A stretch of 64,000 nt of DNA from Acorus gramineus. Taxonomy: Eukaryota > Streptophyta > Magnoliopsida > Acorales > Acoraceae. The stretch spans positions 9,365,252-9,429,251 of the forward strand of contig CM060848.1 of the NCBI GenBank assembly GCA_030737835.1, in the 5' to 3' direction. The position numbers and the translations under genes are program-made. Below are positions 1 to 64,000 of the stretch, piece after piece. The notes beneath the pieces are model-generated. The model was not told the origin of the DNA and did no database searches. It was given only the letters and a program-made list of their open reading frames with translations. The stretch's first letter is position 1. Every line of letters starts with the position of its first letter.

Positions 1-1030
1 CATTATCATCCGGTAGCCCTCTCCCGCGTAGCCTCTACCTGTCGGCCTTCCACGATTGGTACATCAGCTAGATGTGTACCGCGATAGGCATCAGTAGCAC
101 CTACAAGTGGAGGCACCCAAACAGGACAGCTTCGATGCTGGGGTGTTTCGACGCACAACGATGTCAGGAGGAAGCACCCCACGTTTGCAAAGCAAACCCT
201 ATGGGCTACGCTTGATAATTACATATCGATGATATCGAATACTCTTATACTACCACACGGGTGTGTCGCTCAAACACGAGGGGTTACCTCTGCACTCACG
301 CAGAAATAAGCCCAAGGCATATAACCCAACAGGTGGTTCATATACGCGCCTCGCACGGGTAGGCCTAACTTAATGCCATAGCCGCCGGTTTAACAAAACC
401 GATACAACAAATGCATTCTCCTGAATTCCGTTCAAGTGCATCACACGGATGCAGGGGCGATTACATCGCTCGTGCACTAACTAATGAGGTACATCCCGAC
501 AACGGGTCGTACCCACGCCTATTTCAGATAGGCCTAATTAGTTTTAACATGCGCACATATATATTACAGGAGAATTATATCTTATTTACGTACATGAACT
601 ACATGCACGATAACATATCAATTAATTATAGGGATACTCCCTAACATGGATAGAAAGCATTAACAATATACATATACAACATACATATCATGCATGGCTA
701 AATAATATGCATACAAGCGTGCAAGCATACAAGCATACCTCATACAAGCATACTAGCATACAAGCATATAAGCATACAAGGTATACCCTAAAATGCGTTG
801 GATATCACCAACTTAAAAGGGAAGGGTCAAGCGCGATCTCGCGCACTAACAGGTACATGCCAATATTCCAAACGAACCTGAGTCGAGTAGAAAATCGCAT
901 CTACTTACTCAGTTCATACAAAGGGAGAGGGCGAGAGAGAGCTCATCATCTCTTGAAGTTGGTCATAGCTTTGCCCCATTAGCATGGGCGCAACAACTAC
1001 ACCACGCCCTCAAGTCTTATCACAAAGGAA
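1..1030 (-). mobile_element. Fragment of giant LTR (subfamily B), cut by the window edge
   Basis: This stretch matches 60,628-61,770 in the same orientation over about 1 kb. Shared landmarks are the 'agcctctacctg' block, the 'cccaacaggtggttcata' block and the 'ggatatcaccaacttaaaag' block. It therefore belongs to the same giant LTR family as the copy running off the right edge, read on the minus strand. Similarity stops near 1,030, where hAT-related sequence starts, so the higher-coordinate (sense 5') part is missing here. The open reading frames in it are short and resemble nothing. Old, partial, non-coding copy. Confidence 0.7.
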
Positions 1031-1104
1031 TCTTTTATGCCCTCTATAATAGTATATTCTTAATAAAACTACTTTTTTTTTATTTTTTGCAGGGTAGTTT
1101 AAAA

Positions 1105-3394
1105 ATGTCTGGCACAGAAGAAGCTACTCAGCAGTTTCAGCCTACCCAAGCAAGTGCGCCAAATGACACAGAAGAAAGTAGTAAGTGCAAGAAACCTTAC
1201 AAGGTAAAATCTAAGCTATGGGAGCACTTCACAAAGCTGAAAAACGAAGCTGGGCAGGAGGATGAGTATGCATCATGCAATTATTGTTCTCATACTTTAA
1301 AGTGTAACAGTTCAATGGGAACAAGCACGCTTAATAGACATTTGGAAAAGTGTGATAAATATCCATAGAGTAACAAAGATCCAAAACAAAAAATGTTATC
1401 TTTATTAGCTGTTGGAGAGAATCAAAGGCATGTTGCTAGTTGGAAATTTGATCAAGATGCATGTCGTAGAGAACTTGCTCGTATGATTATTGCTAATGAG
1501 TTGCCTTTTAGTTTTGTGGAGAAAGAGGGGTTTAAAAGATTTGTGCTATGTTACAACCAAGATTTCAGTTTATGTCAAGAACCACAATAATAAAAGATTG
1601 CATTGAACTTTATTCCATTGAAAGAGGAAAGTTAAAGTCAATTTTTGATGCTTCAATTTCTCGAGTATGCCTCACTACTGATTTGTGGACTTCCATCAAT
1701 AATCTTGGATATATGTGTCTCACTGCACACTATATCGATAAAGATTTGAAGTTGCAGAAGAAAATAATTTATTTTCATGTTCTTCCAACTCCACATCGTG
1801 GTGAGGCTATTGCACAAGCAGTGGAAACATGTTTGTTGGATTGGGGAATCGATAAGGTATCTATATTGACTTTTGATAATGCAAGTTCTAATGATGCTGC
1901 TATAAGAAATCTGAAACTGAAATTGCACAAGAGGAATGCATTGTTGTTGAATGGTGAATTCTTTCATGTGAGATGTTTTGATCATATTGTGAACCTCATT
2001 GTGAAAGAAGGTACTGATGAAGTTAGTGGGTCAGTCATTCGCATTCAAGAAAGTGTGAAGTATGTGCGGAGTTCTCCTTCAAGGTTACAAATATTCAGAA
2101 AATGTGTTAGTGAGAAAAAAATCACATGTAGCAAATCATTGTGTTTAGATGTTCCAACAAGATGGAATTCTACTTACTTTATGTTACAATCAGCAATTGA
2201 ATATCAAAAAGCTTTTGACCGTTTGGAGGAGAAAGATGTGAATTTTGTGTTTGATGCAGATAATAGAAAAGAGAACAAAGGAGTTCCAATGGAAGAGGAT
2301 TGGTTGACAGCCAAGCATTTACTCAAGCTTTTAGAGCGCTTCTACATTGCCACAAATCATGTATCTGGTTCAAAGTATGTCACTTCTAATTCTTATTTCC
2401 GTGAAGTGAATGGGATTCAAGCTCTGTTGCTGAAATATTTGAATTCTGATGATTGCTCCTCCGTACCATGACCAAACGAAAGGAAGGCAAAGTTTCATAA
2501 ATATAGCAGCATTGATAAAATGAACCATTTCTTGCTCATTGCAATGATTTTAGATCCTTGTTATAAGCTGAAGTATGTTAAGTACTCTCTTGCAAAGTTT
2601 TATTCTACTAGCAAAGTTGATGAAGTGATTGAAAGGGTCAAATATGTCTTGGAATGCCTTTATGAATGTTACTCATCTTTGGTGTTAAACACCATAATGA
2701 CTAATGATGCATCAAAAGATACTACTGATGTTGCAATGAAAGCTGGAAGAGATGTTGATGATATTGAAGAAACTAATGATTGGCACGAATTCTTGAAGGT
2801 AGAAGAAAGTGTAATTATCAAGTCTTATTTGGAAGAAGCCATAGAGGATAATGCAACCAATTTTGATGTTTTGGGTTGGTGGAAGATGAAGTCTTCAACA
2901 TATCTTGTACTCTCTCATATGGCACGCGATATTTTTTCAATTCCTATATCGATGGTTGCTTCGGAATCCGATTTTAGTACTGCAGGTCGTGTGCTTGATT
3001 CATTTAGGAGTTCTTAAACTCCTAAAATTGTTGAGTGTTTGATTTGTATACAAGATTGGTTGAGGAGCCCAGCTATTCCGGTTCAAATTGAAGAAAAGTT
3101 GAAGATGCTTGAAGAATTAGAAAATGGTAATTTATCTTACAAGTTTATAATTTAAGTTTTCTTTACTCACTTTCTTAGTTTTTTTATGTGTGAAGAAGGG
3201 TGGGAAGAAGTGTGTATAATTTTATTTGTTCCATATTGAACTTATTTGTTCCATAATTTAAGTTTTCTTTACTCACTTTCTTAGTTAAATTAATATATCA
3301 TTCATTTGTCATTTGTCTTTTTTCTGTTTTAGTGTTGAAAGATGATTATAAAGCTCCATGTTTTGAAGCTTCAACCTCAAGTGGTGTCAAATAA
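1105..3394 (+). pseudogene. hAT transposase pseudogene (zf-BED, RNase H-like core, hAT dimerisation domain)
   Basis: The product would be a cut-and-paste hAT transposase of the plant RICESLEEPER/DAYSLEEPER type. In order: a BED zinc finger (SKLWEHFTKL...CNYC...HLEKC, 1,207-1,356), the core with LTTDLWTS and FHVRCFDHIVNLIV (1,672-2,000), DVPTRWNSTYFML (2,149-2,182), MNHFLLIAMILDPCYKLKYV (2,520-2,580), and the dimerisation region WWKMKSSTYLVLSHMARDIFSIP...ASESDFSTAGRVLDSFRSS (2,877-3,017). The last part appears spliced: donor after GAAAATG at 3,126, acceptor at 3,332, stop at 3,392-3,394. The gene is broken. In-frame stops lie at 1,366-1,368, 2,469-2,471 and 3,015-3,017, and a frameshift lies near 1,550-1,590. 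The start shown is the ATG a few codons after the putative acceptor; an earlier exon may be missing. Confidence 0.85.
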
Positions 3395-3651
3395 ATACAT
3401 TTTGTAAGTTTTCTAAAATATAATTTATAGCTTGTTGTAATGATATTTTCTTGATTCTATTTAATTTACTGACATAACTATCTTATTTTTTCTCATGTGT
3501 TCTGTAGGGATATAATGAAGTTTGTGTCATTGTAGAACATGTTTTCTTTTTTGTGGTGAAGAACATTCTATAGTTTTGATGTGGTGAAGGAACATTTTAC
3601 ACTTTTTGATGTGATGAAGGACAATCTATGTACACTTTTCGATGTGGACAT

Positions 3652-3872
3652 GTGGTGAAGAACAGTCTACTTTTTTTATGTGTTTTTATTTATCAAGTTA
3701 TTTCTTTTTATTTATGTTTGAAGTATACTAGTAAGTATGTTTAGACTAATATGTGGACATGTGGTATTGTGGTGAAGAACAGTCTACTTTTTTATGTGTT
3801 TTTATCTGTCAAGTTATTTATTTTTATTTATGTTTGAAGTATGCCAGTAAGTATGTTTAGACTGATATGAAC
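3652..3872 (+). repeat. 117-bp tandem duplication in the hAT 3' region
   Basis: The segment starting 'gtggtgaagaacagtctac' at 3,652 recurs at 3,769 and continues in parallel for about 100 bases (poly-T, 'atgtgttttta', 'gtatgtttagact'). Weaker half-copies of 'gatgtggtgaaggaac' lie just upstream at 3,540-3,650. It lies between the transposase and the right terminus. Confidence 0.8.
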
Positions 3873-4129
3873 GTTGAATTGAATGATTATATACTATGTT
3901 TTATGTTAACCATATGTGAATTCTTGAGGTAAGATTTGTAATGCAAATTAAAACTATGAATATGGATTTATTGACAAAAATAGCCCGAGCCCAGGTTCAA
4001 CCCGAACCTGACCCGAACCTGCAGGTTGAGGTCGGGTTCATACTCGGGTTTGGGTTGGGCACTGTGTGTTGCGAGTTGGGTTTAGACAGACCTTCAACCC
4101 GACCCAACCCGCCCGAGTTGCACCCCTAG

Positions 4130-5060
4130 AGGCCACACGCCATTAAAGCTGACACATAAAATCAACCGTGAAATCCTCGACAAATCAGAGAATCCTGAGT
4201 TGACAGGAGACCAGATCTTTGACTTCCCAAAAGGCGGAGGCGAGGCGATTTTTCCTGATCTCTTGCTCTCTCGACAATTCAAAAGAACAGGAGAGGGGCC
4301 ATCTGTGGAGGTAAAAATCCGCACCATGACACATTTCACGGCAAGACGGATATGGGCCATCATAGTTGGGGCCCACAAATCCAGATCTGAATCTATAATA
4401 CCATGATGACACTTCCGAATGCACTGACACGATTAGATCCAGGGTCTAGTCGGACAGTCAGACACCTCGTGGAAGAATGCCACCCCGAGTAGTTAAGGCA
4501 CGATCAGATTAGAGGTCTAATTGGACGACCTTACTCCTAGCGAACGAGTGGGGAAGACACGACCAGGCAAGAGGTCAGGTCGGGCAATCTTTAACCTCGT
4601 AGACGTACTCGAAGACTTAACGTACGGACGAGCAGGCCAAAGGACCACGAGCAGACTAAAGAAACGGTCAAGAGACCATAAACACTTGTAACTGCCAGAT
4701 AGACAGTTAAGGCCTGCTAATCGCACTAAGTAATCAATGAGGAGACAGTTATAACAGCCAAAGGAGTGGAAATAGCAATCTAGCTGAGGTGACCCTATAA
4801 AAAGGAAGGTAACACAAAAAGCTAAGGTATCAAATCAATTCTGATTTACTACTCTCAAGCCACCTAAATTCAAGTGAGTTTTATTTTGAATCCCTGACTG
4901 ATACATCTCTTCGGAGAGCCTTTGGCTGGCACCACACTGGTGTGTCTTAATTTCTTTGTGAGTGCAGGATCCATTTTTATTCGGGTCTGAATTCCTGAAG
5001 AGAAGTTCTGAAGACCGATAATTTAACTGAAGGAGAAAATATCCTCTTCAATACGCAAAC
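4130..5060 (+). mobile_element. LTR-like remnant, probably Ty3-gypsy
   Basis: A TATA-like 'ctataaaaagg' at 4,794-4,804 is preceded by degenerate subrepeats of a 'cgatcagattagaggtc' type (4,430-4,600). It is followed by 'cttcggagagcctttggctgg' and 'tttgtgagtgcagga' (4,915-4,970). This is the arrangement seen in the U3-R-U5 of plant Ty3-gypsy LTRs. No PBS, gag or second LTR is visible and neither edge shows a clear TG/CA with target duplication. Call by pattern only; a solo LTR or an LTR fragment are both possible. Confidence 0.4.
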
Positions 5061-7383
5061 AACTCATTTTCAGTTATAACGTATCTCTTTTTTATGTAAT
5101 TTCATAATAAATTTGACATACGATTTATTTAATCATTATTAAAATTTTCATTGTATTATTATTTATGTATATATAACATGATATATTATATAGCATATAA
5201 ATGAAAAAGAAACCGAGAGTACTGGTTGTGGGCAGCTTTTTTAAAATATTTTTTTATTTATTTATTTATACGCACATCGGGAAGACCAGCATGGACTGTC
5301 TATAAGACTGTCCACACAAACTATGTGTAACAGCGCTTATGTTCAACTAATGTTTGTTACCCTAACAAGATTACTAGCTAGATGGAAGGGAACACCAAAT
5401 ATATTTTAAGTCTAGCTAGCTTTAGGTCACAGACTGATCAAGCATATATTGAACTGATATCGTTTGTCCCCTCAATGAGATATATGTCTGGGCTGGTGAC
5501 CTAACACCTGTGACTTGGGGCAGTCGATATTGGCGATGCCGTCCAACATATCGGTTGCGGTGGATCTATCAGACGTCTCGGCCATGGGAAATGGACAATG
5601 CAAGGAATTGAAAGACATCTTTATTGAGAGGCCAAAAATATCCTCTATGCAGTGTTATGTTACTTTCTGTACTTTAATTATTGTGTCTCGTAGTTAATTT
5701 TTTCTATTTATGAATTTAAATTGTCGATCAAGGCCTTTAGGTGGGCGAGGAAGGCGCAGGTTAACCACTAAAACCTAAAAAAAAAAAAAGTTATCTCTAG
5801 TTTCATAGAAAATAAATTGTTTAGATATTTATGATATTTAATTTTTTTGAGTGAAGTCCTTTTCTTTTATTTTATTTTTTTTTGGTAAAAACCCATTGGG
5901 CTTTGTGTGAAGTCTATTTGACCACTATGCTATTTGCCCTTCATCTCCATTCTCATTAATACACAAAAATTTGGGTTTATAATCATATTCATTCCTATGC
6001 TCATTCGTGGATATTTAAAACAAAAGTTATCTTTAATTTCATTCTGAATTAGAATTATCAAACTAACACTTAGCTCCTGTTTGGTTCAAGAATATGGCCC
6101 ATAATAATTGGGAAATGATCAGAATAATGAGTATTTGAAAGACTTGAATAATTAAGAATATGTATGCCAAATTAATTAATTGAAAAAAGTAGTATATTGA
6201 TTACAGCCAACTCCTGGAATTAAGTTATTCTAGATTATTCATTCCAAAAAATATGTGGGCTTACAGTCAAATCAACTGGCATCACCTCTTATGAATGAAC
6301 TGTTATCATTTTTTTATCTTTTATAAATCATTATCCACATCTTATTCATATTTTATCCAAATAACAAAAAATTTATTATTACATTTTTCAACAAGAATAA
6401 TTCAAAACACAACTAAATAAAAAATCATTTTTTCCATATTTATACTAGAATAATCATAAATCTTGAGATAACTTAATTCTCTATCCAAATAGGGGCTCAA
6501 TGTATATTTTGATGGGTCTAAGAGATCCATCAGCGGCCCCGTTAAATGAAAAACATGCAGAGTTCATGTAAATTATCATAAGTAATTATGTTTTAGTATC
6601 ATTGGATAACACAGTCATGCATGCTCTGCCAGACCAGACCTTCATGCATTTTCCTTAATATTATAAACGTTTTACACAACTATATTGTTTAGAAGATCCT
6701 TGCACAAGATTATTTGACTGATTAGACTAAATTACCATTAAACTACTAAGCTGGATCATATAAACATTTTTTTAAGGATCATTTCATTGGTCAAGATATG
6801 ATATTTTCATCATGCCTAACACATTAATCACCACAAATTTGAAATATCACATCATTTTAAACCTTATCTTACATCAGTGTCTCGTGGGAAAAGTTTTGAA
6901 GTGGTCTCCACAATACTAAAGGAGAGACCATGAGATTATTATTGTTTTAAAGAAAAAGACCACACTTAAATTAGTATCCTTAATCAACCACCATTACTTG
7001 GTAGACACGTACAACAATCATCCAATGCACACAAAAAAAACTGAGTTTTTAGAAGTGGGCATTCTTTAATCATGTAAATAAACCCCACTTTTTTATTAAT
7101 ATAATATAGTTTTTTTATTACTAATATTTCAAAGCTATAAAGTTACGTTAAGTCTCTGATTTGACGAAAATACGTGCACAACATCTTCCCTCAAATATTT
7201 GTCTAATGTAGGTAGAAGAGTTTGGTGAAGGAGAGAATCTCATGGTCCTTTGCAACTCTTTTGTGTTGGAATTAATGTCTCCTGCTCGTGTTGTAGTGTT
7301 GAAGCAGTACTACTTGTCTCTAAATATATAGATATAGACAAAAACAATTTTGTAATTGTATCTTAACAAATACCAGTACTGTT
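5061..7383. other. AT-rich intergenic region upstream of the MYB gene
   Basis: No coding signal beyond chance short frames. It holds one MITE-like element (6,072-6,497, listed separately) and otherwise AT-rich DNA. The part nearest the MYB gene (about 6,900-7,383) would be its promoter, but I recognise no specific element there apart from the TATA box. Confidence 0.6.
6072..6497. mobile_element. Tourist-like MITE, degenerate
   Basis: The left end reads 'gctcctgtttgg' and the right end, reversed, 'gcccctatttgg', giving about 10 of 12 matched terminal bases around 425 bp of AT-rich DNA. This resembles the GGGNCTGTTTGG termini of PIF/Harbinger-type Tourist MITEs. Flanks are TTA on the left and TCA on the right, so the expected TTA duplication is imperfect. 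Non-coding. Confidence 0.5.
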
Positions 7384-7391
7384 TATATAAA
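7384..7391 (+). promoter_or_regulatory. TATA box of the MYB gene
   Basis: 'tatataaa' lies 61 bases before the ATG at 7,452, which would place transcription start near 7,415-7,420 and leave a short leader of about 35 bases. Called from sequence and position only. Confidence 0.6.
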
Positions 7392-7451
7392 TAGGTGCAC
7401 TGAATTCACATCAGATATTTGAGCTAGAGAGATCTAGAGAGAGGAGGATCG

Positions 7452-10029
7452 ATGGGCCGAGGACGCGCTCCATGCTGCGAGAAGATCGGATTGAAGAAGG
7501 GCTCGTGGACTCCGGCGGAGGACATGAGGCTTGTCGCCTATATTCGACGACACGGCCACGGCAACTGGCGTGCCCTTCCCAAACAAGCAGGTCCTCCTCT
7601 ATGTATATGTATAATTTCATTTACATGTTGTGCTTGATGGACTAGAAGCCATATATGTCTGTGATGAATAATACTTGATTACAGTGAAACTGAATTGTGT
7701 GTTTTTTTTATTATTATTATTTTTATAAGGGTTGTTGCGATGTGGGAAGAGCTGCCGTTTGAGATGGATTAACTACCTCCGGCCAGACATCAAGCGTGGC
7801 AACTTCACCATGGAGGAAGAGGAGACCATAATCAAGCTTCACCAGTTGCTTGGGAACAAGTAAGTGTTGTTATACACCTTTTTTTTTCACAACTATGTAT
7901 ATATGAAAAGTGAAATGTTGCACCAAGTCATCCTGAATAGCATGTTCCAATAGTATAAATTGTGTGAAAATTTAGAAGATGTGATAATTATGAACTTAAT
8001 CCATTTTTCTGAACATTTAATAAGTTAGTCTTTTATATAAATATTTATTTTTTATGAACATTTTTATAATATTTTGATATTTTTAAAATATCAATGTTTT
8101 TATTTTTGAAGAAAGTTGCTTCATAGGATTTGATTCATTTACCTCATTTATAGAGGTGGAGGTGTTTTCCGACTTAATCAAAGTTCGGTTCACTTTAAAA
8201 TACTAGTGTTACCCTGAGTGAAATATGTAATGATATAATAGATAGGGGATTAGAGGGGTGATTGGTATACTTATTTTTCAATTAATGAATTATATAAGGG
8301 TGTTTATTATTTACCATATCCGTGAGTGAAAATGATATAAATTTATATTCTAATGCCTGGTTGTATCAGATTATTTAAGTACAAAAAGATATTCTAATAA
8401 CAAAAACATTTCTATCTGGTACTGTTACACAAACACGTCTATAAAACGTCAGTGGCTAGTCCGACATATGTCTGATGCATGTAACTTTTAGTTCCTTCTA
8501 CTTAATTATATGATTCAGTAGAGTATACACCCCAGTAAACTGATTGAAATTCATATAATCCCTTGTAAACTGACCGAAATCTATAACCCTCTGACTTTTC
8601 TTAAAATTCAAATAACCCCTCAAAAAAAATTTACGTTCATAGATAATGAATATTTTGCGAATATTATGTTTGGTTAACCGTGACAGAAAATATAATATAC
8701 CAAAAAATCTACAATATGTTAAAAATGTGAAAAATCTTCTGTAGATGACGATTTTACCCCCCGGATAGGGTTTCATAATACATCTAGAGAGGGTAAAATC
8801 ATCATTTTTATAGGATTTTTCACATTTTTAACACATTGTAGTGGTTTTTTCGAGTATTGTATTTTCAATCATGGTTAACCAAATGAAATATTCGTAAAAT
8901 ATTTCTCATCTATTAATGAAAATTTTATTCAATTGATTATTTAAATTTACTAAGTGTTTTCAGGGGGTCATATGAATTTTAAGAAAAATCAGAAGGTTAT
9001 ATGGATTTCGGTCATATTTGAAAGGGTTGCATGGATTTTTCCCTTGGATAAATTAAATTTAAGGGACATAATCACTAACTTACTTAACATTATCCATTTC
9101 TAAAAGTTTTGTCTCTAAATAATATTAAAATATTATTTCAATTTTATATGCAGTATACCTCAATCAAAGGAACACTCATTAGTCATAATTAAGTGACTAC
9201 TAAGAAAGAAAAAAAAAAAGAGCAGGAGCAGGTGATTCTTTGAATATGTTTTTTTTTTTGGCACGTTAACTCATTATTGTACCTCCTATGCATCAGCAAA
9301 CCCTTAACTGTTCAGTAATCTCAACATCATGAAAGAAGTAAAATAGTAGTGGTCCAGATTCAGGAATACAATAAACATCTATTCCATCCTTCCATGCGCT
9401 ATTCCACAAACATTAGAATCCAAAGAGTACATCACTTTAAATGTTTTTTTTTTTTTCTTTCTAACTGTTCCCATTGAAGGTGGTCGAAAATTGCATCTCG
9501 CCTACCGGGGAGGACTGACAATGAAATCAAGAACATGTGGAACACACATCTCAAGAAGAGACTCTCCCTGGACTCGACCTCCTCCTCCTCCTCCTCCTCC
9601 ATCTCCTCCAATTCCAACTCCACCTCTTCAGACCCACGAAAAGCGGACTCTGATTCATCGAACGAGGACATCGACGTCGACCCGTTATCGTGTCCAATCA
9701 CGACGGATCATAAGGTGTTTTCATGCTCGTCTTCCTCATCTTCCGACATGACAGACCACCAACCGGTTCAGCCACTAAGCGAATCGACAAACGTCGTGGA
9801 TGAGACGGATATGGGAGTCCCTGTAGGCCTCGACTTGGACATCTGGGACGACGTGTTCGATCATGACAGTTGGTTGCCCATTTGTGACTGGGAAGGTCCG
9901 CCGCCACCACCTCCCGAGGGAGGAATAGAAGCAACAACAGTAGGGGGTGATCATGGTGAGAGTGAGAGGTGGATTGCGTACTTGGAGAGGGAGTTGGGGC
10001 TGTGGGCCTCATGGGGTGATCAAGAGTGA
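7452..10029 (+). CDS. R2R3-MYB transcription factor, three exons
   Basis: Nuclear DNA-binding regulator. Exons are 7,452-7,590, 7,730-7,859 and 9,480-10,029, all with GT/AG borders, and they sum to 273 codons (272 aa plus stop). Intron positions match the classic R2R3-MYB pattern. The MYB domain covers residues 1-118. R2 has the three spaced tryptophans W19, W39, W59; R3 has F72, W91 and W110, with the [11 protein letters not shown] helix and LKKRL end. The start [11 protein letters not shown] is standard. The C-terminal half is Ser-rich (about 122-135), then acidic, with [16 protein letters not shown] and a final [15 protein letters not shown] motif that may be an activation segment. The repeats resemble subgroups 2 and 3 (stress or phenylpropanoid/lignin regulators), but I cannot fix the subgroup. 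Intron 2 contains a fold-back MITE. The gene looks intact. Confidence 0.93.
8530..9045. mobile_element. Fold-back MITE inside MYB intron 2
   Basis: Two inverted arms of about 200-230 bp face each other. The left arm (about 8,530-8,745) contains 'gaccgaaatctataaccc' and 'cttttcttaaaattcaaat'. The right arm (about 8,805-9,045) carries the complements, for example 'gaattttaagaaaaatcag' and 'gatttcggtcat'. The centre has 'gacgattttacccccc' against 'gagggtaaaatcatc'. Nearly the whole element is paired, so a transcript would fold into a long hairpin. Target duplication was not resolved. It belongs to no MITE family I can name. Confidence 0.75.
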
Positions 10030-10116
10030 TCACCAACCAAGTGAAACACTTGACCCAATCTCTATGTTAGGCATAAAATGATATAAAATTATAATATGGT
10101 TTGTATTTGTTGGGTA

Positions 10117-10605
10117 TCAAAAGTGCTTGGAGAAACCAAGTTGCCAAGCCTTTTGGGGCCAAAGGCCCTCTTCCCAAAAATAGTACTTACAATAGTAGAC
10201 AAGAAAAGTTAATACCATGCATCTATGTATGTATGTTTGTATGCATGAATATATGTAAATATGTAAGTTGTGTATGTTTGAAAATATATTGTTATTTTAA
10301 GTTACATCATCATTGTCGTCATCTTAATTGTTGCAACTTTTTTTTTTAGAAAAGATAGACATTCTATAAGTTAGATGATGAGTGCCACCGCGCTCAAGCA
10401 TATGAAAGGGAATAATAAATCAATTTGTTATCAAACCTTTTCGGGACCAAAGGCCTTCCCAAATAGTACTAGTAGACAAGAAAAGCTAATACCATGGATG
10501 TATGTATGTATGCATAAATGTATGTATATACTTAAGTAGTGTTTGTTTGGAAATATATATTTTATTATTAAGTGACATCATCAGTGTCGTCATCATCATT
10601 GTCAT
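10117..10605 (+). repeat. Diverged tandem duplication just after the MYB stop
   Basis: A segment of roughly 200 bp ('cttttggggccaaaggccc', 'agtagacaagaaaag', 'taataccatg', 'catcattgtcgtcatc') at 10,117-10,330 recurs at about 10,428-10,605, a period near 288 bp. The copies differ at many sites, so the event is old. Both contain short atgt/tatg runs. The first copy may lie in the 3' untranslated region of the MYB transcript. Confidence 0.75.
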
Positions 10606-11525
10606 AACATGTATCTTGGTTTTCATGTGTCATCCTATGTGCATCTTCATGAGGGCCCTGGAGGGCCATTATTTCAAAGCTATCTTTATATTATATTATT
10701 TATGAACAAACAAGATAATAATTTGGGAGCCAGTGCCGAACTGAACATGAAAATATGTGTGAACCTCATCCAAATATGTGTGTGTGTATCAGTGTATATA
10801 TGTCTGTGGCGGAATTTGCACCAACTGTGTAAGTGTCAAGGGTTTATATTAAACAAAAGTTGAGGCCATTTCAGGTAGATTTGTTGGGGACATAGGGGAC
10901 ACCTATGGGATATGGGAAAGTACACTATCCCATTTTATGTGATGGGAATAGTGCACTATCCCAGTATATGTGAGGCATCGCAGAATATGGATATAATATA
11001 GCAACTGATGGAGGCGCTGATTGAGGAGGGGGACTTGCCAAGCATGATGCAATCAATTCAACACAAGATTCATGTAACATGTTTTTTCAAAGCTTGCATG
11101 TATTTTTTTCATTTGAATAATCTATATTATAACAATTTTAATTATCATATTTAAAATTTGGAGTCTGAGGCTGTGCACAAGATTTATATTTTATCTAATA
11201 TTTGAATAGTTATATGCAACTAAAATAGGAGGTTCAAGCACTTTTCAAGGGGATTATTCCATATCCTGGAAACATTTGGGAGGCTGTGGTGTCATACATA
11301 AGCAATTGGGGCTGGTTTTTCTGCGCTTTGGCAAGTTCGATATGTTTGGTGGAGGGAAAGTTCCTGATTCAGGAATTGAATAGTTCTTGGTTATGGACCG
11401 GGATGTCCTGCAAAATAGTTGTCCTCTACTGAGTGGTGATTGCTCAGGGTATAGGTCTAACTATTTTATGTTTTTCCTTTTATTGCTTTGTAACTGGGCA
11501 TGACTCAATAATTTTTAAAATTTTA
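10606..11525. other. Intergenic DNA, nothing recognised
   Basis: No credible gene. Between 10,880 and 11,060 a slightly less AT-rich patch has 'actatccca' repeated twice, but no conserved protein emerges in any frame. It may be a decayed transposon end. Confidence 0.4.
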
Positions 11526-12056
11526 CCCCCCGTATGGGGTGTGACTTTAGGTTATTCACTCTCGATAGCTATACTGGGATAGATAACAATCCAGGTTGAA
11601 TAAGCAACTTTTTGTTTGGTTGTTTTTTTTTTTTGTTATTCTCATTGGGAAACGTAAAAATGACTTTTTTGTTGTTTGGTTCACCTTGGATAAAGTGATG
11701 ATAAATGATTGATAAGAGATGAATAAGAGTTTATGATTTTTTAAATGATAATTATACCCCCTGGGAATAGTGTGAGAGATATATAATTGATTTGATAGAT
11801 GTAACAGTTTTTGAAATCTGTGTGAGTCTGTTAGGTGAGATAAATTTTTTAAAATGACAGAGAAGGGTATTTTTATCCATTGGTATAGATAAGCCTTGAT
11901 AAGCAATTCCACCATTTCCTTAGAATAGTTATCAGGCCTTATCCTAGCTTATCCAGGCATAACTATTGGGGTTTATTCTATCAAAACAAATAACTTTTTT
12001 AGTTATTCTCATCTATTCTTCATTATTCTTGTCTTATATTCTACGCCATACGGGGG
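11526..12056. mobile_element. MITE copy 1 with TTA target duplication (PIF/Harbinger-like)
   Basis: The element starts CCCCCCGTATGGGGT and ends with the complement of CCCCCGTATGGCGT, about 12 matched terminal bases. TTA stands on both sides (11,523-11,525 and 12,057-12,059). The 531-bp length and the 3-bp TTA duplication fit a Tourist-type MITE. The interior is AT-rich and non-coding. A diverged relative follows at about 12,390. Confidence 0.75.
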
Positions 12057-12389
12057 TTAGAGACTGATTTGATTGCCTACCATTTTATTTAAATAAATAA
12101 ATAAATAATAATAAAATCAGAGATTGGATTGTCTATATATTTTGTTCATTTTTTATATATATAGTTAAAGCGGTAGTGCTACGCTACGCCTTTTCATTAA
12201 AAAGAGAACAAGCCCAAGATACATAAACATAAGTAAGAATTATAAGCAGGAGGATCAACAATCATCTCAATCAAAGTAGAGCTACTCCGGGATCAACAAA
12301 CTCCCGTGAGAAACAGAAATCGAAGAAGCCTCCATGTGCATATATTTTGTTAACTGCTGCATTCATGTTGATTATGAGACTTTATCATT

Positions 12390-12730
12390 TTTATCATCCG
12401 TTTGGAGTGTGATATAGAGTTATTCGTCCCTGATTACTATACCAGGATAGCTAAGTATGCATGCAAAATAAACGAATTTTTTATTTGATTGTGTTTTTTT
12501 ACTTTTTCTCGGGGAACGAAAAGGTAATATTTTGTTATTTAATTCACCTTAGATAAAATAAGGATAAGTATTGGATTAGAGAATAGTAAGAATTTATCAC
12601 TCTTAATTTAAATGTCAACTATACCTCTTACAGAAAGATTTGTGTTTGAAAATAAACGTAAGAGCTATGTTTATAATATAATAAATGTGATAGATGAGAT
12701 GATTTTTTAAAACATAGAATGATATTTAGG
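12390..12730. mobile_element. MITE copy 2, diverged relative of copy 1
   Basis: From 'ccgtttggagtgtgatata' the sequence parallels the first part of copy 1 in order: 'ttattc', 'ctatacc/tgggatag', 'tttggtt/ttgattg', 'ggggaacg', 'attcaccttagataaa'. The right terminus is not clear, so the end is approximate. Older than copy 1 or partly deleted. Confidence 0.55.
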
Positions 12731-13120
12731 GTTTGTTTGTGCCCAAATTTGAAAGGAAATGTGATGAGGAGTGAAAAAAAAACATTATCAACCGGACACT
12801 GTCAGAGAAACACATATCATTAAAAGCCCGACGGCTGAACTCTAATTTTATAAACTTATACTAATTTGTTAAACTCTGTCATAACAAAACTAATGAAATG
12901 TAGGTCTGGAAAGTACCACTTGTTCGCCAAATAGCTGTTTAATGCACGATTGATCTTCCTTTTTTTTTTCTTCCCGTCTCTCTCTCTCTCTTTTATTATT
13001 GAGTTCGTGGACAGTGCCCCTGCATAGCATGATGCATGCATAGGGCAAGATAGGATTACACATGGGAAGCAACATGACCCCAAACAGCTTCATCACCCAC
13101 CCCCGAATTAAGTTTTAGAT

Positions 13121-13373
13121 AGCGTTTGAAAATAAGTTTGAATAGATTTTAATGATTCTATTTTTATTATAATCATATTGAATTTAAACTCGTTTTTAAA
13201 TGTCTTTAGAGATCGCAATATTATTTGACAAAAGTCAAAAACAAATTAAATTATGAAAAACAGCTTTCTAGAAATATAATTAACAAAAGAATGCATCTTA
13301 GAAAGCTGCTTTCAAAACCTGTTTTAACTAAAAAAAACCCTTCTTCAAACTTGTTTTCAAAAACACATGCACT
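13121..13373. repeat. Short inverted-repeat element, possibly a MITE
   Basis: 'gcgtttgaaaataagtttga' at the left faces the complement of 'ttcaaacttgttttcaaaaa' at the right, about 250 bp apart. An inner palindrome around 'agctttctagaaa' pairs with 'ttagaaagctgctttc'. No target duplication was identified. Confidence 0.4.
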
Positions 13374-15032
13374 TTGAAGCGCGCAGTTGGATGTTCAATC
13401 TCATGGTCATTTTTATTTTGCTAAAACACACTGATAAACCATGTTTGAAATTCTTCAATCTTAGTCATTTTTTAACATCACATGCAAATAAATTTTTTTT
13501 CTCCCATTTTATAGAATTTATCAAAATTGAATACTTGAAAAATTAAAAAAAATTCTTCTGGACAAGTTACCAATGGCTCTACATTAAAAGTAATTAAAAA
13601 TTTGCATTTGTGATTAACAAGCTCTCTAGATGCATGTTTACACAAGCTTAAATGTTAAATAAATAAATAAATTATATAAATATGTTAGATTTTCATAAAA
13701 TCACTCTTCTCTAAATAAATAAAAGTATAGAACCGTGCAAAATATATTTTTCATTTACTACATACAAATTTTTTAATAGCATCTAAATTTTCAATTTTAA
13801 AATTACACTCAAAATATCTAATTTAATATTTTACAATTTTCAACCATGAAAAAATAATTTAAATCAAAATTCAATAATGAAAAAATCATCAAAATTTGCT
13901 TATGTAATTATTCTTCTTCTACTTATAGAATCAATGTAATTAGACAGCTAAGACTATAAAAAAATACAATCTTGAATTGGATGGACTTATGTAGTTTTGA
14001 GTAACACTAAAATTGTCATTGAATACTTAACAATGCAAATGCAGTTTTGGCTTAGATATTTCACCAAACACTTAATAAATTTTCAATATCAAAATACTTA
14101 CAAATCATACATACATTTTATCTAAGGAATAATAAGAAAAATGCATTTGAAGTTGCAGACTTAAAATGAAATATCAAGAAGGCATAGACTGATCACTAAA
14201 TAACATAGTTTACAGGGATTTAAAATTAAAAATCACATTTTACAAACTAACGGTATATGGACAGTCGTTTGGCGGAGGGACTAAAAACAAAATAAACAGT
14301 TGAAGTTAGGAACTTAAAAAGAAATATGAAGAAGGGACGGATTAATCACTAAATAATATACTCTAGAGAGATTCAAAAATAAAAATCCCAATAAAAAATA
14401 TTAAATACATAAAAAATTTATTTAACATCATAACATGATTTTAGTATATAAAATCTAAACTTCTTATTACCCCATCTGGAAACACTTAAAAGGGGTGATT
14501 CCGCTTTTAATTAAGCAGAAAGCTAAAAAATGTTACTACACATTCTAAAACGCTGGCTTAATTAAAAAGTTACTTTAAGCTTTTAGTGCAAAAAAAATGT
14601 TGATTTTTTAAACAGCAAAAAAAATCCACTTTCCAAAATCAAGTCTATTTAAGTTACTTTATTTAAAATCTTATTTTTCATACGAGTTTCCAAACGGACC
14701 AAATTAATTACAATTTCTATGAATAAAGAACCGATCGGTTTAATCAACCCATGCTGGTTTATAAAAATCGTCGGTTCAACCGGTGAGTTGATTAGGTTTT
14801 ATTAGTTTTTTTATATCATTGGTTTTGGTAAACCAAACCAGAATTCAAAGTGGGTGAAGGTTTAACCAGTTCAACCGATTAGGTCGGATAGCGTTTTAAA
14901 ACACTAGTTAAAATGTGTCATTCTTGTCTGTTGTCACTTTTATGGAATTCTTTTTTGAAGTAAATACTATCTAATTAAAAAAATAGAGCACATACTTGAA
15001 TAAAACTTATGCATAATTGAATACATGCTAAC

Positions 15033-15065
<33 letters not shown>
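13374..15065. other. AT-rich intergenic DNA with an (AT)n tract
   Basis: No gene seen. A perfect AT dinucleotide run lies at about 15,037-15,059. Around 14,465-14,700 the ends 'tctggaaacac' and, reversed, 'gtttggaaactc' could be termini of a small MITE, but the match is too short to be sure. Confidence 0.5.
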
Positions 15066-15067
<2 letters not shown>

Positions 15068-15960
15068 TTTGGGTTTTGTTTAGGGCACTTGTTAACCCAC
15101 ATTTATTGCTAACTTTTTAGACAACTCAACAAATCTAATTATGATATAAATCAATAAATTAAAACGCTTTTTAAAATACCAATAATACCCTTAAAAAATT
15201 TATCACGTTTTTTTCTTCATCCCTCCCATACTCAATTTTCCCTCATATACCAAGTTTTTTTCTATCCTCTCCCACAAAAGTTTCATCCGAAAATTTAAAA
15301 ATGTACCATCTCTTTTCATTTTTAATCTTATCTTATATCTTTTATGATTGTGATACTTGTTTTAGTATTGTTTATGTGAAGATATTTTTTGTACGGTGTA
15401 TAAGTTAATTTATTTTTATTCTTTGTTTGATTTAATCTTTTATTTTAAATATTTTATATGCACCTCCATTCTTTATTATTTTTTTATCATTTGAAATTAT
15501 TTCAATATATTAAGAATAAATGGTTTTGCATGCTCCTGGCTCCGGCCGGTATTTCACATCAAATCAATGTAAGCAGATTCGTGATTAATGGGAAAAAAAA
15601 AGATAGCTTCGTAATTTTTTTATAGAGCAGATGTTAGAATTTAACTTTTATGTCTTTCATTATAGTAGATTGGTATTGTAGATTGTGCAGTAAAAAACAT
15701 ATTAATAAAAATTTAATTATAAGAAACACATGTAAAAAAAATGTTGATTTAATAAAAAAAAATTGGGTACGAGGAAAAATTGGGTACAGGAGGGAAGAAG
15801 AAAAAAAGATAGTGAATTTATTAGAAGTATTGTTGATATTTTAAAAAATCATTCAATTCATTGATTCATAACGTAATTAGATTTGTTAGTTGTCTAAAAA
15901 AATTAACAATAAATATAGATTAACAAATGATTTGAAGACACTCGTTAACAAAACCAATAT
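15066..15960. mobile_element. Non-autonomous element with ~100-bp terminal inverted repeats
   Basis: The left arm runs from 'ggttttgtttagggcac' through 'tttattgctaactttttaga', 'caactcaacaaatctaatta' and 'gatataaatcaataaatt'. The right arm, read inward from about 15,958, gives the same order: 'ggttttgttaacgagtg', 'tttattgttaattttttta', 'gacaactaacaaatctaatt', 'tatgaatcaatgaattg'. Arms of about 100 bp on an 890-bp AT-rich body fit a Mutator-like non-autonomous element. A 9-bp target duplication is not evident by eye. Confidence 0.7.
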
Positions 15961-17179
15961 GTTTTTAATATATCACATTAGGTGACGTGATTCATATGAA
16001 ATGTCTGAAAATTTGAGGGTATTAAGTAGGGGTCCTAATTTAGAATTACTACTCTAAATCAGGGGACCAACTTAAACGTGAATAAGACTGGTCAATATGG
16101 TTGTGGAGTGGGGCGGGGTTGGCCGTGGTTCAACGTCGTCATTTCTTTGTACAGCTGAACCCTATATCAATAAATCGATCTTCCCAACCTAACATTGTTA
16201 AGAGAATGACAAAGCCATTTAATCCGCAACTGTATCAGTCAATACGTATAGTATAAGGTGGGACAAGACATTTACTTTTGCTAAAGGGTCCACCGCTTTT
16301 AAGAAATGTTGTCTTGAAGAGTTTGAAACGTGGGGTATTTAATTAATTAATGAATAAAATGTGACAGATGTGGAATCATATTTGTCAAAAAAAAAAAAAA
16401 AAAAAAACCAAAACAAAAAATTTAGATCCATGTTTGACTTTCAATGCACAATCGATCCAAACGCGGATCCAAGCATGCCCCCACCTTCTTGTTTAGGGGA
16501 CTCGTTCTTTCAAAATAAATAACCAAATACAATTTTGATTTTTACATTTTGTTTGAGGACCCAAAAATGCAATCTTGGAGTCCATTTGTTACGTGTCACG
16601 TTCTTCATCATTTTCTTTTATTTCTTGTCTATAATATTAAAAGTTAATATTGTCTGATCTTGTATGTCTTGTATGGGTAACATTACTGCATACAAAGACA
16701 AAGGAAAAAAATTCTTGTAACCCCCCATGGAATTTCAAAATAAAAAATAGGCCTCTCAAATTTGACATACATAGCCATATAACCCCCCTGCAAAGTTTGT
16801 ACGGAGCATTTAGATCCCCCAATTAACTGTGATCAACATATATCTGGATGTTTCTTTGACATACTATTATTTATCTCTATACAGTGAAAATGATGAGTAC
16901 AGCCCCATATTCCGCATTTAACAGGTTGTAGCCCCTAAGAATTTTTTGAATGACCAGAACAAACATGCAAAGATAGCCTATCAGCTTGATCGTAAAGTCA
17001 ACTACGGAATGTCCCTTCGTCATTAAAAAAAAAAAAACCATAGTCCCCCATCTGGTCATCCCCACCCCGGGAAATTGGTATTTCACCTTTGCCTACCACG
17101 TACCCAATTCAAGCTCCTCTCGCTCTTGTATCGCACATCAAATTCCTCTTGTCAAAACACACGATGCATACTACGTTTT
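15961..17179. other. Intergenic DNA
   Basis: No gene seen. A poly-A run of about 22 lies at 16,387-16,408. The sequence 'accccccatgg...' near 16,720 and 'agccccat...tagcccct' near 16,905-16,940 may be remnants of terminal repeats of another non-autonomous element, but I could not define its borders. Confidence 0.45.
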
Positions 17180-19640
17180 GGATTGAAGTAACGCAGCGAA
17201 AAACGGATAAAAAGATCCAACCAGCGTTGAGATCTCATAAGCTCATTGAATCTACAAGGAATCCTTGAATCCACATGGAAGAAAACCCAAAAGGGAGATA
17301 ATTGTATTAATTATTCAAAAGTTGTCGCTTATAAAGATGGTGGCACTCCTTATATAGGCTACAAATATTAAAAATACATACTCATAATGTCAATTATGAC
17401 TACTAAAAATAGCAAAGACACAATTACAATGACAATTATTAAAATCTAATAAAATAAAAATTAGATCCTACAAATCTTAAAATCACAATTCACAAACAAA
17501 AGTGATTATTATGATTTAAATAATGAGATTTGTCTACAAATGACAAAATCTCATAAAATTTTATTTTGATGATAATTTTGAAATCAAATATTCTGCATTG
17601 ATTTCTTCCAAATCTGTCATAGATCAGTCTCCTCTTCTTCTCGTCATCGAGTTTAAGATAAAAAAATCTTAAATGATCAGGTGAGTGATATTTGATGTAA
17701 TCAAATATACCAAAATGAAAGATTAAAATCTTTTTCCCCTTCTTATTTGATGCATTCTTGTATTTGACCTTTGGCAAGAGGAGAGACATCTTCTCAATAA
17801 AATCGATCATTGTGGTAGTAGCAATGTCTCCATGATTATTGTTGTCGATGTTGACACAAAAAAACGCTCTTGTTGAATAGAGTCTGTAGTACGAATTTTT
17901 GTAGTGTCTCTTCCATCTTTGGGGTCACAACTAAGGAAAACGACTCCTCTTGTCCTTCTCCAATATCCTTTTCAAAAATAACGGGGGAAACAACATGCTC
18001 TGCTTCTTCGATTGTCATGTTCTGATCAATATCTGGTTCAACCAATGGTTGATCATAGGGGTTGGTCGTTGGACTATCTTGATTTTCAGGAGGATTTTCT
18101 CCAATCGTTTCCATCCATCCATCAACCATATCTTGAGTTGATGCAACATTTAGCGGGTTGGTCATGGTGCCTTTGAACACCACATCCACCCTTGATCTCT
18201 CCAATTGTGATTCCACTCTTACGGCCACCGAGATTGCTTATATCAAGCTCTAAATCTCTTGCGAAGCAATACGATCTCGTACTAATGGCCTCAACCCGCT
18301 AAGATAATGGATCACTCATCGCCACTTAGCCTCTGCAAAGTTATATCGACCCAAAAATTTTAAAAATTCAATAGTGTAATAAAAAACGGATTGATCACCT
18401 TGATGGCAATTTTGGTATAGTTGGAACAGGTACTGCTTGTAGTCCAGTGGAATGAATCAACCCATGAGGAGTTGCTTCATCCTCTTCCACGTACGAATAC
18501 AAGTCTTTCCTTGGCGTTGTCTGGTACTTTGAAGGTTGTCCCACCAAACGGCATCGCCATTCTTCAAACAAAAGGCCACCAACTTGACCACCCTCTCCTC
18601 GGGGACCTCCATCATCTCGGAGAAGCGCTCGATCTCAGAGATCCAGTCGAGAAAATCCTCGATGTGCAGATTACCATTGAAGAAAGAGATATCCACCTTC
18701 AATCGATAATCACTACTATCTTGTTGCTGTCGCTTCGGCTGATAATCATGTATTCCATTAACTTCGTCATCTGAATTATCCTCGTTGTCAGATAGGAAAC
18801 GAAGAGGTTATCGGACAATGTTATGGACAATAGGTTGGCTTTGGGCAAATCCCTCGACTCGCACCCCGTCCCTTCCAGGTCATCTGATGTCGGTGTGAAA
18901 ATTTACACCAACCAACATCTCACGAATCTCTTGTAGTTGTCGTTGAACGTCAAGAAATTGTTGTTGATGTAGTTGTTGTCCATCTTGCAATTTCCGACAT
19001 AGCTCCTGCACCCCACGATCACCGTCAATAGGGTGGTTGTTCTCTACGTCGTCATGTGCCATTGAGCTAGGCGAATCCTCGCTCTGATACCACCTAATGC
19101 AGCAAAAAACTAAAACAAAGATCCAACAAGCGTTGAGATCCTTCAACAAACCACAATTCTCAAAGAGAATAATAAAACTCAGAAATATATTAATAAAAAT
19201 TGTCAACCCTAAATTACAAATCTCCCTTTTATACTAAAAATTTATAAAAATGGTTAAAACAAAAATTTGTTATAACTAACTCTAGAGAATCTTAGAAGAT
19301 ACTCGAATTTTATTTCAATCAAATCCGAGTTATTACGAAGAAGATATGCAGAATCTAAAAAGTTACTAAAAATAGCAAAAAGGTCATTTTGAGGATCGAC
19401 AAATGAGAAAAATGGACAAATAAGCGCATGTTGTGACGTAGCGACAATTTTTGAAGATCTCCTTTATATCTACCTATAGTAAAAATTTCACGGGATTCCA
19501 AGTTCGGTACGCCATTTATTTCTACTGGCCTGTTTTTCTGTAAATATTTGGAAATCTTAAAATGGACTCCTTCAGGTTCACCGATCCTGGAACGCGTCGG
19601 CCACCCGTTTTGCATCGTGAAGATTTCCAATGAAATGTTT
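17180..19640 (-). mobile_element. Decayed Ty3-gypsy retrotransposon (fossil)
   Basis: Read on the minus strand, a primer-binding site of the initiator-Met type (TGGTATCAGAGC, 19,079-19,093) is followed by a gag region (about 19,060-18,450) with '[30 protein letters not shown]', typical of the Retrotrans_gag domain of Ty3-gypsy elements. LTR-like sequence lies on both sides. 'agatccaacaagcgttgaga' at 19,120 and 'agatccaaccagcgttgaga' at 17,215 mark the shared U5 end, but beyond it the flanks differ, so the two LTRs may come from related copies. No integrase or reverse transcriptase is seen. An acidic Pro/Asn-rich reading frame at 17,836-18,228 is unassigned. Old and broken, with large internal loss. 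Confidence 0.7.
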
Positions 19641-19679
19641 GTATATGAATGTTAGATGTGTTAACAGAGAATTGTGTTC

Positions 19680-19935
19680 CATAAATTTTTGTGGACTGGG
19701 GCTCAAGTGAACATCACAAAATTCATGCTCTAATTAAAATGGGAAACATTGTGCCTGCCAAAGGAGGGGGAGGATTGGGAGTTAAAAGGCCTGCAGACTG
19801 AAATTCAGCAGCAATGGGAACTCTATTCAGGGAGGTTGCCTCTAAGACAACATCTCTTTGGTCCTCTTGGATAAAAGGAACATATTTAAAGATCAACAAT
19901 ATATGGGAACTCAAGGTGAAACCCTCCCACATGGT
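19680..19935 (+). pseudogene. LINE reverse transcriptase C-terminal fragment
   Basis: Plus-strand frames give KFLWTGAQVNITKFML, then LKWETLCLPKEG, then GGLGVKRPADWNSAAMG and SLWSSWIKGTYLKINNIWEL. This order, FLW-G then W..LCLPK..GGLG then SLW..WIK..YLK, is the hallmark region between the reverse transcriptase and the zf-RVT domain of plant LINEs. A stop after FML, a frameshift within the PKEGGG stretch and a stop after RPAD show that it is a relic. It abuts the LTR-like sequence of the Ty3-gypsy fossil. No poly-A tail or upstream endonuclease is seen. Confidence 0.7.
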
Positions 19936-19980
19936 CTGGTAAGCGGCGGATTGATGGACATGGGTTGAAGCACTGATGTG

Positions 19981-20636
19981 GCGTAGAGTACGCTCTTCCA
20001 CATATCTGATCGACTTTTACAGGTGAAAGGATGTGAGATCTTCATGCTTCAACGAATATGTTGACTCTTCACGAAGAGATGAGCTTCTACGAATCTGTTA
20101 TTCTAACAAGAATAACAAAAATAATAGGAAAAATAAAAAAATGATTTTTAAATTGTTAAAGTTGTTTTATTTTCATGATTACAGAGTTTATTTATAGAAT
20201 AGGATCTCCTCAAATCTCTCAAATGTCCTAAAATCTTTTTGAATAGATTTTTTTCTTTCTAATAATAGAAAACAAATTCTAACTACATTATGAATAAAAA
20301 CAAAAAATCATATCTTTGTAATATCATAAATAATAAATAATCCTAATTACTCCTAAAACTAAAACTACAAATTATACATAGTTGTCCGTTTGATGGTCCT
20401 CGACGCGCTACATCAAACACCATCTCAATAAATATTCCATTCCCTATCGCTAGGACCGCCCCCAACCGTAGATCATGCCACCTAATCCTAATAAAAAAAA
20501 TAGATAGAAGTCCGCCTCTACAAATTAATTCTTACATGTCAAATCAAGTACGTGGAATCAAATAAAATCAATATAAGGACATGGATGCATGAATAATTTG
20601 AATATGTTTTTTTATTTTTTGGAAGGGGGGGGGGTG
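19981..20636. other. Possible LTR-like remnant and AT-rich DNA
   Basis: 'gacgcgctacatcaaacacc' at 20,401-20,420 resembles the end of an LTR read on the minus strand. The AT-rich DNA from 20,030 could be its body, but no partner LTR, PBS or coding region is visible. Nothing else recognised. Confidence 0.3.
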
Positions 20637-21378
20637 CGGGAATTTTCCAAATAGTCTAGATCGATCCTTTCATTTTTTCTGTATCCCTGGACTTTAGAAA
20701 AAAAAGTTTTACATTTTCAGACTTGTCTCCTTTTTTTTTTACCCCTCACCCCTGCCACATCACTTTTCCCTACAGAAATTACCCCTTGAAATCCTCCCCT
20801 CTCCACACCGATCTCCCTCTCACATTGCAGCTCTGTCTCCCTATCGACTCCTCCTTATGGGGTGTCAAGCCGAAGATCAAGACCATCTCCAATCTCTAGT
20901 TCGAGATCTCCACCGGCGAGACCTCCCTCAACCTCTCTGACCTCCACCGCCCGATCCGAACCGTCCACGTTGTAGGCGTCGCCGGCTCCTTCCGAGCAGC
21001 AGATGAAGTCGACGAGGCCGAGGTCCAGCTCGTGCGCGGAAGTACATAATTTGTCTGAAAAGTTGATTTTTTTTTTTTTTGGGGGGGGGGGGGGGTTGAT
21101 TTGTTTTCACTGTTTGTGTTTTAATGAAATGGGTCATAGATGAATTAGGTGTGTGTTTTTTTTGCAAAGCCGGCGGATCAGAATGAACGAGAAGACGAAA
21201 CCGTGTTGTGACAAAGCATGATGAAGAAGAAGACATGTAAACAATGTAAGAAAACATGGCCGTGATTGAGTTTTCTCTCATGTGTATTTTTAATTCTTTC
21301 TTTTTCCACATCATAGTATCTTCAATTTGTCATCTTGGTTTGGTTTTCTTTTGTGGTTTTTTTTTATATTATTATTGC

Positions 21379-21427
<49 letters not shown>

Positions 21428-22437
21428 GTTTCTAATGAATTGATTATCAAATTGATGGGTTCTTGTAATTGAAAATTTTATATATGTACATGTTTAATAA
21501 ATTTATGAAATTGGTTAGTTTAATTATGTAATTGGCCATTACATTATAGTTTCTGAACTTATTCAAAATATGCGTTATAGCTCAAGTTGTTAGTTAATTA
21601 GAGCCACATGATACACTATTATTTTAGTACTGTTGGAGCTTAAATTAATCATCATTAAATAGTCCTAGTTAGTTATATTATACTTATGTTATATTTGTTA
21701 CATTAGATATTTTTATTATGTTATAGTTATATTGTATTTATTCATTGGATATGTAATGTTGGTTATTTTTTCTTATTAACAGTTTCTAGTTTCTATTCTT
21801 AGTGGTCTTTGTAATTGGATTATGTCTGTTCAGTAAATGGTAATTTCTGTTATGTAAATAATAGTTTATTTTCTGTATATGATAGTTTATGTTTTGTAAA
21901 TAATATTTTCTGTAATTTGAAATTAAAACAACCAACATAGAAAAGGCATCACCTCCTTTTCAGCATCACCTCTTCAGCTCTTCTACGTTTATCAATTTCC
22001 ACCATCACCGCCATCGCTACCTCCATTGCTACTGATCCTGGAGTTCTTGGCGTCTCCATGACTGGACGCAAGTGGGAGATGAAAGAGCGATGCAAACAGT
22101 AGTGGAATGGCAATGGTGTCTATGATGGCGGTTCTCCTTAGTGACGATGTGAGCGGCAGATCGATGAGCAGCAAGGTGAACGTCGATGGGGTGAAGTTGA
22201 TCGGTGAGCTGCGCTCGTTTGGGAAAGGAAGAAAAAACACTCGTTTAAAGAAGAGAAGAAAAAAAAGAAAGGGAGAATGATTTTAGTTTGTCTTATATGA
22301 GGGGGTAATATTGGTATTAAAAAAAAACAAGGGTAAAAAAATAATGGGACAAAGGTGCAGAGGTAAAAAAAAAAAAAAAGTCCAGGGGTATGAAAAAAAT
22401 AGAGGGGTCGGTCCAAGGATATATGGGCAATTCCTCC
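20637..22437. mobile_element. TIR element with GC-rich, gene-like cargo (Pack-MULE-like)
   Basis: Inverted termini of roughly 110 bp are visible. Left: 'gggaattttccaaatag', 'tgtatccctggactttag', 'acttgtctcc'. Right, reversed: 'ggaattgcccatata', 'catacccctggacttt', 'acctttgtccc'. The body includes two patches unlike the AT-rich surroundings. One (20,770-21,045) is a GC-rich segment with a long open stretch on the plus strand, including ISTGETSLNLSDLHRPIRT and HVVGVAGSFRAADEVDEAE. The other is at 21,945-22,215. Capture of host exons by a non-autonomous Mutator-like element would explain them. I do not recognise the donor gene and no exact target duplication was found. Confidence 0.5.
21366..21427. 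repeat. (ATT)n microsatellite
   Basis: About 20 units of ATT/TTA with a single interruption (attgctatt) near the start. It lies inside the TIR element at 20,637-22,437 and is probably length-variable. Confidence 0.95.
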
Positions 22438-22812
22438 TTTTTTTCTTAATAATAAAGCTTTTTCATTCATTCATATATAACTTTAAAAAATGTACATCAG
22501 CTCATACAAAATAGGAAGGAGGCCAGTAAAATGGCAGTCCTGTAGATATCATAATTTTGACTATCCAAATAACGAAAATTTATCTTAAGCAACACTTTAA
22601 TTTTAAACACCTTGAGTCATATGGAAAACCGCTTAAGAAAAATATTTTGGGAAAATAAAAAAGAAGGCCAAAACTAAAACTTGGAGAATAAATAGCCAGT
22701 TGCCAAATGGGTACTTCCAACAAGCTGTCCCTTACCGGATGGCTACATTGAAGTAGTAGGCAAAAACCCTTGGCCCAAACCCTGGCAATTTTCTCAAACC
22801 TACCGCCCCATC
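22438..22812. other. Intergenic DNA
   Basis: No gene seen. Mixed sequence with 'tggctacattgaagtagtagg' near 22,740, which recalls the AGCCGCC/TAGCC region of the giant-LTR relatives that follow at 23,340. Confidence 0.4.
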
Positions 22813-23290
22813 TAAGCCTGTCAATTATCTAAAAAAAAATATGAATCTGAATTCGTATCCAAAAAATTAAAAATATCCGATATTTGAAAATCCAAAGTAC
22901 GGATATGGAAATCAGTCTATCAAATCCAAAAAATATCCATATCCAACATATTTAATAATATATATATATATTTATATATATATTGCCCATATTGTTATCT
23001 TGTATGATTAATCACAATAATAATATATTATAATACTATTAAATTTTTAATGTATGATATCTAAAAGAGATAATAAGCCTTAAAATCTTAATTTTAATTT
23101 TGATGTCTCTATAAAATATCATTTGATTATCCAAATTAATGTTAATATTCAAACATGTCAATTATCTAAAAAATATATGTATCCAATCTGTATCCGAAGG
23201 GATCCGAATCCAAAAATTGATATCCGAATCCGAAAGTTAGGATACGGCTATTCACCTATCTGATCTGTATCCGTCCAATTGACAGGCTTA
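22813..23290. mobile_element. hAT-type MITE with perfect 8-bp target duplication
   Basis: The ends are TAAGCCTGTCAATT and its exact complement, a 14-bp terminal inverted repeat. GCCCCATC stands immediately outside on both sides (22,805-22,812 and 23,291-23,298). An 8-bp duplication is diagnostic of hAT insertion. The 478-bp interior has repeated 'atccgaatcc' and 'tatccgata' motifs and an AT core, and no coding capacity. A giant-LTR relative begins just downstream. Confidence 0.9.
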
Positions 23291-23339
23291 GCCCCATCCT
23301 TGCTGGCTGACTACAGCCAACCCCCCCCCCCCCCTCCCT

Positions 23340-25540
23340 CCTAATTGCTTTTCTGATATGGGACATAAAGTTGACATTAAATATTGATGATAATGGGAGT
23401 TTACTATAATTAGTATGTCATGTCTGACGGCTCCAACATGGTGATCACCAATTTCACCGCTAACAAGACATGGGACATAAAGTAAGAAACGATAACTGAC
23501 GGCTTCTTTAATTCAACCGCCTCATGCCCGACGGCTACTTTGAGGTAGCCAACACCCGCCTAGACAAATTGTCAAAGCAAAGATATGAATTCTTGAGGGG
23601 AATTTATTCGAGCCCATTCTATTATGCATTCAATCCCATTGCCCAAGAAATAAATCACTGCCTTCCTTTTGGTATAAATAGACCATTCACTTGAAAATAG
23701 CATGAAAAAATAAAAAATTACAAATCATTTCAAAGAATCATTTGACATCAAAGCCACTTTGAGAGAAAGAGAGAGAAAGAGAGAGAGGAGAAACCCTACT
23801 TACAGCTCCAAATTCCACTCTTCAAAAACACTCTATCCTATTGTTTTACCTGTGCCAAAATTGCACTAACCAGACAAATCAAATTTCATACCAAGGTGTT
23901 GGTCAAAAATTCAATAAATTCAAATCAATAGCCCATATCTTCAGCAGCTAGTTCAAAAAAACTACCAGGTTCAAGCAGCTAGATCCAAGTAGCCAGCACA
24001 CTATTGTCCCCCTTTTTTTAGCAGTTCTTTTTGAAATTTTGTGAAGTGAAAGGATTACAAGTTTTCACCTTTAGGTGTGGCCGACAAGTGTGAGAGAATT
24101 CCACAGAGTCCCCGTACTTGGTGATCAATACTAAACACCTACTAAACACCGACCTTTACTGCATTTTGAGAAAACAGGTGCAATCACACCCAACTCCGTT
24201 TTTCTATGAGGTTGTCGAGCTGCTCTGAGTGGTTGTTAGGCTACCCAAAAATGACCCTCTAGGTGGTTATCTGATTAGTCATCAGACAGACCAGAACCAA
24301 ACCTCAAGAGAACTCCCTCCAATCCACCAAATTTCCATACCGACATTCTGGCGATTAGGTGGGACTTCGCTCGTGAAAAACTACAAAAGGTAATCCTTTT
24401 CCAAATATCAAGAACTTTATAAAGCTACTCTTTTTGAAAAATAACAATTCCCACTAAGTTGCCCCGATTGCTCTATTTTTATTTCTTTAAATCACCCATC
24501 AATTTCGCCCCCAAGTTGTTCTCATTTACTGCTTTCTCTAAACTGCTTTATCACCCACCAATTCCAATCCCAAGTTTCTCTCGTTTACAACTTTCTGTTA
24601 AACTTTTTATCACCCACCAACTTTCGTCCCCAAAGTTGCTCCCTTTACTCCTACTTTCCCAAATCTGCCCCACATTACCAAGTTTACTAATGAAGTAACT
24701 GTCAATGGTGAGATGCGCCAAAAAACCGATAATAGAGAACTCCTAGACTCGTTAGATGAGAAGATGAATGAACGGCATGCAAAACTCTTTTACCAAATAG
24801 GGGGGTAAAGGAACACACCCCTACACCTTTTTTACTATAAATAGAAGGGTCTCTAAGCATAACCAATAACAATCAATACCAATCAATAACCCCAACAACC
24901 CACATTCTTAATCATCAAGCCTATACCACCACTTTAAAACCTTAAGAGAGAATGTGAAAGAGAAACTCATTTCCTACACAAATCCATTCTCCTAATCCAC
25001 TCTCCAAAACCCAGGTTAAACCCAATTTAACCTCTTTCAAAACAAAACAAAACCGTACCCAAGTTCAGCCCAAATTTAAACAGACATCAAGAAGCTACCA
25101 AAACTAGCCGCCCCCCAGCTGGAGACTACATCTAACTAGCCACCCCTTCCCTAACCCACCTCAAGTCACAATTCTCCTCTAATCAATTTCACGAAGCAGA
25201 AAAGAATCCCTGTCTTTACCTTTGAGTACGGCACATCTGTGTTTCAGAGCGGTGACCCGACAAACTCCCCACAAAGGCGATCAAATCCACCCCTTTTTCC
25301 TGCTTTTTGAGAAAAACAGGTAGCGATCACAACAACCTCTGAATCCTCCCGTCGACCGCCTCAAGCAGGAACAAACTACCAACCAATCACCCTGACCGAG
25401 TCTGTCAAGGCGTAGCTCTCCGGACCGGAGCCTTCAAAGAAACCCCCACACACGCACAAACCACTGGAGGACGGAGGAGGAAAGAAGAGAGGGCCCCTTT
25501 CTTTCCTTTCCCCGAAATCCAATACCGACACCAACGTGGG
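23340..25540 (+). mobile_element. Two partial relatives of the giant LTR, in tandem
   Basis: The second unit (24,800-25,540) aligns, base order preserved, with the reverse complement of about 63,240-64,000. Shared landmarks: 'tttactataaatag', 'actctccaaaacccaggtt', 'ctagccgcccccca', 'cccacctcaagtc', 'ccctgtctt', 'caaactccccac', 'cacacacgcac'. The first unit (23,660-24,420) has the same layout: TATA-like 'tataaatag' at 23,672, a CT/GA tract, AGC-TAG motifs, 'aaaggattacaagttttcacctt', then 'tttgagaaaacaggtgcaatca'. Both are read on the plus strand, opposite to the right-edge copy. Similarity in the second ends near 'aaatccaataccgaca' (about 25,530). No gag or pol. Old fragments of the U3 and early R region. 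Confidence 0.65.
24470..24665 (+). repeat. Three tandem ~65-bp units between the LTR relatives
   Basis: 'atcaccca(c/t)caa(t/c)tt', then 'cccaagtt', then 'tt(t/a)actgctttc'-like segments occur three times in a row, at about 24,493, 24,551 and 24,610. The units have diverged. They sit immediately upstream of the second TATA-containing unit and may be U3 subrepeats of that LTR. Confidence 0.65.
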
Positions 25541-28500
25541 CCCACTCCTTTATCATTAAAGGGACAACTTTATTCAGTTATGAAATAATTTGCCTAATGC
25601 GAAAAAATACAGTTATGAAGAAATGAAGATGATAGAATAGGGGTGATGAGAGATTTAAACGTAGAAAATCACAAGGATAAGAGTGAGCAAGAGGAGTAGG
25701 AGAAGGCTTAGGACGTAAGAGATGTTTGGGATGACGAAAGGAGTCCCCTAAGTCCTAGATGAAGGAATCTTTCGATTTTTAACAGATACCCATACACAGC
25801 GCTAGAATGTGAGAATATCAAAATACTTGATAAGAAAAAAGTGTTAATAGTTAGTAAAAAAGACAAAGTCACCTAAAAAGAGACTTGAGAAGTTGTTAGA
25901 TGATTTCAATTATGTGATAAAAATTTAGAACAATAAAAAGAGACTTGAGAAGTTGTTAGATGATTTCAATTATGATTTCATTTTAAATGTTAATATATTA
26001 TCAGAAAATAATTATAGATATTTATGACTTTTATATGAAAATATCTTATATGACATCTTCTTGTAAATATTTAACTATTGTCGATCGAATAAGTACAATT
26101 GATATTATATATCATTCCATAAACACATGTAAATCTATTATGTTAGGTGTCAATGTCTTCAAGGAACGACATGTAATATTAATTGCACATATTTCACTAA
26201 CAATAATTAAATCCTAACAATATTCCCTAATTAAAAATGTCCCATGATGTCTCATTAACAATTGCGTCCAACAACATTTATTCCTCACTATATTCGAGAT
26301 GCGTAATGACCTACAACAATACTAACGATAACTACAACAATCAAACATTTTTCTCTTTTGTTGAACATTAAAGATTAATTAAATAAGACCAAGTGTATTT
26401 AAGATAATCAGTATAATGAAACTAATTTTCAACACTTCCTTTTCTTTTGAAGATTCGGGGATTACCCTTGTGCATACTTTGGAATCTATTATTTGAAAAA
26501 AAATTGACATAAACCCCAAAAATGTTCATATGTCCAAACCTCTGATAAAGAATTTATTGAACATTACAAATTTTAAATACATGCCTAATACTTCAATGAA
26601 AATCTAACCTAGATTGCAATACCACAACCCTTTTGCCTTCAGAAACCCTCTCATTGTGTAGTTGAAAACAAATATACCTAAGGATACCTACTGAAGCTAT
26701 CTATATGATCTACGAGATAAACATATTTATTTGGCACACTATAAGTCATATTTGGCAAAAGTAGATTTATTAACATATAAAGTAAACCTAATTTTAAAAA
26801 AGAACATCGGAAAGGTTGTGACTGTTTTGAAAAAATTACTCATATCCCCCTTTTTTAATTTTTTTTTTCTTTTGAAGGAAAAGTTTTATGTACCATGCAA
26901 AACTATATAATTTTCCATTTTCATCATCTATAATGTATGGAAGACGGAATCTAAAACCTAAGATGAATAAAAAATTAGATTTGGTCATTTTTTGAAATAG
27001 AATTTTCAAAATGTATAACATTTCGTGGTTGAAATGTTTCTAATACATAGGTATAAGTGAAAATTAAAAGCATTTAAATCTATTATAAGTTTCTCAAACA
27101 CCAAATTCTTAATTAATTCTTGATAATGAATGGAAAGCGCACTCAACCATCTTGTAGTCACATGTGAACCACCTTTGGCCATTGCTTTTCCAATCTTCAT
27201 CTACTTCTTTGATGGGGACTTGGTTGACTTGGTTGCTTTTCCAATCTTCACCCTACTATGTGTGAATAGGCTAGATTTTTTAGAGGACACCACCTTCATC
27301 TTCACCATTTCTATCTGCATATACTAGAATGTCAATGTCTCAACAACATCGGATTACAATAATTCACATTTAATGAATATAGAACATAAATATCTTCTTA
27401 ACAAATTTAAAAAAAATAAAAGGATTAATTTAAATGCACAATCGAATAAAAATCATAACAGAGAAATCAAACTACATGACCAATTAATTATAGAACTACA
27501 TAGTGAATCAATGGAACTGCACAACATTAAAATTGAACTACACAACTTATTAATAAAATTAAATTACATAATAATTGAACTACAATCCTATGGATGAAAT
27601 TACAAACCTATAAATTGAACTGAATAACCTAATAATAAAATTGCACAACCAATTATTGGGATATCATAACCTATGAGTGAAATTACTCACATATAAGTTA
27701 AGCGAACTTATTAATCCAGCTATACAACATACAATAAAAAATGCCCATTATATTAATTGAACTGAGCAATATTAAACTGAACTATAAAAATAAGAATCAA
27801 ATTGCGTATTATATGAATTGAACTGCACAACGTTAGAATCAAATTATATGACCTACGTATACAATAAACACAAAAATTCTAAAATAGACCTACAAAGATA
27901 CGAAAACCCTCATCATCCTCATCAACAAATTTGAACCCCTATAAGAGATAAAAAAAAATGAATATATAATAAATATAAAAAAAACTCTAATATAAATGTT
28001 TAAAAAATGGTGTAGAGCTCAAAACAAGTAGAGAGAGATAAAAGCGGGAGAGAGAACTAAAATGTTTAAAAATTCATTGGTGAAGATTGTTCGTCCAAGC
28101 GAAAAAAAAAAGATTGTTCGTCATAACTTTTTACAAACAAAGGGAGAAGAGATTTGAGCGACCGTGTCCTCAAGATAACACAGATTGAGAGAGAAAGAGG
28201 GTAAAAGAAAAGAAAACCATGGATTAGCTTTGTAGAGAGTATAAAAAGAGAAAATGGAGAGGCAAATATGGTTTAGGGAATGAACTAGGTTTTCACAGAG
28301 AAGCAAGCAACCATTGTAATTATCAACAAACGAAAATAGGGACCCATGTGACTCTAATATGTGGACAAAGCTTGGTGTATCAAATACTCACTACAATAAG
28401 ATTTTCACAAAAACATATAATCAATAAATAAAAAATAGGGTTTTTTTGCATATACATATTTTATATACGTACTAATGATTTTTATATCACTCCAAATCAA

Positions 28501-28773
28501 ATTTTTTAATACCATTAAAATCTTATGTAATGTGAAAATATATCATTTTATCACTTATTATGATCACAATCTAACTTAATTAGAGTTAATTCATAACTAG
28601 TAAAATGAGAAGACATAAATAACATTAGCTTAATGTATATAGTAATAATCTAATCCTTATAATAATGTTAATAACATGATTCATTATTTCTCCTTTTCAT
28701 GTTTATGATAACTTCATGATTTTATAATGGATATATGATAAGTATTTAAAAACGATTGTTTTACATTACTTAC
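25541..28773. other. AT-rich intergenic DNA with local repeats
   Basis: No gene recognised. A 40-bp segment 'gacttgagaagttgttagat' plus flanks occurs twice, near 25,875 and 25,936, a 61-bp tandem duplication. At 27,130-27,260 'ttgcttttccaatcttca' occurs twice. The reverse strand there reads as KAMAKGGSHVTTRW, which may be a transposon relic but is unassigned. A degenerate repeat array at 27,470-27,860 is listed separately. (GA)-rich patches lie near 28,030 and 28,185. Confidence 0.5.
27470..27860 (+). repeat. Degenerate tandem array of an 'aattgaactacacaac' unit
   Basis: Variants of 'attgaactacacaac' and 'aattgcacaacca' recur about every 20-30 bases at least ten times. Mutation has blurred the array. 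In one plus-strand frame the units read as repeated (I/M)ELHN, but the frame closes after 74 codons, so I treat it as a decayed satellite-like tract and not a gene. Confidence 0.6.
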
Positions 28774-28907
28774 TGTTAGATTATATGTGTTATCTTATAA
28801 TGTGTGTAGTGTATTACACGTGTAACTCCTAGATATTTGTATATATAAAGGGACTAACCCCTAAGTGGAATATAGGGATTTCATTATTTTATTCTCTGTT
28901 TGTAACA
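28774..28907 (+). repeat. 5' LTR of the Ty1-copia element
   Basis: 134 bp, TG...CA ends, with a TATA-like 'tatatataaag' near its middle. Identical by eye to the LTR at 34,052-34,185. Confidence 0.95.
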
Positions 28908-28919
28908 TGGTATCAGAGC
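28908..28919 (+). other. Primer-binding site of the Ty1-copia element
   Basis: TGGTATCAGAGC directly follows the 5' LTR and is the usual complement of the 3' end of initiator-Met tRNA. Confidence 0.9.
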
Positions 28920-28964
28920 TAGAAATTAAAAAACCCTAGTTTTTTAATTTTTTCTTTTTTGGAA

Positions 28965-29640
28965 TCCTTCACCCTTTGCCGTCGCTGTTGCCGTCGTGCC
29001 TTTGCCGTCGTCGTCGCCGTCGTGCCCTTGCCGTCGCCATCGTCGTCGTGCCCTTGCCGTCGCCGTCGTGCCCTTGCCGTCGCTGTTGCCGTCGTGCCCT
29101 TGCCGTCGCCGTCGTCGTCGTGCCCTTGCCGTCGCCGTCGTCGTCGTGCCCTTGCCGTCGTCGTCGCCGTCGCCGTCGTGCCGCTGCCGTCGCCGCCCCT
29201 GCTGCTGCCGGCGCCGCCCTGCCGCTGCTCGCCTAGCCCTGCCCGGTGCCCAGCCCAGCCGCGCGCGCCCTGCTGCGCCTTGCCCGGATAGCCCGGATCG
29301 CCCAGATCGCGCTGCACGGCTCGCCCGGATCTGCCCGGATCACCCTGCCCGGATCGCCCGCGCGCTGATCCTGCCCGGATTTCCCGGGATCTACTGGTGC
29401 CAGTCTGTCTCGAGCTGCCCGGATCATCTCGCGCGTCCGACCCGGGTCCGACCCGAGCGCTCCCAGCATCCGACCCGGGGCACTCCCAGCATCCGACCCG
29501 GGGCGCTCCGAGCATCCGACCCGGATCCACGAACCCGGCCCAGCATCCGACCCGGATCCGGGAACCCGGCCCGGGACGCGACCCGAATACGCCGCCGACC
29601 GGCAGCCCTGCCGCCGCCGCCGGCTGCCCTCCGCCGCCTC
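28965..29640 (+). repeat. GC-rich repeat tracts in the leader of the Ty1-copia element
   Basis: From 28,970 to 29,190 the leader is an imperfect array of 'gtcgtgcccttgccgtcgcc'-type units (roughly 20-30 bp). At 29,425-29,580 follows a second array of 'catccgacccggg' units. GC content is far above the AT-rich flanks. Long frames on both strands here (218 aa +, 203 aa -) are low-complexity products of the triplet pattern, not genes. Between PBS and gag this leader is about 870 bases. Confidence 0.85.
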
Positions 29641-29787
29641 CGGCGCCGTTGAGACTTCAAATCACTAAATCGGTCATAACTTCCTCTCCGGAAGTCCGAT
29701 TAAGGTGATCCAGGAGTCCATTTTGCTCGATTTTTCGTGCTCTACGTCCTCGTCTGCTTCTGATCCTCATCCGAGTGGTTCTGCACA

Positions 29788-32700
29788 ATGTCAGAAATCA
29801 ACGACGACCCTACTCTTCCGTTACCAACTTCGAAGGTTTCTGATCTCTCTCAGGCTGCTACTCTCTCTCAAATGGCATGTTTTGAGAATTTTCGGGACAA
29901 TCTTCCGAACTCGACCGATTTTCCTCTTAGTTCTGCCGAAGATTGGTCACCCTGGCACATTACGGTACGGAGCGCTCTCGATCGTTGTCATCTTGTCGGT
30001 TATATTGATGGTTCTATTGTGCAACCGTCTGATCAAGACCCGACATATATCACCTGGCGCACACGGGACAGACGCGTATTCTCCTATTTGATCAACTCTG
30101 TTGATCGTTCGATCCGTGCAGATCTCACTGGTTTTCCGTCGTCTGCCGCACTATGGACTCATCTTTGTGACCGCTTTGTAGAGAAAAGCGGTGCTCGTGA
30201 ATATCAACTTCTGATCGACACTCAGACTGCTACTCAAGGTGATCTATCTGCCCAGACTCTATATGGCCGCATGAGGGCGAACTTCAGGGAGCTTCGTGCG
30301 CTTGAGCCTGGACCGATGGCCACTCCCGCTGAGCGAGAAGCTTTTCGTGATCGTCGTGAGTTGTATCAGTATCTGATGGCTCTTCGTCCAGAGTTCTCCG
30401 CATTGGCCGGTCAACTCATACATCGGGATCCACTTCCTCGACTGGAATCCGCCGTCACTGAGGTTGTTGCTGAGGAGACTCGTCTTCGCACCATTGCATT
30501 GCGCCAGTCCACTCCATCTTCCACTTATGAGGGTGTCTTGGCAGCTACTCCTCCTACGACACTCACCGGCTCCTCTCGAAAGAATACATTGTGTACTCAC
30601 TGCAAGAGGACTGGACATCCGGTCGCCGACTGTTGGAAGCTTCATCCTGAAAAGCGCTTTGCACCAAAAGGACAAGGACAGCGTCGCCCCACTGCTCCCT
30701 ATACTTCTGTTGCTGTTGCCACTGACGCTCCGTCTTCATACACAGATCAGCTTGGGCGTATCCGAGAGAGCCTCGATCAACTGATCATACAGCAACCTCC
30801 TCCTGGTTCTTCTACTCCCTCTGCTTTCTCTACTACTTTGGGTACTCCTGTTCATTGGATTTTTGATTCAGGTGCTTCACATCACATGACACCGGACAGT
30901 TCTGTCCTCACTGCATGCTCACCGGCACCTTCACACCTGCCCACGATTCATACTGCAGATGGCTCCCCTTTAGTCATCACGCAGTGTGGATCGATCACTA
31001 CCACCTCTGACCCTACAGGACGCATTTCATTACCATTTGTTTTGCATGCCCCTGACCTTTGCATGAATCTTATATCTATTAGCCGATTGTGTGATTCTGG
31101 TCTCACTGTTACCTTTACCACCTCTGGTTGTCTTGTGCAGGATCCACGATCAGGGCAGAGGATTGGCGTTGGACGTAGGATTGGCGGACTTTATTACGTG
31201 GAGTATCTTCGTCTTCCCGTTCCTGATCCATCTGTCTTCTGTGGTAGCGTCACTTCTGATGTCGATTTGTGGCATCGAAGGTTAGGTCATGTGTCTGAGT
31301 CTCGTCTCAAAGAACTATTTCAATCTGGTGTCTTAGGTCGTATTTCTTTTTCTCCACTTTCTGTTTGCGAGGGCTGTAAATTAGCCAAACCTGTGGCTAC
31401 TCCTTTTAGTCCTAGTAATAATCAGTCCTCTAGTCCATTTGAGCTTGTTCATTCTGACATTTGGGGCCCATCTCATGTAACCTCAAAGAGTGGTTTTTCT
31501 TATTATATTAGTTTTATTGATGATTACTCTCGTTTTACTTGGATTTATTTATTGCGTCAACGTTCTGAGGTTCCCAAAATTTATGAGATTTTTACCAATA
31601 TGATTTATACCCAATTTCAAGCTCGTATCAAAACTTTTAGGTCTGATTGTGCTCGAGAATACATCTCTTCTACGATGCGTTCTCTTCTTCATTCTCATGG
31701 CACCCTTTTTCAGCAATCATGCCCCTACACTCATGAGCAAAATGGGGTTGCTGAACGTAAACATCGTCATATTCTTGAGACGACTCGTGCTCTCTTACTT
31801 TCCTCTTCAGTCCCCAGTATGTTCTGGGCTGAAGCTGCTCTTCTCTGTGTCCATCTTATCAATATCACCCCCTCCTCTGTCCTCTCCGGTATGACTCCTC
31901 ATGAGCGTCTTTATTCTTCTCACCCTGATTATAGCAGACTTCGCACATTTGGATGTACGTGTTTTGTGCTTCTCCCTCCTCATCAACGCACCAAGTTGGC
32001 CGCTCGGTCAGTAAAGTGTGTATTCTTGGGGATTAGCTTCGAACACAAGGGTTATCGCTGCTATGATCCTGTTGGAGATCGATTTTGGATCGCTCGTCAT
32101 GTGTCCTTTGTCGAGGATGTTCCCTATTTTTTCTCTTCACCCACTCCGTCCTCTCCTCCTATTCAGGTCTCTCCTATTACGTCTCTTCCTTTTCCTGGCC
32201 TACCTGTTGCACTAGAGTCTGTTCCTACCCCTGCGTCTCAACCTGACAATCCTGCAGATAACCCACCCTCTCCTCCCAGTGTGTCACCTATTGTCCCTAC
32301 TGAAGATACTTCCACTGGTCCTCCGACTCCCACGCCTGACGCGCCTCCTCCTGCCGTGGATCCTCATCTTTTGCCTCGTTATCCTCACCGTGCGCGTCAC
32401 CCTCCTTCCCGCTTCAGTTACGACTCGGGGCCACCAGACCAGTTTGGTTTTGCATCTGTCAGTACCTACTCTCCACAATTTCAGGCCTATCTCACAGCTA
32501 TACATGTCCACCGTGAGCCCCGATCTTATCACGAGGCAGTCGAGTACCCTGAGTGGCAGCAGGCCATGGCTGAGGAGTTTGAGGCGTTTGAGCAGACACA
32601 GACCTGGGATGTTGTTCCCCTTCCGGATGGTGTTACCCCTATCAGCTGCAAGTGGATTTTCAAGATCAAGCATCGCCCTGATGGTTCCATTGAACGCCAT

Positions 32701-34038
32701 AAGGCTCGTCTTGTTGCTAGAGGTTTCACTCAGGAGTATGGCATTGACTATGAGGAGACCTTTGCTCCTGTTGCTCAGATGACTACTGTTCGCACCCTTC
32801 TCGCCGTTGCTGCTGTTCGTCGCTGGTCTCTCTTTCAGATGGACGTGAAGAATGCTTTTCTTCATGGTGATTTATCTGAGGTTGTTTATATGCAACCACC
32901 TCCAGGTCTCAGCACTCCTCCTCAGCATGTTTGTCGTCTTCGGCGGGCTATATACGGACTGAAACAAGCTCCTCGTGCCTGGTTTGAGCGTTTTCGCAGT
33001 GTTATTCTGACAGCTGGTTTTGTTGAGAGCCACCAGGACCACTCTATGTTTGTGCGATCCTCATCGCAGGGGCGGGTAATCCTTCTTCTGTATGTTGACG
33101 ACATGATTATAACTGGCGATGACTCCGCTGGTATTACTCGGGTCAAGAATCACCTCAGTCGACAGTTTCAGATGAAAGATCTTGGTACTCTTCGCTACTT
33201 CCTTGGTCTCGAAATTGCACAGAGTGATCGTGGGATTCTGCTTTCTCAACAGAAGTATACAGCTGACATTTTAGAGCGTGCTGCCCTCTCCGATACCCGC
33301 AGTGCGGATACTCCTCTTGAGCTTAATGTGAAGCTTCGTCCTACGGATGGTGAGCTCCTCTCAGATCCCACTCGATACAGACAGATCGTGGGTCAGCTTG
33401 TGTATCTCTGCATCACTAGACCTGACATTGCTCATGCCGTCAGTATTGTTAGTCAGTTTGTCTCGGCTCCTCGATCAGTGCATTATGGTGCTCTTATGCG
33501 AATTCTTAGATATTTGCGTGGTACTATCACTAGATCGATCTATCTGTCATCCTCTTCGACTCTGGTTCTCAGGGCTTACACTGATGCTGATTGGGCTGGA
33601 GACCCGACGACTAGACGCTCCACCACTGGTTTCTGCATATTTCTCGGAGATTCTATCATCTCTTGGCGCAGCAAGAAACAGGAGGTTGTTTCTCTTTCCA
33701 GCACTGAGGCTGAATATCGAGCCATGGCTATCACCACCAAGGAGATTGTTCATCTCAGACGTCTCTTGGTGGATCTAGGAGTTACTATGACTGGTCCTAC
33801 TCCTCTTCACTGTGATAACCGGTCTGCTATTCAGATTGCTAGCAATCCGGTCTTTCATGAGAGGACCAAACACATTGAGATCGATTGTCACTTCGTTCGT
33901 CAGCACTTTCTTGCAGAGACATTATCGCTTCCGCATATCTCCTCTGCTGAGCAGCTTGCTGATTTCTTTACGAAGTCACATCCAGTTCCTCGATTTCAGT
34001 TTCTTCTTCGCAAACTCACTTTGTATGATCCACCGTGA
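29788..34038 (+). CDS. Gag-Pol polyprotein of the Ty1-copia element
   Basis: A single frame of 1,416 residues. Gag occupies about residues 1-330, with a CCHC knuckle (CTHCKRTGHPVADC, near 270). The aspartic protease motif WIFDSGASHHMT lies near 357. Then come the GAG-pre-integrase/integrase zinc region (LWHRRLGH...CEGCKLAK, near 493-530), the integrase core (HSDIWGP, SDCAREY, EQNGVAERKHRHI), the RVT_2 reverse transcriptase (WIFKIKHRPDGSIERHKARLV..., catalytic YVDDM near 1,101), and RNase H (YTDADWAGD, SSTEAEYRAM, HCDNRSAI). This Pol order, with integrase before reverse transcriptase, defines Ty1-copia. The frame looks whole; overlapping frames are shadows. Confidence 0.95.
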   Translation: MSEINDDPTLPLPTSKVSDLSQAATLSQMACFENFRDNLPNSTDFPLSSAEDWSPWHITVRSALDRCHLVGYIDGSIVQPSDQDPTYITWRTRDRRVFSYLINSVDRSIRADLTGFPSSAALWTHLCDRFVEKSGAREYQLLIDTQTATQGDLSAQTLYGRMRANFRELRALEPGPMATPAEREAFRDRRELYQYLMALRPEFSALAGQLIHRDPLPRLESAVTEVVAEETRLRTIALRQSTPSSTYEGVLAATPPTTLTGSSRKNTLCTHCKRTGHPVADCWKLHPEKRFAPKGQGQRRPTAPYTSVAVATDAPSSYTDQLGRIRESLDQLIIQQPPPGSSTPSAFSTTLGTPVHWIFDSGASHHMTPDSSVLTACSPAPSHLPTIHTADGSPLVITQCGSITTTSDPTGRISLPFVLHAPDLCMNLISISRLCDSGLTVTFTTSGCLVQDPRSGQRIGVGRRIGGLYYVEYLRLPVPDPSVFCGSVTSDVDLWHRRLGHVSESRLKELFQSGVLGRISFSPLSVCEGCKLAKPVATPFSPSNNQSSSPFELVHSDIWGPSHVTSKSGFSYYISFIDDYSRFTWIYLLRQRSEVPKIYEIFTNMIYTQFQARIKTFRSDCAREYISSTMRSLLHSHGTLFQQSCPYTHEQNGVAERKHRHILETTRALLLSSSVPSMFWAEAALLCVHLINITPSSVLSGMTPHERLYSSHPDYSRLRTFGCTCFVLLPPHQRTKLAARSVKCVFLGISFEHKGYRCYDPVGDRFWIARHVSFVEDVPYFFSSPTPSSPPIQVSPITSLPFPGLPVALESVPTPASQPDNPADNPPSPPSVSPIVPTEDTSTGPPTPTPDAPPPAVDPHLLPRYPHRARHPPSRFSYDSGPPDQFGFASVSTYSPQFQAYLTAIHVHREPRSYHEAVEYPEWQQAMAEEFEAFEQTQTWDVVPLPDGVTPISCKWIFKIKHRPDGSIERHKARLVARGFTQEYGIDYEETFAPVAQMTTVRTLLAVAAVRRWSLFQMDVKNAFLHGDLSEVVYMQPPPGLSTPPQHVCRLRRAIYGLKQAPRAWFERFRSVILTAGFVESHQDHSMFVRSSSQGRVILLLYVDDMIITGDDSAGITRVKNHLSRQFQMKDLGTLRYFLGLEIAQSDRGILLSQQKYTADILERAALSDTRSADTPLELNVKLRPTDGELLSDPTRYRQIVGQLVYLCITRPDIAHAVSIVSQFVSAPRSVHYGALMRILRYLRGTITRSIYLSSSSTLVLRAYTDADWAGDPTTRRSTTGFCIFLGDSIISWRSKKQEVVSLSSTEAEYRAMAITTKEIVHLRRLLVDLGVTMTGPTPLHCDNRSAIQIASNPVFHERTKHIEIDCHFVRQHFLAETLSLPHISSAEQLADFFTKSHPVPRFQFLLRKLTLYDPP

Positions 34039-34051
34039 GTTTGAGGAGGGC

Positions 34052-34185
34052 TGTTAGATTATATGTGTTATCTTATAATGTGTGTAGTGTATTACACGTG
34101 TAACTCCTAGATATTTGTATATATAAAGGGACTAACCCCTAAGTGGAATATAGGGATTTCATTATTTTATTCTCTGTTTGTAACA
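34052..34185 (+). repeat. 3' LTR of the Ty1-copia element
   Basis: 134 bp, preceded by the purine tract 'gtttgaggaggg' and followed by TTTAC. Same sequence as the 5' LTR. Confidence 0.95.
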
Positions 34186-34190
34186 TTTAC

Positions 34191-37100
34191 ATTAATGTAA
34201 CCAAATATATAAAAAAATCTTTGCTGCTTAAGGTATGTACTATGTACTATGTATGGTTGTATGAAAGAACTTGAAATTTATTGTATATAAAAATAAATAT
34301 AGTTTTTTAGTCTTTCAGAATGATTTAACGGTGTTAATTAATATATTTAGAAAAAAAAATAACTATAATCAAATACGTAAAAAAAATTAACTTTTGAAAG
34401 GTATTAAACTAAACAAAATGTTTATAGTACAAAAATAAATATCATATTTTGGAGGGTCTATTTCAAAAACCCCAAAAATATAATTTTTGATATGATCATT
34501 TTCATCTTGTGTCAAAAATCCATCTAAAATTTGAAATTTGTATTTATCTTTTGAATTTGAGTGAAACATAAGGAATGTCAACTTACATCCCAGACTCCCA
34601 TCATTGGCAATTGAAATATACCATACTCCTAGCATGTATATGAGGGGGTTGGTTGGGACAGGCAACAAAGAAGGTTATATGGAAGATTTGTTGAAAGTTA
34701 CTGGTGATTATAAGAGATTGGAAAGTGGAAGGAAGCATTTTTGCGAGGGAAAAACAAAAACATCCTCTGTCTTCACATCTTGTTCAACTTCCGGGTCTTC
34801 CAAAATCATGATGGAGGTCCGGGTGTTTGGATTTAGGTGGTGAAGGGGGGAGTTTTTTTTGGTAGAGTATTGACTGAAAAGTTCGATATATATAGAGATA
34901 TTTGAAATTGAAAATTGTTTTGGAATTTGAAATTGGAAAATGTTGAGTGGATTGGATTTTTGACTTCTCGAGCACAAAAACGCCTGGGGATTAGGGACCT
35001 CTTGGAAATGATTCTTGCCCCTCCTCGAAACAGTGGGTTTCACTTCTCTAGGTAGTAGTGACTCTCACCATTTATATTGGTACATGTTTAAAAATATATT
35101 TGAAGAATACTTTAATGAGAAATTATTGTAGGATTCGTGTATGGAATATGTTTGGAATGAGTGATTTATGAGAAAAAAATCTTTTTTAACTCTTAGAAAT
35201 CTTCTTGAAATCACAAAAAGTTCATCTAAAGTCAGAAAATTATTCTAGGTCCTCATAAAGTGTATATGGTTAACGAATTTAGTAACCCAATCAAAAGTAT
35301 TTTGAAATATGTCTTCAAAAACTTACTAAAATTGAATTCAGTCCCTACAAACTTTATTAAATCAGATTTAGTTTTTTTGTAAGACAAAAATACCCCCGTC
35401 ATTTTTCAGCATCCCTATCTCCTGAAATGTCATCCTCATCTGTAAAAAAAAAATATCGATCAAACCTCATTTGATCTAAAAAATTGAGTCATTTTTCAAC
35501 ATTTTCACTTCCTTAATCTCATTATAGAGATTGAATAAAAAAAAATTATAGTTTCATCAACTCCAATACAAAATCAGTAGAGAAAACAAATTAAAAACCC
35601 AAACAAAATTCTATAATACATTTTTAACTCAAAATTATTAGCAATAAAAAGTATAACACCTTGATTATAAAACTATAATTTATTTAATAAAATTTAAATA
35701 AATCAGTATATATTTTTAGATAATCACATTGATTTTTTGTGATTTTAAAAAGATTTCAGGGAGTTAAGACGATTTTTAAATTTCACAGAGACTTTTTTCG
35801 ATTTTCATAAGTTTTCAATGAGTTATATCGATTTTTTTCAACAAAGAAAATAAATTTTAAAAATGTATAATAGTAATTTACCATACATGATTAGAGTTAG
35901 CCACACATCTAATTAATTATGGGGACTAAAATAAATATTATCTAATAAGATAGGGACTTGAGAGAATTTATCGATTTTACATAGACTTTTTCTGATTTTC
36001 ATAAATTTCCAGTGAGCTAGATCGATTTTTCCCTTTAAACAAATGCTTTTAAGGTAAGCTTAACACATTTGTTGATATATTTAGTCAGAATCTATTGGAA
36101 TGATAATGAAATTTCAACACATAATCCTCTCCCGTTTGGGCAACAACATAACATATTTCAAGATAGATACTTATTCTAGTATATACAGAAAATAAATCAT
36201 TTTTATTTAAATTATATTTTTAATTATTTTAATTGAAAAACATTATAATATTTTTTTATTTTGTTAACCATGGATAAGTTATGGAGAAATAATCAATAAA
36301 ATATAGATAAGAAAAAATGTAAAAAAATGATTTAACATCCCCTGGTGTATAAGAGCTGATGACATATGATGATTAGACATATGAACCACATAGTATCAAT
36401 GGAATAGATTGGGTGAAATATTACAAATCAATAGAGATCAATACCAATTTATTTTCATTTATTTTAACATAGCTATGCCCACATGTTCCTGGCAACCAAA
36501 AACATTTTTTAGGACAATTTACAAAAATAACCCCAATTTTTTTAATAATTGCAACGTTAGCCCCGCCTAGTGAATAGTAATAGTTAATAGCCACCTTTTA
36601 TAAATCTCTATTCATGCGAATCAAGATCAATTAATCAAATCCTAATAAATAACATTCTTCAAAAAATAAAATAAATCTCTATTCACATTTTATTCATTTT
36701 ATCCACAACTTATTTACATAAGTTTATTATTACATTCCCAACCACACAAAAAATGACTTATTCTTTATCTATACTGAATAGTTTTTTATACCAAAATTAC
36801 TTGTCGCTTCCCAAATGGGGGGCTTCGGGTATAGTGTAAACCTGTCAATCATCTTAAAAATATTTCATATCATAGAAATTATAATGTAAGATTAGTTATA
36901 CTCCTTACAATTTAAATAATCCACGGACTCTCTTTATAGGACGCGAAAACATGTGAAAAACACAGGAAGTCTCCATTTAATTCTCAACCTTACGTCCCCA
37001 TTTTATATCAAACACCATAGTTTGACAAAGGGATAAATGATAGGATAAAAAATAATTATAAAGATAAATGAATAGCAGAACAGTTTATTCTTGTTTGATA

Positions 37101-38446
37101 TAAAAAATAATCAGGATAAACTGTGAACAATTGTCACAATTTTAAAATAAAAATGAAAATATTTTATTCCACCTAAAGGCTAGAATACCATTTATCCCAA
37201 CCTTTTATCTAAATTTTGATAAATGTAAATATGAACAAATTTGATGAATTTTTTATCCTATTAAAATTATGACAACTTATCCTCAAAAACTTAATCCATT
37301 GCCAAACTAGCCCTTAAAGAGGATCATCTCATGTTCCTGATGTCACAAAAAAAATTTAAATTCTGATATTAATACCCATGTCTGAAAGATTTAGGAACAA
37401 ACATAGATATTAAGGTAATTAATCAGCATCAGATCACTTAATTAGCTTAGAATAGTGGTGCGAAGCATGCCACCAATTTGGATGACATTCAGGGAATGGA
37501 GTATACAACAAATGGGTATCAAAATAAATTGCTTCATACTGAATTGGTTGTTATAAAAAAAAACTGGGGCAAAGAATGCCTAAGGGGTATCAATCAAACT
37601 TTCTTTTTCTTTTTCTGTTTCAAAAAAAATTCCTGATCACATGTAGAAGATAGAACTGAAGATAGCATTTGCCATCCACTGCAGACTAGAAGACCAACAA
37701 CAAATATTTTACATATTCAAAAAGACACAACCTTCCCTGATTGTGAGATATTAGGCCAGCTGAACAACCCCTTCACAAAACCACACATTCAAATCCTCAG
37801 GAAAAGAAACAGGTATGTATATCACACTATTGACTTGACACCTCTGAAGCATAGCCAAAAAAAAAAAAAATTAATAGATTGCCCAAGCTTGTCAAATTTT
37901 GTTCTAATTTCTATATGATTGAATGCAACATCTGAGTATGTGTGCCTTTGCCTGTGCAAGAGAGAGAGAATAAAAAGAGTTAATGATATTAGAAATTTAG
38001 CTTTCACTTGGGAGCAGTGTAATGCTTTGTTATTGAGAAACCAATGCTGAAGATTCTTTTATCATATAGTGTTTTATTCACAAGATATTGTTTTGTTATG
38101 AACCCTGGAAATGGGAAGAAAATAGCTAAACTACACCATCTAATCTATAAATTTAGTACTATTATCAATGTCATGGCACATTCTGTAGACTTTATTGATC
38201 ATAAGAATCTCAATTGATGGAAAATGAAACTGTTTCAAGTGATCTATCAAAAAACGATACCGTTGCTAACCGGTTAGGTTAAAGAGTGTGAGAATGATCA
38301 GCTTTACCCATGCCCACCAGGAAATGCACCATGGGAATTTCACAACTCACATATATCCCAACTATATCTCTGCTTACGTTATGTCAGTGTCAAAAAGTTA
38401 GAGGCAGAAAAGATACCTGTTACATGCGAGCATCTCCCCACAAGTA
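34191..38446. other. AT-rich intergenic DNA, 3' of the At4g15545-like gene
   Basis: No gene recognised. A minus-strand frame of 111 codons at 34,708-35,043 and a plus-strand frame of 79 codons at 34,604-34,843 overlap each other. Neither shows a family I know; one might be a gene fragment. At 35,790-35,850 and 35,970-36,035 a segment with 'gattttcataa...tcgattttt' occurs twice. Near 36,520 'acaatttacaaaaataacccc' recalls the MULE TIR at 44,477 and may be the end of a related non-autonomous copy. Confidence 0.4.
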
Positions 38447-41400
38447 TTAATAAATATTGCGGTTGAGCAACCTTTGAAAAGATAGGTAAAGATCTTTATT
38501 GTTTGTACCAAATATTTCTTCTGCCTTTCTCAATGTTTCCTGCAGAAAAGAGTGTACGCCTCGTACAATGAACCATTGATTTATTTAATGGAACTTAGTC
38601 TATGTGAAGACAACCCTTACCTCACGCGGTTGCCTTTGGGCATTAAATTCTTTGATGTTGGCTAAAAATGCTCCAAACTGTTCGTATGAGAGACGGCTCC
38701 TACAGTACAAACACACCAATGTCTGGAAAATGAATTGTGGCTGCCAGTTACAACATTAAAAGGAAGGATGGGCACACAAACCAACCTGGCTTGGCGGAAG
38801 AACTCCTTTCCATCAATTCGAGGAGTACGAGCTGAGAGCAACATCAGTTATAAGAAACCATGAGTACATAATACAGGTAACATGGCTTTTTTCTGATGAA
38901 CTGTTGTCTCAGACATGCAAAATACACTATTCATGATGTTAGACCCAAATCATTAGAAAAATTAATTCCTTTTGTTTAGCATCCAACTCATCACAAGATT
39001 GGTTCTTCTAAGCTCACAGAGATTATAAGCCTTTCTGGTGATCATATATCATTAATATATTCACTTAAATGATCCACAGTTTTTGAACCACAATTGTGTG
39101 TGTGTGTGTGTGTGTGTTGACATGATGTATGTATGTATGTTTAAATTCTCATATCCATTTTGACATAAAACATTTCCAAAAATTAAATTGTCATTGTGTG
39201 TCGCATACCTGTCAATGTGTGGCCACGTGGAGGAGAGCTGGCTGCAGAGGACTGCTGACTTGATGAAAGCCATGGTGACATAGAAATCGGTGCATCGATG
39301 CAAGGTTTTGTAGGGGAAGTAACACTAGAGGCAAATCTGGGTGAACCAACAGTAGAGGTCCCTTTAGGAGATATAGCTGTTGAAGTCATCTTTGGACTTA
39401 TAGTTGGAGTGAGTCGTGGGGTGATATATGGACTGATCCTTTGCCCAGGTTTCCTAGACACTTTATTTTTACGTCAAATATAAGTCATGAGCATTCTTAT
39501 GGCAAAGTAAATTAAAGAAAAGCTGTTCACATACCATCATGATTGGAATATAAGACTTCTGTCACACCACTGACACTATTTTCTGCCGTGTGGACAACAA
39601 GCCGCTCATCTGTTGCACTAAAGATATATATGAGATAAAACCATCCAACCAATTGCATAAGTTACATCAGACTTTGCAGCAAATATCAAACACAATAAAT
39701 GTATGACTACCTTCCAAAGATGATCCTTTTGCAATCAACTTATCATAGGTTCCTATATCAATAGTCCTTGCTTGCTGGTATAAAGAACCAAGAAAGAATT
39801 AAGTAACTTTCTAAAGGCATTCAAAATCCACAAGATGATACTAAAGAGTAAAGATTTTGGGTGAACACAAAATCATGAGAGGATGGGATTAAATGACATC
39901 TATCTGAAACTGAAAAGCTTAACTGTGATAAGGATTGATCTTACAGATGGATTATCATCATTCAGTGATTGCATAAGCTGTCTCTTGAATGTCTCCAACT
40001 GTCAAGATAACAAGGATCATTTAGTGCGAAGGAAAAGGCACAACACTGATAACAAATAGCTCATCTTGCATGCTAATAAGGTGAAAACAGGCGACATGCA
40101 ATCAAGAAAATCCTAGGTCCAATGAGGTAAGTGCAGTCGATTGGCAGGTCAAAAAAAAAAAATGTTGATCCAACAAATCCATGAATTTCAATCATTTTTA
40201 CTAGTTACTAATTAAAGCAAAAAAATGTTGCCACTTTACTTTACAACGAATTATTCACAAAATACATCCTATCCCTTTAAAAAAAGAGGAAAACATCATG
40301 ATCCTGGTTGCACATCGGCTCATCTTTGTTTTCCTCAGAAAAAAAAAAAAAACACATTTCCATGTTTACACAGTAGCAATTCATGGAATTGACCCTATGA
40401 TGTGGACAAAATCTTGAACATACTGTCAGGTAATGCAAAGCCAGAATACTTCTTTGAATAATCAGATCGTTGTATCAGCCCACAACCAGCAACCCAAAAA
40501 CCTGAAGCTAAAGAGCATTGAGAAGTTCATCTTCACTATTAACATATGCCATTATCAATTATTCGAGAGAATTAGAGGAGAGATTTTGCAGACAAGAATA
40601 TGATTGAGTCATCAGGTAGGAAAGATGGAAAGGAAAAAGAACATGCATGATCAAGGATCATTCAATTTTACATTTTTACTATAAGTGAAGAGACACATAA
40701 TACAGGTAAAAAGCAACATTGACTAGTTTTGAGATAAATTGTAGCTCCAGAAGCATCGAGTCAGATCAAGACATTATGATGGGTGACATTCAAGTGTGTT
40801 GAAGATTTGAAGCCTTTGAATTCTGTTGGCTACATAGAAGTATTCTCCTTTTTCTATATTTGAATAGCTTCAGATCTTCAAATTAGAAGTTTTACTGATA
40901 ATGTACAACAAAATAGCATAATTCAATATTCATCTTGCGCTAATGAATGATGCACGGTATGCAACATTCAAGTTATTCAACAACTTGGTATTCAATTATC
41001 ACCATAATACTCCTCGTAAAGGAAAGAGTTAATGTTTTGCATCTTGTATATTGCTTTAAGTTGGATTTGGATGAGTAGGTAGTACTAACCAATGGAATAG
41101 ACAAAGTGGACGGGAATGAAGAATCATGTAAGTGTGGATGCCAGCTGCAGAATGAGGACTTTAAAAATCACTCATCAGATAACTTTTTCAATCATGTATT
41201 CCATCTTCTTCATATAGATTAAATTCACTATGTTCCCCTGTTTCAAGTAAATTATAGATCTCTAGGTCTTCTTTAGTACTTTTTTTTTCCAAAGATCACA
41301 CCAAGAAAGAGGTCAAGCCTATAATATCGCTGAGAGAGAATATAACCTTATTTATCTCTCAACTCCATTTTGAGGATCTAACAATCAAATATCTAGAAAG

Positions 41401-44378
41401 CTATAGTTCTCTAAACATCCAATTAAAAGAACTAATTTACAAAAAATGAGGAAGCTCATTCTACACACAAAAAAAAAATGGAAAATAAATCTGAAAATAA
41501 ATAAACAAATTTAATGTTGATAATAAAAAATTCATGTTATCCTTTCCACTTTTATCTAGCCAGATTATTCCAGAAGTAGCCACCTTCAGAATCCATATCC
41601 CCATTTACACAACATGTCAATATCTAATGTAGTCTGTCAAAAAGAATATACAAGCCAACATCATACATTTCCTTGGAAGTGCTAAGATTTTGTCTACTTT
41701 TTTAACCAATCCAATAAACCAATGTTCCCAGGATTAGAACAGACCAACAGTAACAGCATGAGGTGTGAAAATGTAACTCCAAAAGATTATCTGGGAATTA
41801 ATGAAACTGAGATGTCATAACAGACCAAAGAGTTCAGTCGATAAACCATAATGACTCCTTTCTAGCTATAATGGGGTGTTCTTTTTAACATAAGAAATAA
41901 AAATTGTACATTGCAATTTGTAGTTAAATAGGTTAACCCACCGACTTTTGCTTTTAGCATAAGAACTAGAAGCAGTACATGGCAATTTGTAGTTAAAGAA
42001 GTTCCTATCTGTATCAACAAGTTCTCTCCGACATTGTCAATTGGGGGCTCTAGGGAAGGGAGTCAAGGGACATGGATCTTCCTTGGCATGTTCCTATAGC
42101 GGGGCCATTTCTTTCCTTTATTTCCTTCTCTCTTGGATTTTCTCCTCTCTTTTTTTCCTTTGGAGATCACCCATCTCTGACTTTGTCCGAGGGGCATCAT
42201 TTAGTTATATATGAAGCTCTACCCATTTTCTCAAAAAAAGTACTCCGACAGTGCAACTCTAAAACAAACTTCCAAAGTCTAGCCATCCATCTCACTCAAG
42301 CAGAAACAATTTCATAATTCATTTCATAAGTGAATTCTATTCAACACACCTGTCACCAAATTTTATCCATTCATCTCCTTCTCTTCAAGAGCAAATTCAT
42401 CTGTTTCCTGTCATTTTGACCCAGATTCCCTCTAAAAAAGGTTCAGGTCCCAGCATATGCTTGTTTAGTCTTTTTCTTTCCTTACTGTTTTCATTTGCTT
42501 TAAGTTTGTTTATAAGTCAGGTTAGAACACACAATCAGCTTATGAATATTGGCAGAATTATCCAGACCATGATTCAAGACAAAGAAAAAAAAATGTTAGA
42601 GAGAGAGATGCATGGATCAGAACACAAAATCAGCTATGGATATTGGCAGAAATTATGAAGACCATGATTCAAGATATAGAAAAAAAAAATAGAGAGAGAG
42701 AGGGGGATGCATGGATCTGTGTATGATTGTGGATACGGTTCAGCCCCGCTGGGTACTCAGCAGGTTTGCACTTTACCCAGTAATGAGAATATCAGATGTA
42801 ATTTTAGAAATTTCAAGGGAGATCCCTCATCTCCGGATTAGTTTGGGGAGCTTTCTTAAGTTATATATGAAGCTACAACCTTTCTCCTCAAATAAAAAAA
42901 GGGTGATCCTGAATTATGAAGTATAAAAAGTTACAAAATACAGTTGTGTTTTGATAATCAATATCACATATAATTCCATAACAGAAGCTCGGAAAGATGT
43001 CAGTTTTCTTTTCTGGCCAAAGACCAATAGCTATTGGGTTTTACTTATTTATTTTTACATGATTATGTAATGCATCAAGCAGGCATCATCAGCCTGATTC
43101 AGCACTCAGCTGGCCAACTGGAATAGCATCACTGTAGGAATTGAGATACCAAAGAGGTGCTTAGACTTCAAGATAACTTTGTGGTCAGAGATGAAAGCCC
43201 ATTCCCAAGTTAAACCATAAAAAAGAGACTTTTTTACTTAAATATCACCTATAACTGAAGTAATGCAAACTCAAATTCATGATATTTATAACATGACTCA
43301 TTCAGTAATATCAACATCAGAAGCGTGCTCATTCTATGAGAGAGCTTTCACCACTAAATTATGGTCCCATATCCAATTTATAATTATTAGATTCCTTCTT
43401 CTCTATTACTTTCTACTATAATAATCATGACAAATAAATTGGCCACACAAACTCTAATACTACTCAGAGTGACCTTAGCTTACATGATTAAAAACATCCA
43501 AACAAAACTATATATCACTATCATATCAAGCCATTTTCTTCACTAGTCCTAGTAAGCCTTTCTTAGATTTGATAAGATGTGGATCCTACCAATGGGTTAT
43601 TTATTGTCACTCTTGCAATGGGCATTTCTTCAGCCTTCTTTAGCTGTAAGGATTCAACAAAAAACAATGATTTCATATAAAGTGCCAAGTGCAAGTATTT
43701 CCATCCATGCCTTATGTTAGGATCATTGGCTCAAAGTTTAGCATACCCTAAGCAAAGAACATGAAATGTGTACAATAAAATAATGTGAGAATAGCCAGTC
43801 AAGATAGTAGGTTGAGCATTATTTGACAATTCTCATCCATCGCCAGAGAATTCAGAACAAGAGATCCCAAAATCACATCCCTTTCAACAAAAACCTTAAT
43901 CAACAATCAAAATCACTCTTTTACGATATTAGAATGCAGCATCACCTCACCTTCGCTAGATCCCGGCTCATCTTCTTCGAACCGACCGCCAACGCATCCC
44001 GTTCACTCGACAACTTGCCCTTCAAAACAAACAAACAACAACAACAAAGATTTCAACCAAACAAATCAATCAGATTCAAGCACTGTTTCCACCAATCGAA
44101 CCGCTCACATTCTCCTCGAGCGCGTCGCTCAGCCGCGCATCCGCCTCCGAGAGCGCCCGCTCGAGCTGACCGACCCTCCCCCGAAGCTCGTCGACCAGGC
44201 GGTCCTTCTCCGCCGCCCTCTGACGCAGCCTCCCCGTCTCCACCTCAAGACACGAGACCCGCGACGCGATCGCCATGGACGTGATCTTCCTCGCCAGGTC
44301 CAGCTGTTCGTACGGGTCCGTCGGGATCACCGACAGGATCTCGTCCGGTAAGTGGAAATCCGGAAGGCCACTCGTCAT
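38447..44378 (-). CDS. At4g15545-like coiled-coil protein, nine exons
   Basis: Homologue of the uncharacterised plant protein annotated as At4g15545. Exons on the minus strand: 44,378-44,109, 44,019-43,951, 39,998-39,945, 39,774-39,711, 39,609-39,535, 39,460-39,209, 38,831-38,786, 38,699-38,621, 38,539-38,447. All borders are GT/AG and phases agree, giving 333 aa. Residues 1-40 hold the conserved FHLPDEILSVIPTDPYEQLDLARKITSMAIASRV. A coiled coil follows to about 130 (EKDRLVDELRGRVGQLE..., RDLAKLETFKRQLMQSLNDD). A Ser/Thr/Pro-rich middle has ISPYITPRLTPTISPK and SSQQSSAASSPPRG. The C-terminus ARTPRIDGKEFFRQARSRLSYEQFGAFLANIKEFNAQRQPRETLRKAEEIFG is highly conserved. Function is not established; no enzyme domain is visible. 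Intron 2 is about 3.9 kb. Exon 5 uses the second of two nearby AGs. A MULE starts about 97 bases upstream of the ATG. Confidence 0.9.
39096..39119. repeat. (TG)n microsatellite in intron 6 of the At4g15545-like gene
   Basis: About 12 TG units (plus strand), followed closely by three 'atgt' units at 39,126-39,140. A likely length polymorphism. Confidence 0.9.
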
Positions 44379-44476
44379 CTCCGACCGTCGGTAAGAACAA
44401 AAGCCCTAGAAATCGGGTGCTTGGAGTCGTGTCGGAGGGAACGCGAGACAGACACAAACCGGGTGTTTTTTTTTTT

Positions 44477-44610
44477 AAGCACTTTTAGTCTCCGAAAATT
44501 GAATATTTGTAAAAATAGCCCCGTCACCTAAATATTTGTAAAAATTAGCCCCGCTGAAATTTTGTTCTAGAGACGATTATATATAATCCGTCTTCAGTGT
44601 TTTAATCCGT
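44477..44610 (+). repeat. Left terminal inverted repeat of the MULE
   Basis: Pairs with 57,330-57,460 in reverse complement, including the outermost 'agcacttttag', the '(c/t)aaatattt(g/a)(t/c)aaaaa' block and the first palindromic motif. Confidence 0.85.
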
Positions 44611-44772
44611 ATGTGCCCCATTCATACGGGAGACGGATTATAATTCGTCTCCAGTGTAAATCACCCCCTTATTGGGAATTTACATAGGAGACGGGTCATA
44701 TATAACCCGTCTCTTGGAGACGGATTATATACAATCCGTCCCCTGAAGACGGATTATATATAATCTGTTTTC
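44568..44772. repeat. Five palindromic GGAGACGG-type motifs, left MULE terminus
   Basis: Each unit is an inverted repeat of about 27 bp built as GGAGACGG, an AT core, CCGTCTCC. Units start near 44,569, 44,629, 44,687, 44,716 and 44,745. The last three lie head to tail. Core sequences vary (attatatataat, gtcatatataac, attatacaat) but pairing is mostly kept. Confidence 0.85.
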
Positions 44773-44997
44773 CATCTTAATTTTTTTTTTTTGTTGTATA
44801 GATTGTTGGTTATCTCACCTGTATGAAAATTTCTGCTTGAACATGCATAAATATAATAAAAATGCATTGATATTTGCATAAATCCATTACAATCACTTGA
44901 CTCCTGTTTCTAAACACCAATGAAAATACATAAATATAATAAACACAAATGAAAATGCATAAATATAATAAACATGTCTTACATCCCATAAATACAA

Positions 44998-47226
44998 TCA
45001 TCCAAATATTTTCATAAATCCTTTCTTTTTAGCTTTTCTCGGAGCAGGAGGTGCTGATGAAGAGGGTACGTCAATTGTTGTGGATGGCGGCACACCTGAT
45101 TGTGGTGGAGTGGTAAATTGTTCGCCCGATCCCCGACTGGCAGTAGTAGAAGTACACCAAACCCTGCGTGGTCCACGAATATATGTCTGGAGTGTCATCT
45201 GTGGAGCTTGATCAGGAGCTGGGGCTGGTTGTTGTGGCTGCTCATCGATTTCTGCATCGAGTCGTACATCATTGAAGAACTCATCAATTGTGAATTCGGT
45301 GTGAGCGAAACTATCATCTACGACATCCTCAGAATCATCAGCATCTGTAGATGCACTGGAGGTACTCGAAGGTTGTCCCCTGTCTCCCATCATCGCCTCT
45401 GCATAGTCACGTGCCACAGCAATTATACGATCCCACTCATCGCAGTTGGGGTATAAGACCAACCCCCTTGCAAGCACCTCGGTAATGTTCTATGTAACTC
45501 CCCCCTGTTAACAAAAGTTTCAATATGATAAGTTGTTATAAAATCATTTATCACTTTCTAAAAATGTAACACGCGTTTAAAATTCTTACCGAATTTAGTG
45601 CGACATAGTCTGGATGGTACTTTGGGGGTGGTGGAGGTGTGATATGTCTGACTGTTCTCTCCCAGTACCACTCCATATATCTCCTCGAACTCCGGGTATG
45701 AGAGAATTGGTGGATGTGATCCAAGCGTTGGTCCCAACGCTCGATATAAGTCTGGTGAAAAACTATCCAATTCACATCCTGTCTACCTCGTCTGTTTACC
45801 CGGTCGATGGCCTCTACATCAAATGGAATGTCCTGATGCCATCCAAATTGACGTGCGACTCGATCTGGCACGTGCATCTCCACAATATCAAAGCAAATGA
45901 GTGGGACCCTAGCCGTCCACAACTCCATATGATCCATACATGCAGGTGGTAGTGTCTCATATGTCCCAACATAAGTCTGCCATATAACCTACCAAAAACC
46001 AAATTTATAATTAGTATCACAATTAACATAGAATATATCATTTGTGAAATATATGACTAATTGTATAGTCACCTGCGATTGAAGCTGATAGTCCAGTTGT
46101 GCTCTATAGTATATCAGAACACGCAAATTTTCATCAAACCTCTGAGTCACCTTCCACCTGAAATAAGGAATTTAATGAAATATGATCTTCTATGAATTGA
46201 CAAAAGAAGATGAAAATATTGACATTACCTTGCTCCCAAAGGTCGATCTCCAAGAACAAAATCCGGATCATGCAATGACGGTCGTCCCACATGTAATCTC
46301 TCCCACGACCATAGCTGCGTTGGAACAAAATCTTAAGTAACACAGAAAAAAACAAATTTAGTATGTATGGATGAAAATTGGGGTTTGCATATTACCTGTA
46401 GCAGAGAATAAAAACCATGAGATCTTGCCGACATCCTCTCTCCAAGCCTACTACCTCTGTATAATGCTTTATATAAGTGGGCCAAAGCAGCTGCACCCCA
46501 TGAATATCGGCCAGCATCCTCAAAATCTCTGAATAAATGAAGGTAGCACGCATGTATCTTATTTCCTGTGCCATCGGCGAAGATGGTTGATCCAAGCACA
46601 AATAAGATATATGCACGTGCATACTGCTGGAGGATATCGTCGTCCAATTCAACATCTGGTACGATGTTGAAGGTTTCTTTAAGCCACGAGAGAAAAATTC
46701 TTTCACCCTTGATCTTATCTGCAGGGGGGCCAACACCTAACAGCTCCTCACAAACGCTGGCCCAATCATCGTGGTCTGTGATACCAGTCACGGGCTTGCC
46801 ATCAATGGGTAGTCCAGTCAAAATAGCAACGTCCTGAAGTGTAATGGTCATCTCGCCATGTCGCAGATGAAATGTGTTGGTTTCTGGTCTCCATCTCTCA
46901 GTCAGTGCTTGTAGAAGTCGATGATCTGATCTGGTATATCCCATCTCTGTCAAATAATACAACCCCGATGCCCTCACGTATGGCTCGATGCATGGATCCA
47001 TGACCCAGTGACGCAATGCCACCATGTGGATCGTAAACTTGGAGGAGTCGGTCTGTTTAAGGAATTTATTTATTCAAGTAAAAAAAAATTCATATATGAA
47101 GAATAACATTAGAGAAAAACACATCATTTTTCATACCTTGCCCTGGAATCCATGATGAGACCTATGAGATCCCTGAAAATACAGCAAATCATCCACGACG
47201 GGTCCATGCCACTCACGTATGTCCAT
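44998..47226 (-). pseudogene. Plant mobile domain (PMD, MAIN-like) gene carried by the MULE
   Basis: Six exons on the minus strand: 47,226-47,137, 47,052-46,396, 46,314-46,229, 46,157-46,073, 45,988-45,590, 45,504-44,998. All have GT/AG borders and consistent phase, about 607 codons. It starts MDIREWHGP. The PMD signatures are clear: LRHGEMTITLQDVAILTGLPIDGKPVTG, YARAYILFVLGSTIFADGTGNKIHACYL, YSWGAAALAHLYKALYRG, LWSWERLHVGRP with a PLGARW end, and a C-terminal FDIVEMHVPDRVARQFG...WIVFHQTYIERW. MAIN/MAIL1-type host proteins share this domain, which is also common in plant transposons. The last exon has an in-frame TAG shortly after its start (about 45,490), before a Pro/Ser-rich tail. It lies 80 bases downstream of the transposase stop, so the two genes are co-oriented. 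Confidence 0.85.
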
Positions 47227-47996
47227 CACCTGTAATTTGAACACAAGTTAATATATACTCAAACAATTGAACATTCATCATCATATCACAATCATATTTA
47301 ACATCAATTACCAGCATTTGTATTTCTACGTGGACATTTATTTTTTCTGTGGCCTTTCTCATGACATATTGAACATGTATATCTCAGACTTGGATCCCTG
47401 GAGTCCATATGCATACGTCGACGAGTTGATACAGGGCGCCCCGCTTGTCTCCTAACATTTGGTGGGATGAAGATAGGATCGTTTTCCGTAGGAATCGGCC
47501 AACGACTTTTATCATCAACGGAGTGAAATCGGGGTTCATAAGTGTGTCTATATGACTCTGAGGAAAGCCAATGTGACACATATCTCCCAGGACTAATACG
47601 AGCATACCCGCAGGCCGCTATGACATGTGCACATGGATAGTGAAACAACTTCAGAACATGACATTGACATTCTGCATTGTCAGAATATAAGAAAACAGTG
47701 TACATAACCGCATTCTTGTCTTGGACATTGAATTCTGATCTATCAAGCCTTCTTACTAACATCGCCCTTGCATCATGTGCAGTTCTCTCCAAACGTTGCT
47801 GCATAGATGGCACATGTTCACCTGACATGCTTTCAGCCGATTCACGCCTCGTATAAAAATACTCTGACACTCGTATGAATGTCTGTTGTAATATGGCAGT
47901 GACTGGCAATCCTCTTACACCTTTCAAGACACTGTTCATGCTTTCTGCTCTATTGGTGGTCATCGTGCCATGACGACGGCCATCCTCATAACAAAG

Positions 47997-50900
47997 TGTT
48001 ATATATGTGTCACTTTTAACCTACTGGTAACCGTTGGAGCGTTCTGGCAGTTTTTCATTTTTTTTCGATTTTTGATCGGAACCGCTAATTTTTGGACTGT
48101 TAGCTATCGTCCTGAGTTAGAGGACTCTGATTGGAAATCTAACTGCATATTTGGTGTCCTGGTGCCATTTTAGGCCTCTCACGAAAATTTCATCGAATTC
48201 CGGTAACGTTTCCAAAATTTCACAGTTTCGGGGCGTATCTGGGTTTTTAAGTGACCCGGCTATATAAGGTGGGTGAGAAAATATCTTGGGCACTATTCAT
48301 CATCCCTACCATTTGGATTTTCTCTCTCCCCTCTCTCCTTTTCTCACTTTTGAGCCCCTTAGACCCCTCAAACCCAAAAACCTAAAGCATAGGAAGTGTA
48401 GATCGGGTCCCGATCTACACCCCGATGCTTTCAAATCCCGATTCCGACGAGATTAGCCCCTCCTTCCCCCCTCTATTCTCCTCTGTTTTGGGCTGTTTCG
48501 AAGGCAGGAGTAGATCCGGGCGTTGGAAGCCCTTGGGGAGTGGTTTCGGTGCGCGGAGAGCAACCGGACTTCCCTTCCTCCCCTTGGTAAGCCTCCTTTC
48601 TCTCTTTTTCATGCTTAGATGTATGTTAGGTGGTTGATTTGGGGTTGGGAGGCGGTCGGCGGCGGTGGGTGGCCGTCGGAGGGCTGTGGAGGTGGTCGGA
48701 GGCCGGGGGTGGCGGGTGGTGGAGGTTGGGTGGCTCGGTCTAGGAGTTGGGCTGTCCGGGTAGGCTGGGCGGCTGTTCCGGGAGATTAGGCAGCGGGCGC
48801 AACAGGCTGGGGCACCAGGTGCCGGGCGCGCATGCGCGTGCGTGCAGGCGTGCGCGCGGCCTGCGCGCGGGTGGTGCTGCAGGCGTGGTGGGCGTGCTAG
48901 GCGAGCAGGGGTGCTGAGCGCTGGGCGCTGGGCACCGCAGGCGGGCGTGCGCGGGGCGTGCGCTCGGGGTAGGCAGGCAGGCTGGGCGCACAGGCGCGCT
49001 GGGTAGGTGGTGCTCGGGCGCCAGGCGGACAATGCTCGGGTGGGTAGGGGAACAGGGCTCGGGCCACTCGGCGACGCGCGCAGGCAGGCAGCGCGGGCAG
49101 CAGCGCGCGCAGGCTGGCAGGCGCGCTGGGCGCGTGCTGCCAGGCGCGCTGGGCTTGTGCTGCGCGGGCGTGCGCGTGGGCGCTGGGTGAGGGTCCCGGG
49201 TGCTGGGCGCTGAGCACCAGGCGCTGGGCCGCGGGTACCGGCTGCTGGGGGTGATGGCCGAGGGCAGTGCGTCCAGGGGGGGTCGTGCAGGGTGCGCGCG
49301 GGGTGCGCGCAGGGCGCGACAAGGCGGCTGTGGTGCGCACGGGGCGCGGCGAGGCGGCGGTGGTGCGCGCGGGGTGTGCGCGGGGCGAGACGTTGCGCGC
49401 GGGGCGTGCGGGGTGCTCGTGGGCCGGCGCGAGGCGTGCGGGGTGTGCGCGGGCGGCTGCGCTGGGGCGCAGGGGGCGCGCGGTGCACCGGGGAGGTTCG
49501 GCGGAGCGTCCAGGCGGCGGGCGGGGGCCCGGCGGTGCGCGGGGTGCGTTGGCTGAGGCGCGGCGGTGCACCGGGCGGTCGGGTGGCTGTGCGGGTGGTT
49601 GCCGGGGTGCTCGGGCCAGCGTGCGTGCGGGTCGTATGCACGTTTGCCCGAGTGTTGGGTGTTTGATTTGGGATTTTGGGTATTTATTTGTGTATGTTGT
49701 GTGTTTTGGGGTATCTGTGGATTTTAACTCACCGTATAAATGTCTATCTTGCAGATCTTGACGGGCGGTCGCGCGACGACCCGATCTTCGGTGTGTGGGA
49801 CAATCCAACCCAGTAGAGAGGGGTCATACGCATTTGGGCATATACCGACCTCTCCTGGGGCACCATGGATGTATATTAACCAGCAGTAATATGTAATCCA
49901 TGCTTGCATGATTTAAATGTAGAATGCATGCTACCCTAGTCTTTGTATGTTAGGGACTTGCACCCTTAGGATAGGTGTAAGAGCCATGCACCATGCCCCC
50001 TGTTTTCATGATAGGAAACCTCGGCCTATGCATGCGTCCTACTAGTTTGTTTATTAAATTAAATGCTAGTGTATGTTAATTCGCATGCCTTAGATAATAT
50101 TATAGGGAGGAGCCTTGCGAGGTCAACATTGAGACCCGTGTTAGGGTACTCCGTGTTCCTTTTTTGGCTGTCGGGATGTCCTGTATCGGGACCTCATGCT
50201 GCCCACCCAAGGTTTCTAGTCCCATTAATATTATAAGTAATGTTATATAACTGGTATGATTATTAGCATATTTAGTGAATATTATAGGGGAGGGGCCTTG
50301 CGAGGACAGCGGTGAGACCCGGGTTAGGGTACTCCGTGTTCCTTGTTTGGTTGTCGGGGTATCCTATATCGGGAACTCACGCCGCCCTCCCGAGTTCTTT
50401 CCCCAATGATATTACAACCTTGCTTTTATTGTACGTGTTCCCCGCATCTTGGTTATGCGCCCTGGAGGAACTCTGAAGAGTTCATGACATTAGAGTTGTA
50501 GAGATGTGTTGTCGGCGGATCCGAGTGGATCATATGCGTATGGATGGGCTGTTCCGTTTCCCTTCGTTGGATCCGTGTAGAGACTGCCCCAGCGTGATAA
50601 GGTCGTCCCTTCCGAGGGCTCCCATCAGTAGGCGCCTCCCGATATTTGTGACGGACTGCGCTGAAGTTATGGGTGAAGGCCAGCGGCCTACGGAGTGGAG
50701 GAGAGACTATCGGTGGACCAAGGGTGACCAACAGCCTAGTCAGTCCCAATATCCTATGTCACCCGTGGTAGGGTGAGGGTGAGGGTGTAGTGGGTTGGCG
50801 ATGAGCGACCTACTGGATTTGTGATTGGATGATTATCAGTCCCAATAGCCTATGTCACCCATTGATGGGTGAGGGTGAGGGTGTGGTGGTTCGGCGAGGT

Positions 50901-51440
50901 ACGAACCACTGGATTATGTTGTTATGTCACTTAGAGGCTGGATAAATAATGGAATTGTGGTAAATATTGTCTGTGATGCATGGGTTGTGCTGTTCACTGA
51001 GCGTGTGGCTCACCCCTCGCATATGTTTTTCCCCAGTGGTCACTGAGCCTGAGCTGGAGCCGGAGCAGCAGTTGGAGCTTTCCGAGGGATTCCTTCAGTA
51101 GCGGAGCAGCGCTACGTTCCGCGAGTGCCAGAGGTTATCAGCATCCCGTCTTGGCTGTATGTATTTTATTTCCGTGCTTGGCACGTGTCTGTATATATTC
51201 AGTTGTATTTGTATATATTGGCTCTCACAGGACAGATGATTGTGTATCGAGTCTGTAGAATGTTTATTTACAGATTCAGTCTTTTGCTTCCGCATTGGGT
51301 TTATATATCATGTCAGCCCCTTTGTTATCTGTGTGTCATTCTGGTTGTTTGTGTATGATATATTATTGACCTCCTGTGTAGATTCTGATATTTTATATAC
51401 ACTTGCCGCGTCCCGGGGACGGCCGCCCTGGGGCGTGACA
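47997..51440 (+). mobile_element. Giant solo LTR, subfamily A, copy 1
   Basis: 3,444 bp, TGTTATATATGTGTCAC at the start and GGGGCGTGACA at the end, flanked by CAAAG on both sides (47,992-47,996 and 51,441-51,445). TG/CA ends with a perfect 5-bp duplication and no internal gag, pol, PBS or PPT mark a solo LTR. Parts: TATA-like 'ctatataagg' (48,260-48,269), CT-rich leader, a short open frame at 48,425-48,637, a donor-like CTTG|GTAAGCC at 48,587, a 1-kb extremely GC-rich block (48,650-49,640), an acceptor-like TTGCAG|ATCTTGACGG at 49,755, then tandem repeats of about 180 bp (50,100-50,400) and 100 bp (50,735-50,915). The parent family is probably Ty3-gypsy, by inference only. Confidence 0.85.
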
Positions 51441-51876
51441 CAAAGGGCCCATGTTTGTGGAGGGACTTGATCAAGCCATGTGCGAGCTTGTGAGGAGGCA
51501 CTAAGAATCTTTTGCATTTCATCAGCAAATTGATTTGGACATTTCAAGGTGGCAGCCCTCCACACCTGGTCACTCAACTCCTTTGATTTAACATTTTTTT
51601 TGAAGTTGTCTATCATGTGTCTCATACAAAAACGATGGTGCCATGTCACATTGCTTGCTTCCTCAATATCCTTCATGCCTGCTATGATGCCCAAGTGCCG
51701 ATTTAATATGACACACAAATTGTTTATACAACCAACAGAAAAGAACAAGTTCCAAAGGAAGAAGGTCCAACTGCTTCTGTTCTCAGATTCAACTATAGCA
51801 AAGGCTATCGGAAGCAAACCATTTTCTGCATCGCAAGCAGTGGCTATCAGGAGATTTCCTTTATATTTTCCATACA

Positions 51877-54800
51877 TGTCACGCCCCAGGGCGGCCGTCC
51901 CCGGGACGCGGCAAGTGTATATATAATATCAGAATCTACACAGGAGGTCAATAATATATCATACACAAACAACCAGAATGACACACAGACAACAAAGAGG
52001 CTGACATGATATATACACCAAATGCGGAAGCAAAAGACTGAATCTGTAAATAAACATACTACAGACTCGATACTCAATCATCTGTCCTGTGAGAGCCAAT
52101 ATACACAAATACAACTAAATATATATACAAATGCGTGCACAAGCATGGAAATAAAATACATACAGTCAAGAAGGGATGCTGATAGCCTCTGTTACTCGCG
52201 GAACGTAGCGCTGCTCCGCTACTGAAGGAATCCCTCGGAAGGCTCCAATTGCTGCTCCGGCTCCAGCTCGGGCTCAGTGGCAACTGGGGAAAAACATATG
52301 CGAGGGTGAGCCACACGCTCAGTAAACAGCACAACCCATGCATCACAGACAATATTGACCACTATCCAGATCTTAATAATCCACAATCTCTTATTAACAA
52401 CCACAAAATGGTAACAAATACACAAACTAGTGGGTCGCTCAATCGCCAACCCACTACACCCTCACCCTCACCCTTCAATGGGTGACATAGATTTTGGGAC
52501 TAATAATCATCCAATCACAACTCCAGTGGGTCGCTCATCGCCAACCCACTACACCCTCACCCTTACCCTTCCACGGGTGACATAGGATTTTGGGATTGAC
52601 TAGGCTGTTGGTCACCTTTGGTCCACCGATAGTCTCTCCTCCACTCCGCAGGCCGCTTGGCTTTCACCCACAACTTCAGCACAGTCCGTCACAAATATCG
52701 GGAGGTGCCTACTGATGGGAACCCTTGGAAGGGACGGCCTTTCTAACGCTGGGGCAGCTTCTACCGGATCCAACGAAGGGGACAGAACAGCCTATCCATA
52801 CGCATATGATCCACTCGGATCCGCCGACAACGCATCTCTACAACTCTAATGTCCTGAATTCCTCAGAATTCCTCCAAGGCGCATAACCAATATGCGGGGA
52901 ACATACACAATAATTAGCAAGGGTGGAATATCATTGGGGGAAAGAAACTTGGGAGGGCAGCGTGAGTTCCCGATATAGGAAACCCCGACAACCAAACAAG
53001 GAACACGGAGTACCCTAGCCCGGGTCTCACCGCTGTCCTCGCAAGGCCCCTCCCCTATAATATTCACTAAATATGCTAATAATCATATAATTTGGTATAA
53101 CATTTCTTATAATATTATTGGGACAAGAAACCTTGGGAGGGCAGCGTGAGTTCCCGATACAGGACACCCCGACAACCAAACAAGGAACACGGAGTACCCT
53201 AACCCGGGTCTCAGTGTTGACCTCGCAAGGCTCCTCCCTATAATATTATCTAAGGCATGCAATTTATCATACACTAGCATTTAATTTAATAAATAAACTA
53301 GTAGGACGCATGCATAGGCCAAGGCTTCCTAGCATGCGAACAGGGGGACATGATGCATGGCTCTTACACATATCCTAAGGGTGCAAGTCCCTAACATGCA
53401 AAGTCTAGGGTAGCATGCATTCTACATTTAAATCATGCTCGCATGGAATACACATTACAATAGGTTAATATAAATCCATGGTGCCCCAGGAGAGGTCGGT
53501 ATACGCCCAAATGCGTATAACGCCTCTCTACTGGGTTGGATTGTCCCACTCACCGGAATCCGGGTCGTCGCGCGACCGTCCGTCAAGATCTGTAAGACAG
53601 GCATTTATACGGTGAGTAAAATACATAAATACATCAAAATACTCTAAAATACCCAACACTCGGACAAACGTACATACGGCCCGTACGCACGCGTATCCGA
53701 GCATCCCGACTCACTCCCGAACCCACCGGGCAGCCGCACGCACGGCCACCCGCCTCGGGCGCACAGCCGAGTCCCAGCCCGCGCGCCAAGGCGCCCTGCC
53801 GAACTCAGCCCGCACGCCCGGACAGCCTGCCGAGCCACCCGGGTGCACCGCGCGCCCACTGCGCCCCGCCGCAGCAGCCCGCGCGCACCCTGCACGCCCC
53901 CGCGCGTACCACGCGAGCACACCGCACGCCCCGCGCCTCGCCCCGCGTGCACCACCAGCTCTGCCCCGCGCCCAGCATCCGTGACCAGCTCCCAGCGCTC
54001 AGCGCCCAGCACCCGGGACCCTCACCCAGCGCCCACGCGCACGCCCGCGCAACACGTGCCCAGCGCGCCTGGCAGCACGCGCCCAGCGCGCCTGCCAGCC
54101 TGCCCGCGCTGCTGCCCACGCTACCTGCCTGCGCGCATCGCCGAGTGGCCGGAGCACCGCTCGCCTGCACGCCTGGGTACTGCCCGCCTGATGCCTGAGC
54201 ACCCCCTGCCAGCTGCCCGAGCATGGCCTGCCCAGCCGGCCTGCCCTGCTCGCACAGCCCGCAGCCAGCCTACCCGCATGCCTCCCTCTGCACCCCCCGA
54301 GCGCACGCCCGCGCGCGCGCCCAGCAAACTGGTGCACCTGATCCCAGCCTACCCGAGCTAACCCTGCCAGCCTACCCAGCGTGCCCAGCACGCCCAGCGC
54401 CATCCCGAGCGCACGCCCGCGCGCACGTCCGCGCGCACGCGCGCGCACGCCCTGCCGCTGCACGCCTGCTGCGCCTGCCTGAGCGCTGCCTGTGCTGCCT
54501 GCTGCCCGGGACTGCCAGCCTCCCTGCCCGAGCTCCTCTACCACCCACCACCGGCCACCCCAAGGCCTCCGACCACCACCCACAGCCCTCCGACGGCCAC
54601 CCACCGCCGCCGACCGCCTCCCAACCTCATTTCCATCCTCCTAACATACATCTATACAAGAAAAGAGAGGAAAAGAGGCTTACCAAGGGGAGGAAGGGAA
54701 GTCCGGTTGCTCTCCGCGCACCGAAACCTTTCCCCAAAGGCCTCCAACGCCCGGATCTACTCCCACCTCCGAAAAGGCCCAAATCAGGGAAGAAGAGAGG

Positions 54801-55276
54801 GGGGATGGAGGGGCAAATCTCGCCGGAATCCGGATTTGAAAGCACCGGGGTGTAGATCGGGACCCGATCTACACTTCCTATGCTTTAGGTTTTTGGGTTT
54901 GAGGACTCTAGGGGGCTCAAATCAAAGAAAAGGAGAGAGGGGAGAGAGAGATTTCATTTGGTAGGGATGATGAATAGTGCCAAGCAAGGTTTTAGATCTC
55001 ACTCATATAGTGAGTCACTTAAAATACCCGGATACGCCCCGAAACTGTGAAATTTTGGAAACGTTACCGGAATTCGATGAAATTTTCGTGAGAGGCCTAA
55101 AATGGCACCAGGACACCAAATATGTAGTTAGATTTCAAATCGGAGTCCTCTAACTCAGGAAGATAGATAACAGTCCAAACATTAGCGGTTCCGATCGAAA
55201 ACCGAAAAAAAAAAACGAAAAACTGCCAGAACGCTCCAACGGTTACCAGCAGGTTAAAAGTGACACATATATAACA
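51877..55276 (-). mobile_element. Giant solo LTR, subfamily A, copy 2 (inverted)
   Basis: 3,400 bp, the reverse orientation of copy 1 with the same ends, flanked by ATACA on both sides (51,872-51,876 and 55,277-55,281). It has the same order of parts on the minus strand, including the donor-like site near 54,685, the GC-rich block (53,640-54,620), the acceptor-like site near 53,588 and the paired 180-bp repeats (52,915-53,240). The different target duplication shows an insertion separate from copy 1. Old enough for many differences between copies; no coding for Gag or Pol. Confidence 0.85.
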
Positions 55277-57246
55277 ATACATATGTGTTCCATCGATGCA
55301 AACCAATGGACGACAATGTTTGAAAGCCTCTAAGGCTGGTCCGAATGCCCAAAAAACACGTTCAAACTGTCGGATCGGTCTGCCCATGTTATTCTCTTGT
55401 ATGACAGAGCCTTCGAAGAACACCTTTTTTCTTGGATTAGACCTCCTCAAGGCATCAACATATAGAGGCAACTCAGCATATGATTCCTCCCAATTTTCAA
55501 ATATCCTCTCCATAGCTTTCCATTTGGCACGGTGTACCTTTGAATATGAAATTATGTAGTGATGATCAGCATGTATCCTGTCCATTATCTCAGTAGGACT
55601 GATTCTCAAATTATGACGAATCGTTGGCATAATTAGCTGTGAGATATAATCAGAACTAAATTGTCTGTGATTTGAACTGAGTAGAGGATCTAAGCATGTA
55701 TGAGGAACTCTCAGAGTTGAAATCTTGAACATTTTTGAACAACCGACCCTCCTCGCATATAATCTCCAATTACATCCATCATTTATGCACTGAACGACGT
55801 ATTTTTCTGCATTTGATTTCACCACATGACACTGTACACATTTCTTTATGCTCCAGGTTCGGACAGCATTAATGAGTGACTTCTTATTTGTGAAAAGCTG
55901 ACCAACCCCTCAAGTTCATTACACGAAGAAGATCCGATTTCATAAATGCATGGATGTACATTTTCTGCCACCGCTTGCTCCATGAGGTCATGTGTAGGAT
56001 ACATTTGAGGAACACTATATTCATGGATGGCAGTTCTCCCCACATCATGGTCCTCTTCAGTATCGGGTCCTTTAACCCAGTGATCTTCACGATCCTCTTC
56101 TTCTTCTTCAGTATCTTCTCCCACTTCCTCTTCTTCTTCTCCTCCTTCTTGATCTTCTTCTTCTTCATTGTTTACTTCAATTCCTTCACGAATATCGTCC
56201 CAACCCATGTCATGAAATGGAGACCTATAAATGCAAACACATTATATTTATACATATTAATACACCCACCAAAAATATCCTATAAATACACAATACTTAC
56301 AAATGTGGTATATTGACACTCCCATAGGCATTGGTCGGTGTTGCATCAATCATATTCTCTTGGGTCCACGGAACAAATGACGACGATGAAGGTTGATATG
56401 GTTCACGAACAATGGAAGGATATGAATCTTCTGCATCATAATTCATCGCGCCACGACCTCTTTGTATGATCTCTTCCTTCTCGAACCATATTTGAATGAC
56501 ATGCACGTGCTTTGGGTACAACATTATCATCACTTTCACACCCATATCATCTTCGAGAGGGACACCCAAACTCTTTCCGTCGTGAGTGGGATGCACAACA
56601 CTCATGAATAATTTGTAAAGACTTGGATCGGTCCCCGTCAAATGGTACATCATTTAGAGCAAATCGACATAAGAGATCCTCTTATGTATGATGGTGGTTT
56701 TCCTCGTACCACTTTCATAAAATGAAGTATCTTCACGTTGAACAATCCTCCTGTTAAAAGAGTACATTAACGGGACATCGGATTTCTTTACCATCTAAAC
56801 CATAAATTATTCAACTTAGTAAATATATTTCTCAATTGATAATAAAAAAATTCATCCAACATATACAAGTATATTAAAAAATTCATCCAACACATTTTTT
56901 TAAGTTTTAAAAGTCTATATATACAAATAAGAAATTCTCAATAAACCAAACACAAAATATATACCTCATTTCATTTTACAAAGCATCACACATTCAACAT
57001 GTCAATAATAAAAAAAAAACACAAAAAATTTATACATAAAATCACAACAATTGGATAAATAAATAAATTTAAGAAATTGTTTAGGGTTTTGATGTTTACC
57101 TTTGGATTAAAAATGGTCTTTGAAAATTGATTTAAATGTATATGAACTGCTTGGGGGTGAAAATAGGCCTTTGGAGGGAGAAAAATGGGTGAAAATGGGG
57201 TGAATAGGGTTTCTCTGCGGAGGCGGGGTATATATAGGACGTGCTC

Positions 57247-57364
57247 TGGAGACGGTATATATATATACCGTCTCCTGGAGACGGATTATATATAATCCGT
57301 CTTCAATGTAAATCCCGACATATCGGTTAAAACACTGGAGACGGATTATATATAATCCGTCTCC
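57247..57364. repeat. Three palindromic GGAGACGG-type motifs, right MULE terminus
   Basis: Units near 57,248, 57,277 and 57,336. The second and third match the left-end units almost exactly. The first has the core 'tatatatatata'. Confidence 0.85.
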
Positions 57365-57462
57365 AATACAAAATGTCAGCAGGGCTAGTTTTTGTAAATA
57401 TTTGGGTGACAGGGCTATTTTTGTAAATAGTCAATTTCTGGGGGCTAAAAGTGCTAATTACC
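57330..57462 (-). repeat. Right terminal inverted repeat of the MULE
   Basis: Reverse complement of 44,477-44,610 with scattered differences. Its inner edge also carries a palindromic motif. Confidence 0.85.
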
Positions 57463-58045
57463 CTTTTTTTCTGAATTATGTTGGGGAAGGGTTAAAAACA
57501 ACCCTTCAACTTGCAACCCCACCCTGACTCTTTATCTTCCGTATTAATCTATTTTTTTAATGAAATTGATAGGTGCTGTCTATTTTTTTTTAAGAAAAAA
57601 AAAAAAGGTGTCAGGGGTGGTTGAGATGGGCGATGGGTGGTGAAGGTGAACGGAGGAGGTAGCCGCGACGGGACAAGCCACGATGGAGGGTGAGGGAGAA
57701 AGCGAGAGAAAAAGGGGAAGAGAGAGAGAGAGAGAGGGGCGGTGACAGAAAAAGGTGATAAGGGGGTCGAAGGGATAAGGGAGAGAGAGAGAGAATGAGA
57801 AAGAGAGTAGTGCACAATCTCCACCATCGTTGCCCCCCCCCCCTCTCTCTCTCTCTCTTGCTTGAGGAGCAACCCACCCTTTTTTCTGGGGTGGGGATGT
57901 CACCTAAGGGGTGGCTTTAGTTACCCCTTATGCTAGGACAATCCAAAGGACTGTGTTATGGAAGTCTTGTTTTTATTTTTTAAATATTATATATCATATG
58001 TGTTTTTTGGAGAAATTAATTAGAGGTTATCCCAGCCACCCCCCC
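57463..58045. other. Region beyond the MULE, GA/CT-rich
   Basis: Several (GA)n tracts at 57,718-57,738 and 57,779-57,805 and a (CT)n tract at 57,842-57,859 account for the overlapping frames here. If the MULE inserted in the 5' region of the At4g15545-like gene, the original promoter would start here, but no promoter element is convincing. Confidence 0.4.
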
Positions 58046-58279
58046 ATTATTTTCGCCGAGCACTTCATCTGTAGTCAGCGGAGGAAGAAGGACCTCGGTG
58101 ATCTCATGAAGATCCAGATGCTATCAGGAGATACGATTCGGCAGTTTGTTGATCGCTTCCGCATCCTTAAATTCGAAGTGGAAGACTGCAACGAGAACAC
58201 AGCAATAATGGCTTTCCGGAACGGCCTCAAGGAGGCTCTTATCAAGCGTACACCGTACGACTTGCAAAAAATTACATAA
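58046..58279 (+). mobile_element. Ty3-gypsy gag fragment (fossil)
   Basis: One plus-strand frame reads FAEHFICSQRRKKDLGDLMKIQMLSGDTIRQFVDRFRILKFEVEDC...AFRNGLKEAL, matching the central part of the Retrotrans_gag domain. Nothing else of the element is present; hAT-like terminal sequence follows directly. Short broken relic. Confidence 0.6.
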
Positions 58280-58440
58280 TATTTGGGTTGGGTCAATCGG
58301 GTCCAATAAGATTGGGTCGGGATGAACCCAGACCCGACCTATTTTAATTGTCGGGTCCTTTGGATCAGATATTTACGTCTTTTATCGGATCAGATTCGAG
58401 TCAGGTCTAGGTTGACCTGCGACCCGTTGACAGGCCTAGT
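58280..58440. mobile_element. hAT-like terminus rich in GGGTC motifs
   Basis: Repeated 'gggtcgggat', 'gacccgacc' and 'cgacccgttgacaggccta' motifs resemble the subterminal region of the hAT at 3,985-4,129. The end 'tgacaggcct' is like the TIR of the hAT MITE at 22,813. Only one end is evident, so it is either a remnant or a small element whose partner I cannot place. Confidence 0.45.
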
Positions 58441-58479
58441 GTTAGAGTCTTTCGATTTCTTTTTTCTTTTTTTTTTCAT

Positions 58480-58822
58480 CAAAAAAAAAAAAAAAAAAAA
58501 AAAAACGGACCACCTAATCACCTTTCATACATGCACCTGTAATCACCGTTCATTCGTGCGCACGGTGTTTATTAAAAAAAAAAAAGGACCCAATGCCCAC
58601 GTAACCATGTAACCATGGTTTGAAAAAAAATAAAAATAATTAATGACCCAACACCATGACACATCCGAGTATCCCACGTAGCCTTGTAACCATGGTTTGA
58701 AGAAAAAAAAAAATCCCGATAATATAACCCCATGTAATCATTGTTTGAAAAAAAACCAAAACCAATGAACAACACCGTGTGCATGAATCAACGGTGATTA
58801 GATGATCCATTTTTTTTTTTTA
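58480..58822. mobile_element. MITE with long imperfect inverted ends and three internal repeats
   Basis: Left: 'cggaccacctaatcacc' then 'gttcattcgtgcgcacggtg'. Right, reversed: 'tggatcatctaatcaccg', 'ttgattcatgcacacggtg'. Both sit behind A/T runs. Inside, 'tgtaaccatggtttgaa' or close variants occur three times (near 58,608, 58,685 and 58,731). Non-coding. Confidence 0.6.
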
Positions 58823-58875
58823 AAAGCAGACATTCTCTTTAGAGAAGAACTGTGTGTGTGTGTATATATACATGG

Positions 58876-59193
58876 ATATCATAATTATAATTAATTATAT
58901 GGATGTATGGGTTTTTTTTAAAAGCATGGAAAGATAAATGCTTGGTCATAACCCATAATCTCACTTTGATAATTCCAGCAAAAAGAGCATTCCTTCTAAA
59001 GGCCATTACATTATATTCGATTTACATGAATCGAATAAGAGTTGTATGGTTCTGTTGAATGTCTTGGCCTTCATAAGAAATGTTCTTTTTGCTGAAATTA
59101 TCAGAGTGAGATTGTGGGTCTTGACCACGCATGTATCATTCTATGCTTTTAAAAAAACTTGTATATCTATATAATTAATTATAATGTATCATC
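58876..59193. repeat. Near-perfect ~130-bp inverted repeat (hairpin)
   Basis: Left arm about 58,876-59,006, right arm about 59,063-59,193. Paired landmarks: 'ataattataattaattatat', 'ttttaaaagcat', 'ataatctcact', 'gataatt(c/t)cagcaaaaag', 'aaggcca'. Roughly 86% of positions pair by eye in the best 97 bases. The 56-base loop has its own small palindrome (attcgat/atcgaat). It could be a fold-back MITE or a source of hairpin RNA. Confidence 0.75.
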
Positions 59194-59688
59194 AGAAATA
59201 TTGTCTTACTCTTGATATATTTATGCTTCTCAATGCAAACATATATTACATTTTTAATGACTTATATACCTGTCTGTTATCAGTTATACGATCACCAACA
59301 TCTTCATATTTGATGATGTCAAAGTCTTGCGTAGCTAGAGTAGTTTGACATAAAAAGAGTAGCATAATTGAGATGCAAACAACTATGAGGTTTCCTTACA
59401 AACAACATTGTGAATAATAAGCATATGATGTAATAGAAAATATTTTAAAATGACATTCATAGTGTTTGTTGGAGTGCATGCATAAAGATTACAAAGATAG
59501 AAGAGATGAGGCTTACTATGGTGATTTAAAGAAAACTTTAATTATAACTTTTTCTCCTTGATGAGTGGAACCGAATTAATCAGAAGAACTGTACATGATG
59601 AAAGAGAGTTGATAGTAGTTTGTTTATATAGTGAAAGAAAATTCCATAATAGGAATATCACAACTATTGTTATAAACTAAGTAGAATA
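59194..59688. other. AT-rich intergenic DNA
   Basis: No gene, repeat or terminus recognised. Confidence 0.5.
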
Positions 59689-59729
59689 CACTACAACAAA
59701 ATAGGGTTTTGATGACGGGCGAAAACCGT
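59689..59729 (+). mobile_element. Terminus of a CACTA (En/Spm) DNA transposon
   Basis: CACTACAACAAAATAGGG, then 'gatgacgggcgaaaaccgt', is the typical end of plant CACTA elements, preceded by ATA as a possible 3-bp target site. Only 41 bases are visible before a giant LTR interrupts it; the rest would lie beyond the window's right edge. Confidence 0.7.
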
Positions 59730-62700
59730 TGTCACGCCCCAGGGTGGCCGTCCCCGAGACGTGGCAATAGATAAAGTATCAGCTATCAAGTACAAGAGGT
59801 CAACAATGACTCTAATAAATAACACACAAAGCTGGCAAAACAATGATAACTGATAGTTCAACTAAAATGCGGAAGCATAAGAATATCAATAAGTCTGTAA
59901 ACCAAAACATTATTATAGACTCGAATACACAATCACTGTCCTGTGAGAGCCAAGTCTAATCCAAATAAAATACATCATGTGCAACACGCACGATTAACAA
60001 ATACATGACTCTAGGACTGCTGACAGCCTCGCACTCGCCAACCGCCGGACGGAACGCTCCACGCACATAAGACCGCGCCACAGGGAAGCTCCAGCTCCAC
60101 GCCCAACACCACCCCTGTAAAAGAAACAAGACACGAGGGGTGAGCTACAAGCTCAGTGAGTGGCTGGAAACCAAACACTATTACAACAATTCAATACTAA
60201 GGCAAATTCCTTTCGAGGAACAACATGGGTAGAAACCCAAAGGATAACAAGGTCACGCGACGGCGCGACCAACCTCACCCTCGCCCTCACTCCCGGAGGG
60301 AGGCTCTTGGGACACTCGGGGAGGAACAACTGTTAACCATAACACATGGTGTTTACTGGATAACAAGATACAACTGGTCTAACAACTATGAGGTAGAGAT
60401 ACACTACGATACCTCAAGCGTTAAACATAACATAGTACAACAAGTCCTTCCGCTATGAGGTAGAGATACACTACGATACCTCAAGCGTTAGGCGTAACAT
60501 ACCCAGAGTATACTCGACGGGTATAAGAGTCACGTGACGACGTGACTTCAACTCATCCTCACCCTAGCCCCCAGAGGGGTGACCCTAGGGACTTTTGGGA
60601 TAAATCCGTTTGCTCTACACCCTTCGTCATCCGGTAACCCTCTCCCGGGTAGCCTCTACCTGGTATACTCCCATGATCAATACATCTTGCCGCATGCATC
60701 GATAGTACCTATAGGTGGGGGCCCTCTGTCAGGACAGCTACAACGCCGGGCAGCATCGACACGGATCCGACGAAGAGGAGAACGATTCCACGCTCGCAAT
60801 ATCATTCGTTAGCCCTCTCCCGGGTAGCCTCTACCTGGTATACTCCCATGATCAGTACATCTTACCGCATAGATCGATAGTACCTACAGGTGCGCCCTCT
60901 ATCAAGACAGGTTGTCAAGACAGCTACAACCCGGGCCGCTTCAACACGGACGATATTGGGAGGAAATACTCCATGTTCGCAAAGCGAACCCAATGGAAAA
61001 GTCAACTACTCTCGATAATCACATACCGATGATATCGAATACTCTTGAACTCCCACACAGATGCGTCGCTCGGACGCGAGGAGTTACCTTTGCTCTCGCG
61101 CAGAAATAAGCCAAAGGCATATAACCCAACAGGCGGTTCATACACGTGCCTGGCACAGGTAGGCCTAACTTAATGCCATGGCCACCGGTTTAACAAAACC
61201 GATACAATAATGAATTCTCCTGAATTCCATATGAGTGTATCACATGGATGCAAGGGCCATTACATCACTTGTACTCTAACTAATAAGGTACAACTCGACT
61301 AAGGGTCATACCCATGCCTAGCACGAGTAGACAAAATTAGTCTAACATGCGCATAATATAATAGGAGAATTCTACTGTAGTTATGTACATAAACCACATG
61401 CACGATAACATAATAATTAATCATGGGGGTACTCCCTAACATGGATAAAAGCATAAACAACATATCATGCATACATGGTATGGCCTAATTAAACATGCAT
61501 ACAAGGCCATTAGTCATACAAGCATACAAGTATACCCTAACATGCGTTGGATATCACCAACTTAAAAGGGAAGGGTCAAGCGCGATCTCGCGCATTAACA
61601 GGTGCATGCCAATATTCCCAAACAACCCTGAGTCAAGTAGGAACCACATCTACTTACTCAGTTCGCACAAAAAGAGAGGGCGAGAGAGAGCTCATTATCT
61701 CTAGAAGTTGGTCATAGATTTGCCCCATTAGCATGAGCGCAACAACTACACCACACCCTCAAGTCTTATTGCAAGGGAATATTAGGCATGTGCCTGTTTA
61801 TTAACCCAGGCTTAATCATGCTGGATATTACTAATAATAGGGTAGTATTACTAGAAGGGATTACCTAAGTCATGCCATATTCTATACACCCATATAAACA
61901 CACAAGATACATGCAACCATGATCATTCACACATAAATACTATACATAGGCCAGTATAAGGTAGAATAAGAGGGTTCTACGCAATATACGAGTTATAATA
62001 ACCTAGCATGCAAATAGCTAGCATATTATGGGTCAGACATGACCACACTACTTATCTAAATAAGTAGTATAGTTAGGGTGCCCAACGGATGCGCGACGCA
62101 TGACTACGTGCATCCAACGCTTCCCGAAGGGTTGGATCGAACCACTCACCGATACCCGGGTCGTCGCGCATCCAACCGACGAGATCTGCAAGGCAAGGGC
62201 ATCAAAAGGGGTGAGTACCTCAAACAAAGACTACCTAACTCCTGATAGTTTCCACAACATGCATAACAACTCCTTGACACACAATCAAGCAAAACTGGTA
62301 AATCTGCTGCAACCAGCCCTACAATTTGATCTCCACAGCACCAAATACACATCCAAAAATTATGAAATAAATCATACACGTTCACTGACATGTTGGGATC
62401 ATAATCCATGAAGACATCATAATCTGATTTAATCTCTAAATGCCCGAAATAAAATATTGCCAGACACTGGTCAATTCCTACACGAATCTGGACAGTCCAT
62501 GCAAAACAGGTCATAACTTACAACACAGATATCATATTGACACCAAATTTCATATATAACATCTAGACACATAGACGATCATATTACATGCAGACATAAG
62601 CCTCAATATATGCCTCTAGGTACTAGTTCCGAGGGTATCTTAAGGAGACACAAATCTGCCTTACTACCACACAAAACCACCACCATCCATGCATAAACAC

Positions 62701-64000
62701 AAACACCTCATGTGCAGCAGCAATTACACATAAAAACATCCTCTCAACAGCACCCAAATGTGCTACAAAACCAGAAAAGAAGAGGGAAAGGCTTACCAAG
62801 AGAGGGGGAGGGAAAGGGGGAGGTGCGGGGGCTCTCGAGCGCACCCACGACCACCACGACCACCACTACCACTACCACCACCTCCTTTGCTTCTCTTCTT
62901 CATGGCTAGACCAAGGGAAGGGGGGAAAAACAGGGGAACATGAGGGGAGGCATGAGAGGGAGGAGAAACATCAATACAACACATATAACCAATGCATACT
63001 CACTAACCCTTCTCTTTGATCATCCCTTCCAAGCACTCTTCTTCTTGCTTCTTCCTCCTCCTTCCCACACAAAGAGGGGAAAAAGAGACCAGAGAGAGAG
63101 AGAGAGACAAAATAGAGTGATTTTTGGATGGAGAGAGAGAGGGGTGTGCAAAGGGTGACAAAAGTCACTTGGGGGTGCACACAAGGGAAAAATGGGGGGT
63201 GAGGTTAAGCATAAAGTCACCCATGTCAGTATTGGATTTCGGTGAAAGGGGGAAAAGGGAAAGAAAAGGGGTAGGCGCCTTCTCTTCCTTCCTCCACGGC
63301 TCCTCCTCCGGTGGTCTGTGCGTGTGTGGGGGTTCTTCGGAGGCTTGGATCCGGAGAGCTGCGCCTTGGCGGGCTCGGTCGGATCGTCTCTCGGAAGGGG
63401 TGGTGGGGGGTTTTCGTTCCTGGCTGAGACGACCGACGGGTCCTCAAGAGGATTCAGGGGTTGTTGTGATCGCCACCTGCTTTTCTCAAAAGCAGGAAAA
63501 GTTGGGGGGGGGGTTTGATCGCCTTCGTGGGGAGTTTGTGGTGTCTCCACTCTGAGACACGGATATGCCGTACACAGAGGTGAAGACAGGGATCCTTTTC
63601 TGCTTTGGGAACCTAACTAAAGGAGAATTGGGACTTGAGGTGGGCTAGGGAAGGGCCGGCTAATTGGTTTTAGCCACCTTGTGGGGGGCGGCTAGTTGGG
63701 AATAGCCGCCTAGTGTCAGGTTCAATTTGGGCAAAACCTGGGTAGGGTTTGGGTTTGGTTTTGGCAGGGGTTAAAACTAGGTTCAACCTGGGTTTTGGAG
63801 AGTAGATTTGGAGAGTGGTTTGGTGTATGAAATAGGTTTCTCTCTCACTTTTCTCTCAAGGGTTTTTGAAGTGGTGGTGTGGGCTTGATGGTTGGGAATG
63901 GGTTGTTGGAGGTTATTGATGTGTATTGATTATTAATTGATGATGATATGAATGCTTTAGAGACCCCCTATTTATAGTAAAAAAAGGGGTATGGGAATGT
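59730..64000 (-). mobile_element. Giant LTR, subfamily B, runs off the right edge
   Basis: Starts TGTCACGCCCCAGGG (the complement of the subfamily A end) inside the CACTA terminus; possible 5-bp target ACCGT. At least 4.27 kb lie in the window with no gag or pol. Read on the minus strand: TATA-like 'actataaatag' (63,969-63,979), leader, GA/CT tracts, a donor-like CTTG|GTAAGCC near 62,790, an acceptor-like TTGCAG|ATCT near 62,192, then the conserved segment after it, and paired repeats of about 165 bp (60,625-60,900) and 75 bp (60,380-60,500). It shares layout and many short blocks with subfamily A but is diverged. Whether it is a solo LTR or part of a longer element cannot be told here. Confidence 0.75.

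Follow-up and report, generated by a model that had tools for sequence, protein, structure and literature searches.

Two solo LTRs of one retrotransposon family in opposite orientation within a MULE transposase gene of Acorus gramineus

Nested LTR elements in coding MULEs have been documented in maize and rice (PMC3903597). A second point of reference is Mu killer of maize, whose inverted arms consist of the transposase gene together with a terminal inverted repeat (TIR) (PMC3440606). One account of its mechanism follows the hairpin model (PMC2725412), and a second one, built on short antisense transcripts, leads away from flanking read-through (PMC3440606). Finally, the TR-GAG elements are non-autonomous LTR retrotransposons that possess gag alone or gag plus protease (PMC6022998, PMC8704663). 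Here we compare these systems with a locus from Acorus gramineus in which MULE and LTR sequences are combined. It is contained in a window of 64,000 nucleotides, by which we mean the whole stretch of DNA that was analysed; this window lies on contig C2 of the genome that we searched (398.6 Mb in 137 contigs).

Two solo LTRs and their host MULE

Table 1. Positions of the two LTRs, their target-site duplications (TSDs) and the parts of the host MULE, counted from the first letter of the window.
Feature	Position	Strand	Details
Host MULE left TIR region	44478..44614	.	
MULE transposase frame, 3' part	47304..47996	-	SWIM zinc finger PF04434; E codon of the NRAES motif at 47,943-47,945
LTR1 left TSD, CAAAG	47992..47996	.	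second copy 51,441-51,445; single CAAAG in 7/7 empty-site relatives
LTR1, solo LTR, gag-bearing Ty3-like retrotransposon family	47997..51440	+	reads rightward
LTR1 TATA box, TATATAA	48261..48267	+	265 bp from LTR1 start
Spacer, middle piece of MULE transposase domain, 436 bp	51441..51876	-	PF10551, E 3.4e-9; holds one copy of each TSD
Codon AAT (N) versus GAT (D) in relatives, SDRH motif	51701..51703	-	three changed bases 51,703-51,705
LTR2 left TSD, ATACA	51872..51876	.	second copy 55,277-55,281; single ATACA in 7/7 empty-site relatives
LTR2, solo LTR, same family as LTR1	51877..55276	-	reads leftward
LTR2 TATA position, TATATGA	55003..55009	-	
MULE transposase frame, 5' part	55282..55909	-	PF03108; D codon of the IDGTHMY motif at 55,292-55,294
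Host MULE right TIR region	57318..57455	.	

Two solo LTRs, which belong to one family and are independent of each other, are situated within a MULE transposase gene (Table 1). The initial annotation had described an inverted pair of 3,444 and 3,400 bp around the spacer, and coordinates, lengths and arrangement were all confirmed, as were the separate and perfect 5-bp TSDs, CAAAG for LTR1 and ATACA for LTR2. The termini of the two LTRs are alike, with TGTTATATATG at the start and GGGGCGTGACA at the end. Each LTR has both termini, is enclosed by its matching TSD and contains no internal region, which is what defines a solo LTR. The primer-binding site (PBS, GTTGGTATCAGAGC) is absent after both tails; it is present after 8 of 30 fetched tails, a set that includes the LTR1 tail of the window. 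In an alignment over their full length (2,827 matches, 447 mismatches and 296 columns with gaps) LTR1 and LTR2 are 86% identical; the bins at the ends reach 95–100%, and several in the GC-rich middle fall to 67–76%.

The transposase domains of the host MULE follow each other in the expected order PF03108, PF10551 and PF04434, split over three minus-strand pieces, and its TIR arms of 98 nt (44,478-44,575 and 57,358-57,455) are 83% complementary, with a further 40 nt at 90%. The TSD of a MULE is expected to measure about 9 bp (8–11). Near the ends, a search at lengths of 9–11 with at most one mismatch gave no host TSD, only chance 9-bp matches in poly-T. Short palindromic units such as GGAGACGGATTATATATAATCCGTCTCC are arrayed within the MULE ends (window positions 44575-44810 and 57219-57357). 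Farther along the window, at 59730-59970, 60635-60887 and 62129-62195, there are pieces similar to the retrotransposon's LTR tail (73%), to its internal region (76–80%) and to a stretch of LTR2 (79%), which are probably what is left of an older related element on the minus strand.

For the spacer comparison eight loci were fetched, namely the window itself and seven relatives (L002-L008). In all seven relatives the MULE DNA is continuous across both points of insertion, and CAAAG and ATACA each occur once there. Because both sites are empty in 7/7 relatives, LTR1 and LTR2 are separate insertions into a pre-existing MULE, and the empty sites together with the separate TSDs support the earlier view that the arrangement arose by nested LTR insertion. 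One could also imagine a single rearranged element, in which the LTRs are the ends of one inserted unit or a pair created by inverted duplication, and the shared family, the opposite orientation and the short spacer would fit such a history. It is contradicted by the two different TSDs and by the 14% divergence, and it is refuted by the empty sites, where in every relative the spacer sequence joins the MULE DNA on either side without a break, so that we give it practically no chance.

We favor two nested insertions, by which a MULE with long TIRs (about 44.48–57.46 kb) would have been hit twice, in opposite orientations, by one very abundant gag-bearing Ty3-like family with 3.4-kb LTRs. Each insertion would then have been reduced to a solo LTR via recombination between its own two LTRs, which would leave one LTR inside its own TSD. 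In this way the transposase gene would have been split into three pieces and its three catalytic positions separated, with a middle piece that lacks the aspartate. With its transposase gene cut by two retrotransposon insertions, the MULE at this locus is dead. That nested insertion and LTR-LTR recombination killed this one copy, as an ordinary process without a silencing role, is in our judgement very probable; we infer both the recombination that formed the solo LTRs and the absence of a silencing role.

Source family, reading direction and background of convergent pairs

The source family has very long, GC-rich LTRs of 3.4 kb and an internal region of 2.8 kb. In its gag-bearing members L069, L071 and L072 the internal region spans 2,781-2,789 bp, begins with the PBS, ends with a purine tract and encodes gag (PF03732; E 1e-16, 9.9e-18 and 7.1e-18, in this order). 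The two LTRs are 97.9% identical in L069, 96.6% in L071 and 93.0% in L072, the last value not being a clean insertion age, since L072:1-9951 (on C93) lies in a tandem LTR-internal-LTR array, whose outer LTRs adjoin a purine tract and PBS and not host DNA. L069 and L071 are flanked by the 5-bp TSDs TATAT and GCTTC. Five internal frames (three of L069 and one each of L071 and L072) gave no pol match by Pfam. A stretch of 93 amino acids near the internal 3' end also gave no Pfam match; by eye we take it to resemble the end of a reverse transcriptase.

In all three of these members gag is located downstream of the GGGGCGTGACA end, and therefore LTR1 reads rightward and LTR2 leftward. The two LTRs are thus convergent, as had been claimed, but it is the position of gag that fixes this and not the TATA-like sites from which it had been deduced, the one in LTR2 being altered to TATATGA. 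TATATAA is found in 29 of the 30 fetched LTR heads closest to LTR1, that of LTR1 included, and the remaining head reads TATAAAT. A pattern for the LTR2 context, which covered variation between A and G at one position only, matched 166 places, and 99 of the 100 listed read TATATAA, so that LTR2 is the sole TATATGA among them. Judged from this comparison, the leftward promoter of LTR2 is probably weakened, an altered TATA not being equivalent to proof of silence.

The genome contains the family in high copy number. The 11-base LTR tail motif occurs at 14,862 places (reversed control 20), a 20-base tail at 8,502 places and the LTR head motif at 9,753 places (control 274). Tails followed by the PBS number 2,921 genome-wide. 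With two tails counted per PBS-bearing element, about 9,020 tails remain, roughly 3 per element, which is a rough solo-LTR estimate that includes truncated and tandem copies.

Convergent tail pairs with a spacer of 401-461 bp are found at 25 places, the window included, versus 8.5 expected if copies were uniformly distributed (3.0-fold), and divergent head pairs with the same spacing at 10 places versus 3.6 (2.7-fold). Hence we see no excess of convergent over divergent pairs (binomial p = 1.0, at the low power given by 25 and 10 places, the divergent test resting on another, AT-rich motif with its control of 274 versus 9,753). Because divergent pairs behave like convergent ones, we ascribe the threefold enrichment to clustering. 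The 25 convergent places are motif pairs and not proven solo LTRs, with a PBS-like stretch by one tail in at least five; since the PBS stands beside some tails and some pairs are alike, independent solo-solo pairs must be fewer than 25.

Similar spacer ends, over the part compared, are seen in the pairs C60:2343503-2343963 and 2360366-2360826, which have opposite orientation on C60, and further look-alikes are C54:1596720 and C68:1418899 as well as C56:2428225 and C59:1895794. This recurrence suggests that a nested unit was itself duplicated. Convergent pairs are present at other spacings too, with 252 bp (C65), 741 bp (C1), 972 bp (L045) and 1,230 bp (L052); the PBS follows the second tail of the C1 pair and the L052 tail. 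The C65 pair (C65:744,337-751,603) has nearly the same span as the window pair but was rejected as a duplicate of it, because the PBS at the start of its spacer belongs to an LTR element, and it is an independent pair. The arrangement in the window is not unusual, and the convergent layout is as expected when a clustered high-copy family inserts at random.

The spacer and its predicted fold-back RNA

The LTRs had been said to flank the catalytic core of the transposase. The spacer does belong to the transposase domain, but the core is not intact between the LTRs. We take the catalytic residues to be the D of the IDGTHMY motif (D1), the D of the spacer motif SDRH and the E of the NRAES motif (Table 1); one of these three positions is inside the spacer, with D1 to the right of LTR2 and the E to the left of LTR1. 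Likewise, the part on which the LTRs converge is MULE transposase sequence, as proposed, but it does not hold the DRH motif ascribed to it. The window copy reads LNRH, while SDRH stands in frame in six of the seven relatives and the seventh is frameshifted before the motif. A 34-base spacer pattern that allowed variation at the motif matched 122 places genome-wide, and at the 100 places listed the three variable bases read CAG 98 times, CGG once and TTA once, in the window alone. Both CAG and CGG keep the D codon, which is therefore preserved at 99 of the 100 listed places, that is, at all besides the window. The three adjacent private changes that create TTA at 51,703-51,705 and turn SD into LN are probably the result of one multi-base event.

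When changes of the window copy were scored as private only where all other rows of the alignment, those of the seven relatives, agree, we counted 4/431 in the spacer, 23/1,497 in the right flank and 7/1,096 in the left flank, over part of which L002 is non-homologous (222 'private' sites in its own row, left uninterpreted). The poor homology of L002 lowers the left-flank count and therefore any bias would favor the spacer. The spacer has no excess of private substitutions (4/431 versus 30/2,593 in the flanks, p = 1.0) and no excess of C>T as a methylation footprint (C>T/G>A in 3/4 versus 22/30, p = 1.0). Three of its four private changes are adjacent, and the same run contains two of the three C>T/G>A changes.

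For a 934-nt RNA across the spacer we obtained a predicted fold of -537.5 kcal/mol (z = -30 versus 20 shuffles), in which the LTR tails pair as a long stem, while the loop, with weaker folds of its own, consists of the MULE piece. An RNA of the fold-back or convergent kind would stand mainly for the LTR family and would have the MULE sequence in its loop. The initial annotation had suggested a trigger resembling Mu killer, in which convergent read-through from the LTRs yields double-stranded RNA of the transposase piece and silences the MULE family. The LTRs are indeed convergent, and targets are available, the spacer sharing 97–98% identity with the other 39 among 40 scored copies (213 candidates) and its pattern recurring at the 122 places. 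Yet the layout is not unusual, with convergent pairs no more frequent than divergent ones, the TATA that is intact in 99 of the 100 listed same-context copies is altered in LTR2, the spacer would be loop and not stem, and neither substitutions nor C>T changes are in excess there. The data do not support such a trigger, which we regard as extremely unlikely.

A further possibility is that a transcript from LTR1 through LTR2 forms a hairpin of about 3 kb and that the small RNAs made from it act on the LTR family, the MULE being a bystander. The 86% identity of the arms, the 614 of 3,424 LTR1 21-mers that are perfectly matched in LTR2, the 249-nt arms next to the spacer, which are 96% complementary and fold with the z of -30 given above, and the TATATAA kept in LTR1 would all be compatible with this. 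It requires, however, unproven transcription through 6.8 kb. Moreover, a high-copy LTR family is expected to yield small RNAs via the usual polymerase IV route, and with thousands of copies as expected source a single hairpin adds little, so that we consider this very unlikely indeed. By even extrapolation from the 25 motif pairs in the one 61-bp class, the genome may contain about 400 convergent pairs of LTRs whose spacers do not exceed 1 kb. That they serve as dispersed hairpin loci for the retrotransposon family, while an intervening MULE loop is silenced by spreading, seems very unlikely to us. Our literature search, mainly of titles and abstract openings, found no published case in which convergent solo LTRs give rise to double-stranded RNA, which is not proof of absence. 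Based on the sequence, a silencing role of the window locus is unlikely.

Comparison with known systems

The locus provides a clean example of an abundant retrotransposon that inactivates a DNA transposon. It also carries a warning that a striking inverted pair of LTRs should be weighed against a count of such pairs over the whole genome. Should the hairpin reading prove true, random nesting would be shown to be a supplier of silencing triggers.

The source family resembles the TR-GAG elements in that it has two LTRs, a PBS, a purine tract, gag (PF03732) and an internal region of 2.8 kb that is too short for a full pol. TR-GAG elements are also characterized by the lack of reverse transcriptase, integrase and RNase H domains, and the source family would differ from them by the Pfam-negative 93-aa stretch, which to our eyes looks like reverse transcriptase. 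With Mu killer, the window locus shares that it is MULE-derived and includes inverted sequence. In contrast to Mu killer, the arms are formed here by LTRs and the loop by the transposase piece; the transposase is not present as an inverted duplication. Silencing activity has been shown for Mu killer and would be hypothetical for the present locus. Another parallel is found in the MULEs of maize and rice. There, in contrast to the window, where both insertions are solo LTRs in opposite orientation, the main text of the study does not contain the word 'solo' (PMC3903597). What the locus has in common with the MULEs treated in that text is that LTR elements, frequently two or more to a single MULE, have entered the transposase gene and destroyed it.
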